Assembly (NCBI GenBank): GCA_903834185.1
Contig: CAILHX010000018.1
Span: 1-64,000, forward strand
Length of the DNA: 64,000 nucleotides
Direction: 5' to 3'
DNA from: an uncultured Methylophilaceae bacterium
GTDB lineage: Bacteria; Pseudomonadota; Gammaproteobacteria; Burkholderiales; Methylophilaceae
The translations under genes were made by a program, and so were the position numbers. Below are positions 1 through 64,000 of the stretch, one piece after another. The number at the start of each line of letters is the position of its first letter. The stretch's first letter is position 1. The notes beneath the pieces were generated by a model. That model saw only the letters and a program-made list of their open reading frames with translations, was not told the DNA's origin and searched no databases.

Positions 1-312
1 CACTCCGGGTACAAATCCTGCGCCAGTAAAATTTGCACACTTACCGTTTGTTGCCGTTCCCCCCGCGGCAAATGCCTCAACTCCGTTTGCCCCAGCGACT
101 GCTGGGCATGGAAAGCGCCCATTCGCCATGGCGTAGCCGATCAAGGCTTCCTGAACATTTGCCATGGTTGTTCTCGTTACAGTTACATTGTGCTGTTCCA
201 TCTGTACTGTTAACGGCAACATTATTCCGCCCAAAATCAAGCCGACAATAACCAGAACGATGGCCATTTCAACCAGGGTAAAGCCTTTCAAGCGTGCAGG
301 TGGGTATGCCAT
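1..312 (-). CDS. Type IV prepilin-like protein (partial, 3' end outside window)
   Basis: The reading frame is open from an ATG at 312 down to the window edge, 104 codons. The N-terminus is a class III (prepilin) signal: a short basic leader ending in Lys-Gly, then FTLVEM and a hydrophobic helix, with Glu at +5 of the predicted mature protein. PilD-type peptidase would cut after Gly10 and methylate Phe11. Residues about 55-67 read EALIGYAMANGRFPCP, a pattern also present in the neighbouring 355-residue protein. It is the last visible gene of the msh run and is probably a structural or minor pilin; which pilin (MshA, B, C or D type) cannot be told. Confidence 0.85.
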   Translation of the reverse strand, partial: MAYPPARLKGFTLVEMAIVLVIVGLILGGIMLPLTVQMEQHNVTVTRTTMANVQEALIGYAMANGRFPCPAVAGANGVEAFAAGGTATNGKCANFTGAGFVPGV

Positions 313-317
313 GAGTG

Positions 318-1385
318 TCAAGGTGAAGAACAGGTGAATATATTAGCATTTGCGTCACAGGAATAGCTGCCTGCGGGATATGGCACTGTCACTTTGACGT
401 GGGTGGGGTTGGTATATTTATAGGTTTCCGTAGCAAACCAGTTATTGTTTGTCAGCCAGAGACTTAACTGGGGATAGTTTAAGCCGGTAGGATCTATGTT
501 ACCGACTGCGCCAGGGCAAACAGGGCCCTTCCCTAGCGGACACGGAAAGGTATTCGCGTTATTATTATAATAATGAATCAAGCCGGAATTTCCGGCGACG
601 TTACCCAATAACTCCCTGACTATGCGCTTGCTTACCGATTGGTAAAACTCGTGGGCAGTGATGTAGACCAGCTTGTCGTTAAAGGAAGTCGAAGGAGCGC
701 CTGCAATAAAAGTGTCTCCTCTACCATTTCCGGTTGAGTTGTCGATTCCCGAAGCGGTATCTGTATCAAGGTAGTTGCTGGCGGTCACGTTACCTCCGCA
801 CACCGGATTACCGACAGTAGTTCGATCCTGAACGTTCAATGCAGGTCCGGCGGCAAATATCACAGCGATCACGGGATTGATGGCAGGCGGAAGGTTAGCG
901 CCGGTTGCGTCCTGGATGGTAATGGCACCGGCAACGGCGCTGTTGATTACGTTGCCAGCGCCGACAGATCTGGCAGCCGTGGGAATAGCATCACCATATA
1001 CGGGCGTGAGCGCATACCATAAGCACTCACCATAGCCATCCCTGATATCTTTGAGACCCAATGTCTGCCAGGGCAAGCGACCGATTTTCGCTAAGCACTG
1101 TTGCGCTGCTATTGACGGATTCTCAGTGCCGGAATTATCAGTATCCGGGCAGGGCAAAGTCCCTGGCATGGTGCTATTGGCGACGGACCAGTTGATCAGA
1201 GCCGCTTTCGCTTCTGCCAGGGCCGCGCTCGTTCTTATGTCTTTATCAGTGTTCACCATATTTGAATTCAGCGCATTTGCAAGGTACGCAGCTGTAGCCA
1301 ACACCACCAGAAACACAACCAGCAGAGCAACAAAGCCCTGTTGGGCTTTACGCGGGTGTTTAGCCACGACATGGCACCATATCAC
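318..1385 (-). CDS. Large prepilin-like protein of the msh locus
   Basis: 355 residues. After a basic leader comes QQGFVALLVVFLVVLATAAY, a hydrophobic N-terminal helix of pseudopilin type that lacks the Glu5 of classical pilins, as in MshP/PilX/GspK-like minor components. Residues about 57-90 contain ALINWSVAN and LPCPDTDNSG, similar to the smaller prepilin downstream, and there are several Cys that could pair. The start is a GTG that overlaps the mshK stop (GTGA); a second GTG at 1367 would give a more usual short leader. It probably sits at the pilus tip or primes assembly. This is inferred from position and N-terminus; no precise family is recognised. Confidence 0.75.
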   Translation of the reverse strand: MIWCHVVAKHPRKAQQGFVALLVVFLVVLATAAYLANALNSNMVNTDKDIRTSAALAEAKAALINWSVANSTMPGTLPCPDTDNSGTENPSIAAQQCLAKIGRLPWQTLGLKDIRDGYGECLWYALTPVYGDAIPTAARSVGAGNVINSAVAGAITIQDATGANLPPAINPVIAVIFAAGPALNVQDRTTVGNPVCGGNVTASNYLDTDTASGIDNSTGNGRGDTFIAGAPSTSFNDKLVYITAHEFYQSVSKRIVRELLGNVAGNSGLIHYYNNNANTFPCPLGKGPVCPGAVGNIDPTGLNYPQLSLWLTNNNWFATETYKYTNPTHVKVTVPYPAGSYSCDANANIFTCSSP

Positions 1386-1969
1386 TTACCATCAGAGGTG
1401 GCGGTTGCATCAGGTTTGGCCGTCCATAAATCAATTAACTGTGATACCTTGCTTTTAAATTCAAGCAGTCCCAACTTTTTGGCAACCGTATCTACCATAG
1501 ATTCCGGCTTTGCCCCCTCATCCGCCATGGATTTTGTAGCTTCGCTGAGGTGGTTATAAACTTTGCCGGTGTTTGGGTCATAAACCTGCCCGGGCTTAAG
1601 ATTGGCGGATTTGTTGTTCATTGAAATTCTGACTTGATCATTGTTCAGACGGCCGACACTGAAATCTTTGTCTGTGCTTGTTTCTTTGACCTCGCGATCA
1701 TTGACCCAAAGTGTGTTGTTGCCATCACTACGCCTGACATAGCCGTTCAGGATGACGGGGTTGCTGTTACTAGATCTGCCACTCAGGACTTCTTCGTCTT
1801 TGCTGACTTCATCGGCCTTAATCACCTTATCTGGTGCTTTGCTGTTCTGGCGCAAGATATCAAGATTAGAGCGTTCTGCCGGGGTAAAAAACAAACGCCC
1901 AAGATGGGCAGGCTCGTCGGCGTTTGCCATCAAGGGTAGTACAGTCGCGATAAGGAATAGATATTTCAT
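1382..1969 (-). CDS. mshK: MshK-like pilus assembly protein
   Basis: 195 residues with a clear Sec signal peptide (about residues 1-17, ending ANA), so it is probably periplasmic. The middle (about 65-115) resembles the small PilP/MshK beta domain with NPVILNGYVRRSDG and a VWVNDREV-like strand, the type of module that links the inner-membrane platform to the secretin. Its start overlaps the mshJ stop by 4 bases (ATGA) and its own stop overlaps the next gene, so translation is coupled. Identification rests mainly on its place after mshJ plus the signal peptide; sequence conservation in this family is low. Confidence 0.7.
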   Translation of the reverse strand: MKYLFLIATVLPLMANADEPAHLGRLFFTPAERSNLDILRQNSKAPDKVIKADEVSKDEEVLSGRSSNSNPVILNGYVRRSDGNNTLWVNDREVKETSTDKDFSVGRLNNDQVRISMNNKSANLKPGQVYDPNTGKVYNHLSEATKSMADEGAKPESMVDTVAKKLGLLEFKSKVSQLIDLWTAKPDATATSDGK

Positions 1970-2574
1970 GGCAATGTCTTGGGTTCAGCAATGGTGAGCC
2001 AGTCTATATCGCATGTCGCATTGAGATTAGGCTCAAATTTACCGCGGGGATTATTGTTAGTCTGCGTGATGGTGCAGTCGCGCGGCATGAAGGGAGGATT
2101 GATCTCGCCGGGTAACGCAGTAAACAGCGAAATCAGGTCTTCTTCATCCAGCATGGCCAGTGTAAGCTTCATCACCGAGCGATGCAGTTTGAAGTTGCCT
2201 ACGTTGATCGGAAATTTTGGTTTGTAATCCTCTTGCATGGCGATGCTGTAACTTACGCCAAAAAGTTTGTAGCGCTGATTAATGTTACGCAGGTCGGAGA
2301 TCCAATCCAGACGCTGCTCTTCGCCTACGAAGCCGCGATTGATCAGTGTTTGATAAATGGGTAGATATTTGGCTATATTGCTTTTTTCCGAACCTGAAGA
2401 CTGGTATTGCTGGCGTGCCTGATCCAAAGCAGCTTGTTGCGTCTGTAAAGCTTCTTGAGCCTTGCTTTCGCGGCTGTCAGCTGAGGAAACCATGAACCAG
2501 GCGAAGACAACTGCCATGAGTAACGTGACTAGCGGGATTTGCAATTTACGTAAATCTACCATGGTTAAATTCAT
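1966..2574 (-). CDS. mshJ: MshJ-like (PilO-type) inner-membrane assembly protein
   Basis: 202 residues. There is a short cytoplasmic N-terminus, one transmembrane helix at about residues 12-30, a coiled-coil stretch rich in Gln/Ala at about 35-65, then a periplasmic alpha/beta domain. This is the PilO/MshJ layout, in which the protein pairs with the PilN-type part of MshI to align the platform with the secretin. The ATG overlaps the mshI stop (ATGA). A second ATG at 2562 is possible. The assignment is by topology and gene order. Confidence 0.75.
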   Translation of the reverse strand: MNLTMVDLRKLQIPLVTLLMAVVFAWFMVSSADSRESKAQEALQTQQAALDQARQQYQSSGSEKSNIAKYLPIYQTLINRGFVGEEQRLDWISDLRNINQRYKLFGVSYSIAMQEDYKPKFPINVGNFKLHRSVMKLTLAMLDEEDLISLFTALPGEINPPFMPRDCTITQTNNNPRGKFEPNLNATCDIDWLTIAEPKTLP

Positions 2575-4187
2575 GATTTTTTTACGGTTTCTTTAGGTTG
2601 AGCTTCTGGTTTTACCTCGGGCTTTAGGATCAGTTTCAACTCAAAGCGCGCAGGATCCACTTGTTGCGAATTGTTGTCCAAAGTACTGCCTTCCAACGAT
2701 ACATGCGAGCTGGTGTTAACGGGTAGACGTAAGATTGTTACCTGAGCAACTTGTTTGTTTTTGCGCAAATTTTCTGTGAATGTTTCTACACTGGCTTGCG
2801 CCGCGCGATAGTCGCCGGAGAAGTCCCTGATTTCTCCATCCATGAATCCCAATTCGTACAACCCGCTCGGAGGGCGAGGAGGCGGAGGAACTTGCACCGT
2901 TGTTTGCGCATTATCCTTGTAAGGGTTTTCGTTATCCTTGCTGTCGACATCTTCTGTTTGTTTCCAGCGCAGGCGATTGATCTTGATTTCGGGTTGCGCA
3001 TCAAGCGCCTGGCTGAGAATAACCATTAGCCTCTGTGGATTTTGCTTGAGGTTTTCGAAATTTTCAGCCAGTTCAGCGGCAATTTTTAATTGTGAGCCTG
3101 AAACAGGAGTTTTGATGAAACTGCTGGAAACGGCTTTATAAAGAGTTTTCTGGATATCCGTCTGTGTAGCCATTTCCTCGGTTTTATGTTTTATTTCAAT
3201 GGCATTAAACAAAATGCTGATGGCAAATAAGGCTGCCACAGAGACGCTGACGATGCTGATGAGATTGAGGCCGAATCGTGTTTGCAATAATTGGTAGTTT
3301 TTTGCTTGTGCTTTAGGGATCAGGTTGGTGCGCATCTGACTTTTAGCCAGTATGTGCATATGCAGCAGATCCGGGTAGCGCGTTAATACCGATAAATTCA
3401 AACCGACACGTTTGGCAAGGGTTGCCGGCGGTATGACTTCGCAGCTTACGCCTTGGGTAGTCTCAAGTTGGGTTGCAAGATCTCCGGTAGGCGCTTCAAT
3501 GCTGGGATACACCAGGTGTAATTGCGTCTCTCTATTGACCATGCGCAAACTGATGAGATACAGACGTGTTCTTTCCGCTTCACTAAGATACAGTTTCTGG
3601 ATTTTTTCTTCGCTGATACCTGTAAGTGGCGTAATGCGACTCAGGCGTAGCTGCTGGTCAGCGAAATATGTAAGACGTAAACCAGCCGCCTCGCGCGTCA
3701 TCAGCAGTATGTTAGGCTGATTGAGTTTCAGTGATTTCACGAGCATCTGGCTTACCATAGGTACCAGATAAACTCCTGCAATCGGGGCTTCGATGGCTTC
3801 CAGTATACTCAGCCACGGGGTAAGCAGATCAGAGTTGGTCAACGCCATCATCAAAATACGATCATCGCGGCGTTTGTCCGCTTCCCGGCCTATATACAAT
3901 GCTGAGCGATAGTTATTGTTGCGGTAGAGCTGTCCCAGTTTGCGTTGCAACATTTCGTGGCGTGCTCTGCCTCCGCTATGCGGCATTGTTTCCAGTCGGT
4001 AGTCTTCTTCCACGGCATCAACGATCAGATGTACCGGGCTCTCGGGGTGACTACTGACGAAAAGCTGGTATTTGGCGAGCCCTGCTTCATCATTGGCAAA
4101 TTGCGTGCAGGAAACAAAACGGCCCATACGCCACAGACCTACTGTAGCTTGTTTGGAACTTATGCAAATAACGATTTTAGATAGCAT
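2571..4187 (-). CDS. mshI: MshI-like protein, PilM-type domain fused to PilN-type domain
   Basis: 538 residues. Residues about 1-290 resemble the actin-like PilM/GspL cytoplasmic fold. A transmembrane helix follows at about 305-330 (ISIVSVSVAALFAISILF), then a periplasmic region with coiled-coil character and a PilN-like C-terminus with a proline-rich loop (VPPPPRPPSG). In many type IV pilus systems PilM and PilN are separate; here one chain spans both compartments. It should recruit the motor to the inner membrane and pair with MshJ. It is preceded by mshG with an 18-base gap and overlaps mshJ by 4 bases. Confidence 0.8.
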   Translation of the reverse strand: MLSKIVICISSKQATVGLWRMGRFVSCTQFANDEAGLAKYQLFVSSHPESPVHLIVDAVEEDYRLETMPHSGGRARHEMLQRKLGQLYRNNNYRSALYIGREADKRRDDRILMMALTNSDLLTPWLSILEAIEAPIAGVYLVPMVSQMLVKSLKLNQPNILLMTREAAGLRLTYFADQQLRLSRITPLTGISEEKIQKLYLSEAERTRLYLISLRMVNRETQLHLVYPSIEAPTGDLATQLETTQGVSCEVIPPATLAKRVGLNLSVLTRYPDLLHMHILAKSQMRTNLIPKAQAKNYQLLQTRFGLNLISIVSVSVAALFAISILFNAIEIKHKTEEMATQTDIQKTLYKAVSSSFIKTPVSGSQLKIAAELAENFENLKQNPQRLMVILSQALDAQPEIKINRLRWKQTEDVDSKDNENPYKDNAQTTVQVPPPPRPPSGLYELGFMDGEIRDFSGDYRAAQASVETFTENLRKNKQVAQVTILRLPVNTSSHVSLEGSTLDNNSQQVDPARFELKLILKPEVKPEAQPKETVKKS

Positions 4188-4205
4188 GGTTTAAGTTTCA
4201 AGGCT

Positions 4206-5411
4206 CTAAAATTTCATGTGCCCCATAGAGTCGTATACCGGGCCCATCACCGAGAACATGATCAAAGCCAGTAGGGCTCCCAACACGACCGTAAGCGCAG
4301 GTTCTATCAATGCCAGCATTTTATCTATGGAGTCTTTAACATCACGATCATAAAAATAACTGATGTTCAATAATGCTTTATCAAGTGCGCCCGTGCTTTC
4401 ACCCATGCGTATCATGCGTATCACCATGGGCGGGAAGAATCCCGTGCTGTGAAAGCTTTCACTCATTTGTTCACCAGAGTTGATTTGTTGATGCGCGCGC
4501 GCCAGACTATCTGCCACGACCTGATTGTCCACAATTGCTTCACAGGTTTTAATACCATCCAGAATAGGGATGCCCGTCTGGTACATCAAAGCAAAATATC
4601 TTGCAAAACGTGCCATGATAATCTTTCTTAAAATAGGCCCCGTTATGGGTAAGTTTAGCTTGACATAGTCAAAATTGTAGCGTGCTCTTTCGCTTCTTTT
4701 GAGCGTGATCATGATGGCTACCACCACCACGATAGGGACTACGATAAAAGCCCACCAGTAAGTTACCAGAATGTGGGAAGCTGCAATCATGAATCTTGTT
4801 TGTATCGGTAAAGTCTGCCCCATATTCTGGAGGAAGGTCGCCATCTGCGGTACCAGATATGACATTAAAAAGGCGGTAGCACCCAGTACCACGACCATTA
4901 CAAACATGGGGTAAGCCAGAAGCTTCTTGGTTTGCGATAGCAGTTCATGTTGCCATTTCAGGGTATTCGATAGATTGTCGAAAACTTCCGTCAGTTGTCC
5001 GGTTTGCTCACCGGCGGCGACCAGACTTACAAACACGTTGCCGAAGACTTTAGGGTATTCCTTCATGGCCTGCGACATCATCTGCCCGCCTTCTACCCCT
5101 GAGACCAAACCGCTCAATACCTCACGAAATCCGGGATTAGGGGTGCTATCGCGCATCTCAGCCAAGGCTTCGATCAAGGGGACGCCAGCCCGCGTCATCT
5201 GCTCCATCTGAAATGCAAACATGATGAGGTCTTGTAATGAGGTTTTGGGCCCGCCGAACATGGCTTGGCGCTTGCTGGCGATATGCGCGGTGATAAGATC
5301 CACCCCCATGCGTTTAAGCCGCAATTCAAGGTCGATCTCGTTAATCGCGTCCATTTGTCCCTGAGCCGCCTTGCCCTCCTGGGTAACCGCTTTGTATATA
5401 AAGACTGGCAA
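4206..5411 (-). CDS. mshG: MshG, GspF/PilC-family inner-membrane platform protein
   Basis: 401 residues with two repeated GspF domains (about 65-195 and 270-395) and three transmembrane segments (about 165-190, 215-237, 370-392). Conserved GspF features are visible: FAFQMEQMTRAGVPLIEAL in the first half and FARYFALMYQTGIPILDGI in the second. It anchors the MshE motor and moves pilin subunits. The start is TTG at 5411, with AAGGA about 11 bases upstream; the gap to mshE is 12 bases. Confidence 0.92.
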   Translation of the reverse strand: MPVFIYKAVTQEGKAAQGQMDAINEIDLELRLKRMGVDLITAHIASKRQAMFGGPKTSLQDLIMFAFQMEQMTRAGVPLIEALAEMRDSTPNPGFREVLSGLVSGVEGGQMMSQAMKEYPKVFGNVFVSLVAAGEQTGQLTEVFDNLSNTLKWQHELLSQTKKLLAYPMFVMVVVLGATAFLMSYLVPQMATFLQNMGQTLPIQTRFMIAASHILVTYWWAFIVVPIVVVVAIMITLKRSERARYNFDYVKLNLPITGPILRKIIMARFARYFALMYQTGIPILDGIKTCEAIVDNQVVADSLARAHQQINSGEQMSESFHSTGFFPPMVIRMIRMGESTGALDKALLNISYFYDRDVKDSIDKMLALIEPALTVVLGALLALIMFSVMGPVYDSMGHMKF

Positions 5412-5423
5412 TCAGGGGTTTCC

Positions 5424-7133
5424 TTATGATCCGAGTCTGCTAGTGAGGTCGACAACGCGACCAATTTCTTCGATGCCGGTGTAGCCCTCAAGCACGCGGC
5501 GGATACCGTCTTCTGCCAACGTGGTAAAGCCGTACGAGATGGCTGCGTCATATAGCTCATCCAGATGAGCGCGGCGCGATATCATCGAGTCCAGCTCTTT
5601 GTTGATGCGAAGAATTTCAAGTAGGGCGATACGCCCTTTGTAGCCGCTATAGTTGCAACGCTTGCAACCGACATGACGGTATATTTTAGTGGTTTCGCCT
5701 GGCTTTAGCCCCAGAATGCGACGCTCCTCCATCACTGGTTCGTAGGCTTCCTTGCAATACTGGCATAAGGTTCGCACCAGACGCTGAGCAATGACGCCTA
5801 TGATGTTGCCAGCCATGATATCCGGCGAGATGCCGATATCCAGCAGGCGCGGGAAAGTGCCAAGTGCCGAATTGGTATGTAGCGTAGAAAATACCTGGTG
5901 CCCCGTCATTGCCGCCCGGAACGCCATTTCGCAGGTTTCATGATCGCGCATTTCGCCTACCAGGATGATGTCCGGATCCTGACGCATGATGGAGCGTATG
6001 CCGTTGCCAAAATCGATCTTGTTGGCTTCGCTGACCGAAGTCTGACGCATCAGGGTCACCGGGTATTCCACCGGGTCTTCCAGGGTCATGATGTTGACGT
6101 CTTCGGTGTTCACGTAAGACAGCAGCGAATAGAGCGTCGTGGTTTTACCGCTGCCGGTAGGGCCGGTGACCAGCATAATGCCCTCGGGGCGCGCCATCAT
6201 GAGCTTGAGCAGATCCAGTACTTCCGGGCGCATGCCCATGCGCTCCATGGGGATAATGGATTTTTCCCGGTCTAGTACGCGCAGAACGATATTTTCACCG
6301 TGGATGGTAGGGTGACTGGCTACCCGGAAATCAATGGGTCGTCCACCCAAGGTAATGCCAATACGGCCATCCTGCGGCGCTCGAGTTTCCGCAATGTCCA
6401 TTCCGCTGACCACTTTCAGGCGCACTGCGATACCTGGCCAGTATGTTTTATGCAGACTGCGGATCTGTTGCAGCACGCCATCGATACGATAACGAACACG
6501 TAAAAAGGCATGTTCAGGTTCAAAGTGTATGTCGGACGCACCACGCTTAACGGCATCCATCAGCAATGCGCCTACAAGGCGTACAACCGGTTGCGTGTAT
6601 TCTTCTTCATCGCCGGCTTGCAGGCTGGCATAGTCTATTTCTCCGGTTTCGATCTCACGCAGAATGCCGTCAACCGAGAGTTCGTAGCCGTAAAACTGGT
6701 CTATATAGTCTTCAAGCTGCGCCTCGCCTGCAAGTACCGGCTGCACCAGAATCTGACCTCCCAACATGGCACGCAATTGGTCAAGTGCGACCACGTTGAA
6801 CATATCCGACATCGCTACCATCAAGTTTTGGGTAGCGTCATCAAAAGCGACCGGGAGAATATGGTTACGGCGAGCGAATTCTTCAGGCACCAGTTTCAGC
6901 GCCTCAGGATCGGCAATGACATTGGATAGATCTACGCTATCCTGGCCTATGGTATGTGCGACCAGATCACGCACCATTGCCTCGGTGACGAAACCCAGAC
7001 GAACCAGCTGACGACCAAGAGGGATATTATTCTGATCTTGTTCCATCAACGCGATGCGCAACTGATCCTGACTGATCAGACCTTGTTGCACCATCAAGTC
7101 GCCTAAGCGCATTTTTCGGCGTGCTTCAGACAT
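5424..7133 (-). CDS. mshE: MshE pilus extension ATPase with c-di-GMP-binding N-domain
   Basis: 569 residues. Residues 9-60 hold two MshEN-type motifs (RLGDLMVQQGLISQDQL, then LGRQLVRLGFVTEAMV), the pattern that binds cyclic di-GMP in MshE/XpsE-type ATPases. The GspE core has Walker A GPTGSGKTTT (about residue 325), the Walker B-type DPDIILVGEMRD, and a His box STLHTNSALG. A tetracysteine zinc site (CQYC near 445 and CKRC near 480) is present. It powers pilus extension from the cytoplasmic face. That c-di-GMP controls the pilus in this organism follows from the family, not from data here. Confidence 0.95.
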   Translation of the reverse strand: MSEARRKMRLGDLMVQQGLISQDQLRIALMEQDQNNIPLGRQLVRLGFVTEAMVRDLVAHTIGQDSVDLSNVIADPEALKLVPEEFARRNHILPVAFDDATQNLMVAMSDMFNVVALDQLRAMLGGQILVQPVLAGEAQLEDYIDQFYGYELSVDGILREIETGEIDYASLQAGDEEEYTQPVVRLVGALLMDAVKRGASDIHFEPEHAFLRVRYRIDGVLQQIRSLHKTYWPGIAVRLKVVSGMDIAETRAPQDGRIGITLGGRPIDFRVASHPTIHGENIVLRVLDREKSIIPMERMGMRPEVLDLLKLMMARPEGIMLVTGPTGSGKTTTLYSLLSYVNTEDVNIMTLEDPVEYPVTLMRQTSVSEANKIDFGNGIRSIMRQDPDIILVGEMRDHETCEMAFRAAMTGHQVFSTLHTNSALGTFPRLLDIGISPDIMAGNIIGVIAQRLVRTLCQYCKEAYEPVMEERRILGLKPGETTKIYRHVGCKRCNYSGYKGRIALLEILRINKELDSMISRRAHLDELYDAAISYGFTTLAEDGIRRVLEGYTGIEEIGRVVDLTSRLGS

Positions 7134-7244
7134 ATAAGCGTAAAAACCGATAACAGAATTAGTACTGATTATGCCTGAAATTAGCGGTTAGAGGGGTGGA
7201 TTACCAGTATAGGCGCGGGTTTAGCGCCAAAGTTGAAACAGATA

Positions 7245-8813
7245 TTACTTTCCTGTGGCAGATCGCAGTTGATTGATGCGATTTTCCAGCGTCGCTTTAT
7301 CAAACGCCCCGCCCTGCTTGCCCAGCAGGGCAAGCGCTTGCTGGTAATAATTTAGCGCCAGATCAGGTTTTCTCATTTGATCAAGACTTACCGCCAGGTT
7401 AAAGGCATAGTCCGCATTATTGGCATCCAGGCTAAATGCCTGAAAATAAGCCTGTTGGGCATCTGGCCATTGATTCTGATCGGCATATATTCCGCCTAAA
7501 GCGGCATAAAGATGCGCTGAATCGGGTTGTTGCGTAATCATGGTTTTGAGCCGGCTTACGGACTCGGTAGGGTTGCTCTGCGCCAACAGGAGGATCATGC
7601 CTTCTTGTGCGACATTGTTATTAGGATCCAATTCCAGCACACGCTGATAATGGTTTACTGCGTCATTAGCATGGTCTTGCCGAGCTGCAACAGCTGCCAA
7701 ACCCAATAAAGCATCTATGTTTCTAGGATCACTCCGCAAAAGCTGCTGATAAAGTTGTTCAGCTGCGGCGTTATCACCAGCCTGGAATGCCAGATAAGCT
7801 TCTGCTTGGGTGGCATCAATTGCAGGTTTGCCTTTGTTCAAGCGTGAGACTTTCATTGGGGAGTCTTGGTCCATCATTGCCTGACGACGTGAAGCCATTG
7901 ATTTTCTAGGGGTGCCAGACTTTGTCACGGGTCCGGGTTTAGCAATTACGGCTTGCGCCACATTATCCTCAGGGGATGTTGAGGCTTGCGCTGTTGTGAC
8001 GCCAGCCTTGGCGGATTCTTCCGGTACTGTCACAGCTGCGGTCACAGGTAAAGCAGGAGCCTGCTTTACCTCAGCGAGTACTGGTTGCGCCGCTGTTTGT
8101 GGCGTAACAAGCTTGACGGATGCCGCGGGTTGGGATGCAGGGCCTTGTGGAGGTTGCATTACTAGCTGCTGCGTCTGATCTAGTGTTTGCAAATAGTAAT
8201 AAAAACCGCCACCTAAACCCAACAATAAAATAAGACCAGCGAGCCCTAAATACAGGCTACGGCGGTTGCCCGCAGAGCGGTTTTGTTTGTTGCTGGTAGT
8301 CAGCAGATTGATTGCAGCCTGGCGTTGTTCACCTGCTGAAGGAGATGCTGCAGTTGAGGCTGATATTGCAGCCATTTCCGATGCTGATTCCTGCGTTGGA
8401 TTTTTGGCCGGTTTAACGGGCTTTTCTGTTTTGATAGCAGCAGATTTTGTCGCTTTTGTGGAGGGCTCGGAGAACCCCGCTTCTTCACTTAGAGAAAATC
8501 CGCTTTCTTCCATCAATGCTGCAGCGATGTCATCCTGCACCAGAGTATCCGCTGCTGTCGGCTTTAAGGACGAAATTTGTTCGGTTTTGGCTGTTTCAGT
8601 TAAGGCCATTCCACTCACTGCGGCGGCGGCATTTTGTGGCTTTTCTGGCGCAGATAAGCCCGCTTCTTCGGCAAGCGATGGCGTATTTGCCTGAGGTTTT
8701 TCTTCTAACGGCGCAAGCTCAAGGGTCAAGCCGCTGCTGCTGGCGCTGGCTTCAGATTTACTGGCATCCTTACTTTGCTCAGCCTTTTTAAGTGCTTTAA
8801 TTAGCAGGCTCAT
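7245..8813 (-). CDS. mshN: MshN-like TPR protein of the pilus locus
   Basis: 522 residues from the ATG at 8813. I prefer this start over the in-frame one at 8945 because MSLLIKALKKAEQ is the usual N-terminus of this family and the longer form would run 133 more bases into mshL. A low-complexity Ala/Glu/Lys cytoplasmic segment is followed by one transmembrane helix (about 186-207), a Pro/Ala/Val linker, and tetratricopeptide repeats at about 335-515 (LLGLAAVAARQDHANDAVNHY and similar). It probably scaffolds the secretin or peptidoglycan contact. The start overlaps the end of mshL by 17 bases. Confidence 0.85.
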   Translation of the reverse strand: MSLLIKALKKAEQSKDASKSEASASSSGLTLELAPLEEKPQANTPSLAEEAGLSAPEKPQNAAAAVSGMALTETAKTEQISSLKPTAADTLVQDDIAAALMEESGFSLSEEAGFSEPSTKATKSAAIKTEKPVKPAKNPTQESASEMAAISASTAASPSAGEQRQAAINLLTTSNKQNRSAGNRRSLYLGLAGLILLLGLGGGFYYYLQTLDQTQQLVMQPPQGPASQPAASVKLVTPQTAAQPVLAEVKQAPALPVTAAVTVPEESAKAGVTTAQASTSPEDNVAQAVIAKPGPVTKSGTPRKSMASRRQAMMDQDSPMKVSRLNKGKPAIDATQAEAYLAFQAGDNAAAEQLYQQLLRSDPRNIDALLGLAAVAARQDHANDAVNHYQRVLELDPNNNVAQEGMILLLAQSNPTESVSRLKTMITQQPDSAHLYAALGGIYADQNQWPDAQQAYFQAFSLDANNADYAFNLAVSLDQMRKPDLALNYYQQALALLGKQGGAFDKATLENRINQLRSATGK

Positions 8814-10602
8814 CGGCAGCGACCGGGAATTGATTATTAGGCAGGTACTGTTTGAAGGATTTAAGCTCTTCGCTCTCCAGATTGGGGTTGGTGATAATGG
8901 TCGGGCGTAAGAATATGACGAGTTCCGACTTTTTGCGAACGTCATTGTTGGATTTGAAAGCTTTTCCTATCAATGGCAGATTGGCAAAGCCGGGAACAGA
9001 GTTGTCGGTATTGTTCTGTTCATCCTGCATCAAGCCACCCAAAATCACTGTTTGCCCGGTGCTTACTTGTAATAGTGTTTCCATTTCCCGTACCTGTATT
9101 TCAGGAACCAGGTTTTGCACTGCGAGCAGAGCAGGGTTGGGGTCGGGTATGTTCGCGATAATACGGGAAATTGTCGGGCGTACATTCAGCGAGACATTGC
9201 CATTGGCATTGATCTGCGGCGTAACGCTCATGACAACGCCTACCGGTACTACCTGCGGCGTGGTGGTATACGTTGCAGGACTGCTCACCGAGCCGGAACT
9301 GGAAATGGTGGCAGGGGTTACGTCGACCTTGAAATAGACAATATTGTCGACCACCTTAAGCAAGGCAGCCTGATTGTTAAGCGCCATGATCTTGGGACTG
9401 GAGAGTACGCGCACATCGCCAAAAGTATTCAACAAGCGTATCGAGGCGGCTAGATTTCCTATTGCAGTAGATTTACTGAACCCCAATATAAATTGATTGC
9501 CATTTGCGGTTGTTGCAGCGGGACCAGCCAAACCTGTGGCGGTGCCACCCAAAGCCTGACTGAAGGTGAATCCACTTTTACTGCCGTTACTTGCCAAGCG
9601 GCTCCAGTCTATCCCTTGTTGAAATTGATTGTTCAATGTAACTTCTACAATAGTGGCCTCAATCAATACTTGGCGCTGAACGGAAGCCATGACGCTATCA
9701 ATATATTGCTGAATGAAGGTATGTTGTCTTTCCGTCGCCATTACGGTGATAGCACCAGCCACCGGATTGACGATCACCTCATCTTTGCCTGTAGTTGTTG
9801 CGGTCGAATTGGGGAGAGGTGTTTTAAACGCTTCCTGGTATAGTTTTTCGGCTCCCGGGCCAGCTTTGCTTACAGCGTCAATCTGTTTCAGACGGTCTTC
9901 CTGTTGTTGCTTTGCAGCGTCCACTTCTGCCGCTTTCTCGGCATTTGCAGCAACCTGCGATTTTGTACTGCTTAGTATGTTTTTTATGTTGTCGCCCAGC
10001 AGATCCCAAAAGTGAGCTTCAGCCTTGCTGGTGATAGTCACTGTAGATAGACTGCCTCCGGACGAGGATGAAGAAGATCCGCCAACGGATCCGCCTGACG
10101 ACAATTCGGACCCGGCCCCCAAAGTTGTGGTCGTGTCTCTTTGCAGATTGACGTAATCAATTTTGTAAGTTCTTAATACCGGAAAATCCGGAGTGATTGA
10201 AATGACATTACCTTCGACTTTGTAACGCAGATCCAGTTGTTTGCCAAGACGATCAAGAATCGCCGGCAAGGTCTGGTCTACGGCGTTTAAAGTGACTTTA
10301 CCCTGTATAGTCGGATCAATATCAATATTCAGCTTGCTTTCACGTGCGAGAGCAAACAACACTTCCTGTACCGGCACAGAACTGACAACTACGCTATAAG
10401 TCTGTTCTTTGGCTTTTGGTTTAGGCGGCGGGACATAAGTAATCTTTTTGACAGGCTTGGGAATTTCTCCACTGGGAGGAATTACAAGTGCTTCCTGCTC
10501 AGAGCCCAAATGGCCTTGTGACGGAGGAATAGGCGATTGATGGGCACAGCCAGCGAGAGCGGCTATGCTCAAAAGGAGCCAGAATTTTTTCATGGTCATC
10601 AT
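8797..10602 (-). CDS. mshL: MshL outer-membrane secretin (lipoprotein)
   Basis: 601 residues. The signal peptide ends in a lipobox (LAGC, Cys19 counting from the ATG at 10602). Start choice is ambiguous among three nearby ATGs (10602, 10599, 10593); MKKFW at 10593 has the most usual signal-peptide form. Residues about 85-150 are an N-terminal secretin/STN-like domain, a Ser/Gly-rich loop follows at about 168-188, and the C-terminal half is a secretin barrel domain with VLIEATIVEVTL and a VILGGLMQDE...VPGFANLPLIG signature. It forms the pilus exit channel. Confidence 0.92.
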   Translation of the reverse strand: MMTMKKFWLLLSIAALAGCAHQSPIPPSQGHLGSEQEALVIPPSGEIPKPVKKITYVPPPKPKAKEQTYSVVVSSVPVQEVLFALARESKLNIDIDPTIQGKVTLNAVDQTLPAILDRLGKQLDLRYKVEGNVISITPDFPVLRTYKIDYVNLQRDTTTTLGAGSELSSGGSVGGSSSSSSGGSLSTVTITSKAEAHFWDLLGDNIKNILSSTKSQVAANAEKAAEVDAAKQQQEDRLKQIDAVSKAGPGAEKLYQEAFKTPLPNSTATTTGKDEVIVNPVAGAITVMATERQHTFIQQYIDSVMASVQRQVLIEATIVEVTLNNQFQQGIDWSRLASNGSKSGFTFSQALGGTATGLAGPAATTANGNQFILGFSKSTAIGNLAASIRLLNTFGDVRVLSSPKIMALNNQAALLKVVDNIVYFKVDVTPATISSSGSVSSPATYTTTPQVVPVGVVMSVTPQINANGNVSLNVRPTISRIIANIPDPNPALLAVQNLVPEIQVREMETLLQVSTGQTVILGGLMQDEQNNTDNSVPGFANLPLIGKAFKSNNDVRKKSELVIFLRPTIITNPNLESEELKSFKQYLPNNQFPVAADEPAN

Positions 10603-10720
10603 CGGCCGTTTCCGCAGGAGTACATCTTCAATTTTGCCTGCCTATTTATATAGATAAAAAAACAAATTTTCAATTATTTTTGCATTTATCGCATAGTTTA
10701 GATTTAAATGCAAGCGTAAC

Positions 10721-12223
10721 TTATTGAAGTTGTTTTATTTCTTCCGTTATTCCTCCAGCCGTTCTTAGTTGGGGATGATAGGTATGTAATGGTTTGGGTA
10801 ATTCAGCCAGCGCTTGTGATGCGGCAGCACGATCAGCATAGCTTCCGTAAAGCACGCTTATATAGGGTTTGCCACCTACGTTGGTGCGGAATATGTACAG
10901 ATTATCTATTTCTACCAGTCTGGTCAGGCTCTGCAGCTGCCTACGCATTTGTTCGGTATTTTCACCTACCATGATTTGGATACTGACTGTGGAAGGACTT
11001 TGTTGCGATAGCCATAATTTAGTCGCTTCAATTCTCGCATCTACAATCGTGACTGGCGGTTGAGGGGCAGTGAAAGACGCAGGTTGTTGGATTGGTGTAA
11101 CTGTCACTTGTGCTGTCGTCACCGGTGTTGCGGGCGTGGCTGGTGCAGCTGGTATAGTAGGTTTTTCCGTAGGCGCTGTCGCAGGATTTACCGATGTTAT
11201 TGCAATGTTAGCTGAAGGTGCCGGGTTTGCTGGTGGTGTGCCAGCTGTTTGGGATACAGGTTTGACAGTAGCAATCGCCGGTTTTGCTTTTGCCAAGATA
11301 GCATGCGGTTTGTAAAAAAAATGGGGCGACCCGAAGCCAATAGCCAAACCGATCAATAAGGTTGCAAAAGCTAGCCAGTAGGCCTTTTTTGAAGATTTGG
11401 AGGGGATATCTTCAGCACCGAACTCGCTGTCGTTGATGGCGATTTTCAGATGCCTGGGGGTAATCGCGTAGGCATTTTCTGCAAATGCTGCCAGCATGGC
11501 CTTGTCAGCCAAAATGTTGATGCGCCGTACCAATCCCTCAGACGCTTTTGCCATGCGCTTAACTGTAGCTTTGGTGAACAGGGGTGGCCCGAAATAACCG
11601 GCAGTCCGCAACCTTGACATCAGATAGTCCGCGATATCCTGCTCGCCTAACGGACCAAGATTGAAACTATGGGTGATACGCTCTTTAAGCTGGCGGATAT
11701 GCTGTTCGTTTAGATTAACATCCAGTTCAGGCTGACCGAACAAGACGATCTGCAACAGCTTGTCATTACTCGTTTCCAGATTCGACAGTAAGCGAATTTC
11801 TTCCAGTGTGGCTAGCGGCATCCCCTGGGCTTCCTCAACAAAAATAACAACCTGACGGTTTTGCGCATGCCGTTCGATCAGATAATTTTGTAGCGCTTGC
11901 ATCACTTGCAGGCGGTCTGTTTTCGCGGGGAGTGCTAATTGCAGTTCAAAAGCGATGGCATGCAGGATATCTTCCGGAGCAACGCTGGGGTTGGCAAGAT
12001 AAACCCGTTCTACATTTTCCGGCAGCATACCCTCCAGCATGCGGCACAACATGGTTTTTCCACTGCCGACCTCCCCAACCACCTTGACGATCCCTTCACC
12101 ACTCGTAATGGCGTACACCAACGCATCCAGCACCGCGCCACGGTTTCCACCCGAAAAGAAAAACTCGGTATTGGGAGTGATTTTGAATGGCGGCTGTTTA
12201 AGGCCGAAGTGTTCGTAATACAA
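10721..12223 (-). CDS. mshM: MshM, ExeA/GspA-type AAA ATPase with C-terminal SPOR-like domain
   Basis: 500 residues. The N-terminus MYYEHFGLKQPPF is typical of ExeA/MshM ATPases. Walker A is GEVGSGKT at about 50-57, and Walker B IFVEEAQ is near 127-133. One transmembrane helix at about 284-305 leads to a Pro/Ala/Thr-rich periplasmic linker (310-395). The C-terminal 95 residues look like a SPOR-type peptidoglycan-binding fold (YISVLYGSYADRAAASQAL). It likely couples ATP use to placing the secretin in the cell wall. The start is a TTG at 12223 with GAGG upstream, 2 bases after the regulator's stop. A gap of 118 AT-rich bases follows before mshL. Confidence 0.88.
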   Translation of the reverse strand: MYYEHFGLKQPPFKITPNTEFFFSGGNRGAVLDALVYAITSGEGIVKVVGEVGSGKTMLCRMLEGMLPENVERVYLANPSVAPEDILHAIAFELQLALPAKTDRLQVMQALQNYLIERHAQNRQVVIFVEEAQGMPLATLEEIRLLSNLETSNDKLLQIVLFGQPELDVNLNEQHIRQLKERITHSFNLGPLGEQDIADYLMSRLRTAGYFGPPLFTKATVKRMAKASEGLVRRINILADKAMLAAFAENAYAITPRHLKIAINDSEFGAEDIPSKSSKKAYWLAFATLLIGLAIGFGSPHFFYKPHAILAKAKPAIATVKPVSQTAGTPPANPAPSANIAITSVNPATAPTEKPTIPAAPATPATPVTTAQVTVTPIQQPASFTAPQPPVTIVDARIEATKLWLSQQSPSTVSIQIMVGENTEQMRRQLQSLTRLVEIDNLYIFRTNVGGKPYISVLYGSYADRAAASQALAELPKPLHTYHPQLRTAGGITEEIKQLQ

Positions 12224-12225
12224 AG

Positions 12226-13650
12226 TTATTCTGCCTCGCTATCGGTTAACAATTGCATACGACCATGCAACGTTGTTCGATTGACATTCAAGATACGCGC
12301 AGCACGGCTGACATTCCCTTGTGCAATATTGAGCGCGGCCACGGTATATGCTTTTTCCCATTGCTTCAGGATATTGTTAAGGCTGACATTGGCTTGCGAC
12401 TGCAAATGATGTTGCGCAAAGTCTATCATGGCACGCGGGTCTTCAAGCATTGCACTATCTTTCAACAAATCATCCGCAACCGGATCTAACTCGCTGATCA
12501 ATTGTTGCCGAGTGACGACTTTGCCGCCATATTTCGCAGTGAGCCGAATCACTACGTTCCTTAACTCACGCACATTACCGGGGAAAGGATATGCCTTCCA
12601 GCCTTGATGTGCTTCTTTATCCAGAGTAAACGGCTCGCAACGTATCTCGGTGGAATAGAATTTCTGGAAATGCGCGAGCAACAGGAAGCGGTCATCATCC
12701 AGCTCACGTAATGCGGGTACTTTCAGGGTGAACACGCTGAGTCTGTGATACAGGTCGGCACGAAAGCGTCCGGTACGCACCTCTTCGCGCAAGTCGCGAT
12801 TGGTCGCCGCGACAATGCGCGCATGGCTATAACGTATCTGGGTTTCGCCTACGCGCTGATATTCCCCGTTTTCCAGCACCCGCAACAATTTGGCCTGCAT
12901 TTCGGCCGCTAGCTCGCCTATTTCATCAAGAAACAGCGTACCTTCGCCGGCATCCTCAAAATATCCGGTGGTATTGCCCACAGCACCGGTAAAAGCGCCT
13001 TTGGCATGACCAAACAGGATTGATTCAGCCAGTGCAGGCGAAATGGCGGCGCAATTGAGTGACAAATAAGATCGGTGACTACGCGAGCTTTGATCATGCA
13101 GGCAACTTGCAACCAGCTCCTTGCCGGTACCCGATTCTCCTTCTATCAATACCGGGAATCCGGAATTTGCGAACTGACTGATCTGAGTACGCAAGCCTTG
13201 CAAGGCAAGACTCTTACCGATAAGTTTGTGGGATATACCATCAGCGATAGATTCAGCGTCTTGCAGGCGCAAGGCATTGATCAAAATAGTGCGCAGTTGA
13301 TTAACATCACACGGCTTTGCAACGAATTCCAGCGCCCCTAGTGCAAGAGCGTGACGTACATTGGTGTCATTATTCTGTCCGGAAAGCACGAATATCTTGA
13401 TGGCGGGTGCATAGGCAAGTAGTTCGCCTATGAGCTTGAAGCCTTCATCAGGACGGTGCGGGTTCGGTGGCAAGCCAAGGTCAACCAGGGCGACCTGAGG
13501 CGGTGATTCAAGCTGGCGCAGCAGGCTTTTAACTTGGGAACGTGATTCAGCTACGCTGACATCGAAATCATCGTCCAGAACAAAATGCAGGGTATCGGTG
13601 ATAAGCGGGTCGTCATCAACCAGAATCAATTTGGGCTTGTCTATGGACAT
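12226..13650 (-). CDS. PrsR-like sigma-54-dependent response regulator
   Basis: 474 residues from the ATG at 13650; a longer in-frame version starting at 13803 lies inside the upstream gene and is rejected. The receiver domain has DDD at 12-14, phospho-acceptor Asp57 (VALVDLGLPP) and a Lys in FVAKPCD. The LGLPPNPHRPDEGF insert resembles PrsR, the PEP-CTERM-box regulator. The AAA+ domain is complete, with Walker A GESGTGKE, the sigma-54-contact loop GAFTGA and Walker B GTLFLDEIGE. A Fis-type helix-turn-helix ends the chain (NVSRAARILNVNRTTLH). No sensor kinase is adjacent. It overlaps the DUF3293 gene by 10 bases, so it is probably co-transcribed with the pilus genes. Confidence 0.85.
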   Translation of the reverse strand: MSIDKPKLILVDDDPLITDTLHFVLDDDFDVSVAESRSQVKSLLRQLESPPQVALVDLGLPPNPHRPDEGFKLIGELLAYAPAIKIFVLSGQNNDTNVRHALALGALEFVAKPCDVNQLRTILINALRLQDAESIADGISHKLIGKSLALQGLRTQISQFANSGFPVLIEGESGTGKELVASCLHDQSSRSHRSYLSLNCAAISPALAESILFGHAKGAFTGAVGNTTGYFEDAGEGTLFLDEIGELAAEMQAKLLRVLENGEYQRVGETQIRYSHARIVAATNRDLREEVRTGRFRADLYHRLSVFTLKVPALRELDDDRFLLLAHFQKFYSTEIRCEPFTLDKEAHQGWKAYPFPGNVRELRNVVIRLTAKYGGKVVTRQQLISELDPVADDLLKDSAMLEDPRAMIDFAQHHLQSQANVSLNNILKQWEKAYTVAALNIAQGNVSRAARILNVNRTTLHGRMQLLTDSEAE

Positions 13651-14120
13651 AATGCGGAGATGATCTGATCGCTGCAGTAATGAAGCCTGGGTATGCCATT
13701 GCGCTGTCCTGTCAGAATGGCAGCTTGTCCGAATTCTTGCGCTAACGACAACGCCTGCTCCAGGTTGATATGAAGCAACATTAAGCCCGGTTCTATCGGC
13801 CATTTACCGGTGTCCGGAACTGCATCACCCGGGAAATAGACAAGTTTCTGAGAGCTTACAGCAGCTAAAAGCTTGCGGTGGCGGCCAGCGTTTGCAGCTT
13901 CTGAAAGCAATTCAGAACCAGGATTCACCGCAGATATAAATGCCCATTGTTCACATTGGGCATGTTCAAGAAACTTACTGAGCTCCGGCGAGTGTTGATC
14001 AACCCTTAGTCGAATTGCTTCTCCACGCAGATGCATCAAATAAACGGTAGCACGATAGGCCGTATCCAGTTCAGCAAAGGATAAGGGTGAAGATTGGGTT
14101 TTCCCGGTTTTTATCATCAA
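13641..14120 (-). CDS. DUF3293 family protein
   Basis: 159 residues, soluble, no signal peptide. The pattern YRATVYLMHLRGEAIRLRVDQHSPEL, followed by FISAVNPGSE and FGQAAILTG, matches the DUF3293 family as I know it; function is unknown. It is the first gene of the msh run, and its 3' end overlaps the start of the PrsR-like regulator by 10 bases, which suggests coupled expression. A second ATG at 14117 is equally possible. No strong ribosome binding site is visible. Confidence 0.7.
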   Translation of the reverse strand: MMIKTGKTQSSPLSFAELDTAYRATVYLMHLRGEAIRLRVDQHSPELSKFLEHAQCEQWAFISAVNPGSELLSEAANAGRHRKLLAAVSSQKLVYFPGDAVPDTGKWPIEPGLMLLHINLEQALSLAQEFGQAAILTGQRNGIPRLHYCSDQIISALCP

Positions 14121-14171
14121 GTGATTTTATTCTAAAATAAAGCTAATAAACACCTTAGCCGCAGTGGAAAT

Positions 14172-14196
14172 AAAAAAGGAACCGAAGTCCCTTTTT
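14172..14196 (-). terminator. Intrinsic terminator after cheZ, UUCG tetraloop
   Basis: On the minus strand the RNA would fold as a 10-bp stem (AAAAAGGGAC with GUUCCUUUUU, one G-U pair) closed by a C(UUCG)G tetraloop and followed by a U run. It lies 56 bases after the cheZ stop and before the DUF3293/msh run, so it separates the two transcripts. Confidence 0.82.
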
Positions 14197-14251
14197 ACAT
14201 ATTATTCGCAGTAATCAATGGTTGCATCCGGCAAGCTCAAATAATTCAGCT

Positions 14252-14857
14252 TTATAGTCCTAGTGAGCTCAGTATATCGTCTACATCATCCTGACCGGTG
14301 ATATCAGCTTCTTTGCCCAGATTCGGGCCGGCTGTCAGTCCCTCCTTGCTGATAAGTGAATCCTTGGTGGTAGGTGCATACTCTTTCAGGATATCAAGCA
14401 GAATGACTTCTATTTCGACAGCAGCGCCAACAATCTTGTTGACCATCTGCCCCGCCAAATCACGGTATTCTTGCGCTTCCATGATCAGCATCAGGCTGCT
14501 CCGTACTCTTTCTTCATTCGATGCAATTTCTCCAAGCACCGTAACGGTTTCAGCGATCAGAGCTGCGTATTCCTTGGCTGATGCCTCTGCCAAACGCATG
14601 GATAGATCACCGATTACAGCACGATTCTGGTTGATAAGCGGTAGTGAATCTTCCACTGAACTGATGGTTTTTTCAGATGCTTCATGCATCGCTTTGTCCA
14701 CAAAAGACAGGCGATCACGCGCATCGGTCATGGTGGCCGCAGTTTTCTCCAGGTTACGAGAATGGCCGAGATTTTTCAGTAATTCATGCAAACGAGCTGT
14801 GGCAAGGCCAATTCGCTTTACCGTAGGATCAATAATTGGTGCAGCAGCAGCTTTCAT
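14252..14857 (-). CDS. cheZ: Chemotaxis protein phosphatase CheZ
   Basis: 201 residues, largely helical. The catalytic block is present as LIMEAQEYRDLAGQ, with Asp133 and Gln137 matching the Asp and Gln of the enterobacterial DLTGQ motif. The C-terminus DDVDDILSSLGL is the CheY-docking tail. It removes phosphate from CheY-P in the cytoplasm. No other chemotaxis gene is in the window, so it is an orphan copy. A terminator follows it and a tRNA gene precedes it on the same strand. Confidence 0.92.
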   Translation of the reverse strand: MKAAAAPIIDPTVKRIGLATARLHELLKNLGHSRNLEKTAATMTDARDRLSFVDKAMHEASEKTISSVEDSLPLINQNRAVIGDLSMRLAEASAKEYAALIAETVTVLGEIASNEERVRSSLMLIMEAQEYRDLAGQMVNKIVGAAVEIEVILLDILKEYAPTTKDSLISKEGLTAGPNLGKEADITGQDDVDDILSSLGL

Positions 14858-14969
14858 TTTTTACGCCTGACAATGGTAAAAGACATACTAAACCAGTTTC
14901 TTGTTACACGAAGTTAATGTTAAACCACAATATAACACGTACGTCAAGCCGTTTTACTTAATTGGCAAT

Positions 14970-15043
14970 TGGAGCGGGTGATGGGAATCGAACCCACGCT
15001 ATCTGCTTGGGAAGCAGAAGTTCTACCATTGAACTACACCCGC
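14970..15043 (-). tRNA. tRNA-Gly (anticodon CCC)
   Basis: A full cloverleaf can be drawn on the minus strand. The acceptor stem GCGGGTG pairs with CACCCGC, the D arm contains AGTTCAATGGTAGAA, and the anticodon stem TCTGC/GCAGA encloses the loop TTCCCAA with anticodon CCC. The T arm is GTGGGTTCGATTCCCAT, and the 3' CCA is encoded. It reads the GGG glycine codon. Confidence 0.95.
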
Positions 15044-15114
15044 TTATATTAAACTGGACATAAAACCGGATTAGAGAATTGTGAACAGTGTATTGGTTTG
15101 CATGGCAATTGTCG

Positions 15115-15142
15115 CTTACAATGTGCCCGGATGCATTATAAA
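15115..15142 (+). promoter_or_regulatory. Candidate sigma-70 promoter for thiS-thiG
   Basis: A CTTACA element at 15115-15120 and TATAAA at 15137-15142 are 16 bases apart and lie about 95 bases before the thiS start. The match is moderate. No THI-box (TPP riboswitch) consensus is visible between here and thiS. Confidence 0.3.
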
Positions 15143-15236
15143 TAAACAGATGTGGGCAGTTGATGTGCGCGCATAATCTGTAACCGCATGCGAATTTTAC
15201 TGCAAATCAATGCCTCAACAAAATGTAAGACTTTTT

Positions 15237-15443
15237 ATGATCACATTGTATATCAACGGTAATCGACGCGATTTCGAGCAAGAAAACATGACTGTTGCAA
15301 ATTTGATACAAATACTGGGACTGGAAGGAAAACGTCTTGCCATAGAATGTAATGGCGAGATCGTGCCGCGCGGCAATTTTGCAGCCGCATTTTTGCGTTC
15401 AAGTGACAAACTTGAGATCGTAGGCGCTGTAGGTGGCGGCTGA
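15237..15443 (+). CDS. thiS: Sulfur carrier protein ThiS
   Basis: 68 residues, ubiquitin-like fold, ending in the Gly-Gly tail that is adenylated and thiocarboxylated to carry sulfur for thiazole synthesis. I chose the ATG at 15237 ([13 protein letters not shown]) over the in-frame 15210 start because family members begin here. The next gene, thiG, starts one base after its stop, so the two are coupled, as expected for partners in one reaction. Confidence 0.93.
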
Positions 15444-15444
15444 C

Positions 15445-16245
15445 ATGAAGACAACCGATAACCTGGTGATTGCCAATCAATCTTACCGTTCGCGTTTGCT
15501 GGTAGGTACGGGAAAATATAAGGATTTCGCCCAAACCAAAGCAGCTATTGATGCCAGCGGCGCGCAAATCGTCACTGTCGCCATACGCCGTACCAACATC
15601 GGTCAGACCGCAGGCGAACCTTCATTACTGGATGTATTGCCACCCTCTGAATATACCTATCTGCCGAACACGGCTGGATGTTATAGCGCTGAAGATGCAG
15701 TGCGCACCTTGAGGCTGGCGCGCGAGTTATTGGACGGACACAAGCTGGTGAAGCTGGAAGTGCTGGGCGATCCGCATACGCTTTATCCCAATGTGGTGGA
15801 AACCATTGCTGCTGCAAAGACGCTGGTGAAGGATGGTTTTGATGTCATGGTATACACGTCGGATGACCCTATCATCGCCAAGCAGCTTGAAGAGATCGGC
15901 TGTTGCGCCATTATGCCGTTGGCATCTCTGATAGGCTCCGGCATGGGCATACTCAACCCCTGGAATCTGCAGATCATCATTGACGGCAGCACAGTACCTG
16001 TGTTGGTAGACGCTGGCGTAGGCACTGCCTCCGATGCCGCAATTGCAATGGAACTGGGTTGTGATGGCATATTGATGAATACGGCGATAGCCGGTGCCAA
16101 GGATCCGATACTGATGGCATCGGCGATGAATAAAGCTGTACAGGCGGGCCGTGAAGCATTTTTAGCCGGCCGCATGGCGAAAAAACTTTACTCGGCTTCG
16201 CCGAGTTCACCCAGCGCGGGCATGATTGCGGGAAGCTCGAATTAA
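15445..16245 (+). CDS. thiG: Thiazole synthase ThiG
   Basis: 266 residues, a TIM barrel. It joins ThiS thiocarboxylate, dehydroglycine and deoxyxylulose 5-phosphate into the thiazole of thiamine. The Schiff-base lysine lies in VKLEVLGD (Lys103), and the phosphate-binding loops [12 protein letters not shown] and [14 protein letters not shown] are clear. The start at 15445 is set by spacing from thiS. It ends in TAATG overlapping apaG. thiE and thiO/thiH are not adjacent. Confidence 0.96.
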
Positions 16246-16628
16246 TGACAACTGATAAGAGTTACGAATTCTCGATTTCCGTTGAAACTGCATACGTACC
16301 CGAACAATCGGACGAGTCTGATAATCATTATGTGTTTTCCTACACTATTACCATTGCCAATACCGGAAAACTGCCCGCACAACTGATCAGCCGTCATTGG
16401 ATCATCAAGGATGCAACGGAAGGCGTGCAGGAAGTGCGGGGTTTGGGCGTGGTCGGTGCACAACCGTTTCTGCGTGGCGGTGAGCAATTTCAATACACCA
16501 GCGGTTGTGTGTTAACAACACCGGTGGGCAGTATGGAAGGAAGTTACCAGATGGTGGGGGAGGATGGCTCCTCATTTGAGGTGCCTATCCCCAGGTTTAC
16601 TTTGAATATGCCCCGAGTTTTGCACTGA
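16245..16628 (+). CDS. apaG: ApaG (Co2+/Mg2+ efflux-associated) protein
   Basis: 127 residues, a single beta-sandwich domain of the ApaG family. Conserved stretches are YTITIANTGKLPAQLISRHWII, VVGAQPFLRGGEQFQYTSG and GSYQM. The biochemical role is not settled; in enterobacteria it is linked to divalent cation resistance. The ATG shares one base with the thiG stop, and its stop shares one base with the mltA start, so the four genes form a tight operon. Confidence 0.95.
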   Translation: MTTDKSYEFSISVETAYVPEQSDESDNHYVFSYTITIANTGKLPAQLISRHWIIKDATEGVQEVRGLGVVGAQPFLRGGEQFQYTSGCVLTTPVGSMEGSYQMVGEDGSSFEVPIPRFTLNMPRVLH

Positions 16629-17890
16629 TGCGCTTACGTTTTTTGTGCCTTGCGCTCGTCTTAGTATTGAGTGGCTGTGTAGAGCAGGCAGTCAAACCGG
16701 ACAGCCAGACCTCGACTCCTGCATGCGCTTGTACATCCGCCGAATTGCCCCCCATTCAGATTCCGGATGCAGACCGTTATAGCGCTCCGGCAGCGAAACC
16801 CGGTGAAGCGCCAAAAGCCAAAGAATACGATTTGATGCGCCCAGCAGACTGGAGTCAGGTCGAAGGCTTTGACAAAGACAACCTTGGTGCCGCGTGGGGA
16901 GGTTTGCTGCAAAGCTGCGGTGTACTGAAAAAGAATCCACTATGGCAGAGCGCTTGTGAAGCCGTTAGCAAACAATCCCGCCCAAGCACCAGCACCATTC
17001 GCGTTTTGCTCAAGGAGAATTTTCAGCCCTGGCAGGTCACTAATGCCGATGGCACTAATACCGGACTCATCACCGGCTATTATGAGCCGTTGCTCAAGGG
17101 CAGTCGTAAACGCACGGAACAATACCGTTATCCGCTTTATTCGCGACCTGACGATATGGTGACCGTGGATTTGAGCAGTATCTACCCTGAACTGGCTAAT
17201 CGTAAACTTCGCGGACGACTCAAAGGCAACAAGCTCACGCCTTATTACAGTCGCGGCGAGATCGAAGTCACGCCTTCTCCCATTGCAGGAAAGGAATTGC
17301 TGTGGACAGATGACATCGTGGATCTTTTCTTCCTGCAAATACAGGGTTCGGGCATGATAAAACTGGATAGTGGTGAACTGGTGCATGTGGGTTATGACGA
17401 TCAGAACGGGCAACCTTATCTATCCATAGGCAAAGTACTGATAGATCGTGGCGAACTCACCAGCGATAAAGCTTCGATGCAGGGCATCAAGGACTGGGGC
17501 AGAAAAAATCTGGATAAGCTACGTGACCTGCTCAACAGCAATCCCAGCTTTGTATTTTTTCGCGAATTGCCAAAGGATCTGAGTGGTCCACCTGGCGCGT
17601 TAGGTGTGCCGTTAGCAGCAGAGCGAAGCATCGCCATTGATCCGCGCTACATACCTCTTGGTGCACCGGTTTTCCTCTCAGCCACTTATCCCAACAGCAC
17701 TAAACCATTGCAACGTTTGATGATGGCACAAGACACAGGAGGCGCAATCAAAGGCGCGGTACGTGCAGATTTTTTCTGGGGTACAGGGAATGAAGCAGGG
17801 AAACAGGCCGGTGCCATGAAGCAGCAAGGCAAATTGTGGGTGCTGATGCCCAAGAGTTATAAACCCGAAACTAACCCGCCGGTGTTTTAA
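16628..17890 (+). CDS. mltA: Membrane-bound lytic murein transglycosylase A (lipoprotein)
   Basis: 420 residues. Signal peptide with lipobox LSGC (Cys17), so it is an outer-membrane lipoprotein. The MltA barrel (about 120-300: TGLITGYYEPLLKGS) is followed by the 3D domain with the catalytic-Asp region MMAQDTGGAIKGAVRADFFWGTG near the C-terminus. It cleaves peptidoglycan glycan strands to 1,6-anhydro products. It ends only 10 bases from the convergent prfA end, with no terminator between them. Confidence 0.95.
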   Translation: MRLRFLCLALVLVLSGCVEQAVKPDSQTSTPACACTSAELPPIQIPDADRYSAPAAKPGEAPKAKEYDLMRPADWSQVEGFDKDNLGAAWGGLLQSCGVLKKNPLWQSACEAVSKQSRPSTSTIRVLLKENFQPWQVTNADGTNTGLITGYYEPLLKGSRKRTEQYRYPLYSRPDDMVTVDLSSIYPELANRKLRGRLKGNKLTPYYSRGEIEVTPSPIAGKELLWTDDIVDLFFLQIQGSGMIKLDSGELVHVGYDDQNGQPYLSIGKVLIDRGELTSDKASMQGIKDWGRKNLDKLRDLLNSNPSFVFFRELPKDLSGPPGALGVPLAAERSIAIDPRYIPLGAPVFLSATYPNSTKPLQRLMMAQDTGGAIKGAVRADFFWGTGNEAGKQAGAMKQQGKLWVLMPKSYKPETNPPVF

Positions 17891-17899
17891 TACTCCGTC

Positions 17900-18979
17900 T
17901 TAATCCTCGCCAAGCAAGGCCAGTAGCTCAGCCTGATGCTCTGCTGACAGCGCGCCCACCAGTTCATCCAGCTCACCTTCCATGATCGCATCTATCTTGT
18001 ACAGGGTCAGGTTGATGCGATGGTCAGTGATACGCCCCTGCGGAAAATTATAGGTACGGATACGCTCCGAGCGATCGCCGCTTCCAATAAGACTTTTACG
18101 TGTAGCCGCTTCTTTCGATTGCTGTTCGCGCACCTGAGCATCCTTGATCCTTGCAGCCAGTACGGCCATTGCCTGTGCCTTATTGCGATGCTGCGAACGG
18201 TCATCCTGGCACTCCACCACAATCCCCGTGGGTAAATGCGTTATACGTACAGCGGAGTCTGTTTTGTTGATGTGCTGCCCGCCCGCGCCAGAGGCTCTAT
18301 AGGTATCGATGCGGATCTCGGCCGGGTTGATGGTCACATCGCTGACTTCGTCCACTTCCGGCATCACTGCCACCGTGCAGGCCGAAGTATGGATGCGTCC
18401 CTGGGTTTCGGTTTCCGGCACGCGTTGTACCCTATGCCCGCCGGATTCAAACTTGAGTTTCGAATAAGCGCCCGCCCCATCGATTTTGGCGATGATTTCG
18501 CGGTAACCGCCCAGTTCGGATTCACTGGCGGAGACCACCTCTACTTTCCATCGCTGGCGTTCGGCATAACGTGTATACATGCGGAATAAATTGCCCGCGA
18601 ATATGGCAGACTCATCGCCGCCGGTGCCCGCACGTATTTCCAGAAAGATATTGCGCTCATCATTGGGGTCTTTCGGCAGCAATAGTGTTTGCAGCTCCAG
18701 CTCACTTGCGGCCATTTTTTCCTTGCCGGTGCGAATCTCGTCTTCTGCAAAAGACTTCATTTCCGCATCACCCAGCATGCCTTCGGCATCGGCAATGTCC
18801 GCTGCGATTTTCAGATATGCGCGATAATGTTCTACTACCGGGGTGATGTCGGCATGTTCACGCGACAACTTGCGGTAATTCTCCATATCGCCGGTCGCTG
18901 TCTCGGAAGAAAGCAAGCGGTTGAGCTCTTCCAGACGCTCACTTAACGTGGCGAGTTTTTTTTGTAGGGAAGCTTTCAT
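17900..18979 (-). CDS. prfA: Peptide chain release factor 1
   Basis: 359 residues from the ATG at 18979, the usual RF1 length; the longer frame from 19075 would run into hemA. The GGQ motif ([19 protein letters not shown]) and the codon-recognition region [14 protein letters not shown] (PxT-type tripeptide) identify RF1, which reads UAA and UAG. It starts 4 bases after hemA, the common hemA-prfA arrangement; prmC, which methylates the GGQ glutamine, lies at 50 kb. Confidence 0.97.
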
Positions 18980-18983
18980 GGGT

Positions 18984-20231
18984 TCAGTTTTTGATCTGGT
19001 ATAACTGGCGCAACACGGTTTCAACTTTTTCGCGTTGTTCACCGCTGATATTATTAAGCGCGTGACTGGGAGCATGCAATAACTTATTGGTCAGGGCATT
19101 GCTTAATTGCTCGAGTACCTGTTGCGGAGTTTCTCCTTGCGCCAATGCTTTAAGCGCTTTTTCCACCTCATCGCGTCGCAATTTTTCCGCATGGTCGCGC
19201 AATGCACGTATGGTGGGAACGGATTCCCGCGTTTGCAACCAGTGCATGAAGCTTTCAACTCTTACCGTGATAATGTCTTCGGCCTCTATCGCCGCTTGCT
19301 GACGATTTCCCAGACCTTGCTGAACAATTTCCGCCAGATCATCCACGGTATACAGAAATACATCGTCAAGCTCAGCAACTTCCGGCTCGATATCTCTGGG
19401 TACGGCCAGATCCACCATCACAATAGGCCGGTGACGTCGAGCTTTGATGGCACGTTCCACCATGCCCAGACCGACGATGGGTAATTGGCTGGCGGTACTG
19501 GTGACCACAATATCGAATTCACTCAGGCGGTCGGACAAGTCAGCCAACAGAATGGCATCACCATTGATACGGTTGGCGAGTTCTTCACCTCGCTCCAGAG
19601 TACGATTCGCCACCGTCAGATTGGCGGGTTTTTGCGCAGCGAAATGATCGGCACAAAGCTCTATCATTTCTCCAGCCCCGATGAAAAGCACTTTAAGCCC
19701 TGACAGATCACCGAATATACGCTGTGCCATTTTGACCGAGGCTGCTGCCATGGAAACCGAACTGGAACCGATATCGGTGGTGGTGCGTACTTCCTTTGCT
19801 ACCGCAAAAGTGCGTTGAAATAGCTTGTGCAATAGCGTGCCCAGCGTGCCGGCATGCTCGGCGATCTTTACTGCCTGTTTCATCTGCCCCAGTATCTGCG
19901 CTTCACCCAATACCATGGAATCCAGTCCTGCGGCGACACGGAAAGCATGCTTCACTGCCTCTTGTTGTGGCAGGGTATAGGTATAAGGCGCAATGTTGCC
20001 CAGCTCGAGATGATGATATTGCGCCAGCCAATCAAGCGCAGCAGCGGGTTCGGAGGTGCGGCAATAAAGCTCGGTGCGGTTGCAGGTGGAAAGGATCGCA
20101 GCCTCAGTGATCGAGGCGTGCGTGGTCAAATCGCGTAGCGCTGAGCCCAGGTTTTCACTGTTAAAAGCGACATGCTCGCGGATGGAAATAGGGGCGGTGG
20201 TGTGATTAACCCCGAGGGCAAATAGATGCAT
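18984..20231 (-). CDS. hemA: Glutamyl-tRNA reductase
   Basis: 415 residues. It reduces glutamyl-tRNA to glutamate-1-semialdehyde, the first step of C5 tetrapyrrole synthesis. The catalytic Cys50 lies in [12 protein letters not shown], the NADPH-binding loop is [17 protein letters not shown], and the C-terminal dimerisation helix is present. About 120 bases separate it from the acetyltransferase gene upstream, enough for its own promoter, though I could not define one. hemD-hemX-hemY of the same pathway are at 53-56 kb. Confidence 0.97.
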
Positions 20232-20350
20232 TTGATTATTTTGCCTTTTTTGACCAATTTAAGCAATTGCGGCAAGGTTTTTTGGCGATATGATTATAGG
20301 GATGATTTGATAGAAACAGGGGACATGAAGCTGTTACCAAGCCTCTGTAT

Positions 20351-20899
20351 TCAGCTTGTGGAAATGCTGTGGCACGGGGCAAACGACTTTTCCATCAGAC
20401 CCAGTTTTAGATTGGAAACAAGAGGTTCCCATAGTTTGGATTCCGCAGGAAATGCCTTCAATGTCCCGGTGAGGTGATAGCCGCGACGTTGATAAAAGGC
20501 GATGAGTTCCTGGCGAAGGGTAATCACGGACATCACCATGCTCTTGACTCCCCATGCGTCCACTGCAGCATGTTCGGCAAAAGCCAATAACTGTTTGCCT
20601 ATCCCTTGCCCTTGCTGCTGTGGCTGCACGGCAAACATGCCTAAATGGGCTGCATCATCATGTCTTTCAAGCGTGACTGAGCCTAGCAATGTCTCAGCAT
20701 CTAAACATAGCAATAGCATGCTGTTGTCAGCCGTGATCAAATTAGTCACTTCGTTAATTTCGGTGCGTGAACCCCTTAACAGATCAGCCTCGGTAGTCCA
20801 TCCCTGGCGGCTTGTTTCGCCGCGATACGCACTATTTATCAATGCCACGATGCGAGAGGCATCTTCGCTCACTGCCCTGCGGAATATCAGTTTTAACAT
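20351..20899 (-). CDS. GNAT-family N-acetyltransferase
   Basis: 182 residues. The acetyl-CoA-binding signature is clear (LGMFAVQPQQQGQGIGKQLL, about 85-104), with a later FYQRRGYHLTGTLKAFP strand-helix typical of the GNAT fold. The substrate is unknown. It lies 16 bases after the dicarboxylate symporter gene on the same strand. Confidence 0.88.
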   Translation of the reverse strand: MLKLIFRRAVSEDASRIVALINSAYRGETSRQGWTTEADLLRGSRTEINEVTNLITADNSMLLLCLDAETLLGSVTLERHDDAAHLGMFAVQPQQQGQGIGKQLLAFAEHAAVDAWGVKSMVMSVITLRQELIAFYQRRGYHLTGTLKAFPAESKLWEPLVSNLKLGLMEKSFAPCHSISTS

Positions 20900-20915
20900 G
20901 GCCGATTCAATCAGA

Positions 20916-22142
20916 TTAATCCACCAGCTTCTGTACCACCAGGCAACCTACCATATCGCCTTCGACGTTCACGGCGGTACGCACTGTATCCAATAGCCGG
21001 TCGATTGGAAGCAGGATCGCAATTGCTTCTGCAGGAAGTCCAACGGATTGCAGTACCACAATCATCGTCACCATACCTGCACTTGGTATACCTGGTGCGC
21101 CAATGGAGACCATCATGGCGGTGAAGCAAACCACCAGCTGTTGCACCAGATTCAAGTCTATGCTTGCGAGATTGGCAACGAATAGTGCCGCCGCCGCTTC
21201 GTATAGCGCAGTGCCGTCCATATTGAGATGAGCGCCCAGCGGTACCACGAAGCCGGTGATGCTGGCGTTCACATGCAGATTCTGCTCCATGCAGCGCAGG
21301 GTGACAGGCATGGTGGCGGAACTGGAACTAGTGGCAAAAGCTGTCACCAGCGCTTCGCGCGCACCACGGAAAAATGTGAAAGGTGAAATACGGGTAACGG
21401 CATACAGGATGAGCGGTAATATCACCAGGCCGTGCAATACCGTAGTCCCCAATATAACAATGACAAACTTCGCTACACTACCAAGCAACGCTATATTTTG
21501 TGTAGCCACCAGCTTTATCAGCAGTGCCATGATCCCAAGCGGAGCGATTACCATGATCCAGCCGACGATACGCAGGCTCAGGTCGAATAATTCCTGCAAT
21601 AGCATTAACAGGTTGAGGTAACGATCACCGCCTACTACCAGCGCGATTCCCAGAAACAGGGAAAATACCACGATCGCCATCACGTTACCTTGCGCCAGTG
21701 CAGCAAAAGGATTGAGGAACAGACTATGCAGGAATGAGGCGAAAAACTCCCCCACCGGCATTTGTTTGGTCTCGAAGCCGTGAATCGCGCCCTGGAACAT
21801 TTCCAGGTTCAGCCCCTTGCCCGGTGCAAAAATCCGGGCTGCAGTAATACCGACGGTGACCGATATCGCCATGGTGACGAGGGAGTAGATCAGCGTGGTT
21901 ATCCACACTCGATGGATCTGGTGATGAGCGCGTAGATTGGCAACACCGACTACGATGGAGGTGAATACCAGTGGCACCAGCACCATTTTCAGCAGATCCA
22001 CGAACACGCCACCCGCTATCCCAGCGAGGTAAACCCCCTGCTGCGTAATGGCCGCATCTTTGCCCAAGGCTGCCAAGGCTAAACCGATAGCGATGCCTAA
22101 CACAGCACCCGCAAAAATCTGAAAATTGAGAGATATTTTCAA
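20916..22142 (-). CDS. Dicarboxylate/amino acid:cation symporter (DAACS family)
   Basis: 408 residues with about eight membrane helices and re-entrant loops. The family signatures are the Ser-rich hairpin FATSSSSATMPVTLRCMEQN (about 265-285) and the NMDGTALYEAAAALFVA segment (about 310-326), which bind substrate and Na+/H+. It imports C4-dicarboxylates or glutamate/aspartate; the sequence alone does not decide. Start is TTG at 22142, overlapping the upstream methyltransferase stop by 3 bases, so the pair is translationally coupled despite unrelated roles. Confidence 0.93.
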   Translation of the reverse strand: MKISLNFQIFAGAVLGIAIGLALAALGKDAAITQQGVYLAGIAGGVFVDLLKMVLVPLVFTSIVVGVANLRAHHQIHRVWITTLIYSLVTMAISVTVGITAARIFAPGKGLNLEMFQGAIHGFETKQMPVGEFFASFLHSLFLNPFAALAQGNVMAIVVFSLFLGIALVVGGDRYLNLLMLLQELFDLSLRIVGWIMVIAPLGIMALLIKLVATQNIALLGSVAKFVIVILGTTVLHGLVILPLILYAVTRISPFTFFRGAREALVTAFATSSSSATMPVTLRCMEQNLHVNASITGFVVPLGAHLNMDGTALYEAAAALFVANLASIDLNLVQQLVVCFTAMMVSIGAPGIPSAGMVTMIVVLQSVGLPAEAIAILLPIDRLLDTVRTAVNVEGDMVGCLVVQKLVD

Positions 22143-23386
22143 GTTTTTTCCATCACCGCTGCAAAGAAGCCATCGGTGCCATGAAGATGCGGCAACATTT
22201 TCAGGTTTACGCCGGTATCCAGCTCAACTTTTTGCTGGGCAAGAATATCAGCTGTGCTCACACTATTGAATTCAGGGTGTTGTGCCAGGAATGCCTCGAT
22301 AATGGCTTCGTTTTCTTCGCGTAACAGGCTGCAGGTGGCATAAACCAGGCGGCCACCGGGTTTTACCAGTTTGGCCGCGGCAGTAAGGATATTGGTTTGC
22401 TTGACGGCTAATTCTGCGATGTCTTTTGGTGTTTGGCGCCATTTCAGGTCGGGATTCCGGCGTAGCGTACCCAAGCCACTGCATGGCGCATCCACCAATA
22501 CGCGGTCAAACTTTCCAGCCAGACGTTTTAACTTTTGATCTCGCTCATTGGCAATCAGTTGCGGATGAATATTGGAAAGTCCGCTACGAGCCAAGCGAGG
22601 CTTCAAATTTGCCAAACGCCGCTCGGATACGTCAAACGCATATAGGCGTCCGGAGTTGTGCATGATGGCACCCAGCGCCAAAGTTTTACCACCTGCTCCG
22701 GCGCAAAAATCCGCCACCATTTCACCACGCCTGGGGGCGACCAGCATGGCGAGTAACTGGCTGCCTTCATCTTGCACTTCGATCACGCCTTTGGTGAACA
22801 ACACATGTTTGTTCAGCACGATCTTGTCTTTCAATCTCACTCCATCAGGTGAATATGGCGTGGCAGTAGCGGGGATATTTTCTTTGGCGAATAGAGCCAG
22901 CACGGTCTCGCGCGCACCATTCAGCCGATTCACTCGCAGATCCAGAGATGCCTGTTGCTGCATACTACGTGCGATGGTCAACGCTTGTTCTTCGCCATAT
23001 TGTGCGACAAGGCTGTCCCACAACCAATCCGGGACATCAGCCTGTATCGCGGGAGTCAGGTTTTCGATCACTGCAGCCTTGATCTCTTGTGCCCGGGCCG
23101 TTTGTGCCGGCGATAAATGTGGCGAAATCTCACGCATGCTTAAGCCCTGCACGCGTAACAATTGCGCCATCAGCAGGCCGAATGGGTCGGCGCCGCCAGC
23201 AATGAGTTGCAAATAGCGTTTGCGGCGTAATACGGCATAGCTTACGTCGGCAATGAATGCCCGGTCGGTCGAGCCCAGTTCCTTGTTTTCACGAAAGTAA
23301 GCGCTCAGTTTGGTATCCGCCGGTCCGCCGGGAATCAGCGCGGTAGAGATGGCATGCATGGCATGGTGTAGCAGAGTTTTGTTCAT
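22139..23386 (-). CDS. RsmB/NOP-family rRNA (cytosine-C5) methyltransferase, second copy
   Basis: 415 residues. A NusB-like helical N-terminus is followed by a SAM-dependent methyltransferase domain. SAM binding is at ADFCAGAGGKTLALGA; the two catalytic cysteines are in DAPCSGLGTLRRNPD and YATCSLLREENE. The window also holds a canonical rsmB at 37.9 kb, so this paralogue may act on a different rRNA or tRNA site. It overlaps the TonB-like DUF3108 gene upstream by 4 bases. Confidence 0.9.
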   Translation of the reverse strand: MNKTLLHHAMHAISTALIPGGPADTKLSAYFRENKELGSTDRAFIADVSYAVLRRKRYLQLIAGGADPFGLLMAQLLRVQGLSMREISPHLSPAQTARAQEIKAAVIENLTPAIQADVPDWLWDSLVAQYGEEQALTIARSMQQQASLDLRVNRLNGARETVLALFAKENIPATATPYSPDGVRLKDKIVLNKHVLFTKGVIEVQDEGSQLLAMLVAPRRGEMVADFCAGAGGKTLALGAIMHNSGRLYAFDVSERRLANLKPRLARSGLSNIHPQLIANERDQKLKRLAGKFDRVLVDAPCSGLGTLRRNPDLKWRQTPKDIAELAVKQTNILTAAAKLVKPGGRLVYATCSLLREENEAIIEAFLAQHPEFNSVSTADILAQQKVELDTGVNLKMLPHLHGTDGFFAAVMEKT

Positions 23387-24441
23387 GTGGTTCCGTCCAG
23401 CCTGATGGCGTTGATGCTGTTTTGAATAACTTTTCCGTCACTATTGGTTTTGCGTATCATGACCGGCAGGTAATGATAACTTTCGGCCAACCAGATTTCT
23501 GTTTTTTCATCGCCTTTGCCGCTGCTCTTTGAAATATGCACTGTACGCAGTGTTCCCAATCTGGTTTTGATCTCTTCTTCGCCTTCAAACAGGTAATGAT
23601 AGGTTTTCACTTGTTTGCCGTTGGTGATGACAAGTTGAATCTGATTCAACGGTGGCGTAAACATGAACTGATATAAAAAACTGAGCAGATCCTGAGTGCC
23701 ATCTTCCAGTGCCAGACTTTGTTTGCTATCACCTACTTCCATCACCAGCGTTTTTGCCGACCAGTCAAAGCTGGCTTTTTGAGCCTTTTTTGAATTTTTG
23801 CCGTATTGATAGGTAAAGGTTTCGGGGCGTAACCCTTGCGCTGTGACGTACCCGGTGCTTTTCTGGTTCAGGTCGGACAATGCCAGCGATAATAATCCCT
23901 TGGCTTCGACGATGCTGGAAAGCACATAACGTCCATCATCAAACACCTGATAATTCTGATGTTCTACAGCGCTTGCGCCATCGTAATCTACCAGAAATTC
24001 GATCTCAATATGTTTGGGCGTAGGGGGTGGAGGAGGTTCGTTTACTTCGGCAGATTCCACAGGAGGCTCTGGGGCGGCTACAGGAGGGGGGCTCTGTTCT
24101 TGCATAGCAACTGGAGCAGGTATTGTGTCCTGTGGCGTTTCGGCAGTCGTGGGAACTGGAGGCAAAGTCTCAGGCTGTGCCTTAGGTTCAGGTTCGGCAG
24201 GAGATTGCTGTACGGGCTTGGGAGCTTGTTCTGCAATGCGAACCGGTTTGTATTTTGGCGCAATGGGTTTGGCAATTGGCGGCGGCGGGGATACCAACGT
24301 TACTTGCAAAGGCTCATCGTCCGGCAGCCAGCTTGGCAGCCAGCTTTCACTTCCCGCCACCAGCAGGAAGTGCAGCAGTAGTGAGATTGCCAGCGCCCAC
24401 CACAGGCGCTTATTGTTGCGTACCAGCCATGTCCACAACAT
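23383..24441 (-). CDS. TonB-like N-terminus fused to DUF3108 domain
   Basis: 352 residues. A short basic cytoplasmic tail, one transmembrane helix (about 14-30, WWALAISLLLHFLLVAG), then a long Pro/Lys/Glu-rich stretch (about 50-140) give the layout of TonB proteins. The C-terminal 200 residues (from about 145) form a DUF3108 domain, also seen in the secreted protein upstream. It should be anchored in the inner membrane with DUF3108 in the periplasm; function unknown. It starts 5 bases after the upstream DUF3108 gene and overlaps the methyltransferase gene by 4. Confidence 0.8.
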   Translation of the reverse strand: MLWTWLVRNNKRLWWALAISLLLHFLLVAGSESWLPSWLPDDEPLQVTLVSPPPPIAKPIAPKYKPVRIAEQAPKPVQQSPAEPEPKAQPETLPPVPTTAETPQDTIPAPVAMQEQSPPPVAAPEPPVESAEVNEPPPPPTPKHIEIEFLVDYDGASAVEHQNYQVFDDGRYVLSSIVEAKGLLSLALSDLNQKSTGYVTAQGLRPETFTYQYGKNSKKAQKASFDWSAKTLVMEVGDSKQSLALEDGTQDLLSFLYQFMFTPPLNQIQLVITNGKQVKTYHYLFEGEEEIKTRLGTLRTVHISKSSGKGDEKTEIWLAESYHYLPVMIRKTNSDGKVIQNSINAIRLDGTT

Positions 24442-24446
24442 GGTGT

Positions 24447-25142
24447 TTACTCGATACTCAGGCTGGTCAGCACCTGTTCGATTTTGGCACCGGTTTCGTC
24501 ACTCATCATGATTTTGGCAGGGATAAAGTGTTGCTCCTGAGATAACCACAAACTCTTTTCTTCCCCATTGTCATCTTTGGCGATGTTGGTGAGTCGTGTT
24601 GTTTTAAGCGCACCCAGATTGGTTTCCAGCATCTCATCATGACCACTTATTTTGTAGTGGTAAGTACGCAATTTCTTACCGGTAGTCAACGTAATGGCGA
24701 TTTCATCGCCTACCGGTGGTTTGAAAGCGAATTGATAAGCATAACTCGCCAGATCCTGCGTGCCTGCTACGAGTGGTGACGTAGAGACTTTACCTTTGCT
24801 ATTCATAGTCAGCGTATTGGCTTCCCAGTCAAGATCAGCCGTGGCACCTATTTTACTGCCCTGTGATTGCTCAAAATGAGTAGGGCGCAATCCGTCAGCA
24901 GTCACCTCGCCGTCACTGCTGAGCTTGCGTTTGCCGAACAAACCATAAACCCCTATGCCACTGGTGATGCTTTCAATGTGATAGTGATTGTTAGTCTGGA
25001 AAAAAGTTTCAGTGACTGTGGCAAAAGCCAGGCCATTGCGTGTCGCCGCATAAACGGCAGTAATTTTTTGCGGCGAATCGGCTAACGATTGAGTTGCAAA
25101 GCAGAGCAACAACGCAGACAGCATTGCAAATGGCTTGTTCAT
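24447..25142 (-). CDS. Secreted DUF3108 protein
   Basis: 231 residues. A signal peptide (about 1-21, ending SLA) leads into a DUF3108 domain, a beta-rich fold that may bind a hydrophobic ligand. The order of motifs (GVYGLFGKRKLSSDGEV, LRPTHFEQSQG, TQDLASYAYQFAF, LGALKTTRL) parallels the C-terminal half of its neighbour, so the two genes are diverged tandem copies. It lies 24 bases downstream of purM. A periplasmic role is inferred from the signal peptide. Confidence 0.82.
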   Translation of the reverse strand: MNKPFAMLSALLLCFATQSLADSPQKITAVYAATRNGLAFATVTETFFQTNNHYHIESITSGIGVYGLFGKRKLSSDGEVTADGLRPTHFEQSQGSKIGATADLDWEANTLTMNSKGKVSTSPLVAGTQDLASYAYQFAFKPPVGDEIAITLTTGKKLRTYHYKISGHDEMLETNLGALKTTRLTNIAKDDNGEEKSLWLSQEQHFIPAKIMMSDETGAKIEQVLTSLSIE

Positions 25143-25166
25143 ATTCGGACTGACGTACTGATCATC

Positions 25167-26216
25167 TTATACGATGACGGTCTGCGCTTCATTCGCATGT
25201 CTAGGGCGTATGGCACCAATGCGCCATACCTGCTCACCTTCCAATGTTAACAATTCCATTGCCCGGGCTTCATCCGCCGCCGCCACGATCACTGCCATAC
25301 CGATGCCGCAGTTGAAAGTGCGGAACATCTCGGCATCAGCCATGTTGCCTTGTGCTTGCATCCACTGAAATAACGGCTGCATTTCCCAACTACCTTTTTC
25401 CAATTCAGCAGTGAGGTTTTCCGGCAAAACGCGAGGAATATTTTCGGTCAACCCGCCGCCTGTGATGTGCGCCATCCCTTTCACAGGCAAGGTTGCCAGC
25501 AGCTTGAGCAGCGGCTGCACATAAATACGTGTTGGCGCCATCACCACATCGCGGAAAGGCTTGCCATGAAAGTCGCTATCCATATCGATGCCGGATAATT
25601 CGATCAGTTTGCGCACCAAAGAATAGCCGTTGGAATGGGCGCCGCTGGAAGCCAGCCCCAGCACTACGTCTCCGGCTGCAATGGTTGAACCGTTAATGAT
25701 ATTTTCTTTTTCCACGCAGCCAACAGCAAACCCCGCCAGATCGTATTCTCCCGGCGGGTACATGCCAGGCATTTCCGCAGTTTCACCGCCTACCAGTGCG
25801 CATCCGGATTGTTCGCAGCCATGCGCAATGCCCTTGATGACTTGAGCAGCGGTGCCGACTTCCAGTTTTCCGCAGGCGAAATAGTCGAGGAAAAATAATG
25901 GTTCTGCACCCTGCACCAGTATGTCATTGACGCTCATCGCCACCAGATCTATGCCTACAGTGTCATGCTTGTTGAGCTGAAAGGCCAGTTTAAGCTTGGT
26001 ACCTACACCATCGGTGCCCGAAACCAGTACCGGATTTTTGAATTTTTTCGGCACTTCGAACAAGGAGCCGAAGCCGCCTATGCCTCCCAGTACTTCAGGG
26101 CGCATGGTACGCTTGGCATAGGGTTTGATATCTTCAACCAGTGCATCCCCCGCCTCCATGTCAACGCCTGCATCGCGGTAGCTGATAGGAGTTTTTTCTG
26201 GATTTATAGCGCTCAA
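25167..26216 (-). CDS. purM: Phosphoribosylformylglycinamidine cyclo-ligase
   Basis: 349 residues. AIR synthase of purine biosynthesis, cytoplasmic. [12 protein letters not shown] at the N-terminus, [42 protein letters not shown] and [16 protein letters not shown] are all standard. The only upstream start in frame is a TTG at 26216 with no clear ribosome binding site; no closer ATG exists before Met20. It is divergent from the PerM-type transporter gene. Confidence 0.97.
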
Positions 26217-26327
26217 GTTGTGTGCTCGCGGTTGTTGGTGTTAAATGGTGCGCGGGATTCCAATATCTGGCACATCTGGATTCCGCCTTAAAGTTTGAAT
26301 TTTACCCGAAACCGCAGTAATGCCGAA

Positions 26328-27410
26328 ATGATAACCATGCCCAAAGTCTCAGATAAATCATCAACCAGCCGTAACCCTGTTCTCATCGGCATGTCTCTGG
26401 TCATCGCCATTTGGTTGCTATGGCGTCTAAGCCCTATTCTATCGCCATTCCTGCTAGCCGCGGTGATGGCTTATATCTGCAACCCGTTGGTAGGATGGAT
26501 GGAGCGAAAGCGTATCCCGCGGACCCTGGCCGTGTTATTTACCATGCTGTTGTTGGCTTGTGTTATTGCAGGCTTGCTTCTGATTCTGGCGCCGCTGGTG
26601 CAACATGAAACACAATTGTTTGTAGAACGGCTGCCTACCGCCATGGATTGGATTAAGTTCCACGCATTGCCTTGGCTGCAAGTCAATTTCGGCGTGGATG
26701 CCACGATGGACATGGATCAGGTCAGGGCTTATCTGATCAATCATCTTACTAATGCTGGCAGTCTGGTCGGGCAGTTATTACCCTCCCTAAAATCAGGCAG
26801 CTTGGCTTTGTTCGGCATAGCTCTGAATTTATTACTTGTGCCGGTAGTATTTTTTTATGCATTACGCGACTGGAAAGGCATGTTGGCGCAGCTTGAAATT
26901 TTGATTCCGCGTCGCTGGCGCAGCAATACGCTGCAAATCACGCAAGAAGTTGATCAAGTACTTTCCGAATTTCTGCGCGGGCAGATATCGGTGATGTTAC
27001 TGATGGCTAGTTATTACTCTTTGGCTTTACACATAAGCGGTCTGGATTTCGCATTACCCATCGGCATTGTCACCGGCTTGCTGGTATTTATTCCCTATCT
27101 GGGAATGGCGACAGGTTTGAGTTTAGCGGTGCTGGCAGCATTGATGCAGTTTCAGTCACTACGTGAGTTGTTACCGGTATTGATTGCATTCGGCGTAGGT
27201 CAGGCGCTCGAAGGCACCATCGTCACTCCATGGCTGGTTGGTGAGCGTATCGGTTTGCATCCTGTGGCGGTGATCTTTGCTTTGCTGGCTTTTGGTCAGC
27301 TTTTCGGCTTCTTTGGCGTACTGCTGGCGCTACCAGCCAGTGCCGCGCTGCTGGTCGGTTTGCGTCATCTGCGCCATCGCTATCTGGAAAGTGATTTTTC
27401 CCAGGGCTGA
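26328..27410 (+). CDS. AI-2E/PerM family transporter
   Basis: 360 residues from the ATG at 26328; an ATG at 26337 and a TTG at 26295 are alternatives, and no strong ribosome binding site decides between them. About eight transmembrane segments with the family's C-terminal signature (GIVTGLLVFIPYLGMATG, then GQALEGTIVTPWLVG and GFFGVLLALPASAALLV). Substrates differ across the family (autoinducer-2, Na+/H+, permease), so none is assigned. It is followed by hda with a 9-base gap, a pairing common in betaproteobacteria. Confidence 0.9.
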   Translation: MITMPKVSDKSSTSRNPVLIGMSLVIAIWLLWRLSPILSPFLLAAVMAYICNPLVGWMERKRIPRTLAVLFTMLLLACVIAGLLLILAPLVQHETQLFVERLPTAMDWIKFHALPWLQVNFGVDATMDMDQVRAYLINHLTNAGSLVGQLLPSLKSGSLALFGIALNLLLVPVVFFYALRDWKGMLAQLEILIPRRWRSNTLQITQEVDQVLSEFLRGQISVMLLMASYYSLALHISGLDFALPIGIVTGLLVFIPYLGMATGLSLAVLAALMQFQSLRELLPVLIAFGVGQALEGTIVTPWLVGERIGLHPVAVIFALLAFGQLFGFFGVLLALPASAALLVGLRHLRHRYLESDFSQG

Positions 27411-27419
27411 GAGTTTACT

Positions 27420-28100
27420 GTGAAGCAACTATTACTGGATATTCAGCCAGCCTCACCGCCGACACTGGAAAATTTTGTCGTAGGCGGCAATGATGAATTG
27501 CTGCAGGTACTGCGTAATCTGGACAAGCGTGACTTCAGTCAGCGCTCACTTACATTATGGGGGGAAGCCGGAAGCGGCAAAACCCATTTGCTACGTGCGC
27601 TGGTGGCAAATGCTCATGGATATGGTTTAAGAGCGGCTTATCTGGATGCTCCGCAGGCTGCGCAAATAGTCGAACAGCAGGCTGAATTGATCTCATTGGA
27701 TAATGTGCAGTTTTTGGACGAATCAGCACAGATCGCTTTGTTCAACCTGTTTAATCAATTCAGAGATCAAGGCAAATTATTAGTGGTGGCCTCTGATGTC
27801 GCTCCTGCTCAACTCACAGTGCGTGACGATCTCAAAACACGTCTGGCCTGGGGGCTGGTTTATCAAGTCTCCGGCCTGACAGATTTGGAAAAGATCCAGG
27901 CGCTGAAAAGCCACGCGCTCGAACGTGGTATGCGTTTACCGGAAGGTGTAGTGGAATACTGTTTGCGTCATCTCAGACGCGACCTTCCTACGTTAATGGC
28001 AACGCTCGATGCTTTGGACGAGTGGTCGCTAACGACTAAAAAGCCTATAACCATTGCCATGGTAAGAGGGCTGGTGCAGATGCCTCCGGGTTTTTCATAG
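27420..28100 (+). CDS. hda: DnaA regulatory inactivator Hda
   Basis: 226 residues, a DnaA-like AAA+ protein without the DNA-binding domain. The N-terminus KQLLLDIQ contains the beta-clamp-binding peptide, the P-loop is GEAGSGKTHLLRAL, and the C-terminus has the sensor-2 region LRRDLPTLMATLDALDEWSL. It promotes ATP hydrolysis by DnaA after replication starts. The start is GTG at 27420. Confidence 0.94.
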   Translation: MKQLLLDIQPASPPTLENFVVGGNDELLQVLRNLDKRDFSQRSLTLWGEAGSGKTHLLRALVANAHGYGLRAAYLDAPQAAQIVEQQAELISLDNVQFLDESAQIALFNLFNQFRDQGKLLVVASDVAPAQLTVRDDLKTRLAWGLVYQVSGLTDLEKIQALKSHALERGMRLPEGVVEYCLRHLRRDLPTLMATLDALDEWSLTTKKPITIAMVRGLVQMPPGFS

Positions 28101-28147
28101 CGATTTTCTTAGGTGCTTAAACAACATAGACTCGAAAGGTAATCTTG

Positions 28148-28441
28148 ATGCCAAGCATACAAGTGAAAAAACTGAATGAAACCACATTCGAAGTCTTGGT
28201 GCAGGATCGCACACCTACCACTCACATCGTGACTGTAACGCCGGACTATATGGCGAAAATGTGTGAAGGTCGGTTCAGCGTTGAGCAACTGATTATCAAC
28301 TCGTTTGAATTCTTGTTACAGCGAGAATCCAATACCAGTATCCTGAGAAGTTTTGATTTACCGGTGATCGCGCGTTATTTTCCGGAATATGAACGTGAAA
28401 TGCTCAAAACAGCTTCTCTAACCAAAGTCGGACCGCGATAG
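28148..28441 (+). CDS. Conserved small protein of unknown function
   Basis: 97 residues from the ATG at 28148 (a TTG one codon upstream is less likely); AAAGG lies 13 bases before the ATG. The N-terminal half is beta-rich, and the C-terminal half has an [19 protein letters not shown] helix followed by a [14 protein letters not shown] motif that I recall from many proteobacterial hypotheticals. Its last 67 bases overlap the 3' end of pyrD on the other strand. Function unknown. Confidence 0.72.
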
Positions 28442-29406
28442 ATAAGTCCGCTATACAACTGCACCAGACTTGCTCCAGCATTCATTTTTTCCAGCGCATC
28501 CTGCCCGCTTAAGATACCGCCAACCCCTATGATAGGGATAGCATTGCCAAGCAAAGGTGATAACTGCTGTACCACGTGAGTCGATCTTTCGCGCACAGGC
28601 GCCCCCGAAAGCCCGCCGGCTTCGTCCGCATAAGGCAGTCCTTCAACTCCTGTTCTGGATAACGTAGTGTTGGTGGCGATCACGCCATCTACCTGATGCT
28701 TTAATAGCAGTTCTGCGATCTCCGTGATTTGTTCTGCTTCCAGGTCGGGAGCAATTTTCAGGACGATCGGTGTGTATTTGCCGTGTTTATCAGCCAGAAT
28801 TTTTTGCTCTTGTTTAAGCGTAGACAGTAAATCATCTAACGCTGATTTTTCCTGCAACTGTCTCAAGTTCTTGGTATTCGGCGAGGAGATATTGACGGTA
28901 ATGTAGCTGGCGTACGCATAAACTTTACGTAAACAGATTAGGTAATCGTCAGCAGCCTTTTCCAGTGGGGTATCGAAATTCTTGCCTATATTGATTCCCA
29001 GGATACCTTTGAATTTTGCCCGCTGTACATTGTGTATGAGCGCATCTACCCCGTCGTTGTTGAATCCCATGCGGTTGATAATGCCTTGTGCCTGAGGTAG
29101 CCGAAATAGACGAGGTTCAGGATTTCCAGGCTGAGGTCGAGGCGTGATCGTACCAATTTCAATGAAACCGAAACCCATGGACGCCAGCGCGTCTATATAT
29201 GCACCGTTCTTATCAAGTCCGGCAGCCAATCCAACCGGGTTAGGGAATTGCAAACCCATAACCTGCCGGGGAGAAAATGGTGGTGGAGCGAACAGCAAGC
29301 CATTCAAACCGGTTTTTTGAAGTAGATGCAGAGAAGATAAAGAAGCGTGATGCGCAAGTTCCGCATTCAGTTGAAAAAGCAGCGGACGTAGTAGATTGTA
29401 AATCAT
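28375..29406 (-). CDS. pyrD: Dihydroorotate dehydrogenase (quinone), class 2
   Basis: 343 residues. An N-terminal helical extension (about 1-40) for membrane and quinone contact marks class 2. The catalytic Ser lies in [14 protein letters not shown]-binding motifs are [11 protein letters not shown] and [16 protein letters not shown]. It oxidises dihydroorotate to orotate in pyrimidine synthesis. Its 3' end overlaps a small convergent gene by 67 bases. Confidence 0.96.
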
Positions 29407-29484
29407 GGCTAATTTTAACGGTTTTAAAGACAGGCTGATACAATCTCCTGAATTTATAAAGATACCCTATCAAAGCTATCTGTC

Positions 29485-30309
29485 ATGGACTTTCACATCA
29501 ACTATTTTGTCGAAATTAGTGCGCTGTTTGGGCTGCTGGTCGGCAGTTTCCTGAATGTCGTGATTCATAGACTCCCCATCATCATGGAGAGCGAATGGCA
29601 GGAAGAAGCTCAAGGCAAGGCAAGCCAGAGTAGCAACACATACAATTTGCTGACGCCGCGATCATGTTGCCCGGCTTGCGGCCATCAGCTAACGGCATGG
29701 GAAAATATTCCTATGTTCAGCTATATCTACCTGGCTGGTAAATGTAGCGCCTGTAAAGTACCTATAAGCTTGCGTTACCCTGTTGTTGAGGCATTGATGG
29801 CCATACTAGCGGCAGAGATCGCCTCCAGATTCGGGCTTGGTTTACCTGCGTTTGCTGCTTTTTTTCTAGTAGCAGGTTTGATTGCACTGACGTTCATAGA
29901 CCTTGATACTCAATTGCTGCCTGACAGCATTACCCTGCCATTGTTATGGGCAGGATTGTTATTTAACGCGGTAAACGGATTTGCCGATTTGAAATCTGCA
30001 GTGATAGGCGCAGTAGCGAGTTACTTTATTCCTTATATTGTGGCAAAGATATTCAGTTTGATCACAGGCAGAGAAGGAATGGGTTATGGCGATTTCAAGT
30101 TGATGGCAGTCATCGGAGCGTGGTTTGGCTGGCAGGCTTTACCGGCGATGCTGGTGATCTCCGGTGTTTCTGCTTCTGTCGTTGGTTTGGGCATGATTCT
30201 GTTCGGAAAAAAGGATATTTTGAGCAAGATCCCATTTGGGCCTTATCTCGCACTAAGTGCCATGTGCCTGCTATTTTTCAGGCCACAACTCACCATGCTT
30301 TATTTATGA
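29485..30309 (+). CDS. pilD: Type IV prepilin peptidase / N-methyltransferase PilD
   Basis: 274 residues with about eight membrane helices. The cytoplasmic zinc loop has CPAC and CSAC pairs (about residues 64-93); the two catalytic aspartates are in FIDLDTQLLPD and GYGDFKLMAVIGAW. It cleaves and methylates prepilins, so it is the likely processor of the pilins at 0-1.4 kb. pilB and pilC, which usually precede it, are absent here; coaE follows with a gap of 25 bases. Confidence 0.96.
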   Translation: MDFHINYFVEISALFGLLVGSFLNVVIHRLPIIMESEWQEEAQGKASQSSNTYNLLTPRSCCPACGHQLTAWENIPMFSYIYLAGKCSACKVPISLRYPVVEALMAILAAEIASRFGLGLPAFAAFFLVAGLIALTFIDLDTQLLPDSITLPLLWAGLLFNAVNGFADLKSAVIGAVASYFIPYIVAKIFSLITGREGMGYGDFKLMAVIGAWFGWQALPAMLVISGVSASVVGLGMILFGKKDILSKIPFGPYLALSAMCLLFFRPQLTMLYL

Positions 30310-30334
30310 ATGTTTTACTTGTGAAGCTCTGTCT

Positions 30335-30934
30335 ATGAAATTAATCATAGGATTGACGGGCGGCATAGGCAGCGGCAAAAGCACGGCGGCCCACATGTTT
30401 GCCCAGCTGGGGGTGGACATCATTGATACTGATGTTATTGGGCATCAGTTGACTGCCGCTGGTGAGCCAGCGCTTACTTCCATCGAAAATCTTTTCGGAA
30501 AAGGCCTTATAACTGTCGATGGTAAGCTGGATCGTGTCAAGTTACGTGATCTGGTATTCAACGATGCCGTTGCCAGGAAAAAGCTGGAGGAGTTTTTGCA
30601 CCCGCTGATCCGTGAACAGGTACTCACCGCGTTAACACAATCCAATTCATCTCCTTACACAATTATCGTCGTTCCTTTGCTGTTTGAAACGAACGCATAT
30701 CAGCATATTATTCAACGCAGTTTAGTGATCGATTGCGCGGAGCAAATGCAGTTGCAACGCGCTTTAAGTCGAGGCAACATCAATGACATAACAGTACGCG
30801 CGGTGATGGCGGCACAATGCCCAAGACAACGGCGATTAGCTCAAGCTGATGATGTGATCGTTAACGATGGCGGATTTGAAGAATTAAAAGCAAAAGTGGT
30901 GGAAATGCATGAAAAATACTTATCACTTGCATAG
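30335..30934 (+). CDS. coaE: Dephospho-CoA kinase
   Basis: 199 residues from the ATG at 30335 (MKLIIGLTGGIGSGKS); the longer frame from 30257 overlaps pilD and is rejected. P-loop GGIGSGKST at 8-16, the substrate motif DTDVIGHQLT, and the lid Arg region are present. It makes the last step of coenzyme A synthesis. It sits in the conserved pilD-coaE-zapD-yacG order. Confidence 0.95.
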   Translation: MKLIIGLTGGIGSGKSTAAHMFAQLGVDIIDTDVIGHQLTAAGEPALTSIENLFGKGLITVDGKLDRVKLRDLVFNDAVARKKLEEFLHPLIREQVLTALTQSNSSPYTIIVVPLLFETNAYQHIIQRSLVIDCAEQMQLQRALSRGNINDITVRAVMAAQCPRQRRLAQADDVIVNDGGFEELKAKVVEMHEKYLSLA

Positions 30935-31036
30935 TTATCTAATTCTCCCCATAATCCACACGAAATAAAGCGCTTAACATAATAAGATGTTTAACTTAGG
31001 CGTTATCTTAGCGATATAGAGTTTAAAAGGTTTTTC

Positions 31037-31795
31037 GTGCCAACTTACGACTATCCTTGCAATGAGCGTATCCGCATTATGTTGCGGCTGGAGGATTTGT
31101 TCGCCAAAATGCGCTTCTTTACTACTGGCGAGCATGAGTTTCATCACCACACTGCATTGCTCACCATGTTTCAGGTGCTGGAACTAATAGACCGATCCGA
31201 TCTTAAATCCGACCTGTTGCAGGAACTTGATCGGCAAAAGCAGATGATGGAAAGTCTGCGTGGCAACCCGGTGATTGCCGAAGATACACTCAAAGCCTTG
31301 CTCCAGGACATTTCCCAAGCACTCATAGGGCTGCGTGGTATGACCGGTCGTATCGGTCAACCGTTGCGGGATAACGAATGGTTGATGGCAGTCAAGCAGC
31401 GCGCGGTGATTCCTGGCGGTGCTTGCGAATTCGACGTACCTTCCTATCATTTCTGGCTAGGTCTGCCAGCCGAATCTCGCCAAGCGGACCTGGAATTATG
31501 GATGGAACCGCTGCAAGCGCTGGAGATTGCATTGCGTGTCATTTTGCATATCCTGCGCGGTAGCGGCGCGCCCATGGTCTGTCAGGCAAGCCAAGGCGGA
31601 TATCAGCAAATGTTAAGTGGAGCCAAACCATCGCAGATGTTACGTGTCAGTTTGCCGGAAGATACCACCTGTTTCCCTGAAATCAGCGCCAACAAATACG
31701 CGATCAATATCCGCTTCAGCAGTTATGAAGGCGCACAAAAATCACGTGGTTGCGAGCTGGATTTTGAATTTCAACTGGCTTTATGTAATCTTTAA
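31037..31795 (+). CDS. zapD: Cell division protein ZapD
   Basis: 252 residues, start GTG at 31037. PCNERIRIMLRLEDLFAK at the N-terminus and an all-helical first half followed by a beta C-terminal domain match ZapD, which cross-links FtsZ filaments at the division ring. About 100 bases without a gene precede it; I see no clear promoter or terminator there. yacG follows 9 bases later. Confidence 0.93.
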   Translation: MPTYDYPCNERIRIMLRLEDLFAKMRFFTTGEHEFHHHTALLTMFQVLELIDRSDLKSDLLQELDRQKQMMESLRGNPVIAEDTLKALLQDISQALIGLRGMTGRIGQPLRDNEWLMAVKQRAVIPGGACEFDVPSYHFWLGLPAESRQADLELWMEPLQALEIALRVILHILRGSGAPMVCQASQGGYQQMLSGAKPSQMLRVSLPEDTTCFPEISANKYAINIRFSSYEGAQKSRGCELDFEFQLALCNL

Positions 31796-31804
31796 ACGCA
31801 AGTC

Positions 31805-31987
31805 ATGGCTTCTTCCCGTAAAGTTCTATGTCCAGGTTGCGGCAAATATTCTGAATATAGCCCCAGCAATCCCTGGCGGCCATTTTGCAGTGAGCGATGC
31901 AAAATGATCGATTTAGGTCAGTGGGCGAACGAAGGTTACCGTATTCCAGAAGCCCCGCAACCTTCGTTGGAAGACGAACATGATTAA
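31805..31987 (+). CDS. yacG: DNA gyrase inhibitor YacG
   Basis: 60 residues. A four-cysteine zinc finger (CPGC at about 9-12, CSERC at 28-32) is followed by the [14 protein letters not shown] motif conserved in YacG. It binds GyrB and blocks DNA binding. Its stop overlaps the next gene's start by 8 bases. Confidence 0.94.
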
Positions 31988-32405
31988 AAAAACTAGTCTA
32001 TTTGCTTTAATATTTTTCAGTATCACAGCTTTTGCCGATGTCACCGTCAGTCAAGCCTGGGTGCGCGAAACCAAGCCAGGTCAGGAAGTAGGCGCCGCCT
32101 ACATGACGCTGAAAAGCCCTGTCAATATGCAGCTTATCAAGGTGGAAAGCAAAATGGCGGGGACTGTAGAGATTCATGAGATGTCGATGAATAATGGCGT
32201 GATGAAAATGCGCATGCTGGATACGCTTGATCTACCCGCAAACAAAGCTGTTGAATTAGCCCCTGGCGGGTTTCATCTGATGTTGTTCGATATGAAAAAA
32301 CCGTTCACGACCGGAAATCAGGTTGATATGCTGTTAACTTTCAAGGACAAAAGCGGCAAGGTTTTTAAACAGAAAATCACAGTGCCGGTTAAAGCAGCGT
32401 CCTGA
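31980..32405 (+). CDS. Periplasmic copper chaperone PCu(A)C
   Basis: 141 residues. Signal peptide at about 1-19 (ending AFA). The copper site is of H(M)X10M..HXM type: [14 protein letters not shown] in the middle and GGFHLMLF later. The family delivers Cu(I) to the CuA site or to the cbb3 oxidase assembly, usually beside a Sco protein; none is adjacent. It overlaps yacG by 8 bases and ends 2 bases from the convergent Nudix gene. Confidence 0.93.
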
Positions 32406-32414
32406 CCTCAGGAC
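32399..32414. repeat. Perfect palindrome spanning two convergent stop codons
   Basis: GTCCTGA-CC-TCAGGAC. The stop of the copper chaperone (TGA at 32403-32405) and the stop of the Nudix gene (TCA on the plus strand, 32408-32410) sit symmetrically in the two arms. There is no U run, so it is a weak terminator at best. Confidence 0.6.
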
Positions 32415-33343
32415 CAAGCCCCTCGCAACATGGCGATCCCGTGCGCCCCATGCTCCCATGCGTTAACGATATCCCCCATGCCCATCCCGCCCAGCGCGTA
32501 GATCGGTAAAGGTTGATATTGAGCTAGCTCTGCAAATTTCTCCCAACCCAGCGCTGTTCCGTCCGGATGACTTGCGGTCGCTTTGACTGCCCCTAGCAAT
32601 CCGTAGTCCAGTCCCAGTGCTGCAGCATGTGCAATCTCTGCCGCGTTGTGACAGGAGGCACCGCACAATAAGCCATCAGGTTTTTTACTGGTGGACATCA
32701 GCAATGATGAGGGTAGATGCAAACCATCTGCGCCAACTTCTCTCGCCAACTCTTCATTACCATTGATGATGATTTTTGCACCGTAGGGTCGGGCTTCGGC
32801 GATCAACTTTGTTGCAAAGCGTTTTTGTTCAGCGAAGGAAAGTTGCTTTTCGCGTAGCTGAATCAGTTCCAATCCCTTCTCCAGAGCTTGCCGTAGCGCG
32901 CTGAAGAAAGCAGCTTCTCCCATTTCTGTCATGTTGGAGATAGCGTAGACCGGAGAAAGGCGCAATGCCTGCATCACCGGCAGGTTGGCCGGTAGCAACG
33001 GACTGACGGAAGTGTTAAAAGGGTCTTGCCAGGAAAGTTGCTGGCCTTCTTTGCCAAACGGTTCACCCTGCCATTTCCAAACGGTGAAGAAATGCAATCT
33101 GACCGTACGTTCAGGGTAACTGAATACACGCGTGATCCATGGGTAGAACACTTGGACAGCGATACCCAGCTCTTCCTGCAACTCCCGTTTTAGCGCTGCA
33201 CTTGCATTTTCGCCGGTTTCTATCTTGCCGCCAGGGAATTCCCACCACCCGGCCCAAGTCTTATCTGCCGGGCGTTGCGCCAGCAACACTGTGCCATCGC
33301 TACGCAGCATCACGGCAACTGCCGCATCTACGATTTCAGTCAT
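32408..33343 (-). CDS. Nudix hydrolase (MutT-like) fused to TenI/ThiE-like domain
   Basis: 311 residues from the ATG at 33343. Residues 1-130 hold the Nudix box GGKIETGENASAALKRELQEELGI, as in MutT, which hydrolyses 8-oxo-dGTP. Residues about 140-311 resemble thiamine-phosphate synthase/TenI (IQLREKQL, ADGLHLPSS, LGAVKATASHPDG, YALGGMG). The usual NDD metal-binding motif of ThiE reads NGN here, and the TKTR-type phosphate loop is altered, so thiamine-phosphate synthase activity is doubtful. The fusion is known in betaproteobacteria. It overlaps the upstream ATPase gene by 8 bases. Confidence 0.88.
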   Translation of the reverse strand: MTEIVDAAVAVMLRSDGTVLLAQRPADKTWAGWWEFPGGKIETGENASAALKRELQEELGIAVQVFYPWITRVFSYPERTVRLHFFTVWKWQGEPFGKEGQQLSWQDPFNTSVSPLLPANLPVMQALRLSPVYAISNMTEMGEAAFFSALRQALEKGLELIQLREKQLSFAEQKRFATKLIAEARPYGAKIIINGNEELAREVGADGLHLPSSLLMSTSKKPDGLLCGASCHNAAEIAHAAALGLDYGLLGAVKATASHPDGTALGWEKFAELAQYQPLPIYALGGMGMGDIVNAWEHGAHGIAMLRGAWS

Positions 33344-34199
33344 GGAGCTGGTGTTGTCCTGCCCAGTCACGGGCGAACTGCCACGCCACGCGACCGCTAC
33401 GCGAACCACGTCCTTGCGCCCACTGCAAGGCAGCACGGCGCATATTGGGAGTCAATCTGGCAATGCCGAAATGCTGTAGCCACGACTTCACGATAGTCAG
33501 GTACTCATCCTGATCGAACGGGTAAAACGAGCACCAGAGACCGAAGCGTTCCGATAAAGCAATTTTTTCTTCTATAGTCTCGCCAGGACGGATTTCGTCC
33601 TCGTGATAAGTCGTCTCCAGATTTTCAGCCATGAATTCCGGCATCAGATGGCGACGGTTGGAGGTGGCATAAATCAGCATGTTGTCCGACATACCGCAAA
33701 CAGAGCCATCCAGTGCAACCTTAAGTGCCTTGTAACCTGGATCATCAACATCAAACGATAGGTCATCGCAAAAAATGATGAAGCGTTCGGAACGGTCTGC
33801 CAATAGATCGGTGATCTCCGGCAAATCCACCAGATCCTGTTTTTCTACTTCCAGCAGACGTAAGCCCTGATTGGCAAAGCTGCTCAGCAACGCTTTAACC
33901 AGTGACGACTTCCCTGTTCCCCTGGCACCTGTAAGAAGCACGTTATTGGCTGGCACGCCTTGCAAAAACTGGCGCGTGTTGCGCTCAACCGTTTCAAGTT
34001 GATTGGAGATACCTTTCAGATCAGTGAGTCGCAGATATTGGGGGTGCGCGACTGCTTGCAAATAACCTCGGCCTTGCTGTTTGCGCCACCTCCATGCCAG
34101 GGCAGACCAGTCAGGCTCGTTTACAGCCTGCGGCAGCAGGCTTTCGATACGGTCAATCAATAGCTCGGCGCGTGCGATGAGATGATCGAAATCTGACAT
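33336..34199 (-). CDS. DUF815-family AAA ATPase
   Basis: 287 residues from the ATG at 34199, which shares one base with the argJ stop; the longer frame from 34256 would run into argJ. Walker A is TGARGTGKSSLVKAL (about 90-104), Walker B IIFCDDLSFD (about 140-150), and the region YATSNRRHLMPEF follows, all typical of DUF815 ATPases. Function is unknown; it is a usual neighbour of argJ and the MutT-type gene in betaproteobacteria. Confidence 0.88.
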   Translation of the reverse strand: MSDFDHLIARAELLIDRIESLLPQAVNEPDWSALAWRWRKQQGRGYLQAVAHPQYLRLTDLKGISNQLETVERNTRQFLQGVPANNVLLTGARGTGKSSLVKALLSSFANQGLRLLEVEKQDLVDLPEITDLLADRSERFIIFCDDLSFDVDDPGYKALKVALDGSVCGMSDNMLIYATSNRRHLMPEFMAENLETTYHEDEIRPGETIEEKIALSERFGLWCSFYPFDQDEYLTIVKSWLQHFGIARLTPNMRRAALQWAQGRGSRSGRVAWQFARDWAGQHQLHD

Positions 34200-35428
34200 C
34201 AGGAACGATAATCCGCATTGATCTTCACATAATCGTAGGAGAAATCGCAGGTCCATATCGTGGCTTCAGCTGCTCCGCGCCCCAATGTGATACGCACCAG
34301 TATCTCTGCCTGTTTCATTACCCGTTGCCCATCGCTTTCCTGATAGCTGCGCGCGCGACCACCATTCTCAGCGACCAGTACATCATCCAGATATAACTTC
34401 ATCTGGTTAACGTCCAGATCATCTATGCCGGCGTAGCCTACCGCAGCTAATATCCGACCCAGGTTGGGGTCAGAGGCAAAAAATGCGGTTTTAACCAAGG
34501 GCGAATGTGCCACAGCGTAGCCGACCTTGCGACATTCGGCTTCATTGTGACCGCCTTCGACCTGGATGGTGATGAATTTTGTTGCGCCCTCGCCATCCCG
34601 CACAATGGCTTGCGCCAGCAAGGCGGCAACCTCTGTGACGGCATCCCGCAAGGCAACATAACCTGTGCTCCTGCTATCGGTGATTTCTGCATTTCCGGCT
34701 TTAGCGGTTGCCATCAGAATCAGAGAGTCATTGGTAGAGGTGTCGCCATCCACTGTAATGCAGTTAAACGAGCGGTTCACTGCATGTGAGATCAGCTGTT
34801 CCAATGCCGGTTGCGCAATCGCGGCATCGGTCGCGATATAACCCAGCATGGTTGCCATATTGGGATGAATCATGCCGGAACCTTTTGCAATACCGGTGAT
34901 GGTGATGGTTTTGCCGTCTATTGATATTTGTCGGGATGCACCCTTGGCCACGATGTCGGTGGTCATGATGGTTTCCGCGGCTGCCGCCCAGTTATTCTCA
35001 ACCAGGTTATTGATACAAGCTGGCATGCCACCGATCACGCGGTCTATAGGCAATGGCTCCATGATCACGCCGGTGGAAAATGGCAGCACCTGATTGCTTG
35101 CAATGCCCAACAAGCTTGCCAGTTCTTCGCAACTGCGCAGGGCGTGTTGTAAACCTTCTTCTCCTGTCCCGGCGTTGGCATTGCCGGTATTCACCAGTAA
35201 TGCACGAATGTCAGCACCGGACTTCAAATGCTCGCGGCACACAAGTACCGGAGCCGCGCAAAAACGGTTCTGTGTGAACACACCTGCGACACGGCTATCG
35301 AGTGCTAGATGAATCACCAACAAATCCTTGCGGTTAGGTTTGCGTATATGTGCCTGGGCAAACCCCAGAGTAACGCCATTAACGGGCAATAAACTAGCAG
35401 GGTCGGGATTTTCTAAATGAACAGGCAT
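34199..35428 (-). CDS. argJ: Bifunctional glutamate N-acetyltransferase / amino-acid acetyltransferase
   Basis: 409 residues. The protein cleaves itself before the Thr of [13 protein letters not shown] (about residue 192), giving alpha and beta chains; [12 protein letters not shown] and GDTSTNDS are the conserved active-site blocks. It recycles acetyl groups in arginine synthesis by moving acetyl from N-acetylornithine to glutamate. It is the first gene of a three-gene minus-strand operon. Confidence 0.96.
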
Positions 35429-35558
35429 AAGGATTCCGTTGAATAAATAAATAATAAAGCAGGATTTTACCTTGATGCAGACTTGCTTGAAATCTGAATT
35501 GTTGTTTGAACCTGCTTAAGCGTGGTAAAAAGCACTTAATAATTAACTGGAGTTTAGT

Positions 35559-36026
35559 GTGACCAATAACGATGTACTAAGAAGTCTGCGTTACGCCCTG
35601 GATCTGAGCGAGAATAAAATTGTAGAAATTTGCAAACTTGTGGAAGTGACGGTGGAAAAGACAGAAATTGCCAGCCTGCTCAGAAGGGAAGACGAAGAAG
35701 GCTATGTCGAATGCAATGACGAGATCATGACGGCTTTTCTGGATGGCTTGATCGTTTTCAAGCGCGGCAAGCTTGAAACACAATCTGTTCCAGACAAAAA
35801 CCCGCGTGCCAGACTGTCCAACAATACCAAACTCAAGAAAATTCGTGTGGCTTTTGAACTCAGGGAAGAAGACATGCACGACATTCTGGGGCTGGCGGAT
35901 TTCCAGATATCCAAACCTGAATTAAGTGCCTTGTTCAGAAAAAAGGGTCACAAAAACTATCGTGACTGCGGCGATCAGATACTGCGAAATTTTCTCAAAG
36001 GTTTGACGACAAGGCTACGCGGTTAG
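35559..36026 (+). CDS. DUF1456 (YehS-like) protein
   Basis: 155 residues, start GTG at 35559 with TGGAG 8 bases upstream. Two copies of a roughly 70-residue helical repeat are visible: VLRSLRYALDLSENKIVEI...FLDGLI and LKKIRVAFELREEDMHDIL...FLKGLT, which is the YehS pattern. Function is unknown. It lies 6 bases before fmt, in the place where def (peptide deformylase) usually stands. Confidence 0.9.
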   Translation: MTNNDVLRSLRYALDLSENKIVEICKLVEVTVEKTEIASLLRREDEEGYVECNDEIMTAFLDGLIVFKRGKLETQSVPDKNPRARLSNNTKLKKIRVAFELREEDMHDILGLADFQISKPELSALFRKKGHKNYRDCGDQILRNFLKGLTTRLRG

Positions 36027-36032
36027 AACCCC

Positions 36033-36950
36033 ATGAAACTTATTTTTGCTGGTACGCCAGAATTCGCCGTTCCTGCACTGGCTGCATTGATTGCCGCAGG
36101 GCACACGATTGAGTTGGTACTCACTCAGCCAGACAGGCCTGCCGGACGAGGCATGAAACTGAAATCCAGTCCGGTGAAGGAGCTGGCATTAGCGCATGGT
36201 CTTCCGGTTTTCCAACCTGAAACCCTTAAATCTGCGGACGTGCAGGCGCGCATTGCAGCCGCTGACGCGGATGTCATGGTGGTAGCAGCATACGGCCTGA
36301 TCATTCCGCAGGTGGTGCTGGACATGCCCAAAAACGGTTGCCTCAATATCCATGCCTCATTGCTACCGCGCTGGCGCGGTGCAGCGCCGATACAGCGTGC
36401 TTTGTTGGCAGGGGATTGCGAAACCGGTGTCACGATCATGCAGGTACTGCTTGCACTGGACGCGGGTGCGATGTTGAAAAAAGGGATCGTAGCGATCACT
36501 CCCCAGGATACGGCGCAGACATTGCACGATGCGCTGGCAGCTCAAGGCGGCAGCTTGATTGTGGAGACACTGGCACAATTGAGTTCGCTAAAGGCCGAGC
36601 CGCAGGATGAAAGATTGGTTACCTATGCGGAAAAATTGCAAAAAGCAGAAGCACCGATCAACTGGCAACGAAGCGCCATAGAATTATCGCGCCAGGTGCG
36701 CGCATTTAATCCGTTTCCTGTTGCGACCGCCACCATGAACGGAGAAATGTGGAAAATATGGTTTGCATCCGCCGCTCAATGGCGCGGAACGCCGGGAGAA
36801 ATCGCAGGCCTGGATAACGGCATTATCGTCTCCTGCGGGGAGGGCGCTCTGTGTATCACCGAACTGCAAAAACCGGGTGGTAAACGTTTAGGCTGGAAGG
36901 AGTTTCTGGCAGGAAACCCACTCAAAGCAGGCATGCGCTTTGATACTTGA
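36033..36950 (+). CDS. fmt: Methionyl-tRNA formyltransferase
   Basis: 305 residues. It formylates initiator Met-tRNA. The catalytic core has NIHASLLPRWRGAAPIQRALLAGD (Asn/His) and the Asp of ALDAGAMLKK, and the C-terminal OB-fold tRNA domain is complete. RBS is weak. def is not next to it; DUF1456 lies immediately upstream instead. Confidence 0.97.
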   Translation: MKLIFAGTPEFAVPALAALIAAGHTIELVLTQPDRPAGRGMKLKSSPVKELALAHGLPVFQPETLKSADVQARIAAADADVMVVAAYGLIIPQVVLDMPKNGCLNIHASLLPRWRGAAPIQRALLAGDCETGVTIMQVLLALDAGAMLKKGIVAITPQDTAQTLHDALAAQGGSLIVETLAQLSSLKAEPQDERLVTYAEKLQKAEAPINWQRSAIELSRQVRAFNPFPVATATMNGEMWKIWFASAAQWRGTPGEIAGLDNGIIVSCGEGALCITELQKPGGKRLGWKEFLAGNPLKAGMRFDT

Positions 36951-37009
36951 ATTTTTGCTGACTTCCACCATCTAAGCAATACCGTGACAACCCATGAAAG
37001 GTCGTTTTT

Positions 37010-37855
37010 ATGTTTGGTAATTGGTTGAAAACCTCTATTTTAATGGCAGGTATCGTCGCTTTATTCGGTGCGGTAGGCGCGGCACTGGGCGGCGCAGGAG
37101 GTATGTTGATCGCCTTGTTGCTGGCAGGTGTGATGAATGCCTACGCCTATTGGTTCTCGGACACGGCGGTACTGAAGATGTATAACGCACAGCAAGTGGA
37201 TGAAAATAGCTCACCCAGGTTCTACAATATGATTCGAGAACTATCGCAGAATGCCGGTTTGCCCATGCCCAAGGTCTACATCATTGATGAGGCCCAACCC
37301 AATGCCTTCGCTACCGGTCGCGACCCGGAACATGCCGCAGTAGCGGCCACCAGCGGTATCATCAGCATGCTCTCGGAACGTGAGTTGCGTGGTGTCATGG
37401 CGCATGAATTAACCCATGTTAAACATCGTGACACTTTGATCTCCACTATCTCCGCCACTATCGCCGGTGCTATTTCTTCCATTGCACAATTCGCCATGTT
37501 TTTTTCCGGTGGTAGCCGAGATAACGAGCGTAGCGTCAATCCGATAGTAGGTTTGCTGATCATGCTGTTTGCTCCGATTGCTGCAATGCTGATACAAATG
37601 GCGATTTCGCGTTCGCGTGAGTTTGAGGCGGACCGCGGTGGAGCGGAAATTTGCGGCGACCCGGAAGCGTTAGCCGCGGCTTTGAAAAAGATCCATAATT
37701 ATGCACATCAGATACCAATGGATGCTGCCGAACAGCATCCTGAAACAGCGCAAATGATGATCATCAATCCCTTGTCTGCCAATGGTCTCAGAGGTTTGTT
37801 CAGCACCCATCCACAAACCGAAGAGCGTGTGGCACGACTCCTGGCGATGGTATGA
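37010..37855 (+). CDS. htpX: Membrane protease HtpX
   Basis: 281 residues. Two N-terminal and two central transmembrane helices with the zinc site HELTH (in [14 protein letters not shown]) and the third ligand Glu in [13 protein letters not shown]. It degrades misfolded inner-membrane proteins. AGGTCG lies 7-12 bases upstream of the ATG. It stands between fmt and rsmB, as in many Nitrosomonadales. Confidence 0.96.
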
Positions 37856-37873
37856 ATAGCCAGTGAATAGCTT

Positions 37874-39133
37874 GTGAATCAAGTTCAACTTATCGCCGCA
37901 CAGGTAGTGCGTCAAGTACTGTCCGGGCGCAATCTCAATCAGGTATTGGAGGAGTTGCGCCCTAAACAATTCACGCCACAACAACGCGGTATCCTGCAAG
38001 ATCTGAGCTACGGCACTTTGCGCTGGCTTACCCGCTTGGAAGCGCTGCTAGCGCAATTGCTGGATCGCCCGCTGACAGACGAACGGGTAGGTGATTTATT
38101 ACTGGTTTCGCTATATCAACTTGAATACAGCAAAAATGCGACACATGCTGTCGTCAACAGTGCTGTGGAGGCTGCGGCTCAGCTCAAGCAACCTTGGGCA
38201 AAAGGCTTGGTCAATGCAGTGTTGCGTAATTATTTGCGCCAACGTGCAGACCTGCAGAAAAACTTGCCGCAAGACCCAGCTATCCAACATGCGTGGCCCC
38301 GCTGGTGGATCAAGAAATTACAAAAACAATATCCCCAGCAATGGGAAGCTATGCTGGTGGCGGGCAATCAGCACCCTCCCATGACTTTACGCGTGAACAC
38401 TCGCAAACTGTCGCGCGCAGCATATATGGCCAAATTAATTGCCGAAAATATAGAAGCCGAAATAGTGGGTGAATTTGGAGTGCTGCTTACAAAACCGGTC
38501 AATGTAGATAAAGTCCCCGGTTTTTTTCAGGGTGAAGTTTCCGTACAAGATCTGGGCGCGCAATTTGCCGCACCCGCACTTGATGTACAACCGGGAATGA
38601 GAGTGCTGGATGCCTGCAGTGCACCCGGCGGGAAAGCAGCGCATTTAATGGAATTGGCAGATATCGAGCTATTGGCGCTGGACCATGATCCTGCACGGCT
38701 GGAAAAAGTCAGTAGTAATCTGCAGAGATTAGAGCTGACAGCCAATGTAAAGGCGGGCGATGCGGCCGAACCGCAAAAATGGTGGGACGGGCAGGCTTAT
38801 GACCGTATTCTGGCCGATGTGCCGTGCACGGCATCGGGTATCGTACGCCGCCATCCCGATATCAAATGGTTAAGGCGCGAGGAAGATATTGATGGTTTTT
38901 GTGCGCAACAAGCAGCAATCCTGCATGGTTTATGGTCAACATTGGCAAAGGGTGGTAAATTGCTGTACGCCACATGCTCGGTATTTGAACAGGAAAACCA
39001 GCAACAAATAAAGGCATTTCTCTCGTCACATCATGATGCCAGAGCATTGCCACCACCGGGCGTGAAGGAACAACAACTGATACCTTGTGACCAACATGAC
39101 GGTTTTTATTACGCACTGCTACAAAAGACTTAA
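37874..39133 (+). CDS. rsmB: 16S rRNA (cytosine-967-C5)-methyltransferase RsmB
   Basis: 419 residues, start GTG at 37874. N-terminal NusB-like domain (about 1-130), then the methyltransferase fold with SAM loop DACSAPGGKAAHLME and catalytic cysteines in DVPCTASGIVRRHPD and YATCSVFEQEN. It is the canonical member of the two NOP-family enzymes in this window. Its 3' end overlaps the DUF4390 gene by up to 47 bases. Confidence 0.95.
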   Translation: MNQVQLIAAQVVRQVLSGRNLNQVLEELRPKQFTPQQRGILQDLSYGTLRWLTRLEALLAQLLDRPLTDERVGDLLLVSLYQLEYSKNATHAVVNSAVEAAAQLKQPWAKGLVNAVLRNYLRQRADLQKNLPQDPAIQHAWPRWWIKKLQKQYPQQWEAMLVAGNQHPPMTLRVNTRKLSRAAYMAKLIAENIEAEIVGEFGVLLTKPVNVDKVPGFFQGEVSVQDLGAQFAAPALDVQPGMRVLDACSAPGGKAAHLMELADIELLALDHDPARLEKVSSNLQRLELTANVKAGDAAEPQKWWDGQAYDRILADVPCTASGIVRRHPDIKWLRREEDIDGFCAQQAAILHGLWSTLAKGGKLLYATCSVFEQENQQQIKAFLSSHHDARALPPPGVKEQQLIPCDQHDGFYYALLQKT

Positions 39134-39686
39134 CGCTTGCCTGATGGTCTTGCTTCTGCTCGCCACTGCTGCTGTGCACGCTGACGGTATCAATGTTGAA
39201 CGTGCTGAATTACAGGCAGAAGAAGAAACTTACCAGATCAATGCAGACTTCGGGCTTACTTTCAGTCGCGAGGTAGAAGAGGCTATCAACCGAGGTGTGA
39301 CGCTGAATTTCCTGGTGGAATTTGTACTAATGGAGCCGAACAAATACTGGCTTGATCAGGAAATATCCAGTGCCAGCTTATCCATGCGTCTCAGTTATCA
39401 CGCGCTTTCCAGACAATATCTATTAACCTCCGGCACACGGCAATCCACTTACGCAACACTGCAGGAAGCCATTGAAGAACTGGGTAAGGTGCGTGCGTGG
39501 ACAGTGATGGAGAAAACAGCGATTAAAAAAGAAGCTCCTTACTATGCCATGTTGCGTATGCGACTGGATCAGAACAAATTACCCAAACCTTTGCAGGTTT
39601 CTGCTATCGGCTCGGAAAGCTGGAATCTGGTGTCGGAACGTCACCGCTGGATACCGGTGCTGGAAAAACCGGAAGCCGGTAAATAG
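39087..39686 (+). CDS. DUF4390 secreted protein
   Basis: 199 residues from 39087. A hydrophobic signal segment (about 15-32, LNACLMVLLLLATAAVHA) suggests export; starts at 39096 or 39144 would give a more usual signal length. The body has LTFSREVEEAINRGVTLNFLVEF and LSYHALSRQYLL, which match DUF4390. It lies between rsmB and ntrY, a conserved betaproteobacterial order, so a role in envelope sensing with NtrY is possible but unproven. Confidence 0.87.
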   Translation: MTNMTVFITHCYKRLNACLMVLLLLATAAVHADGINVERAELQAEEETYQINADFGLTFSREVEEAINRGVTLNFLVEFVLMEPNKYWLDQEISSASLSMRLSYHALSRQYLLTSGTRQSTYATLQEAIEELGKVRAWTVMEKTAIKKEAPYYAMLRMRLDQNKLPKPLQVSAIGSESWNLVSERHRWIPVLEKPEAGK

Positions 39687-39711
39687 ACAGGCATAGGCAT
39701 AGCAAAAAACC

Positions 39712-41847
39712 GTGAATTACATCGTTGTTATCGGAATTGCACTGGGTGGGGCGCTGCTTTACATGCTATCGCACGCAAGCGCCAATACTGCCGTTTCAGG
39801 CCACAGTTACACCATATTGCTGGGTTTGAACATTGCGTTGGCATGTTTTCTGGCAGCGCTGGTTGCATGGCAATTGTGGAAACTGTCGCGTCAGATCCGC
39901 AACCACGTCATGGGCAGCCGCCTGACGTTACGTTTATTGGGCATGTTTGCCATGATGGCGATTATTCCAGGCTTGCTGGTCTACGGTGTTTCCGTTAATT
40001 TTCTAACGCGTGCTATTGAGTCATGGTTTAACGTCAAGGTGGAAGCTGCGCTGGAAGGGGGGCTGAAGTTAGGCCAGAGCACGCTGGATATTATGCTGCA
40101 TGACCTGGAAGACAAAAGCGAAAATATGGCAGCATCGCTTGCGTTACAGGGCGTTAGTACTCAAGTCAGCGCACTGAATGACCTGAGAGAAAAATCCGGG
40201 GTCCAGGATGCTGTGTTACTGACCCCTCAAGGGCGTATTGTCGCTTTTTCCAGTAGTGACTCTTCCAGCTTTCTGCCGGAACTGCCAAGCATCGAACAAA
40301 TCAGAAAATCCAGACAACGCGCCCATGGCGAGATAGACCCGATTTCCGGCAAAGGCCTTTATTTAAGGGTGATAACACCGGTTAATACGCAGGATTTGCA
40401 TGGTGAATCGCGTATGCTGCAATTGATGACGCCGGTGCCAAAGGCACTCTCGGACACTGCAGAATCGGTACAAGCGGTCTATCAGGATTATCAGGAGTTG
40501 TCTTTTGCGCGTGACGCACTCAAAAAGGTGTTCGCACTCACGCTCACATTGGTGTTGATGCTGGCGATGTTGTCGGCGGTATCGTTTGCTTTTGTTCTGA
40601 GCCGTCGACTTTCAGCCCCGCTGGGTCTTCTTGCGGAAGGCACGCGAGCGATCGCTAGCGGTAATTATGACATTGTGCTGCCTGCGCAAGGCAAGGATGA
40701 GCTGGGCATTCTGGTGCGTTCGTTTAATAGCATGACCAAGCAATTGCGAGAAGCCACATTGGCTACGGATAAGCATCGTAGTGAGATTGAGGCAGCCAGA
40801 GGTTATCTGGAAGCCATACTCGCCAACTTGTCTTCCGGGGTGCTGGCTCTGGATGATCAGTATGCAGTTCGCGCCTGCAATCCTGCAGCAGTGCAGATTT
40901 TAGGAGTCACTGGAAAATCTGTGCAACAAACAACGTTGTCAGCACTTGCAGAAAAACAGCCTACTCTGAAAAGCTTTTCCGAGGTAGTGATGGCGCATTT
41001 GCAAAAGCCCGACATTCTTGAGTGGCAAGAACAACTTGAAATTTCCGGACAACAAGGAACACAAGTATTGCTGGTTCGTGGCAGTCGCTTACCTGCGGGT
41101 AGTGATAGCGGTTACGTGGTGGTGTTCGACGACATTTCCAACCTGATTCAGGCGCAACGCAATGCTGCCTGGGGTGAGGTAGCGAGACGTCTGGCACATG
41201 AGATCAAGAATCCTCTTACCCCGATACAGCTTTCGGCAGAACGTCTGGAACATAAACTGACCGGCAAACTGGATGCCGCAGATGCTCAGGTATTACAGAG
41301 AGCCACACACACCATCGTGAGCCAGGTGACCGCATTAAAAAGCATGGTGAACGAATTTAGTGAGTATGCGCGGGCACCCGCACTGAATTTATCCGAGTTG
41401 GATCTCAATGGGCTCATTATGGAAGTTTTGGCATTGTATGAGCCGTCAGGCATCAAGATTAATCTGGACATCCCTAAGAGCAGTGCTCTGGTGCGCGGTG
41501 ATGCCACCATGTTACGGCAGGTATTGCATAACCTCTTGCAAAATGCACAGGATGCGTTGCAAGAAAAACCGGAACCCAGCATCCAGATCAGTAGTTTGAA
41601 AAGAAATGGCATGATCAGGCTCACCATAGCCGATAACGGTAGTGGTTTTCCTGAAGAGCTGATTACGCGGGCGTTTGAGCCTTATGTAACGACCAAGCAC
41701 CATGGTACGGGTTTAGGTTTGGCCATCGTGAAAAAGATCGTGGAAGAACATCATGGAGAAATACACATCAGAAACCGCACAGAAGGGGGCGCGGCAATCA
41801 CAATCGTGTTGCCTTTAATAGAAACGCATCTGGAGCAAGCCGCATGA
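39712..41847 (+). CDS. ntrY: NtrY-type sensor histidine kinase
   Basis: 711 residues, start GTG at 39712. Several N-terminal membrane helices flank an extracytoplasmic domain; a HAMP domain (about 295-350) and a PAS domain (about 365-470) follow. The phospho-acceptor H box is AHEIKNPLTPIQLSAERL, and the ATPase boxes are LLQNAQDAL, IADNGSGFP and TGLGLAIVKKI. It is the partner of the ntrX gene that overlaps it by 4 bases (ATGA). Confidence 0.95.
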   Translation: MNYIVVIGIALGGALLYMLSHASANTAVSGHSYTILLGLNIALACFLAALVAWQLWKLSRQIRNHVMGSRLTLRLLGMFAMMAIIPGLLVYGVSVNFLTRAIESWFNVKVEAALEGGLKLGQSTLDIMLHDLEDKSENMAASLALQGVSTQVSALNDLREKSGVQDAVLLTPQGRIVAFSSSDSSSFLPELPSIEQIRKSRQRAHGEIDPISGKGLYLRVITPVNTQDLHGESRMLQLMTPVPKALSDTAESVQAVYQDYQELSFARDALKKVFALTLTLVLMLAMLSAVSFAFVLSRRLSAPLGLLAEGTRAIASGNYDIVLPAQGKDELGILVRSFNSMTKQLREATLATDKHRSEIEAARGYLEAILANLSSGVLALDDQYAVRACNPAAVQILGVTGKSVQQTTLSALAEKQPTLKSFSEVVMAHLQKPDILEWQEQLEISGQQGTQVLLVRGSRLPAGSDSGYVVVFDDISNLIQAQRNAAWGEVARRLAHEIKNPLTPIQLSAERLEHKLTGKLDAADAQVLQRATHTIVSQVTALKSMVNEFSEYARAPALNLSELDLNGLIMEVLALYEPSGIKINLDIPKSSALVRGDATMLRQVLHNLLQNAQDALQEKPEPSIQISSLKRNGMIRLTIADNGSGFPEELITRAFEPYVTTKHHGTGLGLAIVKKIVEEHHGEIHIRNRTEGGAAITIVLPLIETHLEQAA

Positions 41848-43118
41848 GTGCACGTCATATTCTGGTCGTAGATGATGAAGTTGGCATCCGTGAACTACTG
41901 CGCGACATTCTGGAAGATGAAGGTTACCACGTGGTATTGGCTGAGAACGCAGCACAGGCGCGCGAGTACCGCCAGCATCAGCAGCCGAATCTGGTATTGC
42001 TGGACATCTGGATGCCCGACTGCGACGGTGTAACCTTACTTAAGGAATGGGGGAGTGGCGGTTTGCTCACCATGCCGGTAGTGATGATGTCGGGGCATGC
42101 CACTGTGGATACTGCTGTGGAAGCGACGCGCATAGGGGCTTTTGATTTTCTGGAAAAACCGATCGCCTTGCAAAAGTTGCTGAAAACGGTGGGCGCTGCA
42201 CTCAAGCATGGCGAACGCATGCCTCAGCAAATGTTGAGCCTGATCAATCTTGGTAAAAGCCCGCCCATACTTGAATTGCGTCAGCGCCTTGAGCATGCGG
42301 CAGAGTTAAAAACTCCCTTATTGCTTATCGGTGCCCAGGGCTGCGGAGTTGAATTGTGCGCACGTGCTTTGCACAAACCGGACACGCCATTACTGGCGTT
42401 GGAAAACCCTGAAAAACTAGTGCAAGCCCCATTGGAATTACTGGAATTGGCGCAGGGTGGCCTGCTGTTCTGCCATGAAATCTCCGAACTGAACAACAAT
42501 CAGCAAAAAGGTTTGCTGTTATTACTGCAAAAATACGATAAATATGAGGTGCGTATCGTATGTTCAACATCACGCGACTTGCTCAAGCTGGTACTTGCAC
42601 ACCAGTTCGATGATGCTTTACTGCAAGCGGTCAGTTCACTCACTGTACGGATCCCTGCGCTGGATGAGCATAAGGAAGATATTCCGGAACTCGCTCGCGC
42701 CCTGGGTGATCAGGTAAGTGCAAGTGACACAATAGGTTATCGTGAATTTGATACGGCGGCTTTGAACATGCTGCGCAATGCTTCGTGGCCGGGAAATCTG
42801 GCACAACTGGAGAATGTGGTACAAAGACTGATGCTGGGTAGTTTAGGGGATGTCGTCAAAGCCGAAGATGTACAGCGTGTGTTACAGGAATTCGAAGGTC
42901 TGGAGGCTCCCATGCAATCAGCCGATACGGTTACGATGACGGTACCGGTTTCTCTGGATCAAACTTTGCGCGAAGCCAGAGACCAGTTCGAGCGTTTGTA
43001 TTTCGAGCACCAGATTGCCAAAGCCGCCGGTAACATGAGTCGAGTGGCAGATGCGGTGGGGCTGGAACGAACGCACCTTTATCGCAAGCTGAAGCAACTT
43101 GAAATCAAGGTCAGGTGA
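41844..43118 (+). CDS. ntrX: NtrX-type response regulator with degenerate AAA+ domain
   Basis: 424 residues. The receiver domain is intact (VDDE at 8-11, Asp in LLDIWMPDCDGV, Lys in LEKPIALQ). In the central domain Walker A reads GAQGCGVE, so the nucleotide-binding Lys is missing; the Walker B Asp is replaced (LLFCHEISEL), and the sigma-54-contact GAFTGA loop with about 40 flanking residues is absent. The Fis-type helix-turn-helix is intact (AAGNMSRVADAVGLERTHLYRKL). It probably acts as a sigma-54-independent DNA-binding regulator. Confidence 0.92.
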   Translation: MSARHILVVDDEVGIRELLRDILEDEGYHVVLAENAAQAREYRQHQQPNLVLLDIWMPDCDGVTLLKEWGSGGLLTMPVVMMSGHATVDTAVEATRIGAFDFLEKPIALQKLLKTVGAALKHGERMPQQMLSLINLGKSPPILELRQRLEHAAELKTPLLLIGAQGCGVELCARALHKPDTPLLALENPEKLVQAPLELLELAQGGLLFCHEISELNNNQQKGLLLLLQKYDKYEVRIVCSTSRDLLKLVLAHQFDDALLQAVSSLTVRIPALDEHKEDIPELARALGDQVSASDTIGYREFDTAALNMLRNASWPGNLAQLENVVQRLMLGSLGDVVKAEDVQRVLQEFEGLEAPMQSADTVTMTVPVSLDQTLREARDQFERLYFEHQIAKAAGNMSRVADAVGLERTHLYRKLKQLEIKVR

Positions 43119-43131
43119 GTATCGATCACGG

Positions 43132-44523
43132 TTAGATAACCGCACTCAGTGGTAATGTCACCTCAACACGAGTGCCTCGACCTTCAGATCCGGGATTCAG
43201 CGTAATCTGAGCATCGTGCGCATGTACGATTTCGCGTACGATGGCCAAGCCCAGACCGCAACCTGTGCCATTACTATCCGACACGCGATGGAAACGCTCG
43301 AATACCTGTTCAGTTTCGGCTTGTGGAATACCTATGCCATTGTCTTCAACCACCAGTTTTGCATATTCCTGATCTGATACCACGCTCACCGTAACTTCAC
43401 CACCCACGGGTGTGTACTGGATGGCGTTATCCACGAGATTGGATAACATTTCCCGCAGTAACACGGCGTCACCAGACACCATTACCGGCAAAGTTGCCGC
43501 TTCAAATCCCAAATCAATCTGCTTTGCCAGTGCCGGAGCAACCCATTCCGAGGTTACTTCGCGAGCCAGCGATGCCAGGTCCAGTGCTTCCAAACCCAGA
43601 TCGCGTCCGGAACCGGGTTCTACTCGAGCCAGTGATAATAATTGATGGATCAGATGTGAAAGTCTGACGGTACTGGAGCGAATATGTTCCAGGGCATTAC
43701 GCACAGCTTGCGGATCCTGCTCGCGCAAGGCCATTTCGGCTTGCGTTTGCAGGCCGGCCAACGGAGTGCGCAACTGGTGTGAAGCATCAGCGATGAAGCG
43801 TTGCTGCAAGCCTATGGCTTCCTGTACGCGTTGCATCAGATCATTCATGGCACTTAGTAAAGGTTGTACTTCCAGCGGCGCACCTGCTTCGGGAACCGGA
43901 CTAAGGTCGCGATGCGAACGCAGACTGAGAGCCTGGCGTAATCGATCCAGCGGCAACAGTCCTCGTTTAACGCCATACAGCATCAATAAAGTCGCCAGTA
44001 AGGTGATCAGCAACTGCGGCATAATGGTTGCTTCCATGATCTCTCTTACCATGGTTTCGCGTTTGGAAAGGGTTTCCGCTACTTGCACCAGTACATCGCC
44101 ATCGGCACTGGTACCCGTAAGCGGCAACGAAAATGCCGTGACCCTTACAGGTTTGTCATCGAACACAGCATCGTAATAAATATGCTTGCCCGCTTGCGGC
44201 AAGTGGGTCGGTGGAGGTATGCCCTTATCCCCGGTAACCAGCTCACCGTTAGGGCCGGTCACTTGATAATAGATCCAGTCATCCTTGTCATATTCAAGCA
44301 GATCAAGTGCTTCCTGTGGTAAATCAACCACCACCTGACCTCTGATCACTTCTACCTGATCGGCTAACGCCAGCGCTGCGCGAAACAGCGAGCGATCATA
44401 GGCCAGGTTGGCAAAATAAGAAGCCCGATAATAGGAAGCTACTGCCCCTATGCTCAAAATCAGCGTAAGCGAAATGATCAGCCAGAATAACAATTGCCGT
44501 CGTAATGAGATTTGCTTATTCAT
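43132..44523 (-). CDS. TctE/QseC-type sensor histidine kinase
   Basis: 463 residues. Transmembrane helices at about 12-32 and 165-185 flank a periplasmic domain of the TctE N-terminal type. The H box is FIADASHQLRTPLAGLQTQAEMAL, and the ATPase boxes are LSNLVDNAIQYTP, VEDNGIGIP and GLGLAIVREI. Its partner regulator gene lies 6 bases upstream. The family often senses carboxylic acids, but the signal here is unknown. It ends 13 bases from the convergent ntrX stop. Confidence 0.92.
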   Translation of the reverse strand: MNKQISLRRQLLFWLIISLTLILSIGAVASYYRASYFANLAYDRSLFRAALALADQVEVIRGQVVVDLPQEALDLLEYDKDDWIYYQVTGPNGELVTGDKGIPPPTHLPQAGKHIYYDAVFDDKPVRVTAFSLPLTGTSADGDVLVQVAETLSKRETMVREIMEATIMPQLLITLLATLLMLYGVKRGLLPLDRLRQALSLRSHRDLSPVPEAGAPLEVQPLLSAMNDLMQRVQEAIGLQQRFIADASHQLRTPLAGLQTQAEMALREQDPQAVRNALEHIRSSTVRLSHLIHQLLSLARVEPGSGRDLGLEALDLASLAREVTSEWVAPALAKQIDLGFEAATLPVMVSGDAVLLREMLSNLVDNAIQYTPVGGEVTVSVVSDQEYAKLVVEDNGIGIPQAETEQVFERFHRVSDSNGTGCGLGLAIVREIVHAHDAQITLNPGSEGRGTRVEVTLPLSAVI

Positions 44524-44529
44524 GCTCGC

Positions 44530-45195
44530 TTATTCGTGTTCCAGCAAATATCCCAAGCCGCGGATGGTACGTATCCGCGCACCGGAAAACTCCAGCTTCT
44601 TGCGTAATCGGTGGATATAGACCTCGATTGCGTTGTCACCAATATCCGCATCCCAGTTACACAAAGCTTCCATGATCTGCTCTTTGTTCACCACTTTGCC
44701 TTGCCTTAACATCAACACCTCGAGTACACCTAATTCTCTCGCAGACAACTCAATGGCTTCCCCATCACATAGTGCCCTATGTCCGGCGGTATCAAAACTC
44801 AATTTTCCGCAACTCAGTGCAGCGTTGCTGCCTAGCTGGCCACGACGGATAAGTGCACGGATACGTGCTTCCAGTTCGACCAGATCGAACGGTTTGGTAA
44901 GATAATCATCGGCACCGGCATCCAAACCTTGCACCCGACTCTCCACAGCATCGCGGGCGGTCAGTATCAGCACTGGAGTGCGGCCGCCGCGGCCTCTCAA
45001 ACGACGCAGAACCTCAAGTCCATCCATTTTAGGTAACCCCAGATCAAGTATGGCCAGATCATAAATCGATTCCTGCAACATCAGGTTGGCTTGTTCACCG
45101 TTACTGGCGCTATCAATTGCATGTCCAGACTGAGTGAGTGACCGAATAAGGCCATCAGCCAGAGTGGGATCGTCTTCAACAATTAGTACACGCAT
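44530..45195 (-). CDS. OmpR/PhoB-family response regulator (TctD-like)
   Basis: 221 residues from the ATG at 45195, chosen because MRVLIVEDDPTLADGL is the standard receiver start. The phospho-acceptor Asp is in LAILDLGLPKMDG and the conserved Lys in YLTKPFD. The C-terminal winged helix has NAIEVYIHRLRKKLEFSGARIRTIRGLGYLL. It is paired with the sensor kinase downstream and divergent from the Ala-rich secreted protein. Confidence 0.94.
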   Translation of the reverse strand: MRVLIVEDDPTLADGLIRSLTQSGHAIDSASNGEQANLMLQESIYDLAILDLGLPKMDGLEVLRRLRGRGGRTPVLILTARDAVESRVQGLDAGADDYLTKPFDLVELEARIRALIRRGQLGSNAALSCGKLSFDTAGHRALCDGEAIELSARELGVLEVLMLRQGKVVNKEQIMEALCNWDADIGDNAIEVYIHRLRKKLEFSGARIRTIRGLGYLLEHE

Positions 45196-45224
45196 GAAAG
45201 GTTCACGAAAGGTTATAGAGATAT

Positions 45225-45245
45225 TGTGCAGCACTGAAATGCACA
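45225..45245. promoter_or_regulatory. Candidate operator, TGTGCA-N9-TGCACA
   Basis: A perfect 6-bp inverted repeat with a 9-base spacer lies in the divergent gap between the OmpR-type regulator and the Ala-rich gene. Autoregulation by the OmpR-type protein is possible, but such regulators more often bind direct repeats, so the assignment is weak. Confidence 0.3.
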
Positions 45246-45305
45246 CTATGGATTTTAGATTGCATTTCTAACTTTAGTTTCAATTTTTTATTTTAAGGGA
45301 AAACC

Positions 45306-45539
45306 ATGAACAAGTTTGTTGCTGCACTGATCGCCGGTCTGTTTGCTGTTTCTGTTAACGCTTTTGCTGCTGATGCTGCCGCTCCTGCTGCTCCAGCACC
45401 TGCTGCTGCTCCTGCTGCCGCTGCTCCAGCTGCTGACGCTGCCAAGGCTGAAAAGCCAGCTGCTCCAGCAAAGAAGGCTAAGAAGGCTAAGAAGGCTGTA
45501 GAAAAGAAGGATGACGCCGCTGCACCAGCTGCTAAGTAA
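45306..45539 (+). CDS. Small secreted Ala/Pro/Lys-rich protein
   Basis: 77 residues. A clear signal peptide (MNKFVAALIAGLFAVSVNAFA, cut after about 21) is followed by low-complexity sequence: Ala/Pro repeats, then Lys-rich KKAKKAKK and an acidic patch. AAGGGA stands 7 bases before the ATG and a strong terminator follows, so it is probably an abundant monocistronic message. The codons are a uniform GCT/GCC/CCA/AAG mix, not random. The mature protein would be disordered and periplasmic or surface-linked. No domain is recognised. Confidence 0.8.
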   Translation: MNKFVAALIAGLFAVSVNAFAADAAAPAAPAPAAAPAAAAPAADAAKAEKPAAPAKKAKKAKKAVEKKDDAAAPAAK

Positions 45540-45556
45540 TTAGTAGGGTTCATTTG

Positions 45557-45588
45557 AAAAAAAACGGAGCTTAGGCTCCGTTTTTTTT
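45557..45588. terminator. Bidirectional intrinsic terminator
   Basis: AAAACGGAGC-TTAG-GCTCCGTTTT with a run of A before and T after gives a stable hairpin with a U tract in both directions. It lies 17 bases after the Ala-rich gene and 2 bases after the convergent xthA stop, and so serves both. Confidence 0.92.
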
Positions 45589-45590
45589 CA

Positions 45591-46361
45591 TCAGAATTGT
45601 AGTTCAGCCACTACCGGCGCATGATCCGATGGTCGCTCCAACTTGCGCGGCGCTTTATCTATCCAGCACGCCGTACAGCTTTTCACCAGCGGCTGTGACA
45701 GCAGAATATGATCTATGCGCATACCAAAGTTTCGCCGAAATCCCATCATGCGATAATCCCACCAGCTAAAACTCTTATCGGCTTGTTCAAACAACCGGAA
45801 AGCGTCTGTCAACCCTAAACCCAGCAGAAGCTGAAAAGCTTCTCTCTCCAGCGGGCTGACCAGTATCTGGCTCTCCCATGCCGCGGGATCATGGCAGTCT
45901 CTATTTTCAGGTGCAATGTTGTAGTCTCCTAACAACACCAGCTTCGGATACTTTACCAACTCCTCTGCAAGCCATTTGCCAAGGGCCTTCAGCCACTTCA
46001 TCTTATAAATGTATTTGTCGGAATCCACGGCCTGCCCGTTGGGGATGTAGGCGCAAATGAAACGTATATCATCTACATTGGCTGCGATGATGCGTTTTTG
46101 ATCATCCGCAAAACCGGGAATATCGGTATGTATCTGCGTGAGTGGGTGGCGGCTCAGAATAGCAACGCCATTGTATGTTTTCTGACCATGATGGATCGCC
46201 TGATAACCAGCCTGCGCCAGTTCCGCGTATGGGAATTTGCTGTCCTCCTGTTTGGTTTCCTGCAGGCACAGCACATCTGGTTGGTTGGTTGCCAGCCAGT
46301 CCAGAACATGAGCCAGGCGCACATTGAGCGAGTTGACATTCCAGGTAGCAAGTTTCATCAT
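45591..46361 (-). CDS. xthA: Exodeoxyribonuclease III
   Basis: 256 residues; MKLATWNVNSLNVRL at the second Met (46358) is the usual start. Motifs of the AP-endonuclease/exonuclease fold are LCLQETK, GDYNIAPENRD, and the C-terminal RIDHILLSQPL and PSDHAPVVAEL. It repairs abasic sites. It ends at the bidirectional terminator. Confidence 0.96.
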   Translation of the reverse strand: MMKLATWNVNSLNVRLAHVLDWLATNQPDVLCLQETKQEDSKFPYAELAQAGYQAIHHGQKTYNGVAILSRHPLTQIHTDIPGFADDQKRIIAANVDDIRFICAYIPNGQAVDSDKYIYKMKWLKALGKWLAEELVKYPKLVLLGDYNIAPENRDCHDPAAWESQILVSPLEREAFQLLLGLGLTDAFRLFEQADKSFSWWDYRMMGFRRNFGMRIDHILLSQPLVKSCTACWIDKAPRKLERPSDHAPVVAELQF

Positions 46362-46532
46362 TTTTTATAAATATTATGAGGTGTATCTAATTAAAGTCAT
46401 TAGGATGTTTTACCAGTATATCGCTATCATGTATAACATAGATTGTCGCTAATTTAAGACCGCAGCCTGAGGCTGGCATATATTAAAAATTCTGAGTTCC
46501 AGCTACTGTATCTTGTGGAAGATAAATAATTC

Positions 46533-47818
46533 ATGAGTGAAAAATTGTGGATAGAAGACCTGCTACAGTTCGCCATTGACGATCGTACAGACTGGATCTT
46601 CGTCAAGGATGCACGGCACTGTTATCTGCGGGTTAATTCTGAATTCGCAGCAATGCTTAATCTCAGACCACAAGACCTGATAGGCAAGCCCGATACTGAT
46701 TTTTGGCCTGACGACATGTGTTTGGGAAATGCTGAAAAAGGCTGGCGCGGCTTTCATCATGATGAAGACATTGCGCTATCCGGTGAAGCGGTATCCCACG
46801 AGCGCGATGCCATCATGTTGCCTGATGGCAGTGAGCACTTTTTTGACACTTTCTACACTCCCCTCAGAGACGAAAACGGAAAGGTTTATGCCGTTCTTGG
46901 GCGCTGGTGGAGAGTCACTAACCCAAAGGAGATCATCAATGCACTCAGGGAAAGTGAATTTCGCCTGCGCACGCTCATTGATGCCTCTCCCAATCTGATC
47001 GCTTTCGAAGATAGTGAAGGTCGATGGCTGAGCCTGAATCAGGCCGCAGTGATTACATTTGAGTTGGCCAATAAGGCATGGCAAGGTAAAACGGTTCGAG
47101 AAATTGCTGCATTGGTATCACCATCTCTACGGGAGACATTGTTGCGATGCATGGAAGCAAGCGAACAAGCCTGGCAAAGCGGGCCGACTTCCATTACAGA
47201 AGAATTCATGGATCAGCAGAATGAGACACGCAAGGTGATGCACATTTCCATGAAGCCGTTATTTGAGAAAGACGGTAAGCGTAAAGCTCTGGTTATGCTG
47301 GGCCGGGAAGTAACCACTTACTTAAACGTGCAGGCACGTTTAAGAGAAGAGCAGGCTTTACTGGCAGGCGCGTTACAAGGAGTGAATGTAGCCACTTTGT
47401 CATTGATGCCGATCACACCGTGCGCGTGTGGAACAGGGCGCTGGAGGAGCTTACTGGCGTAAAAGCGGCCGACATGGTCGGTACCAAGGAGGTATGGCGT
47501 GGGTTCTATACTTCTGCGCGTCCCTGTCTGGCAGACTTGGTCGTGAGTTACCGTCATGATGAGGTTCACAACTACTATAGTAGTTGCACCAATGCGATCT
47601 ATGCCGGGGATACTTTTCGTGCCGAAGGCTGGTTCAAGCTTAGGGGAAGACGTCGCTATCTCAATTTTGAGGTGACCCCCATCCTTGATGGCGCGGGTAA
47701 ACGCATTGCTGCCGTGCAAACCTTGCATGATATCACTGAGCAGATTGAAGATCAGTCACGTGAGCAAAGCCTGCTTGAGACCCAAGCCGACCTCAAGGCC
47801 AAAGTCAGCAAGCAGTAA
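46533..47818 (+). pseudogene. Triple-PAS sensor protein interrupted by a one-base frameshift
   Basis: Two overlapping frames (46533-47462 and the frame open to 47818) encode one protein if a single T is added at the TTT of 47396-47398; the frame then reads VATFVIDADHTVRVWNRALEELTGV. The joined product would be about 428 residues with three PAS domains (about 15-130, 140-270, 280-410) and a short coiled C-terminus. There is no kinase, GGDEF or EAL output domain, so even the intact form would be a stand-alone sensor. As read, the first part gives a 309-residue protein with two PAS domains and an altered tail. A sequencing error in the T run is the simplest alternative. Confidence 0.75.
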
Positions 47819-47844
47819 TTTCAAGCATTAATTTAAAGTGCAGC

Positions 47845-49893
47845 TTATACAGAGGCTGCAGCCACCATGCCGTTATGGCGTAATAATGCGTCGATCGAAG
47901 GTTCGCGGCCTCTAAAAGCAATGAAGGACTCGAGTGCTGGACGAGAGCCACCCTGCGCCAGAATTTCATCCCAGAAACGCTGACCGATGCTGGCATTGAG
48001 ACCACCATTTTCCTCAAACAGGCTGTATGCATCGGCCGATAACACTTCCGCCCATTTATAGCTGTAATAACCAGCTGCATAACCACCAGCAAAAACGTGG
48101 GTGAAGTTATTGGGGAAGCGGTTGTAGGCAGGAGGGCGTACCACAGCCACCTCATCTCTCACTTGCTCCAGTAGTTGTAATGGGGACTGGGAACCATTCG
48201 GATCGAAATGGCTATGTACCAGCATATCGAACAGCGAGAATTCCACTTGGCGTACCGCCTGCATCCCCGCCTGGAAATTCTTGGCGGCGATCATTTTTTC
48301 ATAGAGCGCGCGCGGTAACGGTGCTCCGCTGTCGACATTGTGCGTCATGTTTTGCAGAACATCCCATTCCCAGCAGAAATTTTCCATGAACTGGCTGGGT
48401 AGCTCCACTGCATCCCATTCCACTCCTCTGATCCCGGATACCCCATATTCTTCGACTTTGGTCAGCAGGTGATGCAGTCCGTGACCGAATTCATGGAACA
48501 AGGTGATGACTTCATCGTGTGTGAACAGGGCTGGCTTGTCGCCGACAGGGGCGGAAAAATTGCAGGTAAGAAATGCTACCGGCGTTTCAATTCCATGGGG
48601 TTTGCGGCGACGGGTAATGACATCATCCATCCATGCACCACCACGTTTTTTATCCCGGGCGTAAAGGTCAAGATAGAACTGGCCAACCAGTTGACCGTCC
48701 TTGTCGACAATCTCATAAAAGCTGGCATCAGCATGCCACAATGCGGCCTTTGCTTTACGTACCTCGACGCCATACAGACCATTGATGACACGGAATAAGC
48801 CCTGCAATACCGGGCCTTCGGGAAAGTATTGCTTCACTTCCTGATCGGAAAAAGCATAACGTTGTTCACGCAGCTTTTCGCTGACATAGGCCACGTCCCA
48901 GGCTTGTAACTGGTGAAGTCCCAGCTCGCGGGCGTGGCTTTCAAGATCGGCCATGTCATTTGCTGCAAAGGGTTTCGCACGCTGAGCCAGATTGCGCAGA
49001 AAATCCAGTACCTCTCTGGCATCTTTGGCCATCTTGGCGGCAAGTGAAAGCTCGGCATAATTTTCGTAGCTCAGCAGCTTTGCTTCTTCCATGCGTAATT
49101 TAAGAATCTGGGCGATAAGGCTGGTGTTATCCAATTCCGGCTTGCCGAATTCTGCTGCGCGTGTGGCATAGGCGAAATAAAGTTTTTCGCGCAGTGCACG
49201 GTTTTCCGCATACTGCATCACCGGCATATAGCAGGGGAGATGCAATGTCAGCTTCCAGCCCGATTTTTGTTCCTTTTTGGCAGCGGCCATGGCTGCTTCC
49301 AATACATCTGCAGGAATCCCCGAAAGCTCGCCTTCATCTTCCACAAATAAGGCAAATGCATCAGTGGAGTCCATTACGTTCTCTTCGAACTTCGCAGTCA
49401 AAGCAGATAGTTCTTCCTGTATCGCCTTAAAACGTGCTTTTTTGTCGGCTGGTAATTCGGCTCCCCCCAGGCGAAAATCGCGTAACTTGTTTTCCACGAT
49501 CTTCTGTTGCGCACCACTGAGCTTTGCAAAATCGGGTTGCGCCCGCAGTTGCTTGTAGCGCGCATATAACGCTTCATTCTGGCCGACATCCGCAAAAAAG
49601 GAAGTAAGCTGGCTGAGGTTGGCATTGTAGGCTTCACGTAATTCCGGCGTATTGACTACGGAATTCATGTGCGAAACCTGTGCCCATGCGCGACTCAAAC
49701 GCTCCTCTGCGTCGTCCATGGGACGTACGAAATTATCCCAGCTCGGCATCGTGGTATCCGCTTCCAGTTTTTTGATCAGCGTACGACTTTCGTCCAGCAG
49801 TTGTGAAATGGCTGGGGTAACGTGTTCCGGTTTGATCTGGTTAAACAGTGGTAAGCCGGCGAAGTGCAACAGAGGGTTTTGCATTACGTTCAT
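47845..49893 (-). CDS. prlC: Oligopeptidase A (M3 family metallopeptidase)
   Basis: 682 residues, standard length. Zinc site HEFGH in LFHEFGHGLHHLL, with the downstream Glu in SGIRGVEWDAVELPSQFMENF. It degrades oligopeptides, including cleaved signal peptides, in the cytoplasm. Start is ATG at 49893 (an ATG at 49884 is possible). It converges with the PAS gene. Confidence 0.96.
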   Translation of the reverse strand: MNVMQNPLLHFAGLPLFNQIKPEHVTPAISQLLDESRTLIKKLEADTTMPSWDNFVRPMDDAEERLSRAWAQVSHMNSVVNTPELREAYNANLSQLTSFFADVGQNEALYARYKQLRAQPDFAKLSGAQQKIVENKLRDFRLGGAELPADKKARFKAIQEELSALTAKFEENVMDSTDAFALFVEDEGELSGIPADVLEAAMAAAKKEQKSGWKLTLHLPCYMPVMQYAENRALREKLYFAYATRAAEFGKPELDNTSLIAQILKLRMEEAKLLSYENYAELSLAAKMAKDAREVLDFLRNLAQRAKPFAANDMADLESHARELGLHQLQAWDVAYVSEKLREQRYAFSDQEVKQYFPEGPVLQGLFRVINGLYGVEVRKAKAALWHADASFYEIVDKDGQLVGQFYLDLYARDKKRGGAWMDDVITRRRKPHGIETPVAFLTCNFSAPVGDKPALFTHDEVITLFHEFGHGLHHLLTKVEEYGVSGIRGVEWDAVELPSQFMENFCWEWDVLQNMTHNVDSGAPLPRALYEKMIAAKNFQAGMQAVRQVEFSLFDMLVHSHFDPNGSQSPLQLLEQVRDEVAVVRPPAYNRFPNNFTHVFAGGYAAGYYSYKWAEVLSADAYSLFEENGGLNASIGQRFWDEILAQGGSRPALESFIAFRGREPSIDALLRHNGMVAAASV

Positions 49894-50026
49894 TCCTTAA
49901 TCATCAAGCCTTAAGATTAGCGGCTTGAGGCAGTGAAAGCAATCAGGAAAAACTGCAAAATCGGGCAAATTATATGACTGTGACTTAGGCTAGAATGGGT
50001 TCTCGCAAGATCAGGAGCAGGAATTT

Positions 50027-50884
50027 TTGAAACAAATCTCGCAATATCTGGCGGATGCCCAGCAACAATTGCTGCAAGTGCTGGCGCTACCTGCATCAAC
50101 CGCCCGCATTGAAGCACAATTGCTGTTAAGGGCGGTGCTGCCGATGGCAACTCGTGCCTGGTTGATCGCGCACGGCAATGAGTATCTCGACGCTGAATAC
50201 CAGGCTGCATTCGAAGTATTGTTGAAGCGACGTCTGGAAGGTGAACCAATAGCCTATATTGTTGGGGTGCGCGATTTTTACGGTTTGCAATTCAAAGTGT
50301 CGCCTGCGGTGCTCATACCGCGTGCCGATACCGAGACTTTGGTAGAGGCGGCGTTGGCAAAAATTCCAATCGAGAAACCTTATAAGGTACTGGATATGGG
50401 TACCGGTAGCGGCGCGATCGCCATTAGTATTGCACTGCTCCGGCCACAAGCGCAGGTGATGGCCCTAGACACATCTTTGACTGCACTGCAGATAGCTGGG
50501 GAAAACAAGCAAAACCTTGCGGTCAAAAATCTGACTTTGCTGCAAAGTGATTGGTTTAGCGGGCTGAACGGGGAAAAATTTGATGTCATTGTCAGCAATC
50601 CACCCTATATCTCAGTCCAGGACATACATCTGACACAAGGTGATTTGCGTTTCGAACCACTGCAGGCATTAGCTTCCGGTAAAGATGGGTTGGACAGCAT
50701 ACGTCACATCATCACAGAAGCCCCGCAACATTTGAATGCGCAAGGCTGGCTGATGCTGGAACATGGCTATGATCAGTCCGCACAGGCGCAGCAATTGCTA
50801 TCAGCAGCAGGATTTGTCGAGGTCGTTTCGCTGCCAGACTTGGCGCGAATATTGCGGGTTACCGCAGGAAAAAGGCAGGGCTAG
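50027..50884 (+). CDS. prmC: Release factor glutamine methyltransferase
   Basis: 285 residues. The start is TTG at 50027, supported by AGGAG about 10 bases upstream. SAM loop DMGTGSGAIAISIAL and the catalytic NPPY motif (VSNPPYISV) are clear. It methylates the glutamine of the GGQ motif in RF1 (prfA at 18 kb) and RF2. In many genomes it sits next to prfA; here the two are 31 kb apart. Its stop overlaps the convergent hypothetical gene by 4 bases. Confidence 0.95.
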   Translation: MKQISQYLADAQQQLLQVLALPASTARIEAQLLLRAVLPMATRAWLIAHGNEYLDAEYQAAFEVLLKRRLEGEPIAYIVGVRDFYGLQFKVSPAVLIPRADTETLVEAALAKIPIEKPYKVLDMGTGSGAIAISIALLRPQAQVMALDTSLTALQIAGENKQNLAVKNLTLLQSDWFSGLNGEKFDVIVSNPPYISVQDIHLTQGDLRFEPLQALASGKDGLDSIRHIITEAPQHLNAQGWLMLEHGYDQSAQAQQLLSAAGFVEVVSLPDLARILRVTAGKRQG

Positions 50885-51441
50885 TGCAGGCGGCGTCGAC
50901 CAATGCTGGTCGGCATCTGTGTTGAAGGCAAGTCTTCCATGATGTCGTCATTACTGAGTTCGCCTTTGCGTTCGCGACGAAACAGGCTATTCACCAGCGC
51001 CAGCACTTCGTTTGTAGCTGACTCGTCAAAATGGCGCCTTAACAGCAGGCTGATTTCTTCGGCCATGCGGCGGCGCTGTGCATCGTAGATGGCAGCACTC
51101 GTAGGGCCCACAAAGATCAGTTGATTTTCGTCGCGTCCATCTTCGTGATAAACAATCACTTCCACTGTGCTTGCCTGTTCCAGCAGGCGACCCATGTTAT
51201 GCATGGCTTTTTCCAGTGCGGCAAAGAAATTGCCGCCCACTTCCATGGTGCAGCATATCTCCAAACTGAAATCACGTTGATGATAGACGATGCCTGGTTG
51301 GTTTTCTTCCAGACTTTCGATTTCGCCCATATTGTCTACGTCCAGATAATCGAACAAGGGGCGCAGGGCTACTTCAACCTGTTTGCGGCTGACACCTTCG
51401 CACAGTTCCAGATGGGCGTGCAGGTGAACTTCTAGGCGCAT
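50881..51441 (-). CDS. Conserved protein of unknown function
   Basis: 186 residues, soluble, no signal peptide. The N-terminus MRLEVHLHAHLELCEGVSRK is beta-like, the middle has DNMGEIESLEENQPGIVYHQRD and the C-terminal half is helical and basic (AQRRRMAEEISLLLRRHF). I do not recognise the family with confidence; it may belong to a betaproteobacterial DUF. It is divergent from metX and convergent with prmC. Confidence 0.75.
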   Translation of the reverse strand: MRLEVHLHAHLELCEGVSRKQVEVALRPLFDYLDVDNMGEIESLEENQPGIVYHQRDFSLEICCTMEVGGNFFAALEKAMHNMGRLLEQASTVEVIVYHEDGRDENQLIFVGPTSAAIYDAQRRRMAEEISLLLRRHFDESATNEVLALVNSLFRRERKGELSNDDIMEDLPSTQMPTSIGRRRLH

Positions 51442-51578
51442 GATGAAATCCTTAAGATTTGCAGTTACAGAGTGAATTATAGCTTATTCGACCCGGTTCG
51501 ACGAATACTCGGACCATGCTGCCGCAAAGCTAGGAGCCACTTGTTCAGTGGTATCGCTGACCATAGTATAATGATGGG

Positions 51579-52703
51579 ATGTCCGAATCTTCTTCCGTTG
51601 GCGTTGTTTCGCCGAAAACCGCACATTTCAGCGAACCCCTTACGCTGAAGTCTGGAGCAGTGTTGCCCGCGTTCGACCTGATATATGAAAACTACGGCAA
51701 GCTTAATGCGGACAGCTCCAACGCCATTCTGGTATGCCATGCCTTGTCTGGTACCCACCATTTGGCTGGAAAGTACAGAGAAGACGATAAATATCCGGGC
51801 TGGTGGGACAACATGATAGGCCCAGGCAAACCTCTGGATACCGACCGTTTTTTTATTATCGGCGTGAATAATCTCGGGGGCTGTCATGGCTCCACTGGTC
51901 CTATCAGTACCAATCCGGCTACAAATAAACCCTGGGGTTCCAGTTTCCCGGTAGTGACGGTGGAAGATTGGGTCGCTGCCCAAGCACGGCTTGCCAATCA
52001 TTTGGGTATCAATGCATTTGCGGCAGTGATGGGCGGCAGCCTTGGCGGGATGCAGGCATTACAATGGACTTTAAGCTATCCGGCACGTGTACGTCATGCC
52101 TTGGTGATCGCAGCAGCCCCCAATCTGACGGCACAGAACATCGCTTTCAATGAAGTAGCGCGCCAGGCAATTTTGACTGATCCCGAATTTTTCGGCGGCG
52201 ACTTTTATGAGCATGATGTAGTGCCCAGACGCGGGCTAAGACTGGCGAGAATGCTGGGACATATCACCTATCTTTCCGACGATGCAATGGGCGAGAAATT
52301 CGGGCGCAAACTCAAGCATGATGAAGTCGAGTACAGTTTTGACGTGGAGTTCGAGATGGAATCCTATCTGCGCTATCAGGGCGACAAATTTGCCGGCGAA
52401 TTCGATGCCAATACCTATTTGCGCATGACACGTGCGCTTGATTACTTCGACCCGGCATTGGCTTTCGACGGTGACCTGAGTGCTGCGTTAAAGGTCGCAC
52501 AAGCTGAATTTCTAATTGTGTCCTTTACCAGCGACTGGCGCTTTTCGCCTGCTAGATCGCGCGAGATCGTCAAGGCGTTGCTGGAAAATGAGCGTCGCGT
52601 CAGCTACGCCGAACTGACAGCGCAACACGGTCACGATGCTTTTCTCATGCCGGACGAGCATTATCACGCAGTGATACGCGCGTATCTGGAGCGAGTGGGA
52701 TGA
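51579..52703 (+). CDS. metX: Homoserine O-acyltransferase MetX
   Basis: 374 residues, alpha/beta-hydrolase fold. The nucleophile Ser is in [32 protein letters not shown] forms the oxyanion region, and the catalytic Asp/His are near FTSDWRFSP and MPDEHYHAV. It acylates homoserine in methionine synthesis; acetyl versus succinyl donor cannot be fixed by eye. A TATAAT lies only 7 bases before the ATG, so the promoter or a leaderless message is unclear. No SAM riboswitch is evident. It overlaps metW by 4 bases. Confidence 0.94.
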
Positions 52704-53317
52704 GTGCGCCTAACTTCATTCAAACCGCGACAGAACGCCGCGATTTTGCTGCGATCGCACGCTGGATTGCACCCAAATCCAAAGTGCTGGATCTGGGTTG
52801 TGGTGATGGCGCTCTGCTCGGTTATTTGCGCGGGTCACTGGATATCATGGGTTACGGCATAGAGAAAGATGATGCCAATGTGTTGGCGTGCGTCAAAAAC
52901 GGCATCAACGTCATTCAGATGGATCTGGAAGCCGGCCTGTCCGGCTTCGAGGCGCAGTCGTTCGATGTGGTGATCCTGTCACAAACACTGCAAGCTGTGT
53001 ATCACACCGAACACATCGTGCAGGAGATGCTGCGGGTAGGCAAGGAAGTCATCGTCACTTTCCCCAATTTCGGTTACTGGAAACATCGGTTGGCTATCGT
53101 TATCGGCAACATGCCGGTTTCCAGGAACCTGCCTTACCAGTGGTACGATACCCCTAATGTTCACATGTGCACAATTCACGATTTTGATGATTTTTGTGCC
53201 GGCCACAGTATCCATATCCGCGAACGTCTGATCCTCACCGATGGTAAACCGGTGAACTTGCTGCCAAATCTATTGGGCAGTTTGGCCATGTATCGGTTTG
53301 CCAGTACCCTTGCCTAA
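52700..53317 (+). CDS. metW: Methionine biosynthesis protein MetW
   Basis: 205 residues, methyltransferase-like fold with [15 protein letters not shown] as SAM loop and [12 protein letters not shown] conserved in MetW. In betaproteobacteria MetW works with MetX, probably as a partner subunit, and the two genes are linked by an ATGA overlap. Its 3' end overlaps the possible hemD start. Confidence 0.94.
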
Positions 53318-54113
53318 ACCACTCATCTCTAAATCTTTAACGGGCTGCGGCATCGTCATTACCCGCCCAAAGCAGCAAGCGCAGGCCTTGGCAGAGATGG
53401 TGCGTCAGGCAGGTGGCGAGCCGTTGTTATACCCTTTGCTGGAGATCGTCGGACTGGATGATTACACGACATTTGATCATGTCATGGCCGATCTTGATCA
53501 CTTTGACTGGGCGATTTTCATCAGCAGCAATGCAGTGCAGCATGGAATGACAAGACTGCTTTCCCTGCGTGTAATGCCTGAAAATATCAAGTGGGCTGCG
53601 ATCGGTCCCACGACTGCCCATGAACTGCAAAGCTTTGGCGTTGAACAAGTACTCACTCCTTCTGAGCGTTTCGATTCAGAAAATCTGCTGAAAATGCCGG
53701 AGATGAAGGCAGTAAAAGGTCAGCGTTTTGTGATTTTTCGCGGTGAGGGTGGCCGCGATGTGCTTGCCACTCAGCTTATTAAGCGCGGTGCAGAGGTGGT
53801 GTTCGCAGAGAGTTACCGGCGCATCACACCAGGGCTCGACATCACGCAACTACATCGCTTGTGGCAAAATGAACGTATGCATGCCATCGTTATCACGAGT
53901 AGTGAGGCGTTGCGATATTTGCTGGAATATGTGGAAGCGGATCCTTGGCTCATGGAAGTGCCACTTTTTGTAAATCATGCGCGTATCGCCGATAATGCTG
54001 TCAAACAAGGATTACAGGCAATCGTGACACAGGACTTGGGTGATGAAGGCATGTTACAGGCACTGATCGCATGGCGCAGGACTAGTGGAAATCTAGTGGA
54101 AAATGATGACTGA
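53298..54113 (+). CDS. hemD: Uroporphyrinogen-III synthase
   Basis: 271 residues from the TTG at 53298; a second TTG at 53310 would give a shorter N-terminus and less overlap with metW, and no ribosome binding site decides. GCGIVITRPKQQAQALAEMV, IFISSNAVQHGM, AIGPTTAHELQSFGV and VITSSEALRYLLE are family motifs. It closes the tetrapyrrole ring. hemC, the usual upstream partner, is absent; metW stands there instead. Confidence 0.9.
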   Translation: MPVPLPKPLISKSLTGCGIVITRPKQQAQALAEMVRQAGGEPLLYPLLEIVGLDDYTTFDHVMADLDHFDWAIFISSNAVQHGMTRLLSLRVMPENIKWAAIGPTTAHELQSFGVEQVLTPSERFDSENLLKMPEMKAVKGQRFVIFRGEGGRDVLATQLIKRGAEVVFAESYRRITPGLDITQLHRLWQNERMHAIVITSSEALRYLLEYVEADPWLMEVPLFVNHARIADNAVKQGLQAIVTQDLGDEGMLQALIAWRRTSGNLVENDD

Positions 54114-55131
54114 AGAAGCACAACCCTCGCAACCTCAAAACTTATTACGACTGCTATCGCCGGCACTTGTGATCGCAGTCATTGCCATCGCTCTGCTGGC
54201 ATGGCAATGGCTGGATACGCGCCAACGTTTGACGGCGCTGGAATTGTCATTGAGCCAGAAACTTAACAGTTTTGACATGCGCAATGTGGAAAATACGGTC
54301 ACTGCCAAACAAGCGGAAGAAAAAGTAGATCAGACAACAGCGCGGCTGGCTGTCATAGAGCAAAAGCTTGCAGAGTCGCAGGATCAACTGGAAGCTTTGC
54401 AGACATTATATGCCGAGTTTGCCAGCAATCGCGAAGAACGTACCATCTCGGAAGTGGAGCAGTTGTTGGTAATTGCCAGCGAACAATTGCAACTTGCCAA
54501 TAATCCCAAAACGGCCTTAATTGCCATGCAAACTGCCGATAACCGATTGCAACAGCTGGACAAGCCGCAGGCGATTCAGCTGCGCAAGCAGCTTGCCAAA
54601 GACATTACCCGCTTGCAGACCTTGCCGGCAGTAGATATGGTAGGTACCAGTTTGCGTCTGGAGGTAATGGCAACGGAGGTAGAGAAATTACCGCTGATGA
54701 GTGATCATCATCCGCGTGTAGATGACAAACCCATCGCGCCGGTTTACCAAGCCAGCCGTTGGCAGCAACTGGCTGGTGAAGTGTGGCTGGACATACGTCA
54801 GCTGATTCGCATCGAGCGCATCGATCACCCCGAACCGCCATTGTTGATGCCGGAACAAATTTTTTTCTTGCGCGAGAATCTACGGCTCCGTTTGCTGACC
54901 GCGCGCATCGCCTTGCTACAGCATGATGAAGCTACCTATCACTCCGATCTGAGCGCTGCAGAAGGCTGGATCAAACAGCATTTCGATACCTCTGACAGCA
55001 GGGTGCAAAATACCATCGACACTATGCACCAAATGGCGAACAGCAGTATCTCCATTCAGTTGCCTGACATTAGCGACAGCCTCAACGCTGCCAGCCGCTA
55101 TAAGCTGTTTCTGCAAAAAGGCAGTAAATGA
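54103..55131 (+). CDS. hemX: HemX-type inner-membrane protein
   Basis: 342 residues. A short cytoplasmic N-terminus, one transmembrane helix (about 22-42), then a coiled-coil (about 55-110) and a helical periplasmic domain with VEQLLVIASEQLQLANN and LRLLTARIALLQHDEATYHSDL. The family is often misnamed uroporphyrinogen methyltransferase; no methyltransferase motif is present. It lies between hemD and hemY and overlaps hemD by 11 bases. Confidence 0.9.
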   Translation: MMTEEAQPSQPQNLLRLLSPALVIAVIAIALLAWQWLDTRQRLTALELSLSQKLNSFDMRNVENTVTAKQAEEKVDQTTARLAVIEQKLAESQDQLEALQTLYAEFASNREERTISEVEQLLVIASEQLQLANNPKTALIAMQTADNRLQQLDKPQAIQLRKQLAKDITRLQTLPAVDMVGTSLRLEVMATEVEKLPLMSDHHPRVDDKPIAPVYQASRWQQLAGEVWLDIRQLIRIERIDHPEPPLLMPEQIFFLRENLRLRLLTARIALLQHDEATYHSDLSAAEGWIKQHFDTSDSRVQNTIDTMHQMANSSISIQLPDISDSLNAASRYKLFLQKGSK

Positions 55132-56312
55132 AGCTGCTGGTCTGGCTATTGTTGGTGGTCATTGCCGCCGCCCTGATTCCTTTGACGATAGGTGCAGGCA
55201 ACGGCTATTTGTTGCTGGTGCAGCCGCCGTATCGCATTGAGCTTTCCACTAGCATGTTTCTGTTGCTGGTAACGCTAACTTTTCTATTGGTATATGGTTT
55301 GTTGCGTCTGGTGTTCTACACCATGCATCTGCCGCAGAATGTGCAAGCTTTCAAGTTGCAGCGGCGCCAGAAACAAGCAAATGCAGCGCTGTTGGAGAGC
55401 ATTACGGCACTGGCCGAAGGACGTTTCGGACAGGCGGGAAAATCTGCTGAGAGTGCACTGGAATTCGGTGCTGATCCGCTTATTCCTACCTTGATCGCGG
55501 CCCGTTCAGCGCACAAGCTGAAGAACTTCGAGCGCCGGGATTTTTACTTTGCAGAATGTGAGCGTCTCGTCCCCGATAACGAAATGGCGCGCCTGTTATC
55601 TCAAGCCGAACTGCTGCTGGATCAACGTCATTTCAGTGAAGCTCTGGCCATAATACGTCAGCTGGAAAAGCGCGATGCCAAACATCTGCCGGTGTTGTTA
55701 CTGGAATTGAAAGTTCAGCGCCAGCTAAGTAACTGGGAGCAGGTACTGGAATTAATTGACCAACTTGAGAAACGCAACGGTATTGAACCCTTCATCGCCA
55801 CCCAATGGAAACGCCAGGCATATCTGGCACTGCTGGATAGAAATGCAGATGATGCTGCCAGTTTGACCAGGCAATGGCAAAAAACACCTGAAGATGATCG
55901 GCTGGATTCCTATTTGGCATTGGCCGCAGCCAGGCATTTTGTGCAAGCTGGAGAGCCGCTGCTGGCGGCAGAGATTGTGGAAATGAGCCTGACCAAACAG
56001 TGGAGCAGTGCCTTGGTGGAATTCTACGGTGAATGTGTGGATAAGGATGCTGCCAGACAGCTTGAACAGGCCGAATTCTGGCTTACTCAACATCATAACG
56101 ACGCGGGACTGTTGCTGTCTTTGGGCAAGCTTTGTATGCGCCAGGCATTATGGGGTAAGGCGCAAAGTTATCTTGAGGCGAGCATCAGCGTCAAGGCTGC
56201 CAGTGCCTCACATCTGGCTTTAGCGCAGATGATGGAACAATTGGGGAAAACAGCAGAAGCCAACCGGCATTACCGGTTGAGTTTGCAACACAAAATGACA
56301 GAAAACCCTTAA
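55128..56312 (+). CDS. hemY: HemY-type TPR protein of the heme gene cluster
   Basis: 394 residues. Two N-terminal transmembrane helices (about 1-20 and 42-64) with the HemY_N motif GNGYLLLVQPPYRIELS between them, then TPR-like helices to the C-terminus. It is not a protoporphyrinogen oxidase despite the shared symbol. It overlaps hemX by 4 bases. No terminator is seen after it. Confidence 0.92.
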   Translation: MKLLVWLLLVVIAAALIPLTIGAGNGYLLLVQPPYRIELSTSMFLLLVTLTFLLVYGLLRLVFYTMHLPQNVQAFKLQRRQKQANAALLESITALAEGRFGQAGKSAESALEFGADPLIPTLIAARSAHKLKNFERRDFYFAECERLVPDNEMARLLSQAELLLDQRHFSEALAIIRQLEKRDAKHLPVLLLELKVQRQLSNWEQVLELIDQLEKRNGIEPFIATQWKRQAYLALLDRNADDAASLTRQWQKTPEDDRLDSYLALAAARHFVQAGEPLLAAEIVEMSLTKQWSSALVEFYGECVDKDAARQLEQAEFWLTQHHNDAGLLLSLGKLCMRQALWGKAQSYLEASISVKAASASHLALAQMMEQLGKTAEANRHYRLSLQHKMTENP

Positions 56313-56349
56313 TCCGTTGAGCGCTTTAAACCCAATCAAACACGCCTAG

Positions 56350-56538
56350 TTACACGCAATCACATAAATCGTCTATACGATTGACCAGATTTTGTCGTTC
56401 GGCGGCTTGTTGTTCCTGCTGGTTATTCATTACAGATACCACTACAGAAATATCTGGGGATGAAGCTTTGGGGCTCAGCAGATCAAAAATGGCGTTCAGC
56501 GGAGATGGTCTGGATAAAACAGAAGCTTGTAATGTCAT
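56350..56538 (-). CDS. Possible small protein of 62 residues
   Basis: From the ATG at 56538 with AAGGAAAAGG 4-13 bases upstream, the frame gives 62 residues, soluble, ending VNRIDDLCDCV. A longer in-frame start at 56622 has no such site. The 380-base gap between hemY and the DUF4186 gene holds nothing else convincing. No homology is recognised; the ribosome binding site is the main support. Confidence 0.4.
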   Translation of the reverse strand: MTLQASVLSRPSPLNAIFDLLSPKASSPDISVVVSVMNNQQEQQAAERQNLVNRIDDLCDCV

Positions 56539-56691
56539 GAAACCTTTTCCTTTTGGGATATTTAATAAGTCGGGATTGTGTCCCGGTATCGCTTTGATGC
56601 AGTCTCCCGCAAAATGGTTCACGGAAAACGGTGCAATATTATTGAGTCAGCATGACAGCCTGATGACACAGCAAGCGCTAGAATATTAGTC

Positions 56692-57051
56692 ATGAGAGAT
56701 TTGGAGGAGTTATTCAACGCGCTGGCTAAATCCGGATTTCGCCGCGAGTTTCGTCTGCGTGACAAAGAACTCGCTATCCTCCGTGATAAAGGTTTAGAGC
56801 TGATATTGGTCCACGCCCATGACATTCTCAACAAACGCCTGGTACCTGCGGTTATCGCCAATGAAGGCAAACAGACACCATTCCGGGGCCATCCTGTATT
56901 CGTTGCGCAGCACGCTACAGCCTGTTGCTGTCGAGGATGTCTGGAAAAATGGCACCGTATCCCGCGCGGGCGTGTGCTATCAGCGGAAGAGATCACCTAC
57001 GTATTAGGAGTGCTGGCGCACTGGTTACAACAGCAAATGACAGAGCGTTAA
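56692..57051 (+). CDS. DUF4186 protein
   Basis: 119 residues. The block GKQTPFRGHPVFVAQHATACCCRGCLEKWHRIPRGR is the DUF4186 signature, with His and four Cys that could bind a metal. Function is unknown. Its stop codon overlaps that of the small convergent gene on the other strand. Confidence 0.9.
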   Translation: MRDLEELFNALAKSGFRREFRLRDKELAILRDKGLELILVHAHDILNKRLVPAVIANEGKQTPFRGHPVFVAQHATACCCRGCLEKWHRIPRGRVLSAEEITYVLGVLAHWLQQQMTER

Positions 57052-57173
57052 CGCTTCTGTTTCTGAGGGGGGGCTGCTTTCGGCGCACTCATGGTCGAAC
57101 CGACAGGTACAGTGGTTTTATCCTTCTTGGGTTTCTTCGTTTCCTTGTTACTGCGTAGCTGACCTTTGGCCAT
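57048..57173 (-). CDS. Small basic protein, 41 residues (MAKGQ family)
   Basis: A short frame, ATG at 57173 to TAA at 57048-57050. GAGGAG lies 7 bases upstream of the ATG. The protein starts MAKGQLRSNKETKKPKKDKT, is highly basic and ends in a Pro/Ala/Gln/Lys tail. I recall similar MAKGQ-RSN-E-KKPK proteins in many betaproteobacteria. It may bind nucleic acid; function unknown. Its stop overlaps the DUF4186 stop within the palindrome AGCGTTAACGCT. Confidence 0.8.
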   Translation of the reverse strand: MAKGQLRSNKETKKPKKDKTTVPVGSTMSAPKAAPPQKQKR

Positions 57174-57253
57174 GGTGATTCTCCTCAATATTACTGGTAA
57201 TGTGCTTGAATGCCCTTATCATAAGCCGATATTCGGGGTTATGTAATTTTTGT

Positions 57254-57520
57254 TCAGACTGTATCCAGCAGTCGCGCAATCTCTCGCAACTCCTGATGCG
57301 GGTCGCTGAATTCCTCATAACTGCGGCCCCGCGTGTGGGCATACCAGTAGCGACTGTTAGCCGCATCGCCTTCTATTTTATGCAGCACCGCATGTATCCA
57401 GCATGCCATGGCATCGTTGTAATCCTGCGCAATCTTGTGCGAGGCATCCCACTCGCCCGCCAGCGCATGGGATACAGCAGATTTTAAATTGTGGTTCAGT
57501 ACGTCGTTCAGATTCATCAT
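57254..57520 (-). CDS. Conserved small protein of unknown function
   Basis: 88 residues from 57520, or 87 from the better-placed second ATG at 57517 after CTGGAGAC. It is helical, with SAVSHALAGEWDASHKIAQDY, ACWIHAVLHKIEGDAANSRYWY and a charged tail. I recall this WxHAxLHKxEGDxxNSRYWY pattern in proteobacterial hypotheticals but know no function. Confidence 0.8.
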   Translation of the reverse strand: MMNLNDVLNHNLKSAVSHALAGEWDASHKIAQDYNDAMACWIHAVLHKIEGDAANSRYWYAHTRGRSYEEFSDPHQELREIARLLDTV

Positions 57521-57554
57521 GTCTCCAGTGATTAAAAGACAATATCAACCATAT

Positions 57555-59129
57555 TTAATGTGCACCACTCGACGCTACGCCAGCGGTGGCTGTGGATTTT
57601 ACAGGTTTTGCCAACCAAACCAGCCCGATTAACCCCAGGCAGATGAGTGAAGAGGCATAAAATATATCGTCCGCTGACAGTATGGCTGCTTGCTGGGTGA
57701 CGATCTGGTTGATCTGCGCTGTCGCTTGAGCCAGTGTCATTCCACTCTGTAGTAATTTATTCAAGGCATCGCTGGCTTGGGCATTGTAAGACGAAATATG
57801 TTCGATCAACTGCGTATGGTGCAGGGTAGTGCGGTTATCCCATAATGTGGTGGCGATAGAAGTGCCAAAAGCACCAGCGGTGATGCGCAGGAAATTGGAC
57901 AATCCGGAGGCTGCAGGAATCTGATCCGGTCTTAGCCCCGATAAAGTCAAACTCACCAACGGAATGAAGAAGAATGCCATGGCGATACCCTGGATGATGG
58001 TCGGTACCAATAGGGTGTGCACATCGGTCTGCGTGTTGAAGCCGGAGCGCAAGTAAAATACCAGCGCGAAAACCATGAACGCGACGCTGGCAAGCAGGCG
58101 TGGATCCACCCGGTTTACGTTCTTGCCGACAATAGGCGAGAACAGAATCGCCAAAACGCCTACCGGTGCAGTCACCAGTCCCGCCCAGGTAGCGGTGTAA
58201 CCCATGTATTCCTGCAGCCACAGCGGCAGTAACACCACATTGCCAAAGAATACGCCGTACCCTAGCGACAGCGCGACAGCGCCCACGCTGAAGTTGAGGC
58301 GCTTGAACAGGCGCAGGTCTACCACCGGATGTTCTTCGGTAAGCTCCCAGATCAGGAACACCACGAATCCGACCATTGCGATCAACGCTAGCGTCAGGAT
58401 CAGAGGAGAAGCCAGCCAGTCCAGTTCCTTGCCTTTATCAAGCGCGATTTGCAGCGAACCTACCCAGATCACCAGCAATGCCAGGCCTACGGCGTCCACC
58501 GGCAATTTGCGGGTCGGTGATTCGCGCTTGCGGTATATCACCCAGGTGATCCAGGCCGTGGCCAGGCCTATTGGAATGTTGATGTAGAAGATCCACGGCC
58601 AGGAAAAGTTGTCGGTAATGTAGCCGCCTAGCAATGGTCCTGCCACTGGTGCCACCAAAGTGGTCACCGACCACATTGCCAGAGCGGTACCCGATCTGCT
58701 TGCGGGATAACTGGATAACAGCAGGGATTGCGACAGCGGGATCATGGGCCCGGCGACTGCACCCTGGATCACGCGGCATACGATCAGTAATTCAATGGAA
58801 GGTGCAAGGCCGCACAGCAGCGATGCCAGCACGAACAGCACTACCGACCAGGTAAACAGTCGCACTGCACCGAAGCGCAGGGTCAGCCATCCGGTTAACG
58901 GAATCGAAATCGCGTTGGCCACAGCGAACGAGGTAATGACCCAGGTCACCTGATTGAGGGATACGCCCAGATCGCCGCCGATAGTGGGCAGGGAAACGTT
59001 GGCGATGGAACTGTCGAGCACGTTCATGAAGGTGGCTAACGACAATGCGATGGTGCCCAGCACCAGGGAACCGCCTTTCAGCGGTCCCGGAGTTGCAAGG
59101 GTATTTGCCGTTGTCGTCTGCTCAGCCAT
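57555..59129 (-). CDS. emrB: DHA2-family multidrug efflux transporter (EmrB-like)
   Basis: 524 residues with about 14 transmembrane helices. The N-terminal LATFMNVLDSSIANVSLPTIGGDLG and the antiporter motif PVAGPLLGGYITDNFSWPWIF identify the DHA2 (EmrB) branch of the MFS. It exports drugs by proton antiport through EmrA and the outer-membrane factor. It is the last gene of the marR operon, 19 bases after emrA. Confidence 0.94.
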   Translation of the reverse strand: MAEQTTTANTLATPGPLKGGSLVLGTIALSLATFMNVLDSSIANVSLPTIGGDLGVSLNQVTWVITSFAVANAISIPLTGWLTLRFGAVRLFTWSVVLFVLASLLCGLAPSIELLIVCRVIQGAVAGPMIPLSQSLLLSSYPASRSGTALAMWSVTTLVAPVAGPLLGGYITDNFSWPWIFYINIPIGLATAWITWVIYRKRESPTRKLPVDAVGLALLVIWVGSLQIALDKGKELDWLASPLILTLALIAMVGFVVFLIWELTEEHPVVDLRLFKRLNFSVGAVALSLGYGVFFGNVVLLPLWLQEYMGYTATWAGLVTAPVGVLAILFSPIVGKNVNRVDPRLLASVAFMVFALVFYLRSGFNTQTDVHTLLVPTIIQGIAMAFFFIPLVSLTLSGLRPDQIPAASGLSNFLRITAGAFGTSIATTLWDNRTTLHHTQLIEHISSYNAQASDALNKLLQSGMTLAQATAQINQIVTQQAAILSADDIFYASSLICLGLIGLVWLAKPVKSTATAGVASSGAH

Positions 59130-59148
59130 ATTTTAAGATAAATGCAGT

Positions 59149-60402
59149 TCAGGATTTCCCGGCTTTGGTTTCAGCAACGGCACCAGAAACTGCTCGTCCC
59201 AGGTTGTTGCGGATGATCTGTTTCACCAGCACCTCTGCGGCTGCAGCCTGGGAGTCCATCTGAGCTGTAGTGGAGATAGGCGTGGTGCGCACAGCATCCG
59301 TCAGCAGTTTTCCGCTGTCATCAGTGACGTTGATCTCGGCCTGCATTGAAAGACCGACTCGCAACGGATGCGTTTTCAGTTGCTCCTTATCCAGCTCTAC
59401 CCGCACCGGGATACGTTGCACGATCTTGATCCAGTTGCCGGTGGCATTCTGCGCCGGTAGCAGCGAAAAGGCAGCACCGGTTCCGGCGCCAAGGCCGACC
59501 ACGTGGCCGGAATACTGCACTTTGTTGCCGTAAATATCGGCACGCAGGTCCACCGGCTGATTAATGCGCATACGGCGCAACTGCACTTCCTTGAAATTGG
59601 CATCCACCCATACCTGATCCAGCGGAACGATAGCCATCAGTGGCGCACCGGTCTGTATACGTTGCCCGATCTGCACACCGCGCTTGGCTACCTGGCCTGC
59701 GGCGGGGGCGGTGATGTCGCAACGTGCCCGCGCCAGATATGCTTCGCGTACGTGGGCTGCCGCGACTTGTACGCTGGGATGGGTATCCACAGAGGTGCCA
59801 TCGGTTTGTGCCCGACTGGAAAGCAGTTGTTGTTGCAAGCCGGCAAGGCTGGATTCGGCAGCGGACTTTGCACTGAGCGCGTTGCTCAGTGCCGTTTGTG
59901 CATGCTGCAATTCCTCTGTGGATACCGCTCCGGAACTGATCACCGATTCGCGCCGTTGCAGGTCTTCCTGCGCATTGCTTGCCTCTGTCTTCGTCTGCGC
60001 CAGTTCGGCCTTACTCTGGTTGATGTTAGCGATCAGCACTTCGTCATTTGAATACAGCGTCCTGGCCTGACGTACCGCCTGGGCCAGTTCGGCCTCCGCC
60101 TGCTTCAGCGCAAAATCGGCATCGGTGGGGTCAAGCCGGATCAGCACCTTGCCCTGGGGCACGAAATCGGTGTCATCGGCATTGATCTCTACCACCGTGC
60201 CGTTGACTTGCGGGGTGATCTGGATGACATTGCCGGCCACATAAGCGTCATCGGTAGACTGATAGTTCCGCCCCACCAGAAACCAGTAAGCGAACCATGC
60301 CGCACCCACTAACAGTAAGAACAGCAGTACGCTGGTGAGCAGCAGTTTTCTGTTGCCATTGCTGGCAGGGGTAGTAGGCTTGGATGGTTGGGGTTCACTC
60401 AT
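59149..60402 (-). CDS. emrA: EmrA-like membrane fusion (HlyD-type) adaptor
   Basis: 417 residues. One transmembrane helix (about 20-42), biotinyl/lipoyl-like half motifs, a long coiled-coil hairpin (about 100-215) and a beta-barrel domain (VDANFKEVQLRRMRINQPVDLRADIYG). AAGGAG lies 9 bases before the ATG at 60402. It links EmrB to the outer-membrane factor. Confidence 0.94.
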   Translation of the reverse strand: MSEPQPSKPTTPASNGNRKLLLTSVLLFLLLVGAAWFAYWFLVGRNYQSTDDAYVAGNVIQITPQVNGTVVEINADDTDFVPQGKVLIRLDPTDADFALKQAEAELAQAVRQARTLYSNDEVLIANINQSKAELAQTKTEASNAQEDLQRRESVISSGAVSTEELQHAQTALSNALSAKSAAESSLAGLQQQLLSSRAQTDGTSVDTHPSVQVAAAHVREAYLARARCDITAPAAGQVAKRGVQIGQRIQTGAPLMAIVPLDQVWVDANFKEVQLRRMRINQPVDLRADIYGNKVQYSGHVVGLGAGTGAAFSLLPAQNATGNWIKIVQRIPVRVELDKEQLKTHPLRVGLSMQAEINVTDDSGKLLTDAVRTTPISTTAQMDSQAAAAEVLVKQIIRNNLGRAVSGAVAETKAGKS

Positions 60403-60432
60403 GGGAATTACTCCTTGATTGCATATTCTTGT

Positions 60433-61917
60433 TCATGATGGTTTGCCTACTCCGGTTTGTGAGGTGCTGTCGAACCCCCCGCCCAGGCTTTTGATCAGGG
60501 CAATGTTGAGATCAATTTCGCGCCCACGCAAATTCACCATGCGGCTGCGTTCGCGCAGCAAAGTATCTTTTGCATTAAGTACGGTAAGCAGCGTGGTTAG
60601 TCCAGCCTGATAGCGAATGGTAGCCAGCCGGTAGGCCGATTCCGCTGAATCGAGCGCTGCCTGCTGATCGTCCTTTTGCAGGCGCACCGCTTTGATGGAA
60701 GTCATCTGGTCGGCGACGTCGTGGATAGCTTCCAGCAATATCTGGTTGTAACTGGCGATGGAAATATCCAGATCCGCATTTTTGGAACGCAGATCTGCGC
60801 GCAATCTGTCGGCGTCGAATATCGGCAAATGTATAGCCGGACCAGCGCCGACGATGGTACTGCCAAGTTTGAGGAAATTGGACAGGCTGAACGAGGACAG
60901 GCCGATGAATGCCGACAGGCTTACGTTGGGATAGAACTCCGCCTTTGCACTGGCGCTATCGGCACCTGCTGCGTCCACGCGGGCTTTTGCCGCCGCCAGA
61001 TCGGGCCGGCGGCTGATGATATCTATCGGGATTTCGTCCGGTAATGTTTGCGCCGAAAAAACCGGCGCTACCGGTAGTATTGGTTGTAATCTGTTTATCG
61101 CTTGTGGATCTGAAGCCGTCAATGCCGCCAATGCGTTTCGGGTCAGACTGATTGCTTCCGTTGCGGTATCCACATCCACATGAGCAGCGGAAACATTGCC
61201 TTGACCTTGCTGCAATTCCACGTTGGTATCCAGCCCGGCTGAGATGCGCTGCTTGATCAGATCGAATTCCTGTTCGCGCTGCTTGAGCGCTTGCTCCGAT
61301 AATTTGAGTTGTTCTACCTGGCGCGCAAGCTGGTAGTAGGTTTGGGCTACTGCGGTCGAGACCATCAACCCAGCCGCGGACTCTTCCGCTTTGGCAGCAG
61401 CTGTTTGCGATAAGGCGGACTGCAACAAACTACGATTCTTGTCCCAGAAATCAATATCCCATGAGGCATTTAATTGCGCATTTACTATGTTCTCGTAAGC
61501 ACCGCCGAATGGGGGCGGGAAAAATGAGTTCTCGGTCAGGCGCTGGCGATTGAAATATGCATCGCCACTCAGCTGTGGAGCCAGCGTGGATTTTTCTGTA
61601 GTGACATAAGCCGCGGCTTTTTCAATACGTTTGGCTGCCTTTGTAATGGAAGGGTTTCCCTTTAACGCTAGTTCAATAAGACGATCCAGCTCGGGATCCT
61701 TGAGGCTTTTCCACCATTGTTCGGCAGGCCAGGCATCGAATTTGCCATGAGCGCCGATAGTCGCGGCATCGTGCAAGACCTGGTCATGCACGATGCCGCT
61801 CGGGCTGATACAGCCCTCTATGCTCATTACCGCAGCCAGTAATATTCCATGCAGCAGTTTTGGGCGAAACCGGCGTGTAGAACTTTCCTTGACAGAATTT
61901 TGCGATGCCTTGTTCAA
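60433..61917 (-). CDS. NodT-type outer-membrane efflux lipoprotein
   Basis: 494 residues, start TTG at 61917. A signal peptide with lipobox-like IEGC (Cys36) is followed by two OEP repeats, as in TolC/NodT factors (WWKSLKDPELDRLIELALKGNP; RRPDLAAAKARVDAAGADSASAKAEFYPNVSLSAFIG). It completes the tripartite pump. The start lies 3 bases after the marR stop, so the two are coupled. Confidence 0.92.
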   Translation of the reverse strand: MNKASQNSVKESSTRRFRPKLLHGILLAAVMSIEGCISPSGIVHDQVLHDAATIGAHGKFDAWPAEQWWKSLKDPELDRLIELALKGNPSITKAAKRIEKAAAYVTTEKSTLAPQLSGDAYFNRQRLTENSFFPPPFGGAYENIVNAQLNASWDIDFWDKNRSLLQSALSQTAAAKAEESAAGLMVSTAVAQTYYQLARQVEQLKLSEQALKQREQEFDLIKQRISAGLDTNVELQQGQGNVSAAHVDVDTATEAISLTRNALAALTASDPQAINRLQPILPVAPVFSAQTLPDEIPIDIISRRPDLAAAKARVDAAGADSASAKAEFYPNVSLSAFIGLSSFSLSNFLKLGSTIVGAGPAIHLPIFDADRLRADLRSKNADLDISIASYNQILLEAIHDVADQMTSIKAVRLQKDDQQAALDSAESAYRLATIRYQAGLTTLLTVLNAKDTLLRERSRMVNLRGREIDLNIALIKSLGGGFDSTSQTGVGKPS

Positions 61918-61920
61918 AAT

Positions 61921-62370
61921 CTAGTCTCCCGAGTTAGCAAGAATGCGCTTCAGCATTGATTTCAGGGTTTCGACTTCTTCTTTGCTGAAGCCACGCAAAT
62001 GCTGATTCAAAGTCTCGGCAACCAAAAATGGCACTTTTGATACCAAAGGTTGCGCTTCTGCTGTGAGTTCAAGAAAAATGACACGTCTGTCATCTGCGCT
62101 GCGTTTACGGGTAAGCAATCCCTTGCTTTCAAGCCTATCCAGCATCCGCGTCATCGAACTGGTTTCGACCCCCAGGCAGCGTGAAAGATCTGCAGCTGTA
62201 ATATTTGTTTTGGAGAGAGATATAAATAGCAGAGGCGCCCATTGCAAGGCGGTCAAATCCAGTGCAGACATCTTGCCATCTATACTGCGTTGCAAAGCTG
62301 CCTGCGCTTTTTTCATCAGGTAGCCGATAGATTCTTCAATCACATAATCTTGACCACGGTAAAAATCCAT
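61921..62370 (-). CDS. MarR-family transcriptional regulator
   Basis: 149 residues, winged helix-turn-helix: TAADLSRCLGVETSSMTRMLDRLESKGLLTRKRSADDRRVIFLELT. It is the first gene of the efflux operon and probably represses it, with relief by a drug or phenolic ligand. The likely operator is the 44-bp palindrome 46 bases upstream. Confidence 0.93.
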   Translation of the reverse strand: MDFYRGQDYVIEESIGYLMKKAQAALQRSIDGKMSALDLTALQWAPLLFISLSKTNITAADLSRCLGVETSSMTRMLDRLESKGLLTRKRSADDRRVIFLELTAEAQPLVSKVPFLVAETLNQHLRGFSKEEVETLKSMLKRILANSGD

Positions 62371-62415
62371 TATCTCAGCCTTAATCGAGTTGGTGATGAC
62401 GGTGCTTTTATTAAC

Positions 62416-62459
62416 ATTGCATTGACAATAACTGCATATGCAGTTATTGTCAATGCAAT
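62416..62459. promoter_or_regulatory. 44-bp perfect palindrome, likely MarR operator/promoter
   Basis: Left arm ATTGC ATTGACAATAACTGCAT is exactly mirrored in the right arm. Each strand contains TTGACA and, 17 bases on, TATTGT, so the palindrome holds two overlapping, opposite promoters of the same form. The minus-strand one points to marR. A MarR dimer (or two) bound here would block both. The role is inferred from position and symmetry. Confidence 0.75.
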
Positions 62460-62634
62460 TATAAAAAATTAAGTTTTATCCAGTATTCACGTGGATAGTG
62501 ACGGTATTGAGCGCGGCAAGCGGATCTGACGCAGCTCAGGCAGGCTTTGAGGAACAGCTTCTGGGCTCACATCCTGTAGCGCTTAATTCGTATTCATCCC
62601 TAAACCGATCCCGTTCTCTACAAAGCCTAAACCA

Positions 62635-62664
62635 ACCAGGCATTGATATATATCAATGCCTGGT
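62635..62664. promoter_or_regulatory. FNR/ANR box within a 30-bp palindrome
   Basis: TTGATATATATCAA at 62643-62656 is an exact match to the FNR/ANR consensus TTGAT-N4-ATCAA and is embedded in a longer perfect palindrome (ACCAGGCATTGATA and its mirror). Its centre is 41.5 bases before the ATG of the copper ATPase gene. Control of that gene by oxygen through FNR is inferred. Confidence 0.68.
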
Positions 62665-62690
62665 CACGCGTATGAAGCTAAGCTGGTTAG

Positions 62691-64000
62691 ATGCAAGCAG
62701 TCCTACCAGATTCTGACTTATTCGCTGAGCCCGAAAGGGAGGTTGTTCAATGGATAGCGCTGGATGATCCACAGGAATGGGAGGAGTTCAGTCATCCCCA
62801 CGGCGGCTCTCAATCCAACCTATGGGAATCCAATCTGGTCATAGAAGGGATGCATTGTGCAGCTTGCTCACTCAATGTAGAGCATGCATTGAAATCAGTT
62901 GAAGGCGTAATCAGCGCTGAAGTCAACGCAAGCAGCGAGCGTGCGCGAATCATTTGGTCTGCAGATTCGACCAAACCTTCAGACTGGATGCGTGCAATAG
63001 TCAGGGCAGGATATCGTGCGCTGCCTGCAACAGATACATCGTTGTTTGAAAAGCGACGCAAAGAGCAGCGCCTGGCGCTGTGGCGTTGGCTGGTTGCCGG
63101 GTTCTGCATGCTACAAGTGATGATGTATACCATGCCTGCCTATATATCAGGATTTGGCGACATGACTCCCGATGTCAGAATGCTACTGCAATGGGCTGCA
63201 TGGATATTGACTTTGCCGGTGATGATTTTCTCTTGCGGGCCATTCTTCAGCAATGCATGGCGCGATATCAAGCAGCACATGATCAGCATGGATTTTCCTG
63301 TTTCACTCGGCATTATCATCACCTTTGGCGTGAGTACTGCTGCAACTTTTCAGCCTAGCGGTTGGTGGGGTCAGCAAACGTACTTCGATTCTCTCACCAT
63401 GTTTGTTTTCTTCCTGCTCACGGGACGCTGGCTGGAGCTTCGCCTCCGCTCGCGAACAGCCGGTGCGCTGGATGACTTGATGCGTCGTCTACCGGATAGC
63501 GTAGAACGTCAGAACGCCGACGGAAGTTTTACCAGAATTGCCGTACGCCGACTTATGCTGGGTAATGTAGTTCGTGTACTTGCTGGTGAGTCTTTTCCAG
63601 CGGATGGCACTATCGTCATGGGTGAAACGCAGGTAGATGAAGCATTGTTGACAGGAGAGTCGCGGCCTGTATTGAGAAGTATGGGTTCAGCAGTAATCGC
63701 GGGTAGCCACAACCTGAACTCGGCGGTACTGGTGAAGGTTGAACAGCTAGGCAAGTCAACGCGTTATGCGCAAATCGTGGCATTAATGGAACGGGCATCG
63801 GTAGACAAGCCGCGGCTTGCGTTACTTGCAGACCGTCTCGCCAGGCCTTTTATCCTTTTGGTGTTGCTGGCTGCTGCGGGTGCAGCCGCATTCTGGTGGC
63901 GCAACGACCCGGGACGTGCATTGATGGCAGCCGTCGCGGTACTGGTAGTCACTTGTCCCTGCGCTTTGTCTCTCGCAACCCCTGCAGCCATGCTGGCTAG
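62691..64000 (+). CDS. ccoI: CcoI/FixI-type copper-translocating P-type ATPase (partial)
   Basis: 436 codons are visible before the window edge. N-terminal heavy-metal domain with GMHCAAC (Cys56, Cys59), transmembrane helices from about 125, actuator motif TGES (near 320) and the ion-channel motif CPC (Cys422, Cys424, in TCPCALSLATP). The DDPQEWEEF stretch before the metal domain matches CcoI/FixI, which supplies copper to the cbb3 oxidase. The Cys-rich segment usual at the far N-terminus of that family is missing. The start at 62691 is the only in-frame ATG ahead of the metal domain, but has no clear ribosome binding site. The phosphorylation domain is outside the window. Confidence 0.88.
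   Translation, partial: MQAVLPDSDLFAEPEREVVQWIALDDPQEWEEFSHPHGGSQSNLWESNLVIEGMHCAACSLNVEHALKSVEGVISAEVNASSERARIIWSADSTKPSDWMRAIVRAGYRALPATDTSLFEKRRKEQRLALWRWLVAGFCMLQVMMYTMPAYISGFGDMTPDVRMLLQWAAWILTLPVMIFSCGPFFSNAWRDIKQHMISMDFPVSLGIIITFGVSTAATFQPSGWWGQQTYFDSLTMFVFFLLTGRWLELRLRSRTAGALDDLMRRLPDSVERQNADGSFTRIAVRRLMLGNVVRVLAGESFPADGTIVMGETQVDEALLTGESRPVLRSMGSAVIAGSHNLNSAVLVKVEQLGKSTRYAQIVALMERASVDKPRLALLADRLARPFILLVLLAAAGAAAFWWRNDPGRALMAAVAVLVVTCPCALSLATPAAMLA

Follow-up and report, generated by a model that had tools for sequence, protein, structure and literature searches.

The 44-bp perfect palindrome located between a marR-family gene and a ccoI-like gene in an uncultured Methylophilaceae bacterium is very probably the autoregulatory operator-promoter of a marR-OMF-emrA-emrB operon, as judged from sequence comparison. 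The DNA analysed, referred to here as the window, comprises 64,000 nt (assembly GCA_903834185.1, contig CAILHX010000018.1, positions 1-64,000), and the coordinates of its relevant features are summarized in Table 1. A sequence-only reading of the window had taken the palindrome for a site far longer than the usual MarR site of about 20 bp. The length of 44 bp is confirmed, but it reads as three 12-bp boxes with a 15-bp pitch rather than as one 44-bp site. The operator is of an ordinary kind, and its symmetry is unusual and apparently lineage-specific.

Table 1. Features of the window around the palindrome (positions in the window; strand given where it applies).
Feature	Position	Strand	Remarks
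EmrB-like DHA2 efflux permease	57555..59129	-	TIGR00711 532 bits, cut-off 230
EmrA-like periplasmic adaptor	59149..60402	-	PRK15136 430 bits and TIGR00998 366 bits, both under cut-off; HlyD_3 over cut-off
Outer-membrane efflux protein (OMF), NodT family	60433..61917	-	TIGR01845 387 bits, cut-off 210
marR-family regulator, 149 aa	61921..62370	-	PF12802 54 bits (cut-off 27); PF01047 49.2 bits (cut-off 24.6)
15-codon ORF from ATG at predicted leaderless start	62370..62417	-	stop TAA overlaps marR ATG (TAATG)
44-bp perfect palindrome	62416..62459		putative three-box MarR-type operator, overlapping divergent promoter-like sites
Third box at +15, exact mirror of the -15 box	62417..62428	+	probably derived in this lineage
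Mirrored divergent promoter-like site	62422..62450	+	-35 62422-62427; -10 62445-62450; predicted start ~62457
marR operon promoter (predicted)	62425..62453	-	-35 TTGACA 62453-62448; -10 TATTGT 62430-62425; start ~62418
Central operator box CTGCATATGCAG	62432..62443		family consensus (T/C)TGCCTAGGCA(A/G)
Second box at -15 (marR direction), TTGCATTGACAA	62447..62458	-	contains marR -35; conserved
30-bp perfect palindrome around FNR-type site TTGATATATATCAA (62643-62656)	62635..62664		before ccoI-like gene
P-type Cu ATPase (ccoI-like)	62691..63998	+	start of cbb3-oxidase-like locus continuing past the window

The palindrome is loop-free and all of its 22 pairs are matched, so that every base is mirrored, as had been noted before. 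The symmetry extends imperfectly beyond it, up to 31 nt per arm with 90% complementarity. From the base composition, about 4e-9 loop-free palindromes with arms of at least 22 nt are expected in 64 kb. Four loop-free palindromes with arms of at least 10 nt (22, 15, 13 and 12) are present in the 479,050 bases examined of the 2.18-Mb genome. The two longest, of 44 and 30 bp, share the 320-bp spacer that separates marR from the ccoI-like gene; the two others are found at L204:12117-12142 (26 bp) and L199:2319-2342 (24 bp). The 32-bp core of the palindrome occurs at a single location in the genome, even when up to three mismatches are allowed, and a mobile-element end or repeat family was rejected on this basis. 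A plasmid search with the marR/ccoI-like spacer as a query gave no match. At the level of the order, the mirrored pattern with at most one mismatch was found in 2 of 399 genomes, which are this genome and one other (G335, locus L133) with a one-mismatch match. The palindrome strand is predicted to fold as a strong hairpin (z -7.9). Exact matches to the half-operator pattern are confined to the palindrome in its own genome; 26 further matches (1 with one mismatch, 25 with two, compared to 3 for the reversed control) may reflect chance, coding bias or weak further sites.

The regulator belongs to the MarR family, with a winged-helix domain that scores over the curated cut-offs, and none of the NCBIfam models matches it at its cut-off. 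Among solved chains, SlyA is the best match, followed by PA3341 and MarR. The genes for the outer-membrane protein, EmrA and EmrB are located in series behind the regulator gene, which is the arrangement of an EmrAB-OMF efflux operon, with an adaptor that scores below both EmrA cut-offs. The synteny is observed among homologues as well: at least one of OMF, emrA and emrB flanks the marR homologue in 70 of 80 loci.

We collected 89 MarR homologues with at least 38% identity, including that of the window, 87 of which have usable upstream DNA (none for L075, and 11 nt for L043). A 12-bp box precedes marR in 85 of the 87 upstream regions, window included, when scored with a matrix trained on the same sequences; 100 shuffles give 0.92 on average and 4 at most. 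The two regions without the box are L063 and L078, and an equally high score was found in 1 of 16 more distant MarR loci. Further comparisons were made with 82 de-duplicated relatives (39-67% MarR identity), after removal of the window, L032 (identical to L003), L034 (box region identical to that of L033), L075, L043, L063 and L078. A second, weaker box is located exactly 15 bp upstream of the first in 54 of these 82 relatives, and in none at 13, 14, 16 or 17 bp. A box 15 bp downstream scores above 0 in six relatives and above 5 in three; in the window this third box scores 8.1, equal to the second box by symmetry. The information per column drops beyond approximately 12 nt downstream of the box centre. 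The conserved unit, read in the direction of marR, consists of TTGCATTGACAA, a linker, CTGCATATGCAG and the -10 element, and the window contains this unit followed by its mirror. A MarR autoregulatory operator is characterized by a conserved inverted repeat within the promoter region of the regulator's own gene, and the 12-bp box has this character.

On both strands of the palindrome, TTGACA and TATTGT are separated by 17 bp, as the sequence-only reading had recognized, with 10 of 12 consensus matches for each strand. These promoter elements, assigned by consensus match only, share the same DNA, with a 3-bp overlap between each -35 and the -10 of the opposite strand. They are the only sigma-70-like sites in 62300-62760, where shuffled sequences give 0.9 ± 0.9. 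The two promoters had been described as face-to-face, but the predicted starts are located outside the hexamers, and therefore the transcripts would diverge; convergent promoters are ruled out by this geometry. The position of the marR -35 is occupied by TTGACA with at least five of six matches in 37 of the 82 relatives (24 exact), where it overlaps the upstream box. The mirrored -35 of the plus strand is present, at the same threshold, in two of the 82. The proposal that MarR shuts a pair of promoters holds in so far as a MarR-type operator covers the marR promoter, according to the footprint in the 82 relatives, which is based on comparison only; the pair diverges, however, and its plus-strand member is rarely conserved. 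The plus-strand promoter-like site exists because the palindrome is symmetric, and it would be repressed too when MarR is bound.

Any plus-strand product would run into a putative FNR-type site ahead of the ccoI-like gene. The FNR-type consensus is TTGAT-N4-ATCAA, and the sequence at 62643-62656 matches it and precedes an anaerobic-respiration gene. From their translations, we take the genes beyond the window after the ATPase to be ccoN, ccoO, ccoP, ccoG, an FNR-like regulator and hemN. The FNR-type site is located approximately 200 bp from the marR operator and has 8 of 8 flanking pairs matched. At 11 other FNR-type motifs of the same genome, 1-5 of the 8 pairs match, and the 28 motifs scored in the ccoI loci of relatives reach 0-3 of 8. 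None of these 28 motifs shows the extended symmetry. By our reading of the positions, 13 of the 29 ccoI loci have an FNR-type motif no more than approximately 200 nt ahead of the ATPase match. An ATPase was found near the marR homologue in none of 119 loci compared, whose upstream flanks do not exceed 2.5 kb and are in part much shorter. The idea that the plus-strand promoter is a conserved partner of the marR promoter is not supported by these numbers, by the two occurrences of the mirrored -35 or by the FNR-type site that the ccoI-like gene has of its own. A leader RNA, which had also been suggested, finds no support either, since no Rfam family matches in 62000-63000 and a scan of 62300-62760 gave no terminator-like site, although the plus-strand promoter may still be active. 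A known structured RNA and a terminator were rejected on the same grounds.

The messenger of marR may be leaderless in this group of MarR proteins. An ATG is located 18-21 nt past the box centre in 44 of the 82 relatives, in frame with MarR in 43 of them. Total ATG counts are 5 at 14-17 nt, 47 at 18-21 nt and 12 at 22-25 nt. Together with a -10 element at +7 to +12, the position at 18-21 nt fits a leaderless message. In the window, the ATG of the predicted leaderless start does not share the frame of marR, which may mean that the frame of this region was lost here. The mirrored arm terminates within this ATG, and the pairwise alignment of the window with L004 has gaps at the same ATG, which is weak evidence.

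The perfect symmetry sets the window apart from its relatives. All 15 outer pairs are matched in the window, compared to a mean of 5.13 (sd 2.35, maximum 11) in the 82 relatives, and the product of the per-position rates of the relatives for 15 matched pairs is 2.9e-8. Conservation of the arms among relatives, which had been proposed as a check, was not observed for the full mirroring. The nearest relatives, L003 (67%) and L004 (64%), have kept the ancestral half and the centre, and lack both the mirror and the third box. Relatives carry an imperfect version of the palindrome, and the closest MarR homologue is only 67-68% identical, too distant to reveal a single step; the immediate ancestor is not among the sequences compared, and the palindrome is seen in one genome. 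Of 187 genomes of the bacterial family, this one and six others have a match at E <= 1e-20, and both genomes of the same genus (72-81% complete) are without a match. Partial mirroring, with 17 of 22 pairs, occurs in the homologues L066 and L072. Upstream of the MarR match in L069, from 143 nt onwards, there are mirrored 20-nt arms around an 8-nt centre in a homologous operator, apparently mirrored independently. Perfect 36-bp palindromes are located 20 and 10 nt before other MarR-like ORFs of the same bacterial family (L023:1419-1454 and L024:1369-1404, respectively). Among 30 fetched MarR_2 loci of the family, loop-free palindromes other than that of the window measure only 18-20 bp, which weakens the claim that long symmetric operators are common in the family.

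We hypothesize that the palindrome is where the MarR-family repressor acts, both on its own gene and on the downstream outer-membrane/EmrA/EmrB efflux operon. A MarR dimer would occupy the central 12-bp box and fill the spacer between the -35 and the -10, and further dimers could bind to the boxes on either side at a distance of 15 bp, including the one that holds the -35. Until a ligand frees the DNA, RNA polymerase would be kept out. We infer this steric autorepression from the footprint and from published descriptions of MarR regulators (PMC5401885, PMC13413800). The half on the ccoI side, with the -35 and a box, and the centre are probably ancestral, and the half on the marR side would be a lineage-specific mirror copy.

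The mirror copy could most simply have arisen from one template-switch (quasipalindrome correction) during replication, in which a single event is described to perfect an imperfect inverted repeat (PMC7202029, PMC8794818). We give such an origin of the mirror arm about an even chance. The linkers are mirrored as well as the boxes, which is more than selection on the boxes requires, and the out-of-frame ATG at the end of the arm and the 30-bp symmetry of the FNR-type site both fit this origin. Copying would have added the third box; the divergent promoter-like site would be a by-product, open to repression by MarR as well. Alternatively, the symmetry may have been built by selection, if MarR binds cooperatively as three dimers and there is a function in a symmetric array that silences the divergent promoter too. 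The partial mirroring in L066 and L072 and the 36-bp palindromes in L023 and L024 leave room for selection for symmetric operators. So do the high score of the third box, which is dictated by symmetry, the few other homologues that have a third box or long mirrored arrays (L066, L069, L087 and L104), and the regulator AesR, which is described as binding two adjacent repeats with two dimers (PMC13413800). We nevertheless consider selection rather unlikely: acting on the boxes, it would constrain no more than a portion of each, whereas the mirroring extends to the linkers, and under the per-position rates of the relatives the 15 outer pairs have a probability of approximately 3e-8.

It is quite improbable that the palindrome is a true bidirectional promoter, through which MarR would govern the efflux operon together with a plus-strand partner, either the ccoI-like gene or a leader RNA. 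The 10 of 12 consensus matches of the plus-strand promoter would agree with such a role; bidirectional promoters are described as common in E. coli (PMC12825309), and AesR as repressing its own and a divergent operon (PMC13413800). However, the scarcity of the mirrored -35 among relatives, the 119 loci without an ATPase, the separate FNR-type site at the ccoI-like gene and the lack of an Rfam match all argue against it. Transcription terminators, mobile-element ends and assembly artefacts can each yield long perfect inverted repeats, but we regard all three as very improbable here: no terminator-like site was detected around the palindrome, which is present at a single genomic place, lies mid-contig between open genes and has one half that matches the conserved operator. 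Returning to the template-switch, we tentatively offer a broader and somewhat doubtful generalization, namely that template-switching in replication, and not base-by-base selection, symmetrises bacterial operators. One event would have mirrored the -35/box half of the MarR operator, adding a third box and a divergent promoter and shifting the leaderless start out of frame, and the same process would have extended the FNR-type site to 30 bp. We speculate that template-switching could be especially frequent in the spacers that separate divergent promoters.

The operator offers a testable regulatory logic for a family of EmrAB-type efflux regulators in many proteobacterial loci, with a 12-bp box, a 15-bp pitch and a probably leaderless autorepressor. 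Should the mirror arm be the product of one step, it would illustrate how one mutation can supply a repressor site together with a new promoter. The palindrome also advises caution, in that a long perfect palindrome need not equal one long binding site.

We found no description of this operator in the open-licence literature searched; the 15 papers that contain one of its strings seem, from their titles, to concern other matters. It shares with the autoregulated efflux operons of the MarR, EmrR/MprA and SlyA type a regulator gene that comes first in an EmrAB-type operon and a palindromic box across the -35 and -10 elements. It differs from them in the sequence of the box, (T/C)TGCCTAGGCA(A/G), the 15-bp pitch, the full mirroring over 44 bp and the probable leaderless start in relatives. 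For MarR regulators, palindromes of 16-20 bp that often overlap the -35 or -10 elements are described as typical (PMC5401885). The protected region of AesR from Corynebacterium glutamicum, a MarR regulator, is reported to measure 44 bp as well and to serve its own and the divergent operon from one site. As described, it comprises two adjacent, unlike inverted repeats of 15 and 19 bp, with another sequence and another divergent target, whereas the window has one 44-bp palindrome (PMC13413800). In bidirectional bacterial promoters, symmetry is described to place elements on both strands such that one polymerase binding event blocks the other. The reported starts share a -10 and are mostly 18, 10 or 23 bp apart, whereas in the window the predicted starts are approximately 40 bp apart and each -35 overlaps a -10 (PMC12825309). 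Template-switching is described for mutational hot spots of E. coli and for RNA stems (PMC7202029, PMC8794818), whereas in the window, we infer, the element that it reshaped would be an operator and promoter. CrtR, also from C. glutamicum, resembles the regulator of the window as a local regulator of the MarR type, for which a leaderless transcript and perhaps just one site are reported, and differs, in the published account, in its operator and in its target, the divergent crt operon (PMC5401885).
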